Source: Acidobacteriota bacterium | Lineage (GTDB): Bacteria; Acidobacteriota; Terriglobia; Acidiferrales; UBA7541 | Direction of reading: 5' to 3' | Assembly: GCA_003223215.1 (NCBI GenBank) | Contig: QHYH01000117.1 | Span: 1-51,821 of the forward strand | DNA length: 51,821 bases | In this document: in pieces, positions 1 to 51,821 of the stretch | How positions within the stretch are numbered: position 1 is the stretch's first letter | Layout: the number at the start of each line of letters is the position of its first letter | The notes under the pieces: generated by a model | The model's database searches: none | What the model was told of the DNA's origin: nothing | What the model saw: only the letters and a program-made list of their open reading frames with translations | Translations under genes and position numbers: made by a program

Positions 1-481
1 GGTGTCCTACTCAAGACGAGGGACGACGGTGCACCTTTTACTCTCCGGTACCACGGGATGTGAATATCTCCGATTTTGGAAAGGTGGAGCACGCCGTAAC
101 GGAACGAGAAAGACCTCGGGTGAATCGTGCCGACTGCCGCTGTGACTTCTTCTTGAACTTCGGTGGCGTTACTTGGTCTGGTCGCTTGCCCGTGATAGAG
201 TCAATCCAGTTCTTGTATGCGCTATCCAGAGCCCTGCCTGTCTGTTGCAACGACTGGGCATTCACCTCGCGCAACCACGGCAACTCGGTTTTAAGCCGCG
301 TGAGTTCCAGGCTTCTATCCTTCGGTGAAGTCTTGGTTTTGTCTGTAAAGTACCGTTCTTGAGAGAACCCCAGAAGACGGTTGTACACGAAACGGCCGCA
401 GCCGAATTGATGTCCAGCCGCAAGGACTTGTTCGTCCGAGAGATATACACGCCCTTTGATGCCTCGCTTCTGCTCAGACAT
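1..481 (-). pseudogene. tnpB: TnpB (OrfB) fragment, frameshifted and cut by window edge
   Basis: N-terminal part of the RNA-guided nuclease TnpB of IS200/IS605 elements. The first ~120 codons show the family pattern: a helix-turn-helix-like N-terminus, then a PPKFKKK stretch. Around 111-120 the reading frame shifts. The original frame ends a little later at a stop near 38-40, while the neighbouring frame continues with a typical TnpB strand region (FSFRYGVLHLSKIGDIHIP) to the edge of the window. The RuvC catalytic residues are outside the window. The ATG (479-481) overlaps the ancestral end of tnpA by 8 bases. A sequencing error could explain the shift, but tnpA is damaged as well. Confidence 0.8.
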
Positions 482-872
482 TCTTCTGGTTCTCCACCTA
501 TTGTTTGATGACTTCTAGCGGCGCACCACCAACAGTCGAACAGAAGTAACTGTTCGTCCAAATGCTAGGCAACCGAGTTCGCAAAGAGACGAACTCTTTT
601 CTGAGTTCGTGTGACGTGACACCTTTGATGTACTTGACCAAACGGTGCAGGCCAAATTGCGGGTCCACCTCGACTAACAGATGGACGTGGTCGGGCCTAA
701 TCTCCAAGGCTATGACCCCGGCTCGATACTTCGCAGCAGCCTCATGTATCAACTCGAGCAATCGTTTCTCCACGCCGCCGGCGAGAACTTTGCGGCGGTA
801 CTTGGGGCACCAAACGACGCGATATTTGCTGCTGTAAACGACATTCTTATTCGACTTGTATCCTAGCATCAT
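474..872 (-). pseudogene. tnpA: TnpA Y1 transposase with amber codon at the catalytic tyrosine
   Basis: IS200/IS605 single-strand transposase. The fold signature is clear: KYRVVWCPKYRRKVL near the N-terminus and the HUH metal site (PDHVHLLVEVDP, about residues 60-72). The open frame stops at 498-500 (TAG) after residue 124 (EVIKQ). Seven more in-frame codons (VENQKNV) then lead to TGA at 474-476, which overlaps the tnpB start. Family members carry the nucleophilic tyrosine in a C-terminal Y-I/V-E-x-Q helix motif, and TAG sits exactly at that tyrosine. The protein should therefore lack the nucleophile. I treat it as a nonsense mutation from TAC/TAT. The HUH half is intact, which suggests the loss is recent. 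Confidence 0.85.
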
Positions 873-931
873 TGGGAAAGTATATACACATTCGCTTTTT
901 GTTTGTCAATAGTCTTCTAGGAACCTTATAT

Positions 932-952
932 CCCATGCCAGAAAGGCAGGGG
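932..952 (-). repeat. Subterminal hairpin of the IS200/IS605 left end
   Basis: CCCATGCC (932-939), loop AGAAA, GGCAGGGG (945-952): an 8-bp stem with one mismatch, 60 bases upstream of tnpA. IS200/IS605 elements lack inverted terminal repeats and are recognised through such single-strand hairpins. Position and shape fit; the assignment is inferred. Confidence 0.6.
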
Positions 953-971
953 CTCTACGGCTCCAATGCGG

Positions 972-977
972 TAGAAT
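972..977 (+). promoter_or_regulatory. Possible -10 box of nadK (TAGAAT)
   Basis: TAGAAT lies 11 bases before the chosen nadK ATG and there is no Shine-Dalgarno between them, so transcription from here would give a leaderless or near-leaderless mRNA. No good -35 is visible. The IS end lies directly upstream and may have replaced the original -35 region. Confidence 0.3.
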
Positions 978-988
978 CACAACCGCCC

Positions 989-1861
989 ATGCAGCCCGGA
1001 AAAGCGGTTCAAACGATAGGCATTCTTTCCCGGCCTCGGCGCGAACAACTCTCCGTCGTCGTTCCGCCTTTGTTGAAATGGCTGGAGGCCCGCGGAATCA
1101 AACCGGTGCTGGACAAGGACACGGCGGCCGCAGCGACGGGTGGATTCCAAGGCCAGCCTGCCCCTGCGGTTGCGGATGTTTCCGAGTTCTTGCTGGTTCT
1201 CGGCGGAGACGGCACGATCCTCGCGGCTGCACGTCTGGCGGCATCACGCCATATTCCCATTTTACCCATCAATATGGGCCGCCTCGGCTTCCTCACCAGC
1301 TTCACCCTCGATGAGCTTTATCCCGCCCTCGAAGAAGCGCTCCGGGGGCAGTCATCCATCAGCCAGCGGGTGATGTTGCAGGCGGAGCTCGTGCGCGCGG
1401 GCTCGGTCGTCGAAACCCAGTGCGCCCTCAATGAGGCCGTTGTTCATAAGGGCTCGTTCGCACGAATGATTCAATTGGAGTTGAGCATCGATTCCGATTT
1501 TGTTTGCCGTTACCGTGCGGATGGATTGATCGTTTCGAGCCCGACTGGCTCCACCGCCTACTCCCTCTCCGCCGGTGGCCCCATCCTGCATCCCGCCGTG
1601 GGAGCGTTCATTATCACCCCCATCTGTCCGCACATGTTGAGCGACCGCCCCCTGGTTGTTCCCGATACCTCCACCATCGAAGTGCGAGTCGGCGACGCGG
1701 AATCCGTTTATCTCACGATCGACGGACAACGCGGCCTGCCCATGCAGCCCACGGATATCGCGCGCATCCGGCGGGGCAACGAACAGTTGCAACTCATTCA
1801 GCCGCCAAACAAGCCGTATTTCGAGATCTTGCGCGGCAAGCTGAAATGGGGCGAAGCTTGA
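989..1861 (+). CDS. nadK: NAD kinase (ATP/polyphosphate-NAD kinase)
   Basis: Phosphorylates NAD+ to NADP+ in the cytosol, the only de novo route to NADP. The 290-residue protein has the full family pattern: GGDGT at residues 72-76, a PINMGRLGFL stretch after it, NE at 148-149 (NAD contact) and DGLIVSSPTGSTAYSLSAGG from about 178. The length is typical. The frame is open back to 872, but those codons overlap the insertion sequence and its hairpin, so I place the start at ATG 989 (MQPGKAV), where family similarity begins. No Shine-Dalgarno is visible. The downstream amidohydrolase begins 55 bases after the stop on the same strand and may be co-transcribed. Confidence 0.93.
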   Translation: MQPGKAVQTIGILSRPRREQLSVVVPPLLKWLEARGIKPVLDKDTAAAATGGFQGQPAPAVADVSEFLLVLGGDGTILAAARLAASRHIPILPINMGRLGFLTSFTLDELYPALEEALRGQSSISQRVMLQAELVRAGSVVETQCALNEAVVHKGSFARMIQLELSIDSDFVCRYRADGLIVSSPTGSTAYSLSAGGPILHPAVGAFIITPICPHMLSDRPLVVPDTSTIEVRVGDAESVYLTIDGQRGLPMQPTDIARIRRGNEQLQLIQPPNKPYFEILRGKLKWGEA

Positions 1862-1916
1862 CTTCCTGGCCATCCTTTCTTTCGCTTTCCATGGCGGAAT
1901 CTGTCTGGCGCCGTTC

Positions 1917-3596
1917 ATGAGAATTGCCTTCGCGGTTGTGATGATCTTGTTATTTTCCTCGGCAAGCGCTTACGCGCAACAGCTTTCTTTTGCTGACCTG
2001 GTTATTGTTCACGGGCACGTATGGACCGTCGATCCAGGGAACCCGCGCGCGGAGGCTGTTGCCATCCGCGACGGCCATATTGTTGCGGTCGGCTCTGACG
2101 CAGAAATCGCAAAATGGGCCGGGCCGGCAACGAAAAGGATCGATGCTCAGGGGAAAAGCGTCCTCCCCGGATTCATCGACGCGCATGTGCATTTCAGCAG
2201 CGGCGGAGGCGAAATCAGCAGCGTGCACCTGCGCGATGCCAACACACCGCAGGAATTTGCCCGTCGCGTCGGCGAACAAGCCAAGAAGCTGCCCAAGGGC
2301 GAATGGATGCTCGGCGGAACGTGGGACCACGAACTGTGGGTCGGCACGCCCCTACCTTCGCACGATTGGCTTGACGCGCTGACTCCGGACACTCCGGTTT
2401 TCTTGAGCCGCTATGACGGACACATGGCCATGGCCAATGCTCTCGCATTGCGTCTGGCGGGCATCACGCGAGAGACCGAAGATCCTCCTGGGGGCACCAT
2501 CGTTCGCGATAGAGACGGCAATCCCACCGGCCTCCTCAAGGATGCTGCGATGGACCTGGTTTATCGCGTCATTCCGCCTCCGTCGGAAGAACAACTCCTT
2601 CGTATGGTTCATGCCGCAATGGATGAAGCGCGCCGCGCCGGAGTGACCAGCATTCACGACATTAGCTCCACGGAAGATGTTCGCGCCTACCAAACGCTTG
2701 CCGATCGGGGCGAATTGACGCTGCGCATCTACTCGATCACCCCGCTTCCACGATGGCAAGCGCCGGCCACGACGGGGATCCGCGCCGGCTTTGGCAATGA
2801 TTGGATTCATCTCGGCGCGCTCAAGGGATTTGCCGATGGCTCGCTCGGCTCAACCACCGCGCTTTTTGAAAAGCCATACGACGACGCGCCAGAAACTTCT
2901 GGCTTGCCCAACCAGATGATGCTGCCCGAGGGCAACATGCTGAAGATGGCACTCGGCGCCGACGGCGCGGGCTTGCAACTGGCTGTCCATGCTATCGGGG
3001 ACAAGGCCAACCGCATCATGCTGGACATTTACGCAGAAGTGGCGAAGCAAAACGGCGCGCAGAGCGACCGGCGCTGGCGCATCGAGCACGCGCAGCATCT
3101 TCGCCCCGAAGACTTCGCGCGCTTTGCGCAACTTGCCGTGATTGCGTCGGTTCAGCCCTACCACGCCATTGACGATGGCCGCTGGGCCGAAAAGCGCATT
3201 GGCCACGAGCGCGCCAAAACGACGTACGCTTTTCGAACGCTCCTCGACCACGGCGTGCGGCTCGCTTTCGGAAGCGATTGGACTGTCGCTCCGCTGAATC
3301 CGATGCTTGGCCTGTACGCTGCCGTGACACGGGCCACGCTCGACGGGAAAAACCCGGGTGGCTGGTTTCCAGAGCAGAAGCTAACTCTTGAGGAAGCCAT
3401 ACAGGCTTATACGATGGGCTCGGCTTTTGCGGAGTTTCGCGAAAAAGAAAAAGGCTCGCTCACGCCGGGGAAACTGGCAGACGTCGTGGTACTCGATCGC
3501 GATTTGTTTGTCATGCCTCAGGAGAAAATCAAGGACGCGGCGGTGCGCTACACGATGGTGGGCGGAAGGGTCGTATACGAAGCCAGTGCGAAGTAA
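1917..3596 (+). CDS. Exported YtcJ-like amidohydrolase (amidohydrolase family 3)
   Basis: A 559-residue metal-dependent hydrolase of the amidohydrolase superfamily, family 3 (YtcJ type). A Sec signal peptide covers residues 1-20 (hydrophobic MILLFSSASAYA, then AQQ), which suggests a periplasmic location. The beta-sandwich entry (DLVIVHGHVWTVDP) is followed by the first metal motif GFIDAHVHF (HVH at 90-92). Later metal residues appear as AVHAIGDKAN, RIEHAQH and FGSDWTVAP. The C-terminus returns to the beta domain (GKLADVVVLDRD). Substrates of this group are mostly unknown (amides, N-formyl compounds, cyclic ureas), so none is assigned. The spacing suggests a loose operon with nadK. Confidence 0.85.
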   Translation: MRIAFAVVMILLFSSASAYAQQLSFADLVIVHGHVWTVDPGNPRAEAVAIRDGHIVAVGSDAEIAKWAGPATKRIDAQGKSVLPGFIDAHVHFSSGGGEISSVHLRDANTPQEFARRVGEQAKKLPKGEWMLGGTWDHELWVGTPLPSHDWLDALTPDTPVFLSRYDGHMAMANALALRLAGITRETEDPPGGTIVRDRDGNPTGLLKDAAMDLVYRVIPPPSEEQLLRMVHAAMDEARRAGVTSIHDISSTEDVRAYQTLADRGELTLRIYSITPLPRWQAPATTGIRAGFGNDWIHLGALKGFADGSLGSTTALFEKPYDDAPETSGLPNQMMLPEGNMLKMALGADGAGLQLAVHAIGDKANRIMLDIYAEVAKQNGAQSDRRWRIEHAQHLRPEDFARFAQLAVIASVQPYHAIDDGRWAEKRIGHERAKTTYAFRTLLDHGVRLAFGSDWTVAPLNPMLGLYAAVTRATLDGKNPGGWFPEQKLTLEEAIQAYTMGSAFAEFREKEKGSLTPGKLADVVVLDRDLFVMPQEKIKDAAVRYTMVGGRVVYEASAK

Positions 3597-3604
3597 CGCG
3601 CTAC

Positions 3605-3633
3605 CCGCCTCTTAACAGACGCAGGGCGGTTTT
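3605..3633 (+). terminator. Candidate intrinsic terminator after the amidohydrolase
   Basis: CCGCC (3605-3609) and GGCGG (3625-3629) form a 5-bp GC stem with a 15-base loop, followed by TTTT. It lies between the convergent amidohydrolase and lysA genes. The stem is short, so moderate confidence. Confidence 0.4.
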
Positions 3634-3664
3634 CTGGGAACCTTACTCCCTTGGAATGAGTGGG

Positions 3665-5065
3665 TTAGGCTGTTCTCGAAACTTGCTTCTGGTCCACGAC
3701 ATCGGCGCGCTCCAAGTCCTCCTGCGTCTCGCGCCGGCGAATCAGCCGAAAGGTGTCGCCTTCGACCAACACCTCTGCCGGGCGGCAGCGGGCGTTGTAG
3801 TTGGACGCGAGCACCATTCCGTAAGCGCCGGCGCACCAAATGGCCAGCAGGTTGCCGGTTTGCACTTCACCAACGGGCCAGTCGTGTAAAAAACAATCTC
3901 CGGTTTCGCACACTGGGCCAACGACGTCCGCGCGTTGCCGCTTCGCGTTCCGCTCCGCTGTATCGCGCGTCAGCTTTGTAATGGGATGAATCGCGCCATA
4001 GAGGGAAGGCCGCAGGAGATCGTTCATAGCGCCGTCCACAATCACAAAGCGCTTGCCGCGGTTCGTTTTCGTATAAACAACTCGCGTAAGCAGTACACCC
4101 GCTTGCGCAGTGATGGCACGTCCCGGCTCCAAGAGAACCTCGACATCGCTCCCGCGGACAAGGTCTTTGATGAGTTTCGAGTATTCGCTTCGTTTCGGCG
4201 GCTTTTGATCCGCGTACCGAACGCCTAAGCCGCCGCCGACGTCGAGATACCGCAGGCCTATTCCCTGCGATTGCAGTTCCTTGACATAACCTACTAGCCG
4301 CCTCACTGCGAGGCGAAAAGGCTCGAGCGTGGTGATCTGCGATCCGATGTGCGCGCTGAGGCCCGCCCATCGAATCCATTTCGAATCGCCATGCATCAGA
4401 TACAGTCGCTTTGCTTCTTTCCAGTCCATGCCGAATTTATGCTCGTGCCGGCCCGTGGCAATGTGCGGGTGGCCGCCGGCAAGCACATCCGGATTCACGC
4501 GGATGGCGGCTTCCGGAGGCTTTCCGCCTTTCTCGACGACGCGAGCGGCCTCTTCGGCCAGGATTTCGAGTTCCGCTTCCGATTCCGCGTTGAACAGAAG
4601 TATCCCGGGACGGCCGTCTTGCCCGCTGATGCTGTAGTTCAGCGCTTCTCGAATTTCCTCGCGACTTTTCCCTACCCCCGAAAAAACAATGCGGTCCCCG
4701 GGAACGCCAATGCGCTGCAAGAGCCGCAGCTCGCCGCCCGAGACGATGTCGAAGCCGCTGCCTAGCTTGGCCAGCCGCTGCAAGATGGAAAGATTGCCGT
4801 TGGACTTCACCGCAAAGCAAATGGTGTGGTGAATTCCGCGCAAACCCTCCTGGAATTCACGGTAAGCGTCGTCAATCGCTGCGCTGCTGTACAAATAGGT
4901 CGGCGTGGCAAACTTGTCGGCCACGGCCGGCAACGAGACTCGCTCGCAGAAGACTTGTTCTTGCGACTGTGCGGGTGAAGCCTTCTTCCAAGAGAAATGG
5001 GGCGTGAACGCCACCGGATCGACAAATTGCAATTTGCGCAGGGACCCAGTCGTCGAATGGCTCAT
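3665..5065 (-). CDS. lysA: Diaminopimelate decarboxylase
   Basis: PLP-dependent fold-III decarboxylase that converts meso-diaminopimelate to L-lysine, the last lysine step. The 466-residue protein shows FAVKSN with the PLP lysine at 87, HIGSQ at 239-243, the phosphate-binding glycine loop GGGLGV at 277-282, EPGRA at 313-317 and the CETGD active-site motif at 386-390. The N-terminal ~45 residues and the charged C-terminal tail make it longer than the usual ~420 residues. The start ATG overlaps the stop of the upstream phosphatase gene by four bases (ATGA), implying translational coupling. That pairing of a biosynthetic enzyme with a regulatory phosphatase is unusual. Confidence 0.95.
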   Translation of the reverse strand: MSHSTTGSLRKLQFVDPVAFTPHFSWKKASPAQSQEQVFCERVSLPAVADKFATPTYLYSSAAIDDAYREFQEGLRGIHHTICFAVKSNGNLSILQRLAKLGSGFDIVSGGELRLLQRIGVPGDRIVFSGVGKSREEIREALNYSISGQDGRPGILLFNAESEAELEILAEEAARVVEKGGKPPEAAIRVNPDVLAGGHPHIATGRHEHKFGMDWKEAKRLYLMHGDSKWIRWAGLSAHIGSQITTLEPFRLAVRRLVGYVKELQSQGIGLRYLDVGGGLGVRYADQKPPKRSEYSKLIKDLVRGSDVEVLLEPGRAITAQAGVLLTRVVYTKTNRGKRFVIVDGAMNDLLRPSLYGAIHPITKLTRDTAERNAKRQRADVVGPVCETGDCFLHDWPVGEVQTGNLLAIWCAGAYGMVLASNYNARCRPAEVLVEGDTFRLIRRRETQEDLERADVVDQKQVSRTA

Positions 5066-6813
5066 CGGACTTTCATCACCACTAGCGTGCGGTCATCTGA
5101 CAGGGGCGCACTCCTCGAAAACCAGTCCACTTCGCCCAGAATCTTGTCGGCCAACTCCGCTGCCGTCAGGGCGTGGTGTTTCTCAATCAATTCGCGCAGC
5201 CGCGTAGTGCCAAAGAATTGGCCTTCGCTGTTCGCGGTTTCCGTGATGCCGTCGGAATGAAATACCAGAATATTTCCCGGCTCCAGCGTGACCCCCCATT
5301 CGTCGTAAGCCACATCTTCATAAATACCCAGGGGAAAGCCCGTCAATTCGATCTTGCCGCAGCGGTGGTCCTTGTACAACAAAGGTTGAGACTGGCCCGC
5401 ATTCGCCACGCGCAGCTTTTGGCGGCCTTTTTGCCACGTTGCGAAACACGCGGTCATGAACCGCCCTTCGATGCGGCGTTCGCCTACAAGCTGATTCATT
5501 TGCTTGAGCATCTCGGCGGGCTGCAGTTTTTGCGGCGCAAGGCTGCGCATGATGCCAATCGCCACGGCGCCGTACAAGGCCGCGGCGGTTCCTTTTCCGC
5601 TGACGTCCCCAAGCGCGATACCAAGTTGCTGCGGCCCGTATCGCAACAAGTCATACAAGTCCCCGCATACCTCGCGAGCCGACAAATACCGCGCCGCGAG
5701 GTCCACGCCGTAATCTTCCGTGGGCACCGGCCGGAGCAGCGCGCCCTGGATCCTTTTTGCCGCTTGCAGATCGCGCTCCAGCCGCGCCTCTTCCTTTGCG
5801 AGTTGTTCGTAAAGATGCGCATTTTCGAGCGACACCGCCAGATTCGCGGCGAGGATCGAAAGCGTCTGCACGTGGTCTTCGGTGAAATAATTCGGAATGG
5901 GGCTTTCCACGTCGAGCACGCCAATGACTTTTCCCTGGTGCATCATGGGAATCGCCAGCTCCGAGCGCGTCTCGGGATTGACCATGACGTAGCGCGGATC
6001 CACGGTGACATCAGGAACCAGGACCGGCTCTTTCAGCGTGGCTGCCGCGCCTACGATACCTTCGCTCGTCGTTGCGCGCAGACGGCCCTGCACGCTCTGG
6101 CCGTGTTTCACATCCACGCGGTGCCGGAAAACCTTCTGCTCTTCGTCATACAGCATGATGCTCAAAATCTGATAATCGATCACGCGCTTGGTTTGTTCCG
6201 CGGCGCGCCGGAGCAGTTCTTCTACGTCCAGAATCGCGCTGGTCTCGCGGCCCACTTCGCTCAGCAAGAGCAAGGTGTCCGCCTGCGCTTTCACCTTTTC
6301 GAATAGGCGGGCGTTTTCAATGGCGATCGCCAGCCGGCTTGCCAGCAGCGTCAAAATGTTTTGCTGATCGCGCGTGAAGTAATCGAGATGGCGGCTCTGA
6401 ATATCCAGGACGCCCACGCATTTGCCGCGCACCATGAGAGGAACAGCCAATTCAGAGCGCACGCTCTCGATGGCGTTGATGTACCGGGGGTCCTTAGAGG
6501 TGTCGCTCACGCGAACCGAATGGCCGGTGGCCGCGGCGGTTCCGGTTATTCCCTGCGCCATCGGAATGCGCAAGCTTTCCGCGAGCTCTCTTGGATAGCC
6601 GATGGCAAACCGGTGACGGAGATAGCTTCCGTCTCCTTCGATCATCAGTACGCCGAAGATTTCGTAATCAATGTGTCGCTTGATGAGCGCCGCGGCGCGC
6701 GCCAATACTTCATCTAGATCGAGCGAGGCATTCACGTCCTCGCCGATCTCGGCAAGCGTGGCAAGCACTTCGGTAGAGATTTCCGAGCCACCGCCGAGAG
6801 CGGCGGTAATCAT
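5062..6813 (-). CDS. GAF-GAF-SpoIIE (PP2C-type) serine phosphatase
   Basis: Cytosolic signalling protein of 583 residues. GAF domain 1 covers about residues 20-170 and GAF 2 about 190-335, with near-duplicate motifs (SELAVPLMVRGKCVGVLDIQ and SELAIPMMHQGKVIGVLDVE). A short coiled-coil linker (EARLERDLQAAKRIQ) leads to a SpoIIE/RsbU phosphatase domain from about 360 with the metal motif GDVSGKG at 402-408 and FHSDGITE near the C-terminus. Such proteins dephosphorylate anti-sigma-factor antagonists in response to ligands. I chose ATG 6813: AGAGGAAC lies just upstream, while ATG 6834 has no ribosome binding site and lies too close to a TATAAT box. No partner STAS or anti-sigma gene is adjacent. 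Confidence 0.9.
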   Translation of the reverse strand: MITAALGGGSEISTEVLATLAEIGEDVNASLDLDEVLARAAALIKRHIDYEIFGVLMIEGDGSYLRHRFAIGYPRELAESLRIPMAQGITGTAAATGHSVRVSDTSKDPRYINAIESVRSELAVPLMVRGKCVGVLDIQSRHLDYFTRDQQNILTLLASRLAIAIENARLFEKVKAQADTLLLLSEVGRETSAILDVEELLRRAAEQTKRVIDYQILSIMLYDEEQKVFRHRVDVKHGQSVQGRLRATTSEGIVGAAATLKEPVLVPDVTVDPRYVMVNPETRSELAIPMMHQGKVIGVLDVESPIPNYFTEDHVQTLSILAANLAVSLENAHLYEQLAKEEARLERDLQAAKRIQGALLRPVPTEDYGVDLAARYLSAREVCGDLYDLLRYGPQQLGIALGDVSGKGTAAALYGAVAIGIMRSLAPQKLQPAEMLKQMNQLVGERRIEGRFMTACFATWQKGRQKLRVANAGQSQPLLYKDHRCGKIELTGFPLGIYEDVAYDEWGVTLEPGNILVFHSDGITETANSEGQFFGTTRLRELIEKHHALTAAELADKILGEVDWFSRSAPLSDDRTLVVMKVR

Positions 6814-6845
6814 GTGTTCCTCTGTGGGGTTCATGGACTAAAACT

Positions 6846-6851
6846 ATTATA
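6846..6851 (-). promoter_or_regulatory. TATAAT -10 box for the GAF/SpoIIE gene
   Basis: A perfect TATAAT on the minus strand, 32 bases upstream of ATG 6813. Transcription about seven bases downstream would leave a leader containing the AGAGGAAC ribosome binding site, supporting 6813 as start. No good -35 is seen 16-18 bases upstream. Confidence 0.5.
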
Positions 6852-6976
6852 GCAGGTGCGAGAGAACGGGCAGGTTTGCCGGCGGGAATCCGCTTAGTAC
6901 TCCTTGGTCCTTTTTGGCCTGCTCGGGACAATGCCACGAACGTCGGCAGGAGAGAATTCAGGAAGCCTTGCCTTTC

Positions 6977-7564
6977 TTACTTTTGCGGCTTCGCTCCGCT
7001 CCCCAGCTTCAAAATCCCGACATAGGGCAAGTTGCGGTAGCGCTCCGAATAGTCGAGCCCGTATCCGACGACAAATTCGTTCGGAATAGTGAAGCCCACA
7101 TAATCCGCGCGCACCGCCGCAATGCGCCGCTCCGGCTTGTCGAGCAGCACCGCCACTCGCAAGTGTTTGGGCTTGCGCTGCTGGAAAAGCCGCAATAAGT
7201 ATTGCAGCGTCATGCCGGTATCCAGGATGTCCTCGACGACGATCACCGTTCGGCCCTCGATGCTGGAGTCCAGGTCCCGCGTCAGACGCACTTGACCGGA
7301 AGAATGCGTGTTCTGCCCGTAACTGGCGACCGCAATGAAATCGAAAGAGACTTCTCCCGGGATGCTTCGAGCAAGGTCCGTCAGAAAAAACACTCCACCT
7401 TTCAAAACACTCACCAGGTGCAGCCGTTCTTCGGGAAAATCACGGCGAATCTCTTTCGCCATGGCGCGAATTCTCTTCTGAATCCGGGCCGCCGGGATCA
7501 GCGGGCGAACGCTTTCTTTCTGCCCCTGCCTGATTTTTCCCTTTGCTGTTCTTGCCTCGGACAT
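6977..7564 (-). CDS. hpt: Hypoxanthine phosphoribosyltransferase
   Basis: Purine salvage enzyme joining hypoxanthine or guanine to PRPP. The 195-residue protein carries the PRPP-binding signature VVEDILDTGMTL at residues 109-120, the VLKGGVFFLTDL loop, the SYGQNTHSSGQVRL flexible loop and the C-terminal base-binding YVGFTIPNEFVVGYGLDY. The start is ATG 7564, preceded by GGAAGAG. Upstream in-frame codons up to 7642 are translated interspersed repeat (SRFRKRG) and are not part of the gene. It may be transcribed with the downstream phosphatase gene, but that gene has its own TATAAT box. Confidence 0.94.
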   Translation of the reverse strand: MSEARTAKGKIRQGQKESVRPLIPAARIQKRIRAMAKEIRRDFPEERLHLVSVLKGGVFFLTDLARSIPGEVSFDFIAVASYGQNTHSSGQVRLTRDLDSSIEGRTVIVVEDILDTGMTLQYLLRLFQQRKPKHLRVAVLLDKPERRIAAVRADYVGFTIPNEFVVGYGLDYSERYRNLPYVGILKLGSGAKPQK

Positions 7565-7567
7565 TTC

Positions 7568-7618
7568 TCTTCCCCGCTTGCGGAAGCGAGACTCTACTCC
7601 ACGCAAGACCGCAAGGCA
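7568..7618. repeat. Interspersed palindromic repeat, copy A
   Basis: About 50 bases, starting TCTTCCCCGCTTGCGGAAGC and running through GAGACTCTA, ending AAGGCA. It is nearly identical to copy B at 11472-11522. The first part can fold (CTTCC with GGAAG). Copy A lies four bases upstream of the hpt start codon. Read on the minus strand it encodes a spurious RGVESRFRKRGR peptide. Confidence 0.75.
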
Positions 7619-7782
7619 ACCTCGGGCGTTCACAGAGTTCACAGAGTGGTCGCGATGCGTTCATTTGCTCGCAAAATTCGGCCAATTAATCTACTGGGGG
7701 TGTGATGGGGCGTGGCTTCGAGTGCAGGGGTTCACTGAAATGGCAAATCCTTGCTTTACGGGCTTTTCCACAAGGCGCAGCT

Positions 7783-7815
7783 TTATCTTCAGCTCGCTCC
7801 TGTGGTAGAAGATAA
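7783..7815. repeat. Perfect 8-bp inverted repeat in the hpt / receptor 1 intergenic region
   Basis: TTATCTTC (7783-7790) and GAAGATAA (7808-7815) separated by 17 bases. It lies about 150 bases upstream of receptor 1. It could be a regulatory hairpin or operator; there is no T run after it. The rest of 7565-7964 holds copy A of the interspersed repeat, a tandem CACAGAGT motif (around 7631-7649) and the receptor ribosome binding site. Confidence 0.4.
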
Positions 7816-7964
7816 GAAAATCACAGAGTTACGTTAAGCGTCGACGGCCGGTGCGAGTGACCATCAGCCTTGGCCTAAACGGAAGCCGCCTATCACCTCC
7901 GGGAAAGGTTGGCGTGTGTGCTCCAGAGCGCAGCACGCGGCGTGGGTTCTCAAGGAGGAACTTC

Positions 7965-10900
7965 ATGAAAAAGAACGAGATGGGACGCCCCATCATCAAG
8001 GCATGGCTCTTGTCCTTTGCGGTGATGATAGCACTTTTCCTGTTTGCCTCAGGCTCGCTTGCCCAGTCCACTACGGATGGGGCTATCGGCGGTGTGGTAA
8101 CCGACAGCAGTGGCGCGGCTGTTCCCAACGCCAAAGTCACAGTGAAAAACCTCGGTACGAACGCCGAGGAAGTGGTTACAACGGATGAAACTGGCTATTT
8201 TCGTGTTGGCAAGGTTCAGCCTGCCACCTACTCCGTCAGTATTGAAGCGTCGGGGTTTGCCCCCTTCAAAGTGGAGCGCGTCATCGTTCAGGTGGGCTCT
8301 GTCACTGACGTCTCTGCAAAACTGAATGTCGCGGCTGCTGGCGCCACTGTTATCGTCTCTGCGGAAATTCCCCAGGTCAACACGAATTCGGCTGAGTTCG
8401 CTCCCACTGTGGATCAAACCGCCATCAGCAACCTGCCCATCAATGGCGGGCGCTGGTCCAGCTTCGTTCTCCTCACTCCTGGCGCGGTCAGTGATGCCAA
8501 CGGTTTTGGCCTGATCAGCTTTCGCGGCATGAGCACTCTTCTCAACAATAACACCGTCGATGGTGGTGATAACAATCAGGCATTCTTTTCCGAGGAGCGG
8601 GGTCGCACGCGCATTGGCTACTCCAGCGCCAAGGCCGCCGTGCAAGAATTTCAGGTTAATACTTCCAACTACTCTGCCGAGTATGGCCGCGCTGCTGGGG
8701 CAGTCGTGAATACCGTGACCAAAAGCGGCACCAATCAATACCACGGCGAAGTGTATTTTTATGATCGCGACAATTCCTGGGGCGCCATCAACCCGTTTAC
8801 CACACTTACCACGCAAACCTCGCCGGGGGTTTTCACCACTTCTCCTTACGCCCCCACCGACGTTCGCAAGATGTACGGATTCGGGCTTGGCGGACCAATC
8901 AAAAAGGACAAGATTTTTTTCTTTTTAGCCTTTGATCGCTACGACAGGAATTTCCCAGGCACCGCCAAAGCCACGAGTCCTGCCGCCTTCTTTGCTGCTC
9001 CTAGCGCCGCTACGATTAATACGCTAGCCGCACGGCTTGGCGTCACCGCTGCACAGGCCCAGGCCGACTACACCAACGGTCTCAATGGACTTCTTGGAGA
9101 ACTCGGGCCTGTGCCACGCAAAGGTCAAGCGACGATCTTCTTTCCCAAGATTGATTGGCAGATTAACTTGAAGAACCATGCCACGTTTGAAGTCAACCGC
9201 ATGCGTTGGACTTCTCCTGCCGGCATCCAAACCCAGGCCAGCAACACGTTTGGCGTCGCCAGCTTTGGGAACGATTACGTAAGGGATACTTGGGGCGTCG
9301 CCAAACTTTATACGTCTTTCACTCCCACACTCACCAATGAAGCCCGGTTCCAATATGGGCGGGATTTTGAATTTGAATTTGCGCAACCTCCTACTGCTTA
9401 CGAGCAAGCCAATTTCCTTACTTCCACGCTTTTTCCGGGCTATGCGAATCCTCTTGGCCTGCCTCCCGACGTCTTTATCACAAACGGTTTCGACATGGGC
9501 GTCCCCACATTTCTCGAGCGCCCTGCTTTTCCCGATGAACGCCGCACCCAATATGCTGACACGGTGAGCTGGTCACACAATAAGCACGCCATCAAATTCG
9601 GTTTGGATGTTGCCCATACCAACGACCTAAGCGAAAATCTGCGCTTTCAGTACGGCTCTTTTAGCTATAGCAGCTTGCTCAATTATTTCTCCGATTTTTA
9701 CAAACCCAATAGCTGCACCGCTACCATCAACAATACAGCTACGCCGGTTCCATGCTATTCGAGCTATCAACAGGCATTCGGCCCGCTCGGCTTCACCTTC
9801 AACACGAACGACCTTGCCTTCTTCGCCGAAGACAGTTGGCGCCTCTTGCCCCGCTTCACTCTGAATCTTGGCCTTCGCTACGAATACGAAATGCTGCCTA
9901 GCGTCATTCTACCCAATCCGGCGGTTCCACAAACCCAGCACATGCCCAGCGATACCAACAATCTCGGTCCTCGCATCGGTTTTGCGTGGGATGTCTTCGG
10001 CGATGGCAAGACCGCTGTTCGCGGCGGATACGGCATGTATTTCGGACGTGTCATCAACTCTACCATTTACAATGCCTTAACGAACACGGGCGTCACGGGC
10101 GGCCAGTTCTCCTTCTTCTTCACCAACACGTCCGCGAACCCGCCAAGTTTTCCGCAGATTCTCAGCACTCAACCCTCCGCATCTTCCGGCCTGAGCATCG
10201 TCTACTTCGATCCGCATTTCCAACTCCCCCAGGTCCATGAAACCGACCTGACGATCGAGCGCGAGATCGCAACCAACACGGTTGTTTCTGTCAGCTACAT
10301 GGGAAGCTTTGGTCGCAGCCTCCCGGACTTCGTCGACACGAACACCGGCCCTGCCGTCACTAGCATCAGCTACGCAGTCACCGGAGGCCCGCTCGGCGGA
10401 ACCACTTACACGACTCCCTTCTATGGAACAGCATCCACGGTGGTGAAAACTCCAACGGGCACCGTCGTTTCGAGCACCACGCAGGGCCGCCCGAACCCCA
10501 ATTTTGGGTCCATGACCGAGGTCTTCAGTGGCATCAGTTCCAATTACAATGCCCTCGCCGTTCAGATAAACCGCAGAATGTCACGCCATCTGCAGTTCAT
10601 GGGTAACTACACTTGGTCACATGCCCTCGATTTTGGTCAAAACGGCTCAACTTTCACGGATACCAACGATCTTCTGGTTCCCACCAACATCAGACTTGAG
10701 TACGGCAATTCCATCTTCAATGTGTCCAATCGCTTTGTGGTCAGTGCTGTAGGCGAGAGTCCCTGGCATGTCGGCGGGCCCCTCGGTTACGTCACGAACG
10801 ACTGGCAGCTCTCCCCGATTATCGCCGCTCAGAATGGTCTTCCCTACTCTTTAGTGACTTCCGGCACTCCTTCGAACCTCACTACTTCCAGCACTGATCC

Positions 10901-11273
10901 CGTTACCGGCAACATTACGACGATCACCTACAGACCCCTCGGCGGAGGGGTCAACGGCTCGAACGGCCGCAAGGGCATCGACGTTGTCGGCCGTAACACT
11001 TTCCGGATGCCGCGTACCGTCAACCTGGACCTGCGCCTCTCCAAGCGAGTCCGTTTCGGCGATCGTTACTCCGTTGAAGCGCTGGGTGAAGCCTTCAATC
11101 TCTTCAATCATCAAAATGTCACCGGCGTCAACAATACAGGTTACTTCGTTGGCGGTACCGCAACCGCGCCCACTCTGTCGTTTAACTCGCCGTTTGGCTC
11201 GGTGACCAACTCCAACAGCAACTTTGCCTACACGAGCCGTCAGATTCAGATTGGCTTCCGATTCTTCTTCTAA
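7965..11273 (+). CDS. Oar-like TonB-dependent receptor 1
   Basis: Outer-membrane receptor of 1102 residues. ATG 7965 is preceded by AAGGAGGA. A signal peptide (LLSFAVMIALFLFASGSLAQ) is followed by a carboxypeptidase-regulatory-like beta domain (GAIGGVVTDSSGAAVPNAKV to about residue 110), then a plug domain (ISNLPINGGRWSSF, NTVTKSGTNQYHG) and a long beta-barrel ending in aromatic IQIGFRFFF, the usual C-terminal outer-membrane signal. This architecture is expanded in Acidobacteriota and is linked to uptake of large substrates, mostly unproven. It is paralogous to the damaged receptor at 11862-14875, and both are followed by a dsrE copy. Confidence 0.92.
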   Translation: MKKNEMGRPIIKAWLLSFAVMIALFLFASGSLAQSTTDGAIGGVVTDSSGAAVPNAKVTVKNLGTNAEEVVTTDETGYFRVGKVQPATYSVSIEASGFAPFKVERVIVQVGSVTDVSAKLNVAAAGATVIVSAEIPQVNTNSAEFAPTVDQTAISNLPINGGRWSSFVLLTPGAVSDANGFGLISFRGMSTLLNNNTVDGGDNNQAFFSEERGRTRIGYSSAKAAVQEFQVNTSNYSAEYGRAAGAVVNTVTKSGTNQYHGEVYFYDRDNSWGAINPFTTLTTQTSPGVFTTSPYAPTDVRKMYGFGLGGPIKKDKIFFFLAFDRYDRNFPGTAKATSPAAFFAAPSAATINTLAARLGVTAAQAQADYTNGLNGLLGELGPVPRKGQATIFFPKIDWQINLKNHATFEVNRMRWTSPAGIQTQASNTFGVASFGNDYVRDTWGVAKLYTSFTPTLTNEARFQYGRDFEFEFAQPPTAYEQANFLTSTLFPGYANPLGLPPDVFITNGFDMGVPTFLERPAFPDERRTQYADTVSWSHNKHAIKFGLDVAHTNDLSENLRFQYGSFSYSSLLNYFSDFYKPNSCTATINNTATPVPCYSSYQQAFGPLGFTFNTNDLAFFAEDSWRLLPRFTLNLGLRYEYEMLPSVILPNPAVPQTQHMPSDTNNLGPRIGFAWDVFGDGKTAVRGGYGMYFGRVINSTIYNALTNTGVTGGQFSFFFTNTSANPPSFPQILSTQPSASSGLSIVYFDPHFQLPQVHETDLTIEREIATNTVVSVSYMGSFGRSLPDFVDTNTGPAVTSISYAVTGGPLGGTTYTTPFYGTASTVVKTPTGTVVSSTTQGRPNPNFGSMTEVFSGISSNYNALAVQINRRMSRHLQFMGNYTWSHALDFGQNGSTFTDTNDLLVPTNIRLEYGNSIFNVSNRFVVSAVGESPWHVGGPLGYVTNDWQLSPIIAAQNGLPYSLVTSGTPSNLTTSSTDPVTGNITTITYRPLGGGVNGSNGRKGIDVVGRNTFRMPRTVNLDLRLSKRVRFGDRYSVEALGEAFNLFNHQNVTGVNNTGYFVGGTATAPTLSFNSPFGSVTNSNSNFAYTSRQIQIGFRFFF

Positions 11274-11321
11274 CCTTTTCACACGGCATTGATGCGGCGG
11301 AAGCTTCAAGCTCTTGGATCT

Positions 11322-11471
11322 TTCGCCGCGCCGTTTTTCCTGCGAAACAATGGTGCAGATAGAACAAAACTCGCGCGACGGTGTTTCCTGGCACAAGTGT
11401 TTTCCTTGACCTTTCACGGCCTTGCGTCGCAGGCCGAGCGACCAAGAACGAAACCTTTGAAGATCATGATG
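11322..11471 (+). pseudogene. Relic of the dsrE 5' region (duplicate of 14980-15129)
   Basis: 150 bases that align end to end with the leader and first ~34 codons of the intact dsrE gene. Over the last ~87 bases roughly 88% are identical by eye. The start codon is lost (an ACTC replaces ATGG and adds one base), and the homology stops exactly where repeat copy B begins. Readable residues include RCFLAQVFSL and GLASQAERPRTKPLKIMM. The copy lacks the whole catalytic half, including the UxxC region. Confidence 0.85.
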
Positions 11472-11522
11472 TCTTCCCCGCCTGCGGAAGCGAGACTCTA
11501 CCCCATGCAAGCCCCAAGGCAG
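11472..11522. repeat. Interspersed palindromic repeat, copy B
   Basis: TCTTCCCCGCCTGCGGAAGC then GAGACTCTACCCCATGCAAG, matching copy A at 7568-7618 with only a few changes in the ~40-base core. It abuts the dsrE relic at the codons for IMM, as if it replaced the rest of that gene. Confidence 0.75.
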
Positions 11523-11543
11523 ACGTCCGGGCCGTCCTGCTGG

Positions 11544-11582
11544 AATCGCGGAACACTCATGCGCGGCCAAAAGTCCGCGATT
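11544..11582. repeat. Perfect 9-bp inverted repeat downstream of the dsrE relic
   Basis: AATCGCGGA (11544-11552) and TCCGCGATT (11574-11582) with a 21-base spacer. It may act as a transcript-end hairpin for receptor 1. In the remaining 11583-11861 I see no gene, only the AGGGAGA ribosome binding site before 11862. Confidence 0.4.
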
Positions 11583-11861
11583 AGTCTTTGCTGAAATTGT
11601 GGAGGAGCACTGCTTCAGGAGCGACCCTCCATTGAAATTGCAGCCACGTGCCTTGTTTTCCACAGACTGCGTTTCAGCCAAAAACGATCCTGTGATAGAA
11701 AAGTTAGGCGTTGGGGTGGTGTTTGGCCTGCAGTCTTTCGCTACCCGGCCCTTGCGGCGACTCGCCTTCAACCTTCGGGAAGCCTTCCGTTTCTCCGCGG
11801 AAGATGGCGGGCCCTCGGCAAGTGCTCAAATAAACGCATGCCCAAGAAGGGAGAGATTTCG

Positions 11862-14800
11862 ATGAGAGTCAATGATCGGCAAATGCTGTTCCCTGGCCGC
11901 TTTCTCGTTTCCTTGACGAAAGGGGCGGTGCGCTCAGGCTTCGCATTGCTCCTTGCCGGCCTGTTGACGGCGTCTATGGCGTGGAGCCAGGGAAATCAGG
12001 GCACGCTCGAAGGGACGGTAGTCGATCAGTCCGGCGCGGGAGTACCCGATGCCAAACTAACGGTTACCAACAACGCCACGGGGATCAAGTTTCGCACGTC
12101 AAGTGATTCAAGCGGGCTCTTTACCATCCCCGTGCTTCCCGTCGGCACCTATACCGTTGAAGTCGAACATGCAGGCTTCGGCAAGCTGACGCAAAAGAAC
12201 CTAACCCTGACCGTCGGCGCGCAGTTGAGCCTTTCTCTAACTCTTACCCTGGCCGGACAGGTGGCGGCCGTGACGGTCACGGGCGAAACTCCCATCCTTG
12301 AGGCCACACGGAGCCAGGTTAGTTCCACGGTCAACGACACGGCCATTGAAAATCTGCCGACAAACGGACGCAACTTCATTAATTTCGTTCTGCTGACTCC
12401 TGGGGTCACGCTGGATGTCCGCGGCGGAGACATCAGCTTTGCTGGGCAGCGCGGCACCCTCAATTCCCTCATTGTCGACGGCTCAGATAACAACAACACC
12501 TTCTTCGGCCAGTCCGTCGGGCGTACTGGTTCGGGCCGCGCTCCCTATCAATTCAGCGAAGACGCCGTTCAGGAATTCCAAGTTAATTCCAACGCCTATT
12601 CCGCCGAATTGGGCCACGCCGGCGGCGCGGTCATAAACGTCGTGACCAAATCCGGTACAAACGATTTTCATGGCGCTGGCTTCGAGTTCTATCGTGACCA
12701 AAGCCTTAATGCCAACGACCCCATCAACATCATCAATAAGCGCCCCAAATCGCCCTATCACTTCAATCAATTCGGCGGCGACATCGGAGGCCCCATTCGC
12801 CGCGACAAAATGTTTTTCTTTTTTGACTATGATGGCCAGCGAAACACCCTCCCCAATCTCGTCTTCCTGGGCGTCGCCCCGCCCGCTAATCCGAGCGCGA
12901 ACCAGCAGGCGGCTCTCACTTACCTCGAAGCTCGCGTTGGCTCCTGGACGCGCACCCAGAACCAAAATGTGTACTTGGGTAAAGTGGATTGGCGGGTTAA
13001 GGACAACGCGGACCGCCATTCTCAAACCCATTCCCAACGAAACGCTGGGCGTTCTCCATTGTCAGCGTCGCTCGCGCTGGATATACGCGTGACAACGAAC
13101 CCGGCTTAGCCAACAGCATTAACCCGGAGGGCACCATCCGGGACGGCGGTATAACCGATCTTGTCGTTGGCCGCAATTTCTTCAGCCCGCGTTTCACCAA
13201 CATCCATCGCGGTGAGTTCGGGGATACCGTTTCTTTCATCCACGGCCGGCACACCATAAAAACAGGTGGAAATGCGATGGTGGACAAAATCGCCAACTTC
13301 TTTCCCGGAAACTTCTCGGGGGCGTATGTATTCAATAGCCTGGAAGGATTCGGATGCGACCTAAACGGCGGCGGTGCAGCTTGCTTTACCGGTCCGGATG
13401 CGGCCGACACCTTTACGCAGGCCTTTGCTGGAACTGGCACAACGGGTCCTGCCACAAACCCCAATCTCCAGGAATATTCCTTCTTCGGGCAGGATGAATG
13501 GCGCATGCGCAATGATCTGACGTTCAATGCTGGCCTCCGTTACGATCTCGATCTCATCGCTCAGCCCCCTACGCTCAACCCCAGTGCCAGCCTTGCAGCC
13601 GCCGGGATTTTCACCAACAGAATTCACAACGATCATGCCAACTTCGGGCCGAGAGTCGGCATCGCCTGGACGCCCATCGGCAGCAAGCTCGTGGTGCGCA
13701 CCGGCTACGGAATCTTCTACGGCCGCACTCCCGCCATCACCGTTGGCACATCATTCTCGAACAACGCCTTGAACGTGCAGACCCTGACTTTCACTGTTGC
13801 GGGTATCCCGCAATATCCGAACACCAAGTGCGGCACGCCTGTCGCGAGCCCAAGCTGTGCGGCGCCGACCGGCGGCACAAGCGGGGTCCCGACCATTTTC
13901 GTCTTCCAGCCGAATTACCACGGGCCTGATGTGCAACAGGCGAACCTGGGCTTGGAATACCAAATCCGACCCACAATGTCCGTACAGGTGAACTATCTCT
14001 GGGTGAAGGGCACGCATCTCACTCGCACGGTGGACGTCAACCAGCAAGGACCCGAAACCACGGCAACCGTCGGCTTTGTAGGCTCGACGCAGGTCGCTAC
14101 CGTGAATCAGATCACCCAGCCGCGCCCGATCGCAGGCTTCGCGCGCATTGAAGAATTCCAAAGCAGTGCCAACTCTGTCTATAACGGCTTGACCATCCAG
14201 GTGAATAAGCGCCTCTCTCACAATTATCAGCTCTTGGCTTCTTACACCTTTGGAAAGGTCATTGACGACACTCCCGACGCTACTTCCGTGGTCCCTTTCT
14301 CTTCCGACGATGCGAAGATGGTTCAAGATCCGCTGAACATTCGCGGTGACCGCGGCCCCGGCGTTAATGACCAGCGCCACCGCTTCGTCTTGAGTGCGAT
14401 CTGGGACCTCGACAGCTATGCTCACCCGCTCTCACATGGTTGGCGCTATCTGGTCGGTGGATGGCAACTCAGTGGCATTCTCACGGCGGAGACCGGCCAA
14501 CCTTACTCGCGAATGGTGAGTTCCGACTTGAACCTTGACGGCAATAGCCGGACAGACCGTGCGCCCGGCCTTGGGCGGGACACCTTTTATCTACCGAACT
14601 TTGTCTCGCTCGACCCAAGAGTCACCAAGAGCATTTCGCTTACGGAGCGTGTCAAGGCCCAGCTCATTTTGGAGGCGTACAATTCGTTAAATCACACAAA
14701 CTTTACTTCGGTCAGCAGCGCCGAATTCTCGCGGGTTGCAACTACGAGTTGTACGGGAACCGTGACCATCTGCCTGGCTCCGCCTAGGACGCCTTTCCAG

Positions 14801-14875
14801 ACACCGCTGAGCACGCAGCTGAATTTCAGCCCTGGCTCAAGAATTGTTCAGCTCTCGGGAAAAATTACGTTTTAG
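11862..14875 (+). pseudogene. Oar-like TonB-dependent receptor 2, frameshifted with probable deletion
   Basis: The first frame (from ATG 11862, with AGGGAGA upstream) gives a signal peptide, the carboxypeptidase-regulatory-like domain (GTLEGTVVDQSGAGVPDAKL) and the plug (NLPTNGRNFINF, NVVTKSGTNDFHG). It loses homology after KVDWRVKDNAD near 13010 and stops at 13107-13109. The other frame picks up receptor sequence near 13022-13080 (ARAGYTRDNEPGLANS) and stays open to 14875, ending in the barrel strand SRIVQLSGKITF. The joined length is about 1004 residues against 1102 for receptor 1, and the first barrel strands appear missing, so a deletion of tens of codons with frameshift is likely. It could also be an assembly error at this point. 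Confidence 0.82.
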
Positions 14876-15027
14876 AGAACGTTCTATTCAGTCAGACGCT
14901 CAAGCTTAAGCCGGTTGGCCTTGTGGTTCGACTGATTGCGCTGGCTGGACCATGGACGTCGTGAAGAAAAAGAGTACAGTTCGCCGCGATCATTTCCTTG
15001 GAAATCCACGCTGTAGGAGAGAACAAA

Positions 15028-15474
15028 ATGGCGCGACGACGTTTCCTGGCACAACTGTTTTCCTTGCCACTGCTCGGCCTTGCGTCGCAGTCCGAGCAAC
15101 CAAGAAAGAAATCTTTGAAGATCATGATGAAGAGCGCCTGGGGCTCCGATGATCCCACTCGGGCGGCCTTTCCCTTCATACATGGTCTCGCCTTAGCCGA
15201 TGCCGGTCATGACGTCCAGATTTTTCTTCTTGGCGAAGCCACCTATCTGATGCGCAAAGCCACGGCCGGCGCCATTGTCCCTGTAGGCTGGCCGCCGCTT
15301 ACAGAAACCCTCGGAAAAATCATCGCCAAGCACATTCCCGTCTTTGCTTGACGGGCCTGTTCCCGGGCCCGTGGGGTCACGGAGGCGGATCTAGCCGAGT
15401 GGGGCGCAAAATTCGGCAGTCCCGCCATTTTTGTGGGCCTTGTGGAATGGGCCGACCGTATCATCGTGGAATGA
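15028..15474 (+). CDS. DsrE-family protein, candidate selenoprotein (in-frame TGA = Sec108)
   Basis: A 148-residue protein if TGA 15349-15351 is decoded. ATG 15028 has TAGGAGAG upstream. The N-terminus is a twin-arginine signal (ARRRFLAQLFSLPLLGLASQ). Residues 30-107 follow the DsrE/DsrF fold pattern (KIMMKSAWGSDDPTRAAFPF, GHDVQIFLLGEATYLM, IAKHIPVFA). After the TGA the same frame continues without gap as RACSRARGVTEADLAEWGAK and then SPAIFVGLVEWADRIIVE to a TGA at 15472-15474. This family normally has CxxC at this point (CGACSRARG type); here the first Cys is the TGA, giving UxxC, the usual selenocysteine redox arrangement. Role inferred: periplasmic thiol or sulfur-transfer redox protein. 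The alternative is a pseudogene from a single Cys-to-stop change; the conserved tail argues against old decay. Confidence 0.7.
15351..15402 (+). promoter_or_regulatory. SECIS-like stem-loops downstream of the dsrE TGA
   Basis: Three foldings are visible. (a) ACGGGCC (15351-15357) pairs perfectly with GGCCCGT (15366-15372), loop TGTTCCCG. (b) UCAC (15377-15380) with GUGG (15399-15402), a GGA/GA internal loop, GGC (15384-15386) with GCC (15394-15396), and apical loop GGATCTA starting 35 bases after the TGA with G in its first positions. (c) A stem with loop GGGCCCGT starting 13 bases after the TGA. The bacterial SECIS model asks for an apical loop with an early G about 16-37 bases downstream, so (b) fits best although its apical stem is only 3 bp. 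Confidence 0.45.
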
Positions 15475-15685
15475 GGGCGTTGTTGCGGTGACCGTCCTCA
15501 CTGGCACTTTGCTGGGCGACGACTACGCGCGTTGGGTGGTTGCTCATCGGAGCAGGGGTGCGCCGGGGCTCTCTGGAGTAGCGCGGTTGACCTGCGACTG
15601 CGGGCACCAATTCAGGCTATAAGACGTACTGACCGAAGGACTTAGCACCCCACTCCGGCAGTTCTTCGCTTTTGCGATTTTCGGC

Positions 15686-15691
15686 TATACT
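15686..15691 (+). promoter_or_regulatory. Possible -10 box (TATACT) for the MarC-family gene
   Basis: TATACT sits 20 bases before the GTG start. An imperfect -35 (TTCTTC) lies 18 bases upstream of it. The rest of 15475-15685 shows no gene or clear structure. Confidence 0.4.
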
Positions 15692-15711
15692 CTTCGCCCC
15701 GGAGCAATTAG

Positions 15712-16377
15712 GTGGTCGAAACTGCCAAAAACGTATTGCTGATCCTGAGCGCGCTTTTTCCCATCGTCAATCCGCTCGGCGGCAGCCCCGTTTTTCTGGC
15801 ACTCACGCGCGACTACCCAACCTCAGCGCGCCGCGCTCTGGCGCGCCAAGTGGCTGTCAACAGCTTTATTCTGCTCATCGCCTCTTTCATGGTCGGCACA
15901 CACATCCTGAACTTCTTCGGCATCTCTATTCCCGTCGTGCAGGTTGGCGGCGGTCTGGTGGTCGTTTCCAACGGTTGGGCCATGCTAAAGCAAAAAGAGG
16001 AGCCGGACCGGGGTCGCGACGTCCAGAAAAAAGTGGATTTGCAGGATATTTTTCGGAACGCCTTTTATCCTTTGACCTTGCCCCTTACCGTCGGCCCGGG
16101 TTCGATCTCCGTGGCCATCACGCTCGGCGCAAACTTGACGCATCCCCTGAGAACCAATTTGCCCGCCATTCTCGCCACACTGATTGGCTCCGGGGTGGTA
16201 GCCGCCACGATTTATGTTTGCTACGGCTTTGCCGACCGCATGGCTGCCGTGATTGGCGAAAGCGGCATGGGGATCGTCCTGCGGCTCTTCTCCTTTCTCC
16301 TGCTTTGCATTGGCGTGCAGATCATGTGGAATGGCGCGAGCGCCCTGGTGCGCTCTCTCGCCCTTATAGTTCACTGA
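15712..16377 (+). CDS. MarC-family integral membrane protein
   Basis: A 221-residue inner-membrane protein with about six hydrophobic segments and the MarC signature near the N-terminus (LFPIVNPLGGSPVFLAL, about residues 15-31). NAFYPLTLPLTVGPGSISV in the middle is the other conserved stretch. The start is GTG 15712, preceded by GGAG and a TATACT box. The family's function is unresolved; despite the name, MarC itself is not part of multiple-antibiotic resistance. The following asnB starts 170 bases later. Confidence 0.9.
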   Translation: MVETAKNVLLILSALFPIVNPLGGSPVFLALTRDYPTSARRALARQVAVNSFILLIASFMVGTHILNFFGISIPVVQVGGGLVVVSNGWAMLKQKEEPDRGRDVQKKVDLQDIFRNAFYPLTLPLTVGPGSISVAITLGANLTHPLRTNLPAILATLIGSGVVAATIYVCYGFADRMAAVIGESGMGIVLRLFSFLLLCIGVQIMWNGASALVRSLALIVH

Positions 16378-16547
16378 TTCCGTGGCCAGGCCAGCCTTAG
16401 GGGCGCGCGTCGACCAAAAGCTGATCGTCCCCGGAGTCTTCGATTGCGGTCAGGCTGGTACACCGGATAAACTGCTAGGGGTGAATTTTTCTCAAATTCA
16501 AGGTGACACCGCGCGAGATCCTCGCGCGACAAAGAGGGTGCCGGGAG

Positions 16548-18473
16548 TTGTGCGGAATCGCCGGGTTTACCACTAAAAATTGGAGCGCGCCGCCGGAAAG
16601 AATCCGGCAAGCCACGGCTACATTGATTCACCGCGGTCCCGACCAGCAGGGCGTGTTTCAATCCAATCTCTTCTCGCTGGGCGCGGCGCGCTTGAAAATC
16701 ATCGACCTGGAAACCGGCAATCAGCCCATCCTTACTGAAGATGGCGACGGCGGAATTGTCTTTAACGGGGAGATTTACAACCACCTCGCGCTGCGCGCCG
16801 AACTGGAAGGCCTGGGTCATCGCTTCGAATCACATTCCGACACGGAAACCGTGCTGCGCGCCTTCCTCGAATGGGACAAGGACTGTTTTGCCAAACTCCG
16901 CGGGATGTTCGCGGCCGCGCTGTGGAGCAAATCCCAGAAGCGCATCGTCCTTGCCCGAGACCGCATGGGAATCAAACCGCTGTACGTAGCGCGGAAGGAG
17001 GAAGAGCTGTTTTTTGCCTCCGAACTAAAGGCCCTCTTCATCCATCCCGAGATGGACCGCCGGCTGAGCCTGGCCGGGCTCGATTGCTACCTCGCTTTGA
17101 ACTACATCCCTTCTCCCTGGACGCTCGTTGAGGGCATCGAAAAGCTCGCGCCGGGAGGGTGGTTGGAGTGGCGGGACGGCGAGGTTTCTACCGGCTCGTA
17201 TTGGAGCCTGCCCTTCGGCGTCTCCCGTGCTTACACGTTGCGATCCGCGAAAGAAGAGCTCGATGCTTTGCTCGAAGACGCGGTGCGCGAGCACTTGATT
17301 TCCGACGTGCCCTTGGGCGTGTGGCTCAGCGGAGGGATTGATTCGACGACGATTCTTCACTACGCCGCCAAGGCTTCGCGCTCCCAGCTAAAAACATTTT
17401 CCATTTCGTTTCGTGGTCGCAGTTTTGACGAAACGCAGTACATTCAGCGCGCCGTAAAGCAATACGAAACCGATCATACCGAACTGGATCTGACCCCGGC
17501 TGAAGATCTCGGCGGCGCGATCGAGGAATTCGCCTACTACTCGGACGAGCCAAGCGCAGATGCGGGGGCTCTCCCGGTTTGGTTCCTGTCAAAACTATGC
17601 AAAACGAAAACCACGGTCGCTTTGAGCGGAGAGGGCGCCGACGAACTGTTCGGGGGTTATCTGACCTACCGCGCGAATCGTCTGGCGAACAAGATGCGCC
17701 GCTTTCCAAGCTCCCTGGTGCGAACCGTTCTGCGAGCGCTTCAGTATTGGCCTGTCTCGGACGACAAGATCAGCTTGGAATACAAAGTGAAGCGCTTCCT
17801 GGAAGGCACACTCATGTCGCCCGCGCGCGGTCACGTCTACTGGAACGGCACTTTTTCCGATAGGGAGAAGAAGGCGCTCGTCTGCCTTCCTCTGCCTTCT
17901 TCATTGCAACAAGTCTTGAGCGAATGGGATGGACTGCCGGCAACTTCCGATGATCTTGCGCCGTACGTCTGGCTGGACCAAAAATACTACCTCGCGGACG
18001 ACATTCTGACGAAAAGCGACCGCATGAGCATGGCCCATTCCGTCGAAGTGCGGCCGCCATTTCTGGATCATCGCGTCGTCGAGTTTGCCGCCAAGCTTCC
18101 CGCCTTCCTGAAGATTCGCGGCGGGCAACAAAAGGTAATTCTGAAAGAATTGATGAAAGACAGGCTGCCGCCGGCAATCCTCGAGCGGCCCAAAATCGGC
18201 TTCGATATTCCAGCACATGAGTGGCTGCGCGGGCCGCTCCTCCCCCTGCTGACCGATGCTCTGCACCATGGCGCCAGCCAATACGGCGACGTTTTCCGCC
18301 CGGAGGTCATGCATAACCTCCTCCGGCTCCATTTGGAGCGGAAAGCCAATCTCGGGTATCACCTGTGGGGGTTGCTGATCCTGTTTCTATGGATGAGAAA
18401 ATGGCGAATTCAGGCGGCGTCCTCGGAGACGCCGAAGGTTTTATTACAAGTCAAAGCTGGCGCGTCTGCCTGA
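16548..18473 (+). CDS. asnB: Asparagine synthetase (glutamine-hydrolysing)
   Basis: Converts aspartate, glutamine and ATP to asparagine. The glutaminase domain begins CGIAGFTTKN, and its Cys must be residue 2 so that removal of formyl-Met exposes the nucleophile. The only start that achieves this is TTG 16548, with GAGGG upstream; earlier in-frame starts would bury the Cys. Further motifs: HRGPDQQG, FNGEIYNH, then the synthetase PP-loop LSGGIDSTT with LSGEGADELFGGY and the C-terminal SMAHSVEVRPPFLDH. At 641 residues it has the usual length. It overlaps the following glycosyltransferase by 85 bases. Next to envelope genes it could also act as an AsnB-like amidotransferase in polysaccharide modification. 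Confidence 0.93.
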   Translation: MCGIAGFTTKNWSAPPERIRQATATLIHRGPDQQGVFQSNLFSLGAARLKIIDLETGNQPILTEDGDGGIVFNGEIYNHLALRAELEGLGHRFESHSDTETVLRAFLEWDKDCFAKLRGMFAAALWSKSQKRIVLARDRMGIKPLYVARKEEELFFASELKALFIHPEMDRRLSLAGLDCYLALNYIPSPWTLVEGIEKLAPGGWLEWRDGEVSTGSYWSLPFGVSRAYTLRSAKEELDALLEDAVREHLISDVPLGVWLSGGIDSTTILHYAAKASRSQLKTFSISFRGRSFDETQYIQRAVKQYETDHTELDLTPAEDLGGAIEEFAYYSDEPSADAGALPVWFLSKLCKTKTTVALSGEGADELFGGYLTYRANRLANKMRRFPSSLVRTVLRALQYWPVSDDKISLEYKVKRFLEGTLMSPARGHVYWNGTFSDREKKALVCLPLPSSLQQVLSEWDGLPATSDDLAPYVWLDQKYYLADDILTKSDRMSMAHSVEVRPPFLDHRVVEFAAKLPAFLKIRGGQQKVILKELMKDRLPPAILERPKIGFDIPAHEWLRGPLLPLLTDALHHGASQYGDVFRPEVMHNLLRLHLERKANLGYHLWGLLILFLWMRKWRIQAASSETPKVLLQVKAGASA

Positions 18474-20248
18474 CGACCCTGCTCGTTGCCGGAATCATTT
18501 ATCTGGGCTCGATCGTTTCTCCACCTTCCTTGATGGATGATGTGGACGCGATTCAGGCACAGATTGCGCGGAACATGCTCAAGTCGGGCGACTGGGTAAC
18601 CGGGAGACTGGACCACGTCGCTTATCTCGAAAAGGCGCCGCTCGTCTACTGGATCATCGCTATCTCCTACAAGGTCTTCGGCGTTCACGACTGGGCGGCG
18701 CGCATTCCCATTGCCCTTTCGGTTATGGCCCTTGCGTGGCTCACCGCCGCCTTTGGGACTTGGGCATTTGGCAGGCGCGCCGGGCTTTACGCCGGCCTGT
18801 CGACGGCCACATGCGTCGGACTTTTTCTATTCACGCGCATCTTGATTCCCGATGTGATGCTCACACTCACCATCGCCCTCGCGATGTGGGCTTTTCTGCG
18901 CGCACTGGATGAAGAAGAAACGCATCCCCGATGGTGGGCATTTTTGTTGGCGGCCAGCCTCGGCACGGGGTTGCTGCTGAAAAGCCTGATCGCTCTGGCC
19001 TTTCCCATCGCCGCCGGAGTGATTTATCTGTTCCTGACGAAGCAGTTCTTTCTGCGCCGCACCTGGCAACGTCTCCGCCCAGTGAGCGGCTTGCTTGTCG
19101 TCCTGGCGATTGCCGCGCCGTGGCATGTCCTCGCCACCTTGCGAAATCCGCCGTATTTCTCCTTGGCGCTTCACGGCGGACCAGGTCAATACCATGGCTT
19201 CCTTTGGTTTTATTTCATCAACGAGCAGGTGCTCCGCTTCCTGAACCTGCGCTACCCGCGCGATTACAATACGGTCCCCCGAGCGTGGTTTTGGCTGCTT
19301 CATTTCGCGTGGTTGTTTCCCTGGAGCGTATACTTTCCCGCCCTCGTCAAGCTTTCCTATAAACCGCTGGACCGCGCAGGCCGAACACGACTGCTCGCGC
19401 TGTGCTGGAGCGGATTCATCCTCGTCTTTTTCACGTTCTCGACGACACAGGAATACTATTCGATGCCCTGTTATCCGGCGTTGGCGTTGCTGCTCGGCTC
19501 GGCGATGGCCATGGGCGGAGCCTGGGTTCAACGGGGAACGCGCGTTCTTTGTGCCGTAGCGATTCTTGCCGCGCTCACGACACTTGGAATCTTTGTTGCC
19601 GTGCGCCATCTGCCTACCCCAGGTGACATCTCGCAGGTCCTCGGCCACCACCCTGGCGCCTACACGCTGTCGTTGGGCCACATGTTGGACCTTACGTTCG
19701 CTTCCTTCGCCTACTTGCGGCTGCCCTTGCTTGTGGCTTCGCTGGCGTTTCTTGCCGGGGCCATCGGAACGTTTCGCTGGCGGGGCGAGCGCTCTTTCCT
19801 GGCGGCAGCCGTGATGATGATCATCTTTTTTCACGCCGCACGTTTGGCGCTTGTGGTCTTTGACCCCTTTTTGTCCTCGCGTCCGCTTGCCGAGGCAATC
19901 CGGCGCGCGCCCGAAGGAACACTGATCAATAACCGCAACTACTATGAGTTTTCCTCGATTACGTTTTACACGAATCAAGACGCGCTGATTCTGAACGGCC
20001 GGTATTTCAATCTGGAATACGGGTCTTACGCCCCGGGAGCACCCAAGCTATTTATCGACGATGCGGAGTTCAAACCTCGTTGGCGCGAGCCCCAGCGCTA
20101 TTATTTGCTGGCTTACGCCAAAGCGTTCGGTGATTTTGAGAAACTGGTGGGAAGGGAGCGGCTAACCGTGGTCGCTTCTAGCGGCGGAAAAATGGTGATC
20201 ACGAACCATCCTTTCCAAACAGCCAGTCAGCCCGCCCGTTCGCCGTGA
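18389..20248 (+). CDS. ArnT-like GT39 membrane glycosyltransferase
   Basis: A 619-residue polytopic inner-membrane protein of the PMT/ArnT type, which uses polyprenyl-phosphate sugars as donors on the periplasmic face. The first loop carries the acidic catalytic motif (SLMDDVDAIQAQIARNML, DD near residue 45) followed by WVTGRLDHVAYLEKAPLVYW. About ten further hydrophobic segments and a C-terminal soluble domain (LINNRNYYEFSSITFYTNQD) follow. The acceptor is unknown (lipid A, protein or glycan). The start overlaps the asnB end by 85 bases; ATG 18401 is an alternative. The asnB to sqdB neighbourhood suggests envelope glycolipid work. Confidence 0.88.
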   Translation: MDEKMANSGGVLGDAEGFITSQSWRVCLTTLLVAGIIYLGSIVSPPSLMDDVDAIQAQIARNMLKSGDWVTGRLDHVAYLEKAPLVYWIIAISYKVFGVHDWAARIPIALSVMALAWLTAAFGTWAFGRRAGLYAGLSTATCVGLFLFTRILIPDVMLTLTIALAMWAFLRALDEEETHPRWWAFLLAASLGTGLLLKSLIALAFPIAAGVIYLFLTKQFFLRRTWQRLRPVSGLLVVLAIAAPWHVLATLRNPPYFSLALHGGPGQYHGFLWFYFINEQVLRFLNLRYPRDYNTVPRAWFWLLHFAWLFPWSVYFPALVKLSYKPLDRAGRTRLLALCWSGFILVFFTFSTTQEYYSMPCYPALALLLGSAMAMGGAWVQRGTRVLCAVAILAALTTLGIFVAVRHLPTPGDISQVLGHHPGAYTLSLGHMLDLTFASFAYLRLPLLVASLAFLAGAIGTFRWRGERSFLAAAVMMIIFFHAARLALVVFDPFLSSRPLAEAIRRAPEGTLINNRNYYEFSSITFYTNQDALILNGRYFNLEYGSYAPGAPKLFIDDAEFKPRWREPQRYYLLAYAKAFGDFEKLVGRERLTVVASSGGKMVITNHPFQTASQPARSP

Positions 20249-20447
20249 GTCAATCTATCGCCCAGGCCAACGCGCGGTCTGCCTTCTTTGTGGGCACTCG
20301 ACAAAAACCTGCTTGCAAAGGGCCATGGTATACAGGTAAAAAAAGAAGTCCCGGTCGAAGTCGTGTGTTCTCCTGTTTCTTGCTGGGTTCTGCAGCGGTC
20401 AAGGCGCGCCCGGTTCCCAGAGCCGTAGACATTCAAACGATGAGTAA

Positions 20448-21701
<1,254 letters not shown>

Positions 21702-21706
21702 ATAAG

Positions 21707-21910
21707 TCACCGAGGACAGCGCGCCTTGTTGGCGTCGAGCTGATTCGCCACACGCAAGACAAAACCCAGATCGAAGGGAAAGGCCGCGGGTTCGACGGCG
21801 GTCTCTACTTTTTTCATGAAGTCCTGAATGATGAGCCCGCTGCCTTTAAGCAGGTCAATCGCGGCGGTTGCCCCTAGATTGCTGGCCTTCCCGCAAACCT
21901 TCGCGCCCAT
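21707..21910 (-). CDS. Small hypothetical protein (67 residues)
   Basis: Not recognised. The frame starts at ATG 21910 with GAAGGGTGAG just upstream and reads MGAKVCGKASNLGATAAIDL, then KGSGLIIQDFMKKVETAVEP, ending NQLDANKARCPR. It lies directly after the HpnI-like gene (35 bases) and converges on sqdB. The composition is protein-like, but there is no domain I can name. It could be a remnant of a longer gene, since the frame is open further upstream under the hpnI end. Confidence 0.35.
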   Translation of the reverse strand: MGAKVCGKASNLGATAAIDLLKGSGLIIQDFMKKVETAVEPAAFPFDLGFVLRVANQLDANKARCPR

Positions 21911-21944
21911 CTCACCCTTCGGGGAAATCAGCGTGCCTCCAACG

Positions 21945-23126
21945 TTATCTTGGGGAATTTGACGCCGGGTTGGGTGCAACGGGTACGAGTATGCCATCCC
22001 GAATGCGGTAATCGACGTTGCGCCACCGAATCCGCCTGCGTCCGAAGGATAACAGCCAGATAAAAAAAGCCGAAGCGTCCCAGACGAAGACGAGCGGCAT
22101 CTTCTTCCAAAGTTCGCGCTGCTGCAAACCCCATGCGCCCACAAGCCAGGTGATCGCTAAGCGGGACAACGCATAGGCGCCAATGTACGCGGCGCCAATG
22201 CCATCGGCCGGATGCGTGAGGAGCATGGCTAAGGACCACGGCAGGCCTTGCGTAAAGGTCAGGCCAATGTGCCCCCAGGGCCGCATGTGGCGCATGACCG
22301 TCAGCCAGCGGAGGCGCTTGATGAAAAGGCCTTTGAAGGAATCATAATCGGGGACGGTTTTGACGGCGTACGGCAGCAGCTCCACTTCGTAGCCTTGTTG
22401 CGCGATGTACCGGCCAACCAGCAAGTCGTCCGCGGGACGGTTTTCGATAGACTCGTAGCCACCAAAGGCCTGCAGGCAGGATCTGGTCGTAACAATCGTC
22501 TGGCCAAAGGCAAACTTGATGCCGTCCAGCTGGCGCGCCACAAAAATGCCGGGGAAAAAATCGCAGATCATACCGATGGAGTGCAGGTGTTGCGTGAAAG
22601 TCCTATCGTCTGTAGAAACGTAAAGACAGGTCACGCCGCGCACTTTCGGATCGCGCAAAGGTGCGACTACCGTTCGCAGGTAGTTTGGTTCCACGCGAAC
22701 GTCGCTGTCGTTAATGACCAGCACCTCGTGGCGCGCTTCCTCCACCATGCGCACGAGTTTGGCCACTTTATCGTTGATGGCCTTGCGTCCGGAGCCAAAC
22801 AGGATGCGAATCTGCCGGTCGGGAAAATCGTGTTTCAACTTTTCGAGGACCGGCACCGAGGGATCGTTCTCATCGCCGACGCAGAAAATCAGTTCATACT
22901 CGGGATAGTCTTGGCGGCAGTAACTGGCCAGGTTCTCGTAGGCTTCGGGATCCAACCCGCGAAGGGGTTTCAGGTTGCTGATAGGAGGAGTGAAATCCGA
23001 ATCCTGAGATAAACGGCGGCCGGCGCCACGGAAGAATCGCCAGGTGCTAAACAATACGAGCAAATAGTAGATAAAGGGTGTGGCTGCGAGTGTCCGAAAG
23101 AGATAATCCACAGCCTGGGAAATCAT
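21945..23126 (-). CDS. hpnI: HpnI-like GT21 glycosyltransferase (hopanoid / ceramide glucosyltransferase family)
   Basis: A membrane-anchored family 2/21 glycosyltransferase of 393 residues. In hopanoid makers HpnI adds N-acetylglucosamine to bacteriohopanetetrol. Features: an N-terminal membrane helix (AATPFIYYLLVLFSTW), a nucleotide-sugar domain (PISNLKPLRGLDPEAYENLA, FCVGDENDPS), DSDVRVEPNYL, a D-D-L acceptor motif (IENRPADDLLVGRY), the (Q/R)xxRW motif as IKRLRWL, and three C-terminal membrane helices. The ATG has AGGGG upstream. No squalene-hopene cyclase is nearby, so glycosylation of another lipid is possible. Confidence 0.8.
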   Translation of the reverse strand: MISQAVDYLFRTLAATPFIYYLLVLFSTWRFFRGAGRRLSQDSDFTPPISNLKPLRGLDPEAYENLASYCRQDYPEYELIFCVGDENDPSVPVLEKLKHDFPDRQIRILFGSGRKAINDKVAKLVRMVEEARHEVLVINDSDVRVEPNYLRTVVAPLRDPKVRGVTCLYVSTDDRTFTQHLHSIGMICDFFPGIFVARQLDGIKFAFGQTIVTTRSCLQAFGGYESIENRPADDLLVGRYIAQQGYEVELLPYAVKTVPDYDSFKGLFIKRLRWLTVMRHMRPWGHIGLTFTQGLPWSLAMLLTHPADGIGAAYIGAYALSRLAITWLVGAWGLQQRELWKKMPLVFVWDASAFFIWLLSFGRRRIRWRNVDYRIRDGILVPVAPNPASNSPR

Positions 23127-23293
23127 TGCACCCCTTTAGCGTCCCTATTCGCTTTGCCGGACCTTTGTTTCGAAGGAAGAGCATAGCAAAAAGCGAACCT
23201 TTTCGCCCTCTTGGAGCTTTAGAAGAAGGCCTGACATCGAGTAAGATGAATGCCCGTATCTTTTTAAGGGGAAGCGCCGAAACCGGGAATCGC

Positions 23294-23710
23294 ATGAAAG
23301 ACTCTCCAGGCCTGCACCTCAAGACCTACACTCTCCTTCTCTTCATCGCTTTCTTTGCTCCCCTCGGCAACGTCCTGCTTAGCAAAGGGATGCGCGGCAT
23401 CGGCTCGGCGCAAGATTGGGCGCCTCAAGGACTGTTTCACATCTTGATGCGAATTTTCATGTCCGGCTACATCTGGCTGGGTATCGCCTGCTTGCTCGCC
23501 TTTTTCGTGGCCTACATGCTGGTGCTGACCTGGGCGGACTACAGTTACGTCCAGCCCGCTTCCGCTTTTTCCTATGCCGTTGTAGCCGTTCTTGGTCTAT
23601 TTCTCCTTGGTGAGCGAGTGAACCTCTTGCGCTGGTCGGGCATCGTGGTGATTTGTTTTGGCGTCTTCATTGTCGGTCATACCCATCCGCGAACCACGGA
23701 GAAAAGGTAA
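23294..23710 (+). CDS. Half-size EamA/SMR-like transporter subunit A
   Basis: A 138-residue inner-membrane protein with four predicted helices, i.e. half of a drug/metabolite transporter. The last two helices carry the EamA end signature (YVQPASAFSYAVVAVLGLFL then GERVNLLRWSGIVVICFGVF). The start was taken at ATG 23294; ATG 23246 is possible. The next gene, two bases downstream, encodes a second half-size unit, so the pair probably forms a heterodimer as ArnE/ArnF do. It is divergent from hpnI, with a 167-base shared promoter region. A role in flipping a lipid-linked sugar is an inference from the neighbours. Confidence 0.78.
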   Translation: MKDSPGLHLKTYTLLLFIAFFAPLGNVLLSKGMRGIGSAQDWAPQGLFHILMRIFMSGYIWLGIACLLAFFVAYMLVLTWADYSYVQPASAFSYAVVAVLGLFLLGERVNLLRWSGIVVICFGVFIVGHTHPRTTEKR

Positions 23711-23712
23711 AC

Positions 23713-24087
23713 GTGCTGGAGATCGTTTTTCTGACGCTGATCGTCGCCGCCGGAACCGGCGGAGAGCTATGCGTTTCGCACGCCATGAAAGCGGTCGGCG
23801 AAGTCCACGACTTCCGCCCCGCGGCGCTGGCGCGGTTTGTGTGGAGCGCCGCGCGTGTCGGATGGATGTGGATCGGGATCGGCATGATGACCGTGGCATT
23901 TTTCTCCCTGCTGGCGATGCTCTCCATGGAAAATGTAAGCTTCGTTGTGCCGGTGACCGCGCTGAGTTACGCAGCCGGCGCCATCGGCGCGGCGCTATTC
24001 CTGCGCGAAAAAATAAGCAAGCAACGTTGGCTGGGCGTGCTGGTGGTGTGCCTTGGTGTGACGCTCGTCTGGCTCAGCCGGAGGTAA
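23713..24087 (+). CDS. Half-size EamA/SMR-like transporter subunit B
   Basis: A 124-residue protein with four hydrophobic segments, starting at GTG 23713, two bases after subunit A. The second helix pair ends in the same signature (FVVPVTALSYAAGAIGAALF, REKISKQRWLGVLVVCLGV). The first segment carries a conserved Glu (TGGELCVSHAMK, about residue 18), reminiscent of the essential Glu in small multidrug-resistance proteins. The tight spacing implies co-translation and a two-gene heterodimeric transporter. Confidence 0.78.
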   Translation: MLEIVFLTLIVAAGTGGELCVSHAMKAVGEVHDFRPAALARFVWSAARVGWMWIGIGMMTVAFFSLLAMLSMENVSFVVPVTALSYAAGAIGAALFLREKISKQRWLGVLVVCLGVTLVWLSRR

Positions 24088-24116
24088 GCAACTTTCCGTA
24101 TCGCCGTCGCTGGTAC

Positions 24117-25031
24117 TTAGGGCTTCGGCTGATCGATTTGCGTGGCGTTTCCGATCTTGATGGTCGTGCTAAAGCGCTTATAGTTCGAATAGTGGACCGC
24201 AATGCGTACGTGCACTGCTTCGCCCGTTTTGAAATGCAGGATGTCGTCCGCTCGCGTGTACGACGGAAACCAGTAGTGCCCTTCGATATTTTCGCGGTAG
24301 TTCTCGAAACGCGGAAAAGCCTGGTCTTCCTTCTTCTTTAAGAGGCCAGTCGAGGTTCCCGAGGTCTTCACGATCTGCAAGTCCTTGTCGTCTACCCACA
24401 CGCGCCCGCGAAAGTAACGCTGGCCTTTTTCCAGTTTCTTGGGCTCGAGATCAAACACATAGGTATTCAGTTCATCCACGTGCTCGCGGCCCACGTATTT
24501 CACGTCGTACTTGGGAAGTTCTTCCGTGGTCATGACAAAGGGCCACACTTTCTCAATATCGTCAAAGTCCTGCTGCGTCATGATCAGGCGCGTAATCGTG
24601 GTAACCGGTGCATAGGTCACTTTGTCGTAGCGCTTGCCACCCGGCGTGAAAAGAATGTCGCGAACCTCCCGGAATTCCCCGTCCACCTGGCCGTCTTCGT
24701 CAATGGTTTGAAAGCCGACGTCCTGGGTGTAGGTGAAATTGTCGCGCTCCTTCCGGAAGTCTTCTTCACGCTGCGCGAATTTCTGGATAATTTCGTCCAC
24801 CGGCATCGCCGGTGGTTCGTTGATGATATGCGAGGTTGGCTCGCGCGGCCCGGTGGAAGACTGAGTCGCTGGCCCGGAAGCCGTTATCGTACCCGCAGGC
24901 GGTGCCGGCAATGGGCCGCCTTGCTGGGCCGCAAGCGGAAGCGCAGGCCGAGCTATCGCAACAACGCATAAAGCGGTAAAGCATGCGCTCTTTAAACAAT
25001 TCCTAGTCGCCGCAGCCGGGGGGCCAAACAT
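24117..25031 (-). CDS. Exported LolA-like / outer-membrane lipoprotein-sorting-like protein
   Basis: A 304-residue protein common in Acidobacteriota. A signal peptide (CFTALCVVAIARPALPLAAQ, about residues 16-35) and a Pro/Thr-rich linker precede a single domain that reads as a LolA/LolB-type half-barrel: QREEDFRKERDNFTYTQDVG, RDILFTPGGKRYDKV, YVFDLEPKKLEKGQRYFRGR, VWVDDKDLQIVKTSG and a closing HFKTGEAVHVRIAVHYSNYK. The ATG 25031 is preceded by GAGGAGGG. The precise role is unknown; it may bind a lipid or act in outer-membrane delivery. It stands alone, convergent with the transporter pair. Confidence 0.7.
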   Translation of the reverse strand: MFGPPAAATRNCLKSACFTALCVVAIARPALPLAAQQGGPLPAPPAGTITASGPATQSSTGPREPTSHIINEPPAMPVDEIIQKFAQREEDFRKERDNFTYTQDVGFQTIDEDGQVDGEFREVRDILFTPGGKRYDKVTYAPVTTITRLIMTQQDFDDIEKVWPFVMTTEELPKYDVKYVGREHVDELNTYVFDLEPKKLEKGQRYFRGRVWVDDKDLQIVKTSGTSTGLLKKKEDQAFPRFENYRENIEGHYWFPSYTRADDILHFKTGEAVHVRIAVHYSNYKRFSTTIKIGNATQIDQPKP

Positions 25032-25258
25032 TTTCGATCCCTCCTCAAAGCATTCTCTCTTATTGTACTGTAAGCTTCGATGCGAAATCCGGCCGGGGCG
25101 TCGCCAGTGCTTCCCAAAAAGGAGTCGCCTTCAGGTCTGGTAAACGGTCCATTTAAGGATATTCAAGACGGAATTCCTGCCCGTGGCAGTACAATCGTTG
25201 TCCACACGAGATGGGTGACTCACCGCGGGAGGAAAATTGAACTCATACGCGAGTGCTC

Positions 25259-26035
25259 ATGGGCCATCCGCTTCTTGACCTGACCAACAAGACCGCCGTC
25301 GTAATCGGCGGAACAAGCGGGATCGGGCTGGCCCTTGCCCGCGGATTAGCGCAAGCGGGGGCCAATGTCGTCCCGACCGGCCGCCGCGCGGAACTCGTGC
25401 GCAAAAGCGCCGCGGAAATGGAGGCGCTTGGCCGCCGCTCGCTTGTCGAGACCTGTGACGTCACCGACAACTCGAGTATCGAGCGCCTGCTGCAGGCGGT
25501 CTCGGCCGAATTCGGCAGCGTTCAAATCCTTGTCAATTGCGCCGGTCGCACCAAGAAAATGCCCACACTCGACTTCCCCGAGTCCGACTGGGACGCCATC
25601 TTTGAGACCAACCTCAAAGGAACCCTTCGCGCCTGCCGGATCTTTGGTCGCCACATGATCGAGCGGCGCTATGGGCGCATCATCAACATCGGCTCGCTTT
25701 CTTCTCTGGTAGGACTCTTTGAAGTCGCGGCTTACGGCGCCAGTAAGGCCGGAGTGGCCTCCCTCACCAAAACGCTGGCCATCGAATGGGCCACTTCGGG
25801 CGTGTGTGTCAATGCGCTCATTCCCGGTGTGCTCCGCACGGAGTTGAATGCGGACCTTCTTGACGGCACGGAGCGCGGCAAAGAATTCCTGCTGCGCACG
25901 CCAATGCGCCGCTTCGGCAAGCTCGACGAGCTTGCCGGTGCCGCGGTGTTTCTTGCCTCCGATGCCTCGAGCTTTGTCACCGGCCATCTGCTCGTCGTCG
26001 ATGGCGGCATCCTGGCCAGCGGCGTGAATCAATAA
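25259..26035 (+). CDS. SDR-family oxidoreductase (gluconate/uronate dehydrogenase-like)
   Basis: A classical short-chain dehydrogenase of 258 residues. The cofactor loop is GGTSGIG (17-23), then GRRAE after strand 2, which favours NADP(H). NCAG lies at 93-96, the catalytic serine in NIGSLSS (~146-148) and YxxxK as YGASK (Y159, K163). The closing VVDGGILASG is typical. Closest in feel to gluconate 5-dehydrogenase or 2-deoxygluconate 3-dehydrogenase enzymes. It faces the eda end of the uronate operon, so it may supply the fructuronate reductase (mannonate-forming) step that otherwise has no gene here; this is inference. GTG 25253 is an alternative start. Confidence 0.85.
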   Translation: MGHPLLDLTNKTAVVIGGTSGIGLALARGLAQAGANVVPTGRRAELVRKSAAEMEALGRRSLVETCDVTDNSSIERLLQAVSAEFGSVQILVNCAGRTKKMPTLDFPESDWDAIFETNLKGTLRACRIFGRHMIERRYGRIINIGSLSSLVGLFEVAAYGASKAGVASLTKTLAIEWATSGVCVNALIPGVLRTELNADLLDGTERGKEFLLRTPMRRFGKLDELAGAAVFLASDASSFVTGHLLVVDGGILASGVNQ

Positions 26036-26073
26036 CCCAAGTCGCCTGCCGATCGCAAAAAGAATGCAAGCGC

Positions 26074-26757
26074 TCAGCAGCTTCCTTTTGCAGCGGCGCT
26101 CGCCGTCATCCGCGCGCGCGCTTCTTTCACAACCGCCAGGAACTTCCTGGCGTTCTCCACAATAACCTCCGGTTTGCCAGCCCGCAGCGCGTCGGATTGC
26201 ACCAATTCCCCACCAACACCCAGTGCGGCAGCCCCCGCTTCAACGAACTCCGCCGCCGTATGGAGACTCACGCCGCCAGTCGGCACCAGCGGTACTTGTG
26301 GAAGCGGCCCCCGCAAAGCCTTGATGTACTTTGCTCCTCCCAGCTGGCCGCAAGGGAAAACCTTCACCAAATCCGAGCCCGCTTCCCAGGCCGTAATCAC
26401 TTCGGTCGGCGTCAGCGCCCCAGCCATCATGAGTTTTCCCTCCGCGACCGCCAGATGGATCACTTGCAGATTGAGCCCGGGACTTACCAGGAACTGCGCA
26501 CCCGCATCCAGGCATCGCCTTGCTGCTTCCGCATTAAGAACGGTTCCGGCTCCAACCAGAACATCAGCCGGGCTGCTTTTGGCCAGCTCCCGGATCACTT
26601 CGACCGCCCCCGGTACCGTCATGGTGATCTCCACAATCGGAATCCCGCCCTCGCAAACGGCGTCCGCTGCCATGCGCGCTTCCCACGCCGACGATGCGCG
26701 AACCACCGGCACCACTCCAATCTCAACGATCCGCTCGCGAACTTGTTGTTTATCCAT
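26074..26757 (-). CDS. eda: KDPG/KHG aldolase
   Basis: Splits 2-keto-3-deoxy-6-phosphogluconate to pyruvate and glyceraldehyde 3-phosphate. The 227-residue protein has the class I signature: E43 in IVEITMTVPG, GAGTVLN around 70-75, SPGLN, and the Schiff-base Lys132 in DLVKVFPC, matching E45/K133 of the E. coli enzyme. GTG/ATG choice: ATG 26757 with GGAAAG upstream. It is the last gene of the minus-strand operon, 33 bases after kdgK. The C-terminal ~20 residues are Ala-rich. Confidence 0.94.
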   Translation of the reverse strand: MDKQQVRERIVEIGVVPVVRASSAWEARMAADAVCEGGIPIVEITMTVPGAVEVIRELAKSSPADVLVGAGTVLNAEAARRCLDAGAQFLVSPGLNLQVIHLAVAEGKLMMAGALTPTEVITAWEAGSDLVKVFPCGQLGGAKYIKALRGPLPQVPLVPTGGVSLHTAAEFVEAGAAALGVGGELVQSDALRAGKPEVIVENARKFLAVVKEARARMTASAAAKGSC

Positions 26758-26790
26758 CTTTCCGCCGCCTCGCGAAACTTGTCCTTGCCG

Positions 26791-27885
26791 TCATCGCGCG
26801 ATCCGTGCACCCACGCCTTTCATCACCTGCACCACTTCCTCGAAGGTCACCATCGAAGTATCACCCGGAGTCGTCATCGCCAGCGCTCCGTGCGCCGCTC
26901 CGCACTCCACGCACCACTGCGGATCCTGCCCTGCCAAAAATCCGTATACGAGGCCCGAAGCAAACGAATCGCCGCCGCCCACGCGATCGAAAATCTCGAG
27001 GTTCTCTCGATTCCTCGCCTGATAGAATTTCCCTTCGCAAAAACAAATGGCACCCCAATCATTCACTGTCGCGGTTTTGGCCTTCCTGAGCGTGGTGGCC
27101 ACTACCTTGAACGGATAATCCTTCACCACCTTGCCGATCATTTGCTTGAATCCTTCCACCTCGAACGAGGAAAGATGCTCGTCCATTCCTGGCACTTCGT
27201 ACCCCAGCGCCGCCGAGAAATCCTCTTCATTCCCGAGCATCACATCCACATGCGGCGCAATCCGCCGGTTCACCTCTTGCGCGCGCTTCTTTCCGCCCAG
27301 TGATTTCCAGAGCGATGCCCGATAATTCAAGTCATACGAGACGATCGTGCCGTTTTTTCGCGCCGCTTCGATGGCCTCCAAGGCCACGTCCGGCGTCGTC
27401 TGGGAAAGCGCAGAGAAAATCCCCCCCGTGTGAAACCATCGCGCGCCCTGTTTTCGGAAAATTTCGTCCCAAGCGATCTCTCCGGGCTCCAACTGCGACA
27501 CGGCGGTGTGTCCGCGGTCGTAACTTCCCAGCGCCGCCCTCACACCGAAACCGCGCTCGGTAAAATTCAATCCGTTCCGCGCCGCCCTCCCCACCCCGTC
27601 GTGCTCCACCCATCGCACCAGCGACGGGTCCACTCCTCCCTGATAAATCAGGTCCTCGAGCAGCCGCCCCACCGGATCGTTCGCAAACGCCGTCACCACG
27701 GCCGTGTCCAGGCCGAAGCAGCGCTTCAATCCCCGCGCCACGTTGTATTCCCCGCCGCCCTCGCACACTTCAAAGCTGCGAGCCGTCGCGATGCGCCTCT
27801 CACCCGGGTCGAACCGCACCATCACCTCGCCCAGGCTCACGAGGTCCCAGCGGCATTCCTTTTTCGGCTTAATCGTTAGCGCCAC
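26791..27885 (-). CDS. kdgK: 2-keto-3-deoxygluconate kinase (PfkB family)
   Basis: Phosphorylates KDG to KDPG, the step between the mannonate/altronate dehydratases and Eda. A 364-residue ribokinase-fold protein: GEVMVRFDPGERR and EGGGEYNVARGL (sugar-binding N-terminus), FHTGGIFSALS, NYRASLW (DLNYR motif of KDG kinases), and the PfkB ATP/anion-hole signature GGGDSFASG (303-311). It starts at GTG 27885 with GAGGAG six bases upstream. It is longer than most KDG kinases (~310) because of an insert around 195-260. It lies 33 bases before eda, and the operon context makes KDG the likely substrate. Confidence 0.9.
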   Translation of the reverse strand: MALTIKPKKECRWDLVSLGEVMVRFDPGERRIATARSFEVCEGGGEYNVARGLKRCFGLDTAVVTAFANDPVGRLLEDLIYQGGVDPSLVRWVEHDGVGRAARNGLNFTERGFGVRAALGSYDRGHTAVSQLEPGEIAWDEIFRKQGARWFHTGGIFSALSQTTPDVALEAIEAARKNGTIVSYDLNYRASLWKSLGGKKRAQEVNRRIAPHVDVMLGNEEDFSAALGYEVPGMDEHLSSFEVEGFKQMIGKVVKDYPFKVVATTLRKAKTATVNDWGAICFCEGKFYQARNRENLEIFDRVGGGDSFASGLVYGFLAGQDPQWCVECGAAHGALAMTTPGDTSMVTFEEVVQVMKGVGARIAR

Positions 27886-27925
27886 GCGCGCTCCTCACCC
27901 GCTGCCTTATTTAACCGCTTCTTCG

Positions 27926-29266
27926 TCACTCGACCCTGGCGGGTTCCAAGCGAGGGGTCAGAACATGAATTGCGCCCAATGCGACCAGATAAGCGACACC
28001 CGCCATCGCGAACGGAATCATGTAGCTTCCCGTCCACTCGAGCACATGGCCTACGACGTCGGCAATGAACCAGCCTCCAATCGCTCCCGCCATCCCGCCC
28101 ATGCCGACCACCGAACCCACGGCGCGTGCGGGAAACATGTCGGAGGTCAACGTGTAAAGGTTAGCGGAAAATCCCTGATGGCACGCCGCCGCAAGCCCGA
28201 TCAGCAGTACCGCGGACCAAGTGCTCTCGACGCGATAAGCAAACACCACCGGAATCACGCCCACGGCGCAAAGCAGCATGGCCACCTTTCGCGCGGCGTT
28301 CACGCTGCGTCCGCGCTTGATCAACGACGAAGAGATCCAGCCGCCCAAAACGCTTCCCACGTCCGAAATCAGGTAAATCACCATGATCGGAATCCCGATT
28401 CCCGTCAGCGCTAATCCATGTTTGTCCTGCAAGAATCCCGGCACCCAGAAAAGATAAAACCACCAGATCGGGTCGGTGAGAAATTTTCCCAGCGCGAACG
28501 CCCACGTCTGCCGCAGTTGCACCAGCCGCGCCCATTTTATTTTTCGACCGGCTTCTTGCGGATCGCTGCGGATGTACAGCAATTCCGCTTTGGAAACCCA
28601 GGAGTGGTCCTCCGGCGTGCGATAAATCAGGAGCCAGACGGCAAGCCAGACGAACCCGATCGCCCCGATTCCCACGAACGCCGCTCGCCAGCCCCAGTGC
28701 ACGACGATCCACGGCACAATCAACGGCGTAACAATTGCGCCTATGTTCGTTCCCGCGTTGAAAATGCCCGTCGCGAGCGCGCGCTCCTTCTTTGGGAACC
28801 ATTCCGCCACCGCCTTGATGCTCGCCGGAAAAACAGCCGGTTCCCAGAATCCCAGCGCGTAGCGAGACATCGCAAAGCCCCCCAGGGAATTCGCTAGCGA
28901 CGTCCCCATCGACGCCACGCTCCAGAAAACCATTGCCAGAGCGTAGCCCAATCGCGTGCCGACGCGATCGACAAGCCAGCCCATGACCAGCATGCCCAGC
29001 GCATAAGTGGCCTGGAACGCTTTCACTAACTTGGCAAAGTCAATTTCATTCCAGTGGAAGTCGTGCTGCAACGTGACCTTGAGCACGCCCAGGACTTGCC
29101 GGTCCATGTAATTCTTTGTGGTTCCGAGCAACAGCAGCGCGCAGATCACCCAGCGAAAATATCCGAGTCGAAAGCGAAAGCCCGTGGCCGCAGATTCGCC
29201 AAGGTTGGCGGTTTCTGCCGCCGGTGGCAGGGTATCGGACCGAGACGTCGGTTGCGAAGGATCCAT
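27926..29266 (-). CDS. MFS transporter, hexuronate (ExuT/anion:cation symporter) type
   Basis: A 446-residue, twelve-helix major facilitator of the anion:cation symporter family. Helix 1 carries the family motif (LLLGTTKNYMDRQVLGVL), followed by WLVDRVGTRLGYALA (motif A) and RYALGFWEPAVFPASIKAVA, the typical exuT/gudP region. Position between manD and kdgK makes a hexuronate or hexonate the probable cargo. The start is uncertain: ATG 29266 gives a short N-terminus, and an in-frame ATG at 29350 adds 28 residues of doubtful coding character; neither has a good ribosome binding site. Confidence 0.88.
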   Translation of the reverse strand: MDPSQPTSRSDTLPPAAETANLGESAATGFRFRLGYFRWVICALLLLGTTKNYMDRQVLGVLKVTLQHDFHWNEIDFAKLVKAFQATYALGMLVMGWLVDRVGTRLGYALAMVFWSVASMGTSLANSLGGFAMSRYALGFWEPAVFPASIKAVAEWFPKKERALATGIFNAGTNIGAIVTPLIVPWIVVHWGWRAAFVGIGAIGFVWLAVWLLIYRTPEDHSWVSKAELLYIRSDPQEAGRKIKWARLVQLRQTWAFALGKFLTDPIWWFYLFWVPGFLQDKHGLALTGIGIPIMVIYLISDVGSVLGGWISSSLIKRGRSVNAARKVAMLLCAVGVIPVVFAYRVESTWSAVLLIGLAAACHQGFSANLYTLTSDMFPARAVGSVVGMGGMAGAIGGWFIADVVGHVLEWTGSYMIPFAMAGVAYLVALGAIHVLTPRLEPARVE

Positions 29267-29378
29267 GGATAAACTGCTTCGCTGGAGCTCCCCTCGAGAC
29301 TCTAGCTCCGGCTTTTTTCTTGCGTCAAACAGCAAAACTTGACTCGACATTCAACGCGGCTCAACGAACCCTTAGCGC

Positions 29379-30587
29379 CTACCAACTGTGCATCGTGCCG
29401 TCGAGCTTCCGGTTGATCGGCAAGTAAGCTCGCCGGTAAGGATAATTCGCCGCGAGTTTTTCGTCGATATCTACACCCAGGCCCGGCTTGTCGCCCGGAT
29501 ACATCATCCCGTCCGAAAAACGGTAGGAATGCGGGAACACCCGGTCGGTTTCTTCCGTGTGCCGCATGTACTCCTGGATGCCAAAATTGTGCACGCTCAA
29601 ATCAAAATGCAGCGCTGCCGCCATACACACCGGACTCATATCGACCGCTCCGTGACATCCGGTCCGCACCTGATACAGTTCCGCCAGGCTGGCGATCTTT
29701 CGCAGGTGGGAAATCCCGCCCGCATGCACCACCGCGGTCCGAATATAATCGATCAGCTGCTCGCGGATGAGCTGCTGACAATCGTAAATCGAGTTGAAGA
29801 CCTCTCCGACCGCAATCGGCGTCGTGGTGTGCTGCCGGATCAGCCGAAAGCCCTCCTGCAGCTCCGCCGGCGTCGGATCTTCGAGCCAGAACAAATGGTA
29901 GGGCTCGAGGCTTTTTCCCAGCCTCCCCGCTTCCATCGGCGTGAGCCGGTGATGCGCGTCGTGCAACAACGGAATGTCTTCGCCGAATTCCTGTCGCAGC
30001 CGCGCGAACAATTGCGGCACGAAGTTCAGATACAACTCGGAACTCCACACTTCTTCGGCGGGCGCATCTTTCTCGGTTGGCTCATAGTACATTTTCCCGT
30101 GGCCAACGCCGTACGTGCTCGGCAGTCCCGGAATGCCGCTCTGCGCTCGGATGGCCTTGTACCCCAGCTTCAGATACTCGGCCACCGCTTTGACCGTTTC
30201 TTCGGTATCCTTCCCGCTCGCGTGTCCATAAACCAGCACGCCTTCACGCGACGCGCCTCCCAACAATTGGTACACCGGCGCAGCGAGCGCTTTGCCCTTG
30301 ATGTCCCACAGCGCCGTATCCACCGCCGAGATCGCGCACATCGTCACCGGCCCGCGCCGCCAGTAGGCCCCTTTGTAAAGGTATTGCCAGGTGTCTTCGA
30401 TGCGCCGCGCGTCTCGTCCGACGAGCAGCGGAATCACGTGGTCGCTCAGGTAGCTGGCCACCGCCAGCTCGCGCCCATTCAGCGTCGCGTCTCCTAGCCC
30501 GTAGATGCCGTCCTCGGTCGTGATCTTCAGGGTCACGAAGTTCCGCCCCGGGCTGCATACCATCACCTTGGCGTCTTTAATCTTCAT
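29379..30587 (-). CDS. manD: D-mannonate dehydratase, enolase superfamily (RspA/ManD)
   Basis: Dehydrates D-mannonate to 2-keto-3-deoxygluconate. The 402-residue protein fits the ManD subgroup exactly: metal ligands D210, E236 (WLEDPTP) and E262 (AVGEVFNS), H212 in HDAHHRLTP, and R147 and Y159 of the ManD catalytic dyad at the same numbers as in the characterised enzymes as I recall them. The start is ATG 30587 with GCAGAGA upstream; the frame extends further but the protein family begins here. Some ManD members are low-activity or promiscuous on D-gluconate, so the gene may have a broader role. It is flanked by the mutarotase and the MFS transporter. Confidence 0.93.
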
Positions 30588-30706
30588 CGTATTCTCTGCT
30601 CGCCTCTTGCCGTCACGCGAAGCAAGACATATATCAGGAGCTTCCTTCGCTTTCAAATCTCTTTTCGCCCCTTTGTGGGTCAGCTTTCGCTTTCCGCTCT
30701 CCTCGA

Positions 30707-31045
30707 CTACCGTTCCAGCTTGAAGATGCGCTCCATCCGCAGCCACTTCTCCCCGGGCTTGGCGTGCGGAAGCGGTTTCTGGAACTTCCACATCAGCTCT
30801 TCCCACTCTTGCACTTTCAAGTTCTCCAGGTCCGCTTTCGCCTTCCTCTCGAACGAAAATTGCTCGTTCACCTCTATCACCATAAACATGCGCGTCCCAA
30901 GCAGGTAGATCTCCATGTCTTCAATTCCCGCGTCGCGAATGCTCTTCGTAATTTCCGGCCAAATTTTCTCGTGATAGCGCCGATATTCGGCAATCAGTTT
31001 CGGATCGTCCTTCAAATCCAGTGTCAGGCAATAGCGTTTCGTCAT
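30707..31045 (-). CDS. L-rhamnose/L-fucose mutarotase (RhaM family)
   Basis: A 112-residue dimeric alpha/beta-barrel that interconverts pyranose anomers. Family features: [20 protein letters not shown], then YHEKIWPE (Y24, H25, W29; the Y/H acid-base region), [16 protein letters not shown], and the C-terminal [14 protein letters not shown] with W. In the Campylobacter jejuni fucose locus a RhaM-type protein sits with fucP, fucose dehydrogenase and a lactonase. The same company here argues for L-fucose as substrate. Its start is four bases from the fucP stop, so it is co-transcribed. Confidence 0.9.
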
Positions 31046-31049
31046 TTGG

Positions 31050-32405
31050 TTATGGGACCTCGGCGATCGTCATGGGAGTTTGGCCGCGGGTGCGGCTTCC
31101 GCCGCCAGCCGGCTTCGGCTTGTACCCTGCTACTGCGAAATACCAAACGTACGCGTAGCAAAGCAAGGGAACCAAGAACGCGCGCTGAATGTTCGAGAGA
31201 TCGGAGATTTTGCCCATAATCGGCGGCACAACCGCGGCTCCGAGGATGGCCATCACCAGCAGGGACGAGCCGCGCTTGGTGAAGGGGCCAAGATTCTTGA
31301 TGCCCAGGGCGAAAATCGTCGGAAACATGATCGAGTGAAAGAATCCGATCAACACCACCGCGTAAATCGGGATGGCACCGCTCGTGGAAGTCGCGACCAC
31401 CGCGCAAAGGAGCGCGCCAAAGGCGAAAAAGGCGAGCAGGCGCGACGCGCGAATCGATTTCATGAGCGCGGAGCCTGCGAATCGCCCGATCATGAAGCCC
31501 ACCAGATGAAGCTGCAGGTATCTTGCCGCCGCCCGCGGCCCGAGAAACGCTTCGGCATGCATCACAAACCGGATGACGAAGCTTCCAACCCCAACCTGCG
31601 CGCCCACGTAAAGAAATTGCGCGATGACGCCGCTCACCAGATGTTGGTGAGAGAGAACCCCCCTCCAGCTCGCGGCAGCCCCGGCTTCCTCGGACGATGC
31701 CTGCTCGCGGATTTCCGGCAGGTGGGAGAAGTAAATCAAGGCGGCGACCAGGAGGAAAATGCCGCCGATCACCAGGTAAGGAATGCGAACCGTAGCCGTT
31801 TGCGACGCGCGATAAGCCTGCAAGCCCGCCGGGCTAAGCCCCGCAAGCTCGGCGGCGCTCGGCGCCGTCGCGGTGAGGATCAGCGGCCCGACCACCAGCA
31901 GCGCCACCACAGCGCCGACGGCATTGAAAGACTGCGCAAGATTCAGCCGGCGCTCGCTGCTTTCCGGTGCGCCGAGCATCGTCGCATAGGGATTGGCGGC
32001 GACTTCGAGGAAGCTCTGGCCGCAGGCCAGCACGAAGGAAGAAAGCAGGAATAGTCCGTAAATCCCGAGCGAGCCCGCAGGGACAAACAGGAGGGCTCCG
32101 GCAGCGCAGAGAAACAGGCCGGTGAGGATTCCAAGCCGGTAGCCGATGCGTTCCATCAGGCGCCCGGCGACCAGAGCCGCAAGAAAGTAGCCGCCGAAGA
32201 AGGCGATTTGAATGAAGGAGGACTGAAAGTCGCTCAGGCTGAAGGCCGACTTGAAGTGCGGGATGAGAACATCATTCAAATTGACGCCGAAGGCCCAGAG
32301 AAAAAATAAACTGGTAATCAGGATGAAGGGCAAAACGTATTTTCGTTCCGTGAGGGGAGCGGATTCGGACGCCAAGTTTCCTCCTGTGGCGCTACTTCGC
32401 AGCAA
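31050..32405 (-). CDS. fucP: L-fucose:H+ symporter
   Basis: A 451-residue major facilitator with twelve helices. The sugar/proton residues of E. coli FucP (D46, E135) have counterparts at D45 (WAFGVNLNDVLIPHF) and E134 (GQSFLEVAANPYAT). Other family marks: FIQIAFFGGYFLAAL, GFFHSIMFPTIFALGIKNLG in helix 10. The long loop after helix 6 (about 195-240) is typical. Cargo: L-fucose, possibly other 6-deoxy sugars. Located between fucose dehydrogenase and the mutarotase. Confidence 0.93.
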   Translation of the reverse strand: MLRSSATGGNLASESAPLTERKYVLPFILITSLFFLWAFGVNLNDVLIPHFKSAFSLSDFQSSFIQIAFFGGYFLAALVAGRLMERIGYRLGILTGLFLCAAGALLFVPAGSLGIYGLFLLSSFVLACGQSFLEVAANPYATMLGAPESSERRLNLAQSFNAVGAVVALLVVGPLILTATAPSAAELAGLSPAGLQAYRASQTATVRIPYLVIGGIFLLVAALIYFSHLPEIREQASSEEAGAAASWRGVLSHQHLVSGVIAQFLYVGAQVGVGSFVIRFVMHAEAFLGPRAAARYLQLHLVGFMIGRFAGSALMKSIRASRLLAFFAFGALLCAVVATSTSGAIPIYAVVLIGFFHSIMFPTIFALGIKNLGPFTKRGSSLLVMAILGAAVVPPIMGKISDLSNIQRAFLVPLLCYAYVWYFAVAGYKPKPAGGGSRTRGQTPMTIAEVP

Positions 32406-32465
32406 CGAAAGAAGAGAAAAGCAGATGCCACTCTAGACCACGGTCTCGGAATGACCGTCGGAGCT

Positions 32466-33248
32466 TCACGTTAAGGCGCGGTCGAGATGCACGTAGCCGC
32501 CGTCAACGAGAACGTGCTGGCCCGTCACGTGGCTGGCCTGCGGCGAAATCAGAAACAGGGCCATAGCCGCGATTTCCTCGGGCTGCGTCATTCTGTTCCC
32601 CAGCGGAATCTTGGAAACAATGTGCTTCAGTTTTTCTTCTGGATTGGGAAACGTGTTGAGCCACCACTTATAAAGAGGGGTCATGACTTCGGCAGGAACG
32701 ATCGCGTTCACGCGCATGCCATAGGGGAGCAATTCGCAAGCCCAGTCTCGCGTGAGCGAGAGAATGGCGCCCTTTGCGGAGGTATACCCGGAGGTCTTGC
32801 CCTGGCCGGTCATGGCCACTTTGGACGCGACGTTCAGAATCGAGCCCTGCGACTTTTTAAGCGGCGGCAAGGCGTAATGCGCCATGTTGTAGTAATGCAG
32901 CAAGTTCAGTTCGAGCGACTTGACATACTTTTCCGGAGAACCGTGTTCCAGCCCGACGTTGTCGTTCACGCCCACGTTGTTGACGAGCACGTCCAGTCGC
33001 CCGAACTCGCCGAGGGTTTGTTCGACGACCGCGGCGCAATTCTCCGCGGGCACCACGTCGGTCAAGATCGCGCGGCACTTTGCCCCGCTAGTCGACAATT
33101 CCTTTGTGAGTTGCGTCGCGGCATCCGCGTCCTTGTCCACGAAGACCGGGATGGCACCCTCGCGCGCACAACCGCGAGCGATGGCCGCACCGATTCCTTT
33201 GGCACCGCCGGTGATGAGGACCACTTTGTCTTTAAGCTGCAAGTCCAT
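32466..33248 (-). CDS. L-fucose dehydrogenase (SDR family)
   Basis: Oxidises L-fucose to L-fucono-lactone with NAD(P)+. A 260-residue classical SDR: GGAKGIG at 14-20, D38 after strand 2 (FVDKD, NAD preference), NNVG at 90-93, S142 (NVASKVAM), Y155 and K159 (SGYTSAKG). The LYKWWLNTFPNPEEKLKHI stretch after the active site is characteristic of the fucose dehydrogenase group (C. jejuni Cj0485-like). It overlaps the lactonase gene by 17 bases, so the product is handed to the enzyme encoded immediately upstream. A 2-keto-3-deoxyfuconate dehydrogenase role is the main alternative. Confidence 0.85.
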   Translation of the reverse strand: MDLQLKDKVVLITGGAKGIGAAIARGCAREGAIPVFVDKDADAATQLTKELSTSGAKCRAILTDVVPAENCAAVVEQTLGEFGRLDVLVNNVGVNDNVGLEHGSPEKYVKSLELNLLHYYNMAHYALPPLKKSQGSILNVASKVAMTGQGKTSGYTSAKGAILSLTRDWACELLPYGMRVNAIVPAEVMTPLYKWWLNTFPNPEEKLKHIVSKIPLGNRMTQPEEIAAMALFLISPQASHVTGQHVLVDGGYVHLDRALT

Positions 33249-34086
33249 GTTGCGCCATTTTCAAACCATAGAATTGGGCGGCATTGCCGCCAAAGATTTT
33301 TCCTTTGACGTCCGCCGCGCAGTCTTGCACGTATTCTTCCACGATTTCCAACACCTGCTGATAACTCGCGGCGAGCAGGCACACCGGCCAGTCCGAGCCG
33401 AACATCAGCCGCTCGGGCCCGAACGCGCCAAAGACTACATCCAAATAGGGGCGAAAATCTTCTTTCTTCCAGTGATGCCAGTCCGCTTCGGTGACCATTC
33501 CCGAGAGCTTGCAGTACACGTTTGGGTGCGCCGCCATCTTTTGCATGAGCGCGGCCCATCCCGAGCGATTCCTGAGCTTGATCGCGGGCTTCGCCAAATG
33601 GTCGATGACAAATGGTTGTTGTGGAAAGCGAGCGACCAAGTCCAGCGCGGCGGGCAGCTGCCTGGGATAGATGAGAATGTCGTAGGTAAAGCCGAATTGG
33701 CGGAGGTAGGCGATGCCGCAGACGAAATCATCGCCCACCAGAAAACGGTCATCCGGCTCGTCCTGCGCAATGTGGCGGAATCCGCAAAGCTTGTCGAACT
33801 TTGAGAAAAACTTCATGCGCTTCGCAGCTTGTGGCGAGCGCAAGTCGATCCAGCCAACGACGCCGGCGATACTCGAGTTGCGCGCGGCGAGCTGGAGCAA
33901 AAACAAGGTTTCGTCTTCCGATTGTTCGGCCTGCACGGCGATGGTCGAATCTATTCCGCTCGCCTTACGCTCCGGCTCCAGATTTTCGGGCAGGAAGTCA
34001 CGCTTCAAGATGGCCATTTCCTCGGTGATCCAGGAATGCCGCATGGCATGGTATTTCCAGAAATGCTGGTGCGCATCGATCTTCAT
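33232..34086 (-). CDS. L-fuconolactonase (amidohydrolase family 2)
   Basis: Opens L-fucono-1,4-lactone to L-fuconate. A 284-residue TIM-barrel amidohydrolase with the COG3618 pattern: KIDAHQHFWKY (H6, H8), GWIDLRSP, FVIDHLAKP, NVYCKLSGMVTEADW and the terminal metal Asp in MFGSDWPVCLLA. The start is ATG 34086; the ATG six codons upstream is less likely. It overlaps fucose dehydrogenase and follows uxaA after a hairpin-bearing gap. Rhamnonolactonase and other sugar lactonases share this fold, so specificity rests on context. Confidence 0.87.
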   Translation of the reverse strand: MKIDAHQHFWKYHAMRHSWITEEMAILKRDFLPENLEPERKASGIDSTIAVQAEQSEDETLFLLQLAARNSSIAGVVGWIDLRSPQAAKRMKFFSKFDKLCGFRHIAQDEPDDRFLVGDDFVCGIAYLRQFGFTYDILIYPRQLPAALDLVARFPQQPFVIDHLAKPAIKLRNRSGWAALMQKMAAHPNVYCKLSGMVTEADWHHWKKEDFRPYLDVVFGAFGPERLMFGSDWPVCLLAASYQQVLEIVEEYVQDCAADVKGKIFGGNAAQFYGLKMAQHGLAA

Positions 34087-34142
34087 GACAAAAGCCCAAG
34101 GCATTTTACCGCTCTGCCCAAGCAGTTCGTGGCACTTTGAAA

Positions 34143-34163
34143 GGGACGCGCTAAAGCGCGCCC
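34143..34163. repeat. Strong hairpin between uxaA and fuconolactonase
   Basis: GGG-A-CGCGCT / AGCGCG-CCC: a 6-bp perfect inner stem with a two-base loop, a one-base bulge and three more GC pairs. No T run follows, so it looks like an intercistronic REP-type element or an mRNA-stabilising or attenuating hairpin rather than a terminator. GGGGCGCGCTTTAGCGCG-like repeats recur in acidobacterial genomes as far as I recall. Confidence 0.5.
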
Positions 34164-34172
34164 CTACAACTG

Positions 34173-35843
34173 CTAGAGAGAGACTCCCCGCTTCCAGGGA
34201 ATGAAATCATCTTGCGCCAGGATTTCCGCCTTGGTGCGCGCCTCGCCGCTAGCGACCTGAATCACACGGTCGAGAATGACTTCGCCCATTTGCTCGATGG
34301 TTGTTTTCCCGGAGATGATCGAGCCGGCGTCGATATCAATGATGTCCGGCATGCGCCCGGCAAGGCCGGAGTTGGTCGAAATTTTCAAAACCGGCGCGAT
34401 GGGATTTCCCGTGGGGGTACCCAATCCCGTGGTGAACAACACGACGTTCGCGCCTGCCGCCACTTGCGCGGTCACGCACTCGACATCGTTCCCCGGCGTG
34501 CATTGCAGATTGAGGCCGGGCTCGCTCGAATACTCGGGATAGTCCAGAACCGCAGTGACCGGCGAAGTGCCGCCCTTTTTGGCCGCGCCAGCCGACTTCA
34601 TGGCGTCGGTGAGAAGGCCGTCACGGATATTTCCCGGAGACGGATTCATCTCGAATCCGGAGCGAACGGCTTTCGCGCGGGCGGCGTAGTCCCGCATGAG
34701 CTTAACGAATCGGTCCGCCACTTCAATTCGCATGCAGCGGTCGATCAATTCTTGCTCCACGCCGCACAGTTCCGGAAACTCAGAAAGAATTCCTCTTCCG
34801 CCCAGCACAACGAGCAGATCGGCCGTGTGCCCGATGGCCGGATTCGCGGAGAGGCCGGAAAAGCCGTCGGAGCCGCCGCACTTCAAGCCCAGCGTAAGGT
34901 TCGACAAAGGCGCCGGCTTCCGCTCGGCTTTGTCCGCTTCGACCAAACCCAGAAACGTTTCGCGGATGGCGCGCGAAATCATCGCGGCCTCCGAAGGACT
35001 CTTTTGCTGCTCGAAAATCAGCAATGGCTTGTTGAGATGGGGATCGCGGCGCGTGATCTGCTCTTGCAGTATGGAGATCTGTGCATTCTGGCAACCCAAG
35101 CTGAGAACCGTGGCGCCGGCTACGTTCGGATGGTGGATGTAACCCGCGAGCAAACCGCACAGATTATTGGCGTCCTCCCGCGTGCCCCCACAGCCGCCTT
35201 CATGCATCAGGAATTTGATCCCGTCGACATTTCGAAACACTCTTAGGGAAGGCGCTCCCGGCTGCAGGGCAGTGAAGGAGAACGACTGCAATTCGTCATT
35301 CTTTCCTTCCCGGTACAGGCGGACCATTTCGGCAACCTGGCGGCGGTAAACCTGGGGAGCGGCGAAACCGAGCTCCTCTTCAAACGCTTGCTTCAAAACG
35401 GCAAGATTGCGGTTTTCGCAAAACACCAGCGGAAGCACGATCCAATAGTTCCGCGAACCCACTTGGCCATCGGCTCGGTGGTACCCGGCGAAGGTTTTTG
35501 TGCGCCACGCCGAGACATCGGGCGGCGTCCAGGCGCGGCCGACCTTCTCCGTCTCGTGGAATTCTGCGGCGGCGTGGCGAAGATTGCGCGTCGAAAGTAA
35601 ATCCCCGGGCCGCAGCGCTTCCGTGGCTTTTCCAACCAGCACACCGTACATGATGATTTCGCCGCCAGCCGCTACGTCCGCGGTGACGAATTTGTGTTTG
35701 GCAGGAACATCCGCGGACAAAACGTAGTCTTTTTTTAAAAAACTAATCCGTTCTCCCTTGCCGAGGTCCGTCAGGGCCACGAGAACGTTGTCTCGCGGGT
35801 CGAGTTGCAAGACCCGGGTTTTCGTTGTTGAGTAGCTCGCCAT
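34173..35843 (-). CDS. uxaA: UxaA-family altronate dehydratase, probable L-fuconate dehydratase
   Basis: A 556-residue protein with an N-terminal SAF domain (RVLQLDPRDNVLVALTDLGK to ~95) and the large UxaA catalytic domain: GSRNYWIVLP, MHEGGCGGTREDA, LSLGCQN, CGGSDGFSGLSANP, NPSPGNIRDGL and FTTGLGTPTGNP. The conserved cysteines are those thought to hold iron in this family. Classical substrate: D-altronate to KDG. In this operon it stands first before fuconolactonase and fucose dehydrogenase, as UxaA parts do in the C. jejuni fucose locus, so L-fuconate is the better guess. Start at ATG 35843 (AAAGG upstream); ATG 35870 is possible. Confidence 0.85.
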   Translation of the reverse strand: MASYSTTKTRVLQLDPRDNVLVALTDLGKGERISFLKKDYVLSADVPAKHKFVTADVAAGGEIIMYGVLVGKATEALRPGDLLSTRNLRHAAAEFHETEKVGRAWTPPDVSAWRTKTFAGYHRADGQVGSRNYWIVLPLVFCENRNLAVLKQAFEEELGFAAPQVYRRQVAEMVRLYREGKNDELQSFSFTALQPGAPSLRVFRNVDGIKFLMHEGGCGGTREDANNLCGLLAGYIHHPNVAGATVLSLGCQNAQISILQEQITRRDPHLNKPLLIFEQQKSPSEAAMISRAIRETFLGLVEADKAERKPAPLSNLTLGLKCGGSDGFSGLSANPAIGHTADLLVVLGGRGILSEFPELCGVEQELIDRCMRIEVADRFVKLMRDYAARAKAVRSGFEMNPSPGNIRDGLLTDAMKSAGAAKKGGTSPVTAVLDYPEYSSEPGLNLQCTPGNDVECVTAQVAAGANVVLFTTGLGTPTGNPIAPVLKISTNSGLAGRMPDIIDIDAGSIISGKTTIEQMGEVILDRVIQVASGEARTKAEILAQDDFIPWKRGVSL

Positions 35844-35893
35844 CCGAACCTTTGCTTTCTCGATGCTCATTTTAGCCGCACGGCTTTGCACAA

Positions 35894-35912
35894 TCTAGTG
35901 TTAGACGCTAGA
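35894..35912. promoter_or_regulatory. Candidate LysR-type operator
   Basis: An imperfect 19-base palindrome, TCTAGTGTTAGACGCTAGA: perfect TCTAG/CTAGA arms plus inner G-C and T-A pairs. It lies 50 bases before uxaA and 167 before the divergent lysR gene, the classic place for an LTTR box (T-N11-A shape). Confidence 0.45.
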
Positions 35913-35954
35913 GCCCTCCAAAAGCCCCGTCCGTCACCGCCGCAGCGCGCAAAC

Positions 35955-35985
35955 TTGACGCTTTCGCTTGCGGCCAGTGTAAAAT
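35955..35985 (+). promoter_or_regulatory. Possible lysR promoter
   Basis: TTGACG (35955-35960) and TAAAAT (35980-35985) with a 19-base spacer, about 94 bases before the lysR start. The spacer is longer than ideal, so moderate confidence. Confidence 0.4.
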
Positions 35986-36078
35986 TCCTGCGCGGACGGC
36001 TTGCTTTCGCTTGCTGCTTTTTTGAATCCGGGCACGGCCCCCGCGTCTCTACCGGCGGGCCATTTTCGGAGAGTGCCA

Positions 36079-37017
36079 ATGGATGTCCATCAACTTGAAC
36101 TCTTCCTCGCGGTGATGGACTCACCCAGCATGACGCGGGCAGCGGAGAAAGTTCACTTATCTCCGGGCGCCGTAAGTCTCCAGCTTCACAACCTCGCCGA
36201 AGAGCTCCACACCGAGCTTTTCGTGCGCCGGGGAAAGCACCTGATTCCCACGCCCGCCGCTTCGCGCCTCGCGGAACGTGCCAGGGAACTCGTCAGGCTG
36301 ATGGGCCACATCCAGCAGGAATTTCAGAATGACATCACCAAGGACACGCGTCCTTTTCATTTCGCGACCGGCGTCACCACGCTCATCTACCAACTCGGCC
36401 GGCCTCTCCGGCAATTGCGCAGCCGGTTCCCTCATGCCGAGATCCGCGTTACCGTCGGGGTAACGGAAGAGATGGTTGCCGGTTTGCACGAACGGCGGTT
36501 TGACCTGGCGCTTATTACGCTGCCCGTCCCGGAAGACAATCTCCAGATCATTCCCCTGTTCGACGAGGAGCTGCTCGTCGTGCGCCCATCGCTCAAGAAA
36601 ACCGCCAGCAGCCATATCGGCACACTGCGGCCCGCCGAGCTCATGAATGTGCCGTTTCTACTTTATCCCAAACGAAGCAATGTGCGGCGTGCCATCGATG
36701 GAATCTTCAAGGAAATCGGCGTACAGCCAAACGTTCGCATGGAAGCGGACGACACGGAAGCCATCAAACGGCTCGTGGAGTCCGGCTTCGGCTATTCCAT
36801 CCTCCCGGAACATGCCTTGCGGGGCCGGTCGCATTTCTTTCAAAAGTTTCGGGTCGAAGGCCATCGGCTCACAAGAAACCTGGCGCTGGCGATGGCTGCG
36901 ACCGAGAGTCCGCGCAAGCTGACCGAGGCCATCGCCAACTTTCTCCGGGAGGTGCTTACGGAGCAAGAGCGAAGCTCCCGTCCGCAGGTCCTGCCGAAAG
37001 CCGCGGGCAAAAGTTAG
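36079..37017 (+). CDS. LysR-family transcriptional regulator
   Basis: A 312-residue regulator: winged helix-turn-helix over residues 1-60 (HQLELFLAVMDSPSMTRAAE, LSPGAVSLQLHNLAEELHTE), linker helix, then a type 2 periplasmic-binding-protein effector domain (FHFATGVTTLIYQLGRPLRQ, DLALITLPVPEDNLQIIPLF, SGFGYSILPEHAL). Start at ATG 36079 with GGAGAG six bases upstream. It is divergent from the fucose/uronate operon, with a palindromic candidate site between them, so local control with a sugar acid as inducer is likely. Confidence 0.9.
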   Translation: MDVHQLELFLAVMDSPSMTRAAEKVHLSPGAVSLQLHNLAEELHTELFVRRGKHLIPTPAASRLAERARELVRLMGHIQQEFQNDITKDTRPFHFATGVTTLIYQLGRPLRQLRSRFPHAEIRVTVGVTEEMVAGLHERRFDLALITLPVPEDNLQIIPLFDEELLVVRPSLKKTASSHIGTLRPAELMNVPFLLYPKRSNVRRAIDGIFKEIGVQPNVRMEADDTEAIKRLVESGFGYSILPEHALRGRSHFFQKFRVEGHRLTRNLALAMAATESPRKLTEAIANFLREVLTEQERSSRPQVLPKAAGKS

Positions 37018-37047
37018 TGTCCGTCGCGGCCTTGCGTCTTGAAACCC

Positions 37048-38352
37048 TCATGCGCGGAGCGGTCCCGTCCACTTCTCGAAATTGGCGCGGAAGAGCCGGT
37101 TCACATCGCGCTGGATCTTTTGCCGGGTGATTTCCGCGCCGTCGGCGTGCAGCAACTGATAAGCATTCGCGAGGATCGGCGCAAGGGTGCGCCGCGTGTT
37201 CTGCCACTTGTAGATGACCTGCTCGAGCACCCGCGCGTCGGAATGCTGCGGAATAAAGCTTGTTCCGAGAAGTTCCATGCGCTCCCGCGTGACTTCCTCG
37301 ACGATGGAGGGATTGTTGAGGAACCACCAACATCCGAATGGCATCAGGTTATTAAACTTGCGGGCATAGACGGCGAGCTCGTGCTGGTTTTCGCGGCTGA
37401 GCACGCTTACGAGAAACCGGTTATCAGGAAAGCTGCGGCAAAGGTTTTCAACCGCGCGCAGGTCCGCTTTCCCCACGGCGTCGCCGGCAAGGCGTAATCT
37501 CGGATTGACTTGCCGCCGCACGCCGATCATCAGCGACATCGGCAGGCCCAATTCGCGGCAGGACGGTAATACCGCCTCGCTCAACAATTGGCCGGTGACG
37601 CTCTCGTCCGGGAATTGAAACGTGTCGGCCAGCGACACGGCCATGTAGAGCGGGCGCATGCGCTTGTGCCAGTCGGCGAGGAACCGGCGGACTTCGGAAA
37701 CCGATTTTCCGGAGCCGTGCTCGTCTACGGCATAGCCTTCGCTGGCCAACTGCTGCCAGTGCTGCGGCCAGCCCCACAGGATGCGGTCCAGCCGCAGAAC
37801 CGCGTGAAACTGAGGGTGATTCTGTCCTCCGCCCATCCAAACGGCGCGCTCCTCGGGGTCGAGCGGATCATTGGTCATCACCACATCGCTTATGCCGGCT
37901 ATTTGCAACACTTTTCGGATGTGCGTCTCGATCGATTGCGCCGCGAAGAACCGCCGCGCCTCTTGCAACCCTGAGGCTTCGGTCGGCAGCCCAAAAGCGC
38001 TCAAGACCGCAATGACACCTCGCGTGGATTCGGAAACCGGGCTGTTTTCGACGAACAAGGCCTTCCAGATGGCGTCAGCGCGTTCGATTTTCGAGAGTTT
38101 CCAATATTCCTCGGGCGTCGTATCGGAGGAGCGGAAAAATTCGGCTTCCAGATAGTGATAAGTCAGAAGTTCATCGATTCCCCACAAGCCGATCCTGCCG
38201 AAGGCGGGAGAATACAAATGGGTGTGAATATCAATGACCTGCGTGGATGCCAGGACGTCCAGCGCTTCATCCGCGATCTCGGCCGGCTTTATCCGGCGAG
38301 CGGAAGAGGGAACTTCCTTGCGGTTTGGCGATTTAACAGAAGTGGCTGCCAT
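37048..38352 (-). CDS. Uronate isomerase-like amidohydrolase
   Basis: A 434-residue protein of the amidohydrolase superfamily resembling non-canonical uronate isomerases (UxaC family). The metal motif is VIDIHTHLYSPAFG (HTH about 43-45), then WGIDELLTYHYLEAEFFRSS, ISDVVMTNDPLDPEE, RLDRILWGW, and a late SVLSRENQHEL with MPFGCWWFLNNPS. UxaC isomerises glucuronate/galacturonate to fructuronate/tagaturonate, which would feed manD and uxaA. The protein is shorter than E. coli UxaC (~470) and has a 30-residue polar N-terminal extension. Convergent with lysR, not in the operon. Exact substrate unproven. Confidence 0.75.
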   Translation of the reverse strand: MAATSVKSPNRKEVPSSARRIKPAEIADEALDVLASTQVIDIHTHLYSPAFGRIGLWGIDELLTYHYLEAEFFRSSDTTPEEYWKLSKIERADAIWKALFVENSPVSESTRGVIAVLSAFGLPTEASGLQEARRFFAAQSIETHIRKVLQIAGISDVVMTNDPLDPEERAVWMGGGQNHPQFHAVLRLDRILWGWPQHWQQLASEGYAVDEHGSGKSVSEVRRFLADWHKRMRPLYMAVSLADTFQFPDESVTGQLLSEAVLPSCRELGLPMSLMIGVRRQVNPRLRLAGDAVGKADLRAVENLCRSFPDNRFLVSVLSRENQHELAVYARKFNNLMPFGCWWFLNNPSIVEEVTRERMELLGTSFIPQHSDARVLEQVIYKWQNTRRTLAPILANAYQLLHADGAEITRQKIQRDVNRLFRANFEKWTGPLRA

Positions 38353-38370
38353 CGGGGTATGCGCTGTGTC

Positions 38371-38382
38371 CAGAATGTTCTG
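38371..38382. promoter_or_regulatory. Small palindrome upstream of the uronate isomerase-like gene
   Basis: CAGAATGTTCTG (arms CAGAA/TTCTG), 18 bases before the minus-strand start at 38352. Operator-like in size and position. The remaining intergenic region to 38764 shows no gene or strong promoter, only a CTGAA...TTCAG dyad near 38524 and the GGAGGGTG ribosome binding site at its end. Confidence 0.3.
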
Positions 38383-38764
38383 TTTCTTTTCTGCCTTGCC
38401 GAAAACAAAAAATCACCGTGACGCCGACAGGAACCGTTGCCCGGAATGCCGGCCGTCAGGTGTGCAAGGCTGCCAAGCGAAGGGGAATATAGAAGGCGTC
38501 AGGAAGGGTGTCAAATGCAAAAAACTGAAATCTGCATTCAGCCGTGCTTAACGTTCGGTTAGGTATTTCCGTGGTTGCTCCATTATCCAGCCTAAACAAT
38601 CTCTTTAAGAAGTTTCAATGCTCACATTTCCCAAACTTGGATTACCATTGGCACCCGGAGGAAACAGTGGCTTTGCCGGTTTCCTTCTACCAGACTCTAG
38701 CCGCTGCGAGAAGGACGCCGTGCCGAAATGCCCCGGTCCCCATTTGAGTTTCTTGGAGGGTGTT

Positions 38765-40201
38765 ATGTGCGCTTCAAAAGCTTCCCGTCGAGACTTTCTT
38801 AAAATTACAGGAGCCGGTATGGCTGGCACGGCGCTAGCGTCCGCGGCGCCAAGCTACTCGCGCATTCTGGGAGCGAGCGACCGCGTCCGCGTGGCCATCT
38901 GCGGAGTGCGTGGCCGCGGCCATGATCACATCCGCGGCTTCTCGCGCGTGCCAAACGCAGAGATTGCCGCTCTCTGCGACGTGGACGAAAACGTATTGAA
39001 CCAGCGCTTGGCGAACGTGGAGAAACTGGGGCTGCCAAAGCCTAAGTCCTACGTGGACGTTCGCAAGGTGCTCGAGGACAAGGACATCGATGCCATCTCC
39101 ATCGCCACTCCCAATCATTGGCACTCGCTGATGGCGATCTGGGCGTGCCAGGCCGGGAAAGACGTCTATGTGGAAAAGCCGTGCTCGCACAATTGGTTTG
39201 AAGGACGACAATTGGTGCGCGCGGTGAAGAAGTACAACCGGATTTGCCAACATGGAAGCCAATCGCGATCGAATCCCGGGATGATCGAAGCCGTTCGTCA
39301 TTTGAGCGACGGGACGATCGGCAATGTCTATCTGGCGCGAGCGCTTTGCTATAAGTGGCGGCCGTCGATTGGGCATGCTCCGGAAGAACCCGTTCCGGCA
39401 GGCGTGCATTACGACTTGTGGACTGGCCCGGCGCCGCTGAAGCCGTTTACCCGGAATCGCTTTCACTACAACTGGCATTGGATCTGGGACACGGGAAACG
39501 GCGAAGTCGGCAATCAAGCCATCCACGAAATTGACATCGCACGGTGGGGGTTGGGAGTGGGGTTCCCGGTGCATGTGTCCGCCATGGGTGGACATTTCAT
39601 GTTTCAGGACGACCAGGAAACGCCCAATACGCTGCACGCTACGTTCTGTTTCGAAGGCGGTGGGAAGCGCAAGATGATGGAGCTCGAAGTCCGACACTGG
39701 ATCACCAATCACGAAGCGGAGATCGGCACCGGCGCTTATGGGGCCGGGGGTGTGCCCGCCGCGGGGCTGAATGTTGCCGCCAACAACGCAAACAAGAAGA
39801 ATGACGACAAGCAACAGTCCTTGGGGCCCAAGGACGCAAAGACCAACACCATCGGAAATATTTTTTACGGATCGAACGGCTATCTCGCCGCCGATGGATA
39901 CGATTCTTACAAGACTTGGATTACGGATCAGGCGGAACCCGGGCCGTCCGGCAAAGGGTCGGGCGATCACTACGCGAACTTCGTTGATTGCGTTCGCAGC
40001 CGCCGTGCCGAGGATATTCATTCGCCGATCGAGGAAGCGCATATCTCGACGACGCTGGTGCACTTGGCGAACGCTTCGTACCGGCTGGGCCGCGCGCTGC
40101 GCTTCGATCCTGAGAAGGAGTGCGTCATTGAAGATGAGGAAGCAAATCGTATGCTGCGGGGAAGTTATCGTGCGCCCTATGTCGTGCCGGAAGAAGTCTG
40201 A
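38765..40201 (+). CDS. Tat-exported Gfo/Idh/MocA-family oxidoreductase 1
   Basis: A 478-residue NAD(P)-dependent sugar dehydrogenase with a twin-arginine signal (SRRDFLKITGAGMAGTALAS, from residue 7). Rossmann region: RVRVAICGVRGRGHDHIRG. The EKP motif with catalytic Lys is VYVEKPCSHNW. Other family marks: ISIATPNHWHSLMA, NQAIHEIDIARWGLG. A low-complexity insert rich in Gly, Ala and Asn lies around 330-370. Because Tat exports folded cofactor-bound proteins, the enzyme probably oxidises sugars in the periplasm with a tightly held cofactor. ATG 38765 follows GGAGGGTG; earlier starts would hide the Tat signal. First gene of a three-gene run with the DUF6807 gene. Confidence 0.88.
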   Translation: MCASKASRRDFLKITGAGMAGTALASAAPSYSRILGASDRVRVAICGVRGRGHDHIRGFSRVPNAEIAALCDVDENVLNQRLANVEKLGLPKPKSYVDVRKVLEDKDIDAISIATPNHWHSLMAIWACQAGKDVYVEKPCSHNWFEGRQLVRAVKKYNRICQHGSQSRSNPGMIEAVRHLSDGTIGNVYLARALCYKWRPSIGHAPEEPVPAGVHYDLWTGPAPLKPFTRNRFHYNWHWIWDTGNGEVGNQAIHEIDIARWGLGVGFPVHVSAMGGHFMFQDDQETPNTLHATFCFEGGGKRKMMELEVRHWITNHEAEIGTGAYGAGGVPAAGLNVAANNANKKNDDKQQSLGPKDAKTNTIGNIFYGSNGYLAADGYDSYKTWITDQAEPGPSGKGSGDHYANFVDCVRSRRAEDIHSPIEEAHISTTLVHLANASYRLGRALRFDPEKECVIEDEEANRMLRGSYRAPYVVPEEV

Positions 40202-40224
40202 GGCGCGGGAGATTGCGGCACCCT

Positions 40225-41286
40225 ATGCACTTTCGCCTTGTCGGAGGACCGATCGTTTCAAGCTTAGCGCTGTTGTCGGCGTTGCTTGGTTCTGCCGGGC
40301 CACATCCGCGTGACCGCATCTCCGTTACCGTTCACGAGGAAGCCCGCCGCGTCGACGTTTCCATCGACGGCCAGCCGTTCACGTCCTACATCTGGCCCGA
40401 CAGGCTGGCGAAGCCCGTGCTTTATCCGCTGCGCACGGCCAACGGCACGATCATCACTCGCGGCTATCCGCTCGAGCCGCGCCCGGACGAACGTGTCGAT
40501 CATCCGCATCACGTGGGCATGTGGCTCAACTACGAGAACGTCAATGGAATTGATTTCTGGAACAATTCCGAAGCGATCAAACCGCAGGATGCACCGAAGA
40601 TGGGCACCATCCGACACCGGTCAATCGTCGCAGCAGAAGGCGGCCCGGAGGAGGGCAAGCTGGAAGTAGACGCTGATTGGCTGACGTCGAGCAGCAAGGT
40701 GTTGTTGCAGGAACATACGCGCTTTGTGTTTCGCGGTGGGCCGGATTTCCGAAGCGTGGACCGCATCACGACTTTGCGCGCACAGGACGAAAAGGTAGTC
40801 TTTGCTGATGCGAAGGACGGGATGCTCGGCCTGCGCGTCGTGCGTGCCCTGGAAATGCCCTCGGACAAAGCGGAAGTTTTCACCGACGCGAGCGGGCGAG
40901 CTACTACCGTGGCGAAGCTCGACAACACCGGCGTGAACGGAGTCTATCTGACCAGCGAAGGCAAAAAAGGCGAAGCCGCCTGGGGTACGCGCGGCCGCTG
41001 GTGCAATCTGAGCGGAAAGATCGGCGATGAGCCGGTCACGATTACGATTCTGGATCATCCCGCGAATCCGGGCTTCCCGACGTATTGGCACGCGCGGGGT
41101 TACGGGCTTTTCGCCGCCAACCCGCTCGGCGAAAAGGTTTTCAGCAATGGCAAGGAAGAGTTGAACCTTACCTTAGCCCCGCACCAGACTGTTATGTTCC
41201 GCTACCGCATCCTGATCACTTCGGGAATGGCCTCACCGGAAAGCATCGAGGCGGCCTACAAAGCCTTTGTCGCGGCGTATCGGTAA
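40225..41286 (+). CDS. DUF6807 (PmoA-like) secreted protein
   Basis: A 353-residue protein with a signal peptide (PIVSSLALLSALLGSAGPHP, about 9-28). The body is the beta-rich family labelled PmoA/DUF6807: FTSYIWPDRLAKPVLYPLRT, RVDHPHHVGMWLNYENVNGI, FWNNSE, ADAKDGMLGLRV, RGRWCNLSG, ITILDHPANPGFPTYWHARG. Despite the old name it is not a methane monooxygenase subunit. It often travels with Gfo/Idh/MocA enzymes, and the HPHHVG cluster suggests a metal or sugar site. Function unknown; likely a partner in glycoside processing. It is 23 bases after the upstream gene. Confidence 0.8.
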   Translation: MHFRLVGGPIVSSLALLSALLGSAGPHPRDRISVTVHEEARRVDVSIDGQPFTSYIWPDRLAKPVLYPLRTANGTIITRGYPLEPRPDERVDHPHHVGMWLNYENVNGIDFWNNSEAIKPQDAPKMGTIRHRSIVAAEGGPEEGKLEVDADWLTSSSKVLLQEHTRFVFRGGPDFRSVDRITTLRAQDEKVVFADAKDGMLGLRVVRALEMPSDKAEVFTDASGRATTVAKLDNTGVNGVYLTSEGKKGEAAWGTRGRWCNLSGKIGDEPVTITILDHPANPGFPTYWHARGYGLFAANPLGEKVFSNGKEELNLTLAPHQTVMFRYRILITSGMASPESIEAAYKAFVAAYR

Positions 41287-41307
41287 TGCTTTAATGCCTT
41301 CATTCCC

Positions 41308-42333
41308 ATGACGTTTCACGTCGGCTTGATTGGCGGCGGCAACATCTCCGACACCCATGCGCGTGCCGCGCGTGCCATCTCTCGGGTCGAAATTGCCGCG
41401 GTCTACGGTACGAATTTTGAAAAAGTGCGGCGGCTCTGTCGCGACCACGGCGGAACGCCATTTGAAGATTTCTCCGCTTTTCTGACACACCGGCCGATGG
41501 ACCTGGTGATCATCGGCAGCCCCTCGGGCCTTCACGCTCGACAGGGCATCGCCGCCGCAGAGCAAGGTCTCCACGTTCTAACGGAAAAGCCTATCGATAT
41601 CAGCACTCGCCGCGCCGACGAACTCATCGAAGTGGCGGACCGGGCTCGCGTCAAACTCGGCGTGATCTTTCAGGACCGCATGAAACCTCATATCCGCCAA
41701 TGGAAAGACTGGATCGATCACGGCGTGCTCGGCAAACCCCTGCTGGCGGACGCTCGCGTGAAGTGGTATCGGCCGCCGGAATACTACCGAAACTCCCGCT
41801 GGCGCGGCACCCTCGAGCTCGATGGCGGAGGTGCCCTGATCAACCAGGGCATCCATACGATCGACCTGCTGCTCTGGCTGCTAGGAGAGGTTTCTCGCGT
41901 GCAGGCGCAAACGGCCACGGAGCTGCATTCGATCGAAGCCGAAGACACTGCGACGGCGATTCTCGAATTCTCGAGCGGTACGCTCGGCTTATTTCATTCG
42001 ACCACCGCGGCTTATCCGGGCTATCCGCGCCGCGTCGAGATTTCCGGTACCGAGGGGACAGTTATCCTCGAACACGACCAGATCATCGCCGCCGATCTCC
42101 GGAAAGCACCGGACGAAGGCGCAAGAATGGCTCCGCGGGACGAAAATCAAAGCGCTTCTTCCGCTACAGTCAGCGATTTTCGCGGTCACCAGGCAGTCAT
42201 CGAAGACTTTCTTTCCGCCATACAGAAAAACACTCTCCCCGCTTGCGACGGACGCGAAGGACGGCGCAGCCTTGCCCTGGTCGAAGCCATCTATCGCGCC
42301 GCAGGCGCTCCGCAAAGAACTGCCAGAGTGTGA
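41308..42333 (+). CDS. Gfo/Idh/MocA-family oxidoreductase 2 (cytosolic)
   Basis: A 341-residue enzyme without a signal peptide: GLIGGGNISDTHARAARA (NAD-binding), IIGSPSGLHARQGIAAAEQG, LTEKPIDIS with the catalytic Lys, then DGGGALINQGIHTIDLLLWL carrying the sugar-site His. It probably oxidises or reduces a sugar or 3-keto sugar in the cytosol, complementing the exported homologues. Starts 21 bases after the DUF6807 stop and is the last gene of this plus-strand run; the LacI gene converges on it. Confidence 0.88.
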   Translation: MTFHVGLIGGGNISDTHARAARAISRVEIAAVYGTNFEKVRRLCRDHGGTPFEDFSAFLTHRPMDLVIIGSPSGLHARQGIAAAEQGLHVLTEKPIDISTRRADELIEVADRARVKLGVIFQDRMKPHIRQWKDWIDHGVLGKPLLADARVKWYRPPEYYRNSRWRGTLELDGGGALINQGIHTIDLLLWLLGEVSRVQAQTATELHSIEAEDTATAILEFSSGTLGLFHSTTAAYPGYPRRVEISGTEGTVILEHDQIIAADLRKAPDEGARMAPRDENQSASSATVSDFRGHQAVIEDFLSAIQKNTLPACDGREGRRSLALVEAIYRAAGAPQRTARV

Positions 42334-42375
42334 AAGGAACCTCGGTCACTCCTCGTTCCGAGAGCCAGTTTCTTT

Positions 42376-43446
42376 CTAGAGTTTGCGAACGGTTTCACGA
42401 ACTACAAATTCAGTGGGCAGGATTCGCTGGCTAAAGGCCATTTGCGGATGATGCAGCCGCTCGATAAGCATCTTCATGCAGGTTTCGCCGATCTCTTCCT
42501 TGTAAACGCGAACCGTGGAGAGTGGCGGATCCATCAGCACGGCTTCCTCGCGGTCGTCGAAGCCGACCAGGCTGATTTCATCCGGCACTTTCACGCCATG
42601 CCGCCGCAAAGAGAGCCAAAGGCCGTACGCCGTTTCATCGTTGCCGGCCACGACTGCCGTGGGGCGCGAGGGCCGAGCCAAAATTCGACCTGCGCTTTTC
42701 TGGCCGAAGTTCACAAAACTGTCGAAATTTTGCGGCTGGATTGAAACTGGTTTCAGCTTCTTCTCACGCATGGCCTGACGGTAACCATCGAATCGGCGCT
42801 GGATCCACGGGTAGGACATATCGCCGGCAAAATCAATGAGCCGGTGACCTTGTGCGATGAGGTAGCGCGTGGCCTGGAGTGCCCCGTTGAAGTCGTCGAA
42901 GCCCACTTGGTCGTAGCGCTGCTCGCCATCCAATCCAACCACGTTGTTGCTGAAAGCCACAAAGGGCATGTGGATGGCTTCGATCCTGCGGAGCAGGTTC
43001 GGATAAATGGTGCCCGCCAGGATAACTCCGTCAATCAGACCATGTTCCTGCAGTACGGGAGGCAGGTCGATCTTCTCAGGCGGGGTTCGCGGGGAATAAT
43101 GCAGCACCGCAAACAGAACGTGATGCTGCAAACTGCTGGCATAAGACTCGACGCCTTGTAAAATGTGCGCGTGAAAGGGGTGAAGAAAGTCGCGGTTGCT
43201 CAAAAGGAAGCAGACGATCTCTGACCGGCGCTTGAGAATGCGGCGAGCTTGGGCGTTGGGCCGGAATCCCAGTCGGCGGATGGCTTCCAGCACGCGCGCC
43301 CGGGTTTGCCGGCTCACCTGAGAGCTGGAATTGAGCACGCGGGAAATCGTTCCAATGCCCACACTTGCGGCTCGCGCCACATCACGAATGGTCGTTTTCT
43401 TTGGAACTGCTTCCACACCATTGTGGGCTTTTTGCGGCCTTCGCAT
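42376..43446 (-). CDS. LacI-family transcriptional regulator
   Basis: A 356-residue repressor. The N-terminal helix-turn-helix is TIRDVARAASVGIGTISRVL, followed by the hinge (NSSSQVSRQTRARVLEAIRR) and a periplasmic-binding-protein-like effector domain (LIDGVILAGTIYP, AVVAGNDETAYGLWLSLRRH, ISLVGFDDREEAVLMDPPLS). ATG 43446 is preceded by GAGGG; the upstream in-frame extension has no binding site for ribosomes. The palindrome TGGAACCAGTTCCA at the nearby TonB receptor promoter is the natural target. Ligand presumably a sugar from the flanking pathway. Confidence 0.92.
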   Translation of the reverse strand: MRRPQKAHNGVEAVPKKTTIRDVARAASVGIGTISRVLNSSSQVSRQTRARVLEAIRRLGFRPNAQARRILKRRSEIVCFLLSNRDFLHPFHAHILQGVESYASSLQHHVLFAVLHYSPRTPPEKIDLPPVLQEHGLIDGVILAGTIYPNLLRRIEAIHMPFVAFSNNVVGLDGEQRYDQVGFDDFNGALQATRYLIAQGHRLIDFAGDMSYPWIQRRFDGYRQAMREKKLKPVSIQPQNFDSFVNFGQKSAGRILARPSRPTAVVAGNDETAYGLWLSLRRHGVKVPDEISLVGFDDREEAVLMDPPLSTVRVYKEEIGETCMKMLIERLHHPQMAFSQRILPTEFVVRETVRKL

Positions 43447-43628
43447 CTTCCCTCGACTTCGTGGTCCCGGGGTGTTTCCGTCGTGAACGAGTCTAGCACA
43501 GCAGCTCGACGTTGCGGTGCGAGAAAGGTCAGCCCGCAATCCTTAAGTTCCCCAGGCCACCACACCCACGATTTGCGGCTCATTCAATAGGAAAATCTGT
43601 CGGAGCAGAGGGCTCTCAAGTAAAACGA

Positions 43629-43646
43629 ATATCGGGCGGCCGATAT
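43629..43646. promoter_or_regulatory. 18-base palindrome in the LacI / receptor 3 intergenic region
   Basis: ATATCGG-GCGG-CCGATAT: perfect 7-bp arms around four bases. It lies 183 bases upstream of the LacI start and about 380 upstream of the receptor. A separate operator for another regulator, or a hairpin. The rest of 43447-43902 holds no gene I can support. Confidence 0.4.
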
Positions 43647-43902
43647 CGCGGTAAGTGTCTTAGAATGTGCCAAGTAGCCTAATGAAGCCAGCGAGACCTT
43701 GTAGACCCAATCGACGTGACACTGCTTCCCGCAGCTTTAAGAAGTGTACCCGGCGAGGAAAAGGCCGGTGCAAGAAACCGATCTTGCGAGGAGGAAAGTA
43801 AGCCCGCTAAGGCGTGTGCTCTCTTTCAGAGGCCGCCGTCATCCCTGCCTTCGCAGGTGCAAAAAGATCGATGAAAGGGATTTCCTTTGCAAAACTTCTC
43901 GC

Positions 43903-43931
43903 TTGACATGGGGCTTTTCGCCGAGTAAGTT
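43903..43931 (+). promoter_or_regulatory. Sigma-70-type promoter of TonB receptor 3
   Basis: TTGACA (43903-43908), a 17-base spacer, TAAGTT (43926-43931). Perfect -35 and ideal spacing, 80 bases before the receptor ATG. The operator follows directly. Confidence 0.7.
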
Positions 43932-43932
43932 G

Positions 43933-43946
43933 TGGAACCAGTTCCA
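43933..43946. promoter_or_regulatory. LacI-type operator overlapping the receptor 3 start site
   Basis: TGGAACCAGTTCCA, with 6-bp perfect arms (TGGAAC/GTTCCA) and an even centre, as usual for LacI/GalR operators. It begins one base after the -10 box and covers the expected +1, so binding should block transcription. Confidence 0.65.
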
Positions 43947-44010
43947 GAGATCTCGTGTGCTCTTCCAGCATCAGACGCGAAGTTTTCGAAGTGCGTGAGG
44001 GTTACGAATC

Positions 44011-47000
44011 ATGAGCAAATTTCCAGGTATTTCTCTTTCATCAAGGAAAAACCCGAGGGAACCCCGCCTGGAGAACCACAGGTTCCAAGCCATTACAAAA
44101 TGCGGCCACGTCAAACCGTGGCTGCTGAGTTTGGCCATCCCGCTTGGGACATTCCTCGTTGTATTTTCCGCTCTGTTTTCTGCGCCGCTTATGGGTCAAG
44201 CAGTCAATGCAACTTTGCTTGGATCCGTGACCGACTCGTCCGGTGCCGCGGTTGCCAACGCGAAAGTGACCCTCGCCGAAACGAACACGGGGATAAGCCA
44301 TACGTCGCAAACCAACGATAGCGGCAACTATGTATTTCCTGACCTGCCGCCGGGTACCTATGCAATCACTGCGGAACAATCGGGATTCAAGCGAGCGTCG
44401 AGAACGGGTATCGATGTGATCGTGAACACGACCGAGCGCGTGGACCTAGTCCTGCAACCTGGAAATGTGACCGACACCATCACGGTGCAAGCGGAATCCC
44501 CCATCCTGCAGACCGAGCGAGCGGACACAGGGCGGAAGCTTGAAACCGTGCTAACAGAGAACATGCCCCTCGGAACCAATCGTAATTTTCAAAACCTGTT
44601 GAACCTGGTTCCCGGCACAACTCGGGCCACTTTCCAGCACTCACAGTTCTTCAACGCGAGCAACTCGCTCCAGACCGAGGTGAACGGCCAGTTGCGCGAA
44701 GGAAATAACTATCAGATCGAGGGTATCGACGACAACGAACGCACCGGTCTTCTGCAGATCCTAATACCGCCGCTAGAAGCCATTCAGACCGTAGACGTAT
44801 CGACAAGCAATTACGATGCGGAATTGGGGCGGGCGAGCGGCGCGGTCACGAATGTCATCCTGAAGTCAGGCACCAATACTTTCCACGGCGCCGCCTACGA
44901 ATTCATCCGCAACAGTTATTTCAACGCGCGCAACTTCTTCGATCCTTCCGTCGGCCACCTCGCTTATAACTATTTCGGCGGAAACTTCGGCGGACCCATC
45001 AAGAAAAACAAGCTCTTTTTCTTTGCCGACTATCTCAAAGTTTTTGACCATGAGGCCAATACCAACCGGATCAGCATCCCCACAAAGGCTATTCGCTCCG
45101 GCGACCTGAGTGCCTCTACAACTACGATCTACAATCCCTTCAGCGGCAACTCCGACGGCACGCTCCGCCAGCAGATTGTTGCCTCTTCGTCGCCGGGACC
45201 GACTGTTCCCGGCCCCAGCGGGCCTGTGGATGCTTACAATCCCGCATGCACTAACCCTGCTGGCTGCCCGAACATTATTCCCTCGGCCATGATTGACCCC
45301 ATTTCTGCAAAACTAATGGCATTGCTGCCCGCCCCGAATCTTCCTGGAACGTCAAACAACTATTTCGCGTTGCTCCCCTTCCACAAAGACACCGACTTCG
45401 TGGACGCAAAGGTCGATGCCAATCTTACCGAGAAGGACCGCTTAAGCGGCCGTTTCAGCTATCAACGGCCTTCCATTTTTCAGGCGCCGATTTTCGGGCT
45501 CGCCGGCGGCCCCGCACAAAACAACTTTGAAGGGAGCGGGCTTCAGAACACTTACAGTACAGGTCTCAACTACAATCGCTTTTTCTCGAATACTTTGGTT
45601 GCCGAGTTCCGCGTTGGTGCGAGCTGGTATCACAATGAAGCTCACAACTCCGATTACGGTACCAATACCTCAGAAACGCTTGGCATTCCTGGCGTTAACC
45701 TCGACAAGACAATCACCAGCGGAATCGTCGGCATCCAAATCAACGGCGGCGTTCTTTCGAATCCCATCATCGGATTCTCCGCGAGCTTGCCCTGGATTCG
45801 CTCGGAAACCAACATCGACTTCGCAAACACGTGGACCAAAATCATGGGCAATCACACGGTGAAGTTCGGTGCGGACCTCCGCCGCGTCCGTGACGCTTTG
45901 CTCCAAGAACAGACCTTCAGCCCGCGGGGTGTTTACACATTTAACGACGGTCAGACGGCACTGAACACTGGCGCCGGCGCGTCAAAGACCAGCTTTTTCA
46001 ATAACTTTGCCAGCTTCCTCTTCGACGTTCCGGGCCAGGCGGGCCGTGACCTCGCGACCTTCTTCCCCAACTACCGCGCCTGGCAATTCTTCTCCTTCGT
46101 TGAGGACAAATGGCTCGTCACTCCGAAGCTTACCGCCGACATCGGCCTGCGTTGGGAGTTTTATCCCCCTGCCACGCCTGTCCAAAAAGGCGGTTTCTCG
46201 AACTACGATCCGAGCAACAACACGCTTCGCGTCAGCGGGTACGGCAGCATTCCCAACAATCTTGGAATCACCACGCATTACAAGTACTTTGCGCCACGCA
46301 TCGGCTTGGCCTATCGCTTGAAGAATTCAACCGTTATCCGCGCCGGTTTCGGCATCAGCTTCACGCCCTTCCCAGACAACAGCTACGCCTACAATTTTCC
46401 GGTCCGCTCGAACAATGCCTTCAATCCCGCAGTCGCCAGTTTTGGCCCCGCAGTACTTGCTGATGGCGTAACTCCGGCAACTTTCGAGAATGGTTTTCCC
46501 GCCATCATCCAGCCCGTAGTTCCGCCGGATGGTATCGTCACGAGCGCGAGCAGTGCCGCTGCGGCAGTGGTGCTCAAGAACTCCAACCTCTTTGTGGTGA
46601 ATCAGAATTTCAAAAACCCCTACGTGGAATCCTGGAACTTCGCGATTCAGCAGTCACTCCCGGGAAAGTTCGTTCTCGATGTAGCCTACGTTGGCAATCA
46701 CAGCGTGGACACTGTCGTGAACTACAATCTGAACGCCGCGACGATTGCCGGCGTCGGCAATGCAGGACTTCCCGAGGCGACGTTCGGCCGGACCGCCAGT
46801 ACGAACCTGCTCTTCGCCGGATACTCTTCCCGCTATCATGCTTTGCAGGTCAAATTCGACCGCCAATTTACCGGCGGTTTGGCCACTACGACTGCCTATA
46901 CGTTCGGCAAAGGAATGGGGTTCCAAACCGGTGACGATGGTAACCTATTCTTCTACATCAACCAGCGTAGAAACTACGCCCGAAACGATTTCGATCGCAC

Positions 47001-47562
47001 ACAAACCTTCGTCCAAAGCTTTGTGTACGATTTCCCGCTCGGCCACGGCAAGCGCTGGGCCTCGTCCGGGCCCGCTTCCGCGGTTGTCGGCGGATGGCGG
47101 ATTTCGACGTTTATGACTATCATGTCCGGCCTACCTATGGCCTTCACGTCCAGTGGCACTTCGCTCAACGCGCCGGGTAACACGCAAACGCCGGATCTCG
47201 TTGCCCCCGTAAAGATTCTTCATGGCATCGGGCCCAACAACCCTTGGTTCTCGACAACGAGCTTCGCGGCTCCCACTGCCGCGGGCGCCTTTGGCAACGT
47301 CGGCCGCAACTACTTGAGCGGCCCCAATTTCTTCAACCTTGATGCCACCCTTTCCAAATCGATCCGTTTCACGGAGCGCTACAACATGGAAATGCGGCTC
47401 GAAGCATTCGGCGTCACCAACACGCCGCAATTCTTTTTCACGTCAAACGGCGGCACCTCCAACGGTACGACCTATAACCCCAATCCCACCAGCCCTTTCG
47501 GCCACATCAACAACGCTTCCGGCGGCCGCACACTTCAACTTGGCGCCAAATTAACGTTCTAG
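44011..47562 (+). CDS. Oar-like TonB-dependent receptor 3
   Basis: Outer-membrane receptor of 1183 residues. A long N-terminus (basic ~35 residues) precedes the signal segment LAIPLGTFLVVFSALFSAPL. Then come the carboxypeptidase-regulatory-like domain (ATLLGSVTDSSGAAVANAKV), plug (NMPLGTNRNFQNLLNLVPGT, NVILKSGTNTFHG) and barrel (GGPIKKNKLFFFADYLKVFD onwards) ending RTLQLGAKLTF. GAGGG precedes the ATG. It has its own promoter and LacI-type operator and is followed by the exported TIM barrels, so it likely imports the oligosaccharide or glycoside that they and the Gfo/Idh enzymes process. Confidence 0.92.
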   Translation: MSKFPGISLSSRKNPREPRLENHRFQAITKCGHVKPWLLSLAIPLGTFLVVFSALFSAPLMGQAVNATLLGSVTDSSGAAVANAKVTLAETNTGISHTSQTNDSGNYVFPDLPPGTYAITAEQSGFKRASRTGIDVIVNTTERVDLVLQPGNVTDTITVQAESPILQTERADTGRKLETVLTENMPLGTNRNFQNLLNLVPGTTRATFQHSQFFNASNSLQTEVNGQLREGNNYQIEGIDDNERTGLLQILIPPLEAIQTVDVSTSNYDAELGRASGAVTNVILKSGTNTFHGAAYEFIRNSYFNARNFFDPSVGHLAYNYFGGNFGGPIKKNKLFFFADYLKVFDHEANTNRISIPTKAIRSGDLSASTTTIYNPFSGNSDGTLRQQIVASSSPGPTVPGPSGPVDAYNPACTNPAGCPNIIPSAMIDPISAKLMALLPAPNLPGTSNNYFALLPFHKDTDFVDAKVDANLTEKDRLSGRFSYQRPSIFQAPIFGLAGGPAQNNFEGSGLQNTYSTGLNYNRFFSNTLVAEFRVGASWYHNEAHNSDYGTNTSETLGIPGVNLDKTITSGIVGIQINGGVLSNPIIGFSASLPWIRSETNIDFANTWTKIMGNHTVKFGADLRRVRDALLQEQTFSPRGVYTFNDGQTALNTGAGASKTSFFNNFASFLFDVPGQAGRDLATFFPNYRAWQFFSFVEDKWLVTPKLTADIGLRWEFYPPATPVQKGGFSNYDPSNNTLRVSGYGSIPNNLGITTHYKYFAPRIGLAYRLKNSTVIRAGFGISFTPFPDNSYAYNFPVRSNNAFNPAVASFGPAVLADGVTPATFENGFPAIIQPVVPPDGIVTSASSAAAAVVLKNSNLFVVNQNFKNPYVESWNFAIQQSLPGKFVLDVAYVGNHSVDTVVNYNLNAATIAGVGNAGLPEATFGRTASTNLLFAGYSSRYHALQVKFDRQFTGGLATTTAYTFGKGMGFQTGDDGNLFFYINQRRNYARNDFDRTQTFVQSFVYDFPLGHGKRWASSGPASAVVGGWRISTFMTIMSGLPMAFTSSGTSLNAPGNTQTPDLVAPVKILHGIGPNNPWFSTTSFAAPTAAGAFGNVGRNYLSGPNFFNLDATLSKSIRFTERYNMEMRLEAFGVTNTPQFFFTSNGGTSNGTTYNPNPTSPFGHINNASGGRTLQLGAKLTF

Positions 47563-47570
47563 TTCATGAG

Positions 47571-47597
47571 AGGCTTTGCACGGCGCTAGCCAAGCCT
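47571..47597 (+). repeat. Hairpin after receptor 3
   Basis: AGGCTT (47571-47576) pairs with AAGCCT (47592-47597) over a 15-base loop, 9 bases after the stop. No T run follows, so partial read-through into the TIM-barrel genes is plausible. Confidence 0.35.
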
Positions 47598-47635
47598 TAC
47601 CAAAATGTTGTAACAATATCTGAGGAGATGTAGTG

Positions 47636-48610
47636 ATGCAGTATCGAGTCCCGCGACGTGAATTTCTGCTGGGCATAGGTGCGGTGACGGGGGCCGCTGC
47701 GGCGACCGCTTTCCCATTCAAGAAACTTTGCGCGGCCGATCTTCTTTACCCCCCGATGGACTTGTCGTACTTCGATACGCCGATTTCGCCGGGGCCCGCC
47801 GAGATTCATTTCGGCTACGCATCCATCACCTGGGATGGCAATGACCGCCAGGCCATTGAGGACATTGCCGCGCTAGGATTTCCTGGGATTCAGTTGCGCT
47901 CCAACGTCCTGAAAGAATTTGCCAGCGCGACAGAGCTGCGCGATTTGCTCGAGAAGCATCAACTCAAAATGGTCGCGCTTTCGAGCGGCGGCGTGCGCAT
48001 TGATCCCGCCGCTGAGACGGAAGAAATCGCCAAGCACACGGCCCATGCAAAGTTCGTGAAGGATGTCGGGGGACTTTACCTACAGGTCACCGATGATCGT
48101 CCGAAAGACCGCACCATCACGTCAGCAGACTATGCGCGGTTGGGCAAGCTAGTAACCGAAATCGGGAAGCGCACCGCTGATTTGGGAGTTTCGCTTGGAT
48201 ATCACAACCACATGGGCTCACTCGGCGAGCGCCCTGAAGAAGTGGATCAAATCCTGCAGGCCATGGATCCACGCTTCGCCAAGCTGGAACTGGACGTGGC
48301 GCATTACTTCCAGGGCGGCGGAGATCCCGCCAAGGCCATCGAAAAGTACGGCGACAGGCTGCTCTTCTTGCACATCAAGGATGTGGAACCCGCGCCAAGC
48401 GGCGCGAACGCGAAACGTCCTTTCCGCTTTGTTGAATTGGGCAGGGGGCGCGTGGATCTTCCTGCGGCGTTTGCTGCCTTGCACAAAGTGAATTTCCGCG
48501 GCTGGGCTATTGTCGAACTGGATGTTGTGCCGGACAAGGCGCGCACTCCGAAGGAGTCCGGAGCCATCAGCAAGAAATATCTCGAAGAAAAACTCGGAGT
48601 AACGGTATGA
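47636..48610 (+). CDS. Exported sugar isomerase/epimerase-like TIM barrel 1
   Basis: A 324-residue xylose-isomerase-like TIM barrel with a twin-arginine-type N-terminus (VPRREFLLGIGAVTGAAAAT). Barrel motifs: FGYASITWDGNDRQAIEDIA, FPGIQLRSNVL, LGYHNHMGSL (metal His), KLELDVAHYFQGGGDP (metal Asp), LLFLHIKDVEP and WAIVELD (metal Glu). The family holds isomerases, epimerases and 3-keto-glycoside eliminases. Export plus the exported oxidoreductases favours the last. GAGGAG precedes the start. It overlaps TIM barrel 2 by four bases. Confidence 0.85.
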   Translation: MQYRVPRREFLLGIGAVTGAAAATAFPFKKLCAADLLYPPMDLSYFDTPISPGPAEIHFGYASITWDGNDRQAIEDIAALGFPGIQLRSNVLKEFASATELRDLLEKHQLKMVALSSGGVRIDPAAETEEIAKHTAHAKFVKDVGGLYLQVTDDRPKDRTITSADYARLGKLVTEIGKRTADLGVSLGYHNHMGSLGERPEEVDQILQAMDPRFAKLELDVAHYFQGGGDPAKAIEKYGDRLLFLHIKDVEPAPSGANAKRPFRFVELGRGRVDLPAAFAALHKVNFRGWAIVELDVVPDKARTPKESGAISKKYLEEKLGVTV

Positions 48611-49488
48611 ATTCGCCGTTCCGGGTTGCCGTCATCAACGATGAAATCACGCAGGATTTCGGCCGTGCTTGCGAAATCGCCTCCAAAGAGTTCGGCATGG
48701 ACTGGATCGAATTGCGCGGCATGTGGAACAAGAACCTGCTCAAACTGGATTCGAAAGAGATTGAAGAAGCCCGGCGGATTCTGGAAAAGTACAAGCTGCG
48801 GGTGACGGACATTGCCAGCCCACTCTTCAAAGTGGACTGGAAGGGCGCGCCTCAGTCGAAATTCAGCCCCAAGCGCGACCAGTTCAACGCTGATTTCACC
48901 TTCGAACAGCAAGATGAAGTCCTTGAGCGCAGCATTGAGCTTGCCAAGGCCTTCAACACGGACCGCGTGCGTTGCTTCGACTTTTGGCGGCTCGACGATC
49001 AAGCGCCGTATCGTGCGGCCATGAATGAGAAGTTGCTGGACGCCGCAGGCAAGGCCGGCCAAAAGGGCGCCCTCCTCGTACTGGAAAATGAGCCTTCGTG
49101 CAACACGGCCACAGGTGCGGAAGCAGCAAAAGTTCTTAGCGCCGTGCAGTCTCCCCACTTAATGTTGAACTGGGATCCTGGAAATGCATCGGAGCGCGGC
49201 GAGACACCCTATCCCGATGGCTATGGCCTCTTGCCAAAAGACCGCATTGGTCACTGTCATTGCAAGGATGCGGTGAAAAAGCCGGATGGCAAGTATAGCT
49301 GGGCACCGATGGGCGGAGGCATCATCGATTGGACAGGCCAATTCAAGGCCTTGAAGCGCGACGGGTACCACTTCGCCGTCAGCCTAGAAACCCATTGGCG
49401 TGGCGCGGGCACTCCCGAAGAATCGACGCGTCAGAGCTGGGCGGGGATGAAGAAAGAGCTGCTGGAGGCTGGCGCGCTAGCCGCTTAA
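48607..49488 (+). CDS. Sugar isomerase/epimerase-like TIM barrel 2 (cytosolic)
   Basis: 293 residues, no signal peptide. Motifs: FRVAVINDEITQDFGRACEI, MDWIELRGMWNKNLLKLDSK, LLVLENEPSCNTATGAEAAK (metal Glu), LMLNWDPGNAS (metal Asp), IGHCHCKDAVKKP (His) and HFAVSLETHWRG (Glu). A complete metal set, so probably active. Translationally coupled to TIM barrel 1 (ATGA overlap). Likely an isomerase or lyase acting on the imported sugar product. Confidence 0.85.
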   Translation: MNSPFRVAVINDEITQDFGRACEIASKEFGMDWIELRGMWNKNLLKLDSKEIEEARRILEKYKLRVTDIASPLFKVDWKGAPQSKFSPKRDQFNADFTFEQQDEVLERSIELAKAFNTDRVRCFDFWRLDDQAPYRAAMNEKLLDAAGKAGQKGALLVLENEPSCNTATGAEAAKVLSAVQSPHLMLNWDPGNASERGETPYPDGYGLLPKDRIGHCHCKDAVKKPDGKYSWAPMGGGIIDWTGQFKALKRDGYHFAVSLETHWRGAGTPEESTRQSWAGMKKELLEAGALAA

Positions 49489-49534
49489 TTGCCGGGACTC
49501 GGTTCGCCCGACTAGAGATCGAGCTTCGAAATTG

Positions 49535-50488
49535 ATGGATGTTGTTCCGCTTACGCCCATGTCTGCGACTCCCTTAGCAAGACGGGATTTTCTTGAGCGC
49601 CTGGCCATTTTCTTGGCGATGCTGCCGGAATTTGCCCGCGCTGCAAGCGGGCGTTTGCCGATTGGCTTTTCGACTTTAGGATGCCCGACGTGGAGTTGGC
49701 TCAAAATCCTCGATTTCGCCGAGCAGAATGGTTTTGCCGCGGTCGAGCTGCGCGGGCTCGAAGGAACGATGGACCTGCCTTCGCGCCCCGAATTTGCAGA
49801 CGGGCAGATCGAACAATCCAAGAAGGACGTCGCTAGCCGCGGGCTGCGCATTTCTTGCGTGAGCAGTTCTGCCAACATGCACGACACCGGCCAGGAACAC
49901 GAGAAGCAGCTTGCCGATGCGCGGCGCTTCATTGACCTGGCATTGCGGCTCGGCGCTCCTTACGTTCGAGTTTTCGGCAACAAGCTGGTTGGACCGCAAG
50001 CCGCGGCAGTCGAGCATATTGCCGCTTCTCTGCGCGAATTGGGAGACTACGCCGGACCCAAAAACGTGACTGTCATCCTAGAATCTCACGGTGATTTTAC
50101 GAATTCCGCGATTCTGCGAGAAATCCTCGAGAAGGCCGCCTCGCCGCATGTAGCCTTGCTCTGGGATGCGCACAACACCTTCGTCGAGGGCAAGGAAGAG
50201 CCGGCCATCACCGTAAGCCAGCTTGGCAAGTACATCCGCCACACGCACCTGAAGGACTCGCGCGCGGAGAACGGACAGGATCATTACGTGCTCACCGGGC
50301 GCGGCAACGTGCCCGTGAAACGCCAGGTGGAGCTGCTCGTTGCGGCGGGATACACCGGCTACTACTCTTTCGAATGGGAAAAGGCCTGGCATCCGGAAAT
50401 CGCAGAGCCGGAGGTGGCCATCGCCGACTTTGCCCGCGTCATGACCGAGTATCTTGAAGCCGGTAGCACGCGCCAGAAACACTCTTGA
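49535..50488 (+). CDS. Exported sugar isomerase/epimerase-like TIM barrel 3
   Basis: 317 residues with a twin-arginine-like N-terminus (ARRDFLERLAIFLAMLPEFA, about 16-35). Barrel: IGFSTLGCPTWSWLKILDFA, FAAVELRGLEG, YVRVFGNK, VTVILESHGDFTN (metal Glu and His), VALLWDAHNTFVEG (Asp, His), IRHTHLKDSRAENG and YYSFEWEKAWHPEI (Glu). All metal positions are present. The start is uncertain among TTG 49532, ATG 49535 and ATG 49559. Gap of 46 bases from TIM barrel 2. The third such enzyme in the locus. Confidence 0.83.
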   Translation: MDVVPLTPMSATPLARRDFLERLAIFLAMLPEFARAASGRLPIGFSTLGCPTWSWLKILDFAEQNGFAAVELRGLEGTMDLPSRPEFADGQIEQSKKDVASRGLRISCVSSSANMHDTGQEHEKQLADARRFIDLALRLGAPYVRVFGNKLVGPQAAAVEHIAASLRELGDYAGPKNVTVILESHGDFTNSAILREILEKAASPHVALLWDAHNTFVEGKEEPAITVSQLGKYIRHTHLKDSRAENGQDHYVLTGRGNVPVKRQVELLVAAGYTGYYSFEWEKAWHPEIAEPEVAIADFARVMTEYLEAGSTRQKHS

Positions 50489-50525
50489 CGGTTTTCTATA
50501 GATTCATTTTCTGGAGGATATGGAT

Positions 50526-51770
50526 ATGGCAGCGAACACAAGACGTGAATTCTTAAAGCAGGCGGCCATCGGCGCGGCCGCTCTGGCGGCTTACCCGCCT
50601 CCGTCGGTGCTGGGCTCGAACGACCGCGTCCGCGTGGGAATGATCGGAGTAGGCGACCGCGGAGAGGACCTGCTCAAACAGGTTCTGCAAGTGCCGAACG
50701 CGCAATTGGTGGCCATTGCCGACGTTTACACGCGGCGGCGCGAAGCTGCCAAGCAGATGGCGCCCGGCATTCAGACGATGGACGATCACCGGCGTTTGCT
50801 GGACATGAAAGACATCGACGGCGTCATTGTTGCCAGCCCGCTGCACATCCACGCGCGGCATTTTGTCGACACGATCAAGGCCGGGAAACATCTTTATTGC
50901 GAAAAAACGATGACCTGGTCCATTCCCGAAGCCGAAGAGTGCCTCGCTACTGCGAAGAAATCCGATCGCGTGGTGCAAATCGGGCTGCAGCGCGAAAGTT
51001 CCGGTTCGCTTGCGGATACGCGCAAGTGGATTAAGGACGGCTTGGCCGGAAGAATCACTCAGGTGGAGTCCTGGATGAGCCGCAACACAGCGCATGGGAA
51101 AGGTCAGTGGGTGCGCCCGGTGCCCTCCGATTGCACGGCGCAGAACGTCGACTGGAAAGCCTTTCTCGACGGCCGGCCCGACCACGGTTTCGATCCATAC
51201 AAATTCATTAACTGGCGCCTGTTCTGGGAATTTTCCGGCGGGAACATCACCGAAAACATGGTGCACCAGATCGCCTGGATCCAGACGGCCCTGGATTTGC
51301 CCGAGCCGAGCGCGGCGTGCATGAGCGGCGGCATCTTCTCCGAAAAAGACGGACGCGAAGTGCCGGACACCATCGTGGTGACGCTGGAATTTCCCGAGGA
51401 CGTGGTGGTCACCTGGCAATCGACTTTCAACAATAGCCACTACGGATTAGGCGAGCGTCTGCTCGGCAGCGACGGCACCATCGAACATGTTTCCGGGGCG
51501 ACCGACATGGTCACCGGTAGGTCCCCGGAAACCATTCGCTACTGCCCGGAGAAGGTCAATCGGCCTGAAGGAATCGTGCTTACCGGCGCATCGAAAAACC
51601 AGAACCACATGGCCAACTGGATCGATTGTATCTGCTGCCGCCAGACACCGAATGCAAGCGTGGACATTGGCTACCGCTCGGCAATCGCCGCACACATGGC
51701 GAATATTGCCTATCGGGAGAAGCGGCGCGTCACGCTTGCGGAAGCCAAGGCCGCCGTGCCACAGAGCTAA
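50526..51770 (+). CDS. Tat-exported Gfo/Idh/MocA-family oxidoreductase 3
   Basis: 414 residues. Twin-arginine signal NTRREFLKQAAIGAAALAAY, then RVRVGMIGVGDRGEDLLKQV, IVASPLHIHARHFVDTIKAG, LYCEKTMTWS (the EKP motif reads EKT) and GGNITENMVHQIAWIQTALD. ATG 50526 lies eight bases after GGAGG; ATG 50520 would be too close. The EKT variant keeps the Lys. It is 37 bases after TIM barrel 3, so in one unit with it. After its stop, GAGAGGAG at 51796-51803 suggests another gene begins beyond the window. Confidence 0.88.
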   Translation: MAANTRREFLKQAAIGAAALAAYPPPSVLGSNDRVRVGMIGVGDRGEDLLKQVLQVPNAQLVAIADVYTRRREAAKQMAPGIQTMDDHRRLLDMKDIDGVIVASPLHIHARHFVDTIKAGKHLYCEKTMTWSIPEAEECLATAKKSDRVVQIGLQRESSGSLADTRKWIKDGLAGRITQVESWMSRNTAHGKGQWVRPVPSDCTAQNVDWKAFLDGRPDHGFDPYKFINWRLFWEFSGGNITENMVHQIAWIQTALDLPEPSAACMSGGIFSEKDGREVPDTIVVTLEFPEDVVVTWQSTFNNSHYGLGERLLGSDGTIEHVSGATDMVTGRSPETIRYCPEKVNRPEGIVLTGASKNQNHMANWIDCICCRQTPNASVDIGYRSAIAAHMANIAYREKRRVTLAEAKAAVPQS

Positions 51771-51821
51771 AAAGATGGGCGAAAAAGTCGGATCGAGAGG
51801 AGCAAGCCTCCAGTTTCCTGT

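Follow-up and report, generated by a model that had tools for sequence, protein, structure and literature searches.

The DsrE-like gene at positions 15028-15474 (forward strand) of the window, by which we mean the whole analyzed stretch of 51,821 nucleotides, almost certainly encodes a selenoprotein, judged from its sequence and those of its relatives. The reading that fits best is a selenoprotein of the DsrE/YchN/TusD fold with selenocysteine (Sec, U108) at the active-Cys site, to which we assign a probability of about 0.85; Sec insertion at residue 108 as such would be very nearly certain. The preliminary description had proposed a DsrE-family selenoprotein with a UxxC motif, and this main claim is supported by the Sec machinery of the genome, by the alternation of TGA, TGC and TGT at one codon among relatives, and by a conserved hairpin 3′ of the TGA.

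In-frame TGA and selenocysteine machinery

A Shine-Dalgarno-like AGGAG (15015-15019, forward strand), read directly from the sequence, precedes the ATG at 15028, and the gene specifies 148 residues with Sec at 108. The in-frame TGA at 15349-15351 (forward strand) is codon 108 and the first residue of U-R-A-C; the last residue of this motif, Cys111 (TGT, 15358-15360, forward strand), is presumed to be the resolving Cys of UxxC. Past the TGA the frame stays open for 40 codons, RACSRARGVTEADL...FVGLVEWADRIIVE, up to the stop TGA at 15472-15474. The Pfam family DsrE (PF02635) covers residues 44-147 and thereby spans the in-frame TGA (E=1e-11, over the gathering score); the same profile was matched by 72/72 proteins of the family alignment at E up to 1, while an NCBIfam search with the protein gave no family at 0.001. 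Direct reading and the Pfam match across the TGA thus bore out the coordinates, the UxxC motif and the 40-codon continuation of the preliminary description. Its expectation that a standard gene call would end prematurely was confirmed by translation with table 11, which yields a protein ending at residue 107; such calls would leave this protein and its relatives without their active site. As the gene itself terminates with TGA, this codon is also a genuine stop in this genome, and a genome-wide code change was rejected on this ground.

A complete Sec apparatus is encoded in the assembly to which the window belongs (8.8 Mb in 279 contigs). It comprises selA (568 bits), selB (354 bits, over cut-off), a tRNA-Sec with anticodon UCA (65.4 bits) and selD (351 bits), the last with an in-frame TGA of its own at the UxxK position, so that all four genes named as a check in the preliminary description are present. 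Within the set formed by this genome and 60 relatives, selA was over cut-off in 55/61. Single observations in relatives were a second selA-like copy in G047 (G047:C183) and an in-frame TGA inside the selA match of G048 (G048:C56).

A DsrE-like gene matched 11 of these 61 genomes. Near-full-length matches with one TGA were present in eight genomes and nine genes (own included), and the TGA occupied the same codon in 9/9. Seven homologues with 68-77% identity, in six other genomes of the same genus, have exactly one TGA at this codon, as has a more distant homologue (40% identity) of the same class. The remaining matches were short fragments (G000, G022, G026) and a distant Cys form without stop (G052). 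A survey of 89 genomes gave 16 full-length family matches, 12 with one TGA and four with no stop; the codon was TGT, TGC and TGC in three of the stop-free forms and unread by the pattern in L140. In wider searches (58 named loci; 396 genomes of the phylum, 64 of them matched) the codon was TGA, TGC or TGT wherever it was readable in the close family, and two distant members had TCG and an SxxS motif. All three codons that the preliminary description had named for an alignment of homologues occur in the close family, and the Cys-containing homologues at the U position support the claim that Sec stands in place of the first Cys of CxxC. After eight loci repeating genes already counted had been dropped, this TGA codon is common to 22 non-redundant genes, the window's among them, and the titles of their assemblies name several phyla. 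The Cys forms used for comparison were limited to 37 with a CSRAR-type context, distant DsrE proteins being left out.

A decayed 5′ copy of the gene lies 3.6 kb upstream, at 11358-11471 (forward strand), shortly after an intact TonB/Oar-type receptor gene (7851-11273). It corresponds to approximately the first 37 codons, is ~87% identical at the DNA level (99/114 aligned columns) and has no ATG at the aligned position, which points to a past duplication. Copies of this gene hence do decay here, as would be expected if the gene were itself a nonsense pseudogene or the product of a sequencing error, with the TGA a plain stop and the rest debris. Such an origin is nevertheless extremely unlikely, because the TGA is common to all 22 non-redundant genes and the codons beyond it are under selection at the protein as well as the RNA level. 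At the protein level, the codons 3′ of the TGA differ synonymously in 439 cases and non-synonymously in 171 (28 pairs of eight genes including the window's, summed), so that selection acts on the encoded residues.

Codon usage and hairpin 3′ of the TGA

Codons after the TGA position were compared between the 22 TGA forms (window included) and the 37 Cys forms, counting only where the residue is identical. The Ala codon is GCC in 20/22 TGA forms versus 17/37 Cys forms, the Gly codon GGG in 16/19 versus 8/29, and the Val codon GTC in 20/21 versus 11/30. The strongest difference concerned Arg, with CGT in 20/22 versus 3/37 (Fisher 1e-10, a kind of value that overstates the case since rows related by descent do not count as independent); for Arg at other positions of the TGA genes, CGT is used in 8/121. 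The exact 12-mer GCCCGTGGGGTC (GCC CGT GGG GTC) was found in 14/22 TGA forms versus 0/37 Cys forms. It is also present in rows titled Rokubacteria and Betaproteobacteria, and three Alphaproteobacteria rows have the same 12-mer except for GCG, an Ala codon, in the Gly place. Judged by these comparisons, RNA-level constraint on the codons 3′ of the UGA is confined to the genes that have it. The family thereby offers a natural SECIS experiment, in which both Sec and Cys forms largely retain Ala-Arg-Gly-Val and the codons are frozen only with UGA.

The frozen codons make up the core of a SECIS-like hairpin at 15363-15382 (forward strand), CCGGGCCC-GUG-GGGUC(A)CGG, with eight pairs and one bulged A, just 3′ of the Sec codon; in rows of the Rokubacteria type this core lacks the bulge. 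According to the available part of PMC1088965, the feature common to bacterial SECIS elements is a guanosine in a small apical loop, and the loop GUG of most TGA forms places a G in the small apical loop of a stem-loop after the UGA. The share of paired hairpin cells was 85.7% over 21 distinct TGA forms, a level reached by 0/500 shuffles, and three hairpin pairs showed changes on both sides with pairing kept. In 36 Cys forms (without L080, which has frame breaks) the share was 63.2% and was reached by 118/500 shuffles. The median energy of the isolated 20-mer was -10.4 kcal/mol in the 22 TGA rows versus -3.7 kcal/mol in 37 Cys rows (p 7e-9), the latter differing by one from the rows of the codon counts (second copy in L101 versus L090). 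The energies overlap, with weak isolated hairpins in the TGA forms L105 (-3.4), L010 (-5.1), L040 (-6.2) and L056 (-6.6). At minimum energy, the 51-nt segment of the window folded into another hairpin, starting at the UGA, and not into the conserved one (z -1.1), and RNAalifold retained only the four central pairs. With the partners slid by -1, covariation in the TGA forms scored 0.093 versus 0.112, with 6 versus 4 two-sided cells; the Cys forms scored 0.163, a value reached by only 3/500 shuffles. Covariation fails to separate the two sets, so that the case at the RNA level is carried by the frozen codons, the proportion of paired cells and the folding energies. The preliminary description had suggested looking for a SECIS element around the TGA; what emerges is a SECIS-like hairpin kept across TGA forms, although the RNA of the window itself folds differently at minimum energy. 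SelB would bind this hairpin and deliver Sec-tRNA to the UGA.

Read-through is generally known for UGA codons, and this one might be read by another route, such as near-cognate suppression with Trp, Cys or Arg, or it might be a regulatory stop with the 107-residue form as the main product; selenium-dependent termination would indeed yield both forms. We consider this very unlikely because the Sec apparatus is complete, the close family replaces Sec by no residue other than Cys, and the codons are frozen only in the TGA forms. The short form would moreover be devoid of UxxC and of the last strands of the fold.

Exchange of selenocysteine and cysteine

Across genomes, selA was over cut-off in 16/20 Sec-form versus 22/40 Cys-form genomes (p 0.09; Sec-form genomes from the 89-genome survey are left out of these counts). 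This contrast is weak, as selA is near-universal among the relatives. Four Sec-form genomes were without selA over cut-off: G397, with selB and tRNA-Sec present; G492, with tRNA-Sec and a selB fragment; and the small MAGs G488 and G490 (1.7 and 2.8 Mb), in which there was no selB over cut-off either. The tRNA-Sec match of G488 (47.5 bits) was barely above the gathering score.

A tree of 58 rows was built, leaving out L053, L079, L080, L081, L090, L093, L097, L099 and second copies as fragments or copies. The Sec/Cys label changed at least seven times on this tree, the deep part of which is unsure owing to the long branches L104 and L105. The clade of the window (support 100/97) comprises 14 Sec and four Cys rows, and the latter (L044, L048, L049, L069) are scattered among the Sec rows. 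Their isolated hairpins have energies of -3.7 to -5.1 kcal/mol, and all four genomes contain a selA match over cut-off. In the genome of L044 (G453), the front part of selA was matched apart, with an in-frame TGA inside it (G453:C14), so this copy may be broken. On the basis of these matches, at least three of these four rows probably gave up Sec while selA was retained. The family may serve as a test case for why Sec repeatedly yields to Cys in genomes seemingly able to make Sec.

A leaderless, more distant relative, L105:1483-1836 (minus strand; also L128; genome G153), has two in-frame TGA codons and reads UGAU. It is followed by a strong hairpin with the loop GGUC (z -2.75, 3/200 shuffles as low), and its genome encodes selA, selB and tRNA-Sec. 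A search for two-TGA genes in 60 genomes, including G153 and one further genome of its genus, revealed no other.

Taken together, and only as a tentative picture, a soil branch of the Acidobacteriota would carry exported selenoproteins that place a selenol of the sulfur-relay type outside the cytoplasm. According to the tree, and if Sec is ancestral, about four Sec-to-Cys switches would have occurred within one clade with selA matches kept, each switch being visible as a loss of RNA constraint, and the UGAU protein of L105 would represent a two-selenium version.

Leader, predicted fold and relation to known systems

The protein starts with a twin-arginine-like leader of approximately residues 1-29 (MARRRFLAQLFSLPLLGLA..., 15028-15114, forward strand), which has low confidence in the structure model. 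Tat signals combine an RRxFL-type n-region with a short hydrophobic stretch, and MARRRFLAQLFSLPLLGLA conforms to this pattern. Among the 35 leaders examined, restricted to the rows in which the pattern found the domain start, 29 had RR followed by a hydrophobic pair, and five Bacteroidota leaders had RK instead of RR. Of the Tat HMMs searched at E up to 1, PF10518 matched 1/72 and TIGR01409 2/72 family members, and the window protein was not reported. The Tat signal of the preliminary description is therefore upheld as a twin-arginine pattern in the leader and finds no counterpart in the HMM result for this protein. The leader might instead anchor the protein in the membrane or be an ordinary Sec signal peptide, or translation might begin at a later start and give a cytoplasmic protein like YchN or TusD. 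This is consistent with the few HMM matches, the RK leaders and the leaderless deeper Sec-form relatives (L016, L082-L085, L105), but it is made rather unlikely by the twin arginines with a hydrophobic pair in 29/35 leaders and by the Shine-Dalgarno sequence before the upstream ATG. Export of the protein is predicted with good confidence and export specifically by Tat with somewhat less; the leader would then carry the folded protein out of the cytoplasm, probably via Tat. If so, the family would allow extracytoplasmic use of selenium to be tested in soil bacteria.

An AlphaFold2 model was computed from a 72-row alignment, consisting of the window protein and 71/76 rows (left out were L009, which is the window itself, L116, L120, L121 and L123). 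Its mean pLDDT was 91.7, with ~98 from residue 31 on and ~60 for the first 20 residues. In the model, U108 ends the strand 105-108 and is followed by the helix 109-114. The best fold matches in the PDB were YchN, DsrEFH and TusBCD. A first profile retrieved no PDB sequence at E up to 0.01, and a wider one found YchN (1.1e-13) and, weakly, TusD (E 0.025). When the sequences are aligned, the U position coincides with the first Cys of the YchN CxxC motif and with the active Cys of TusD, so that the protein has the fold and the active-Cys position of a TusD/DsrE sulfurtransferase subunit. By our count, which allows for a tag in the chain, we take this TusD residue to be Cys number 78. For Allochromatium vinosum, the part of PMC3397948 available to us describes sulfur bound at DsrE-Cys78 and places the superfamily's active site at position 78 of DsrE/TusD. 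TIGR03012, the model for the TusD/DsrE subunit, did not match the window protein at E up to 1.

Thiol or persulfide redox or relay chemistry at the predicted U108 site appears fairly probable. With U108 at the end of a β-strand and C111 one helical turn further on, the two residues could form a selenenylsulfide/persulfide center for thiol redox or sulfur relay, and the selenol of U108 together with C111 would take part in thiol/disulfide or persulfide exchange outside the cytoplasm.

The flanks of the gene and of its homologues were searched over up to 4 kb, often less, for open reading frames of 90 residues or more. No conserved operon partners, including sulfur or TusD/DsrE partner genes, were found in the flanks of 58 loci and the window. 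The arrangement of TonB-type receptors upstream and MarC downstream recurs at only 1/58 other loci (L037), and both were rejected as partners. The TonB neighbor pointed out in the preliminary description consequently tells little about function. The TonB/Oar-type receptor at 11838-14875 is split, with open reading frames at 11838-13109 and 13277-14875 that do not share a frame. The accessible part of PMC13188914 includes a TonB family among the selenoproteins; as to whether the split receptor is itself a Sec gene, its two parts had no NCBIfam match and lie in different frames. In four related loci (L064, L066, L067, L078), genes resembling the DsbD N-terminal domain, TlpA and CcdA by sequence reading lie downstream of the Cys-form DsrE gene, in L066 and L067 on the opposite strand. 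A periplasmic thiol pathway is possibly encoded near these Cys-form genes.

The selenoprotein might alternatively bind metals or metalloids, for instance to capture mercury or arsenic, and have no part in redox or relay chemistry. Metal binding has been suggested for some uncharacterized selenoproteins in a 2026 review (PMC13188914, in the part available), and it would agree with the lack of a conserved sulfur gene beside the DsrE-like gene. Since the site coincides with the sulfur-bearing Cys78 of DsrE/TusD and UxxC is conserved, we regard this role as unlikely and favor thiol or persulfide chemistry.

Among known proteins, Escherichia coli YchN (1jx7) is the best PDB match in both sequence (1.1e-13) and fold (8.0e-08), and its Cys-x-x-Cys aligns with UxxC. 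It differs from the window protein in having Cys in place of Sec and an aligned chain without leader, at 18% identity. TusD/DsrE of the TusBCD and DsrEFH complexes (2d1p, 2hy5) share the fold, with U108 placed on the active Cys of TusD, but the sequence match is weak and TusD has CVAA where the window protein forms UxxC with a second Cys. The window protein also differs from TusD/DsrE by its leader and by the lack of conserved partner genes in the flanks of up to 4 kb. YedF (TIGR03527) gave weak matches in 14/72 family members. As far as the available text of PMC5322559 goes, it has a DsrE-like domain with CGxC, is tied to selenium metabolism and is not described there as a selenoprotein. Its N-terminal SirA-like domain was not found in the window protein, in which only DsrE was detected.

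DsrE-like selenoproteins have been reported repeatedly, according to the parts of the sources at hand: two sequences in the Sargasso Sea set in 2005 (PMC1088965), one among sequenced bacteria in 2006, named for Desulfovibrio vulgaris (PMC1794560), and two of DsrE 1 and 19 of DsrE 2 in the GOS data in 2008 (PMC2398784). DsrE-like UxxC proteins appear again in tables of 2022 and 2026 (PMC9312934, PMC13188914), in the latter with one Sec. For Acidobacteria, four selenoproteins in three families were counted in PMC1794560, and three are listed for Occallatibacter riparius in PMC12013277, neither paper naming the families in the accessible sections. A search of the full-text literature found no paper on selenocysteine in Acidiferrum. 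Within this literature, which most subscription papers lie outside and which was available in part, no leader and no Acidobacteria member were reported for DsrE-like selenoproteins. Compared by description only, and as far as these partial sources extend, the window gene shares with the known proteins PF02635, the U-x-x-C motif, Cys homologues and a SECIS-like hairpin; the leader and the Acidobacteria member are features not mentioned for them. DsrE-like UxxC selenoproteins have thus been known since 2005, and the present analysis adds an exported-looking branch, repeated switching between Sec and Cys, and a relative with UGAU.
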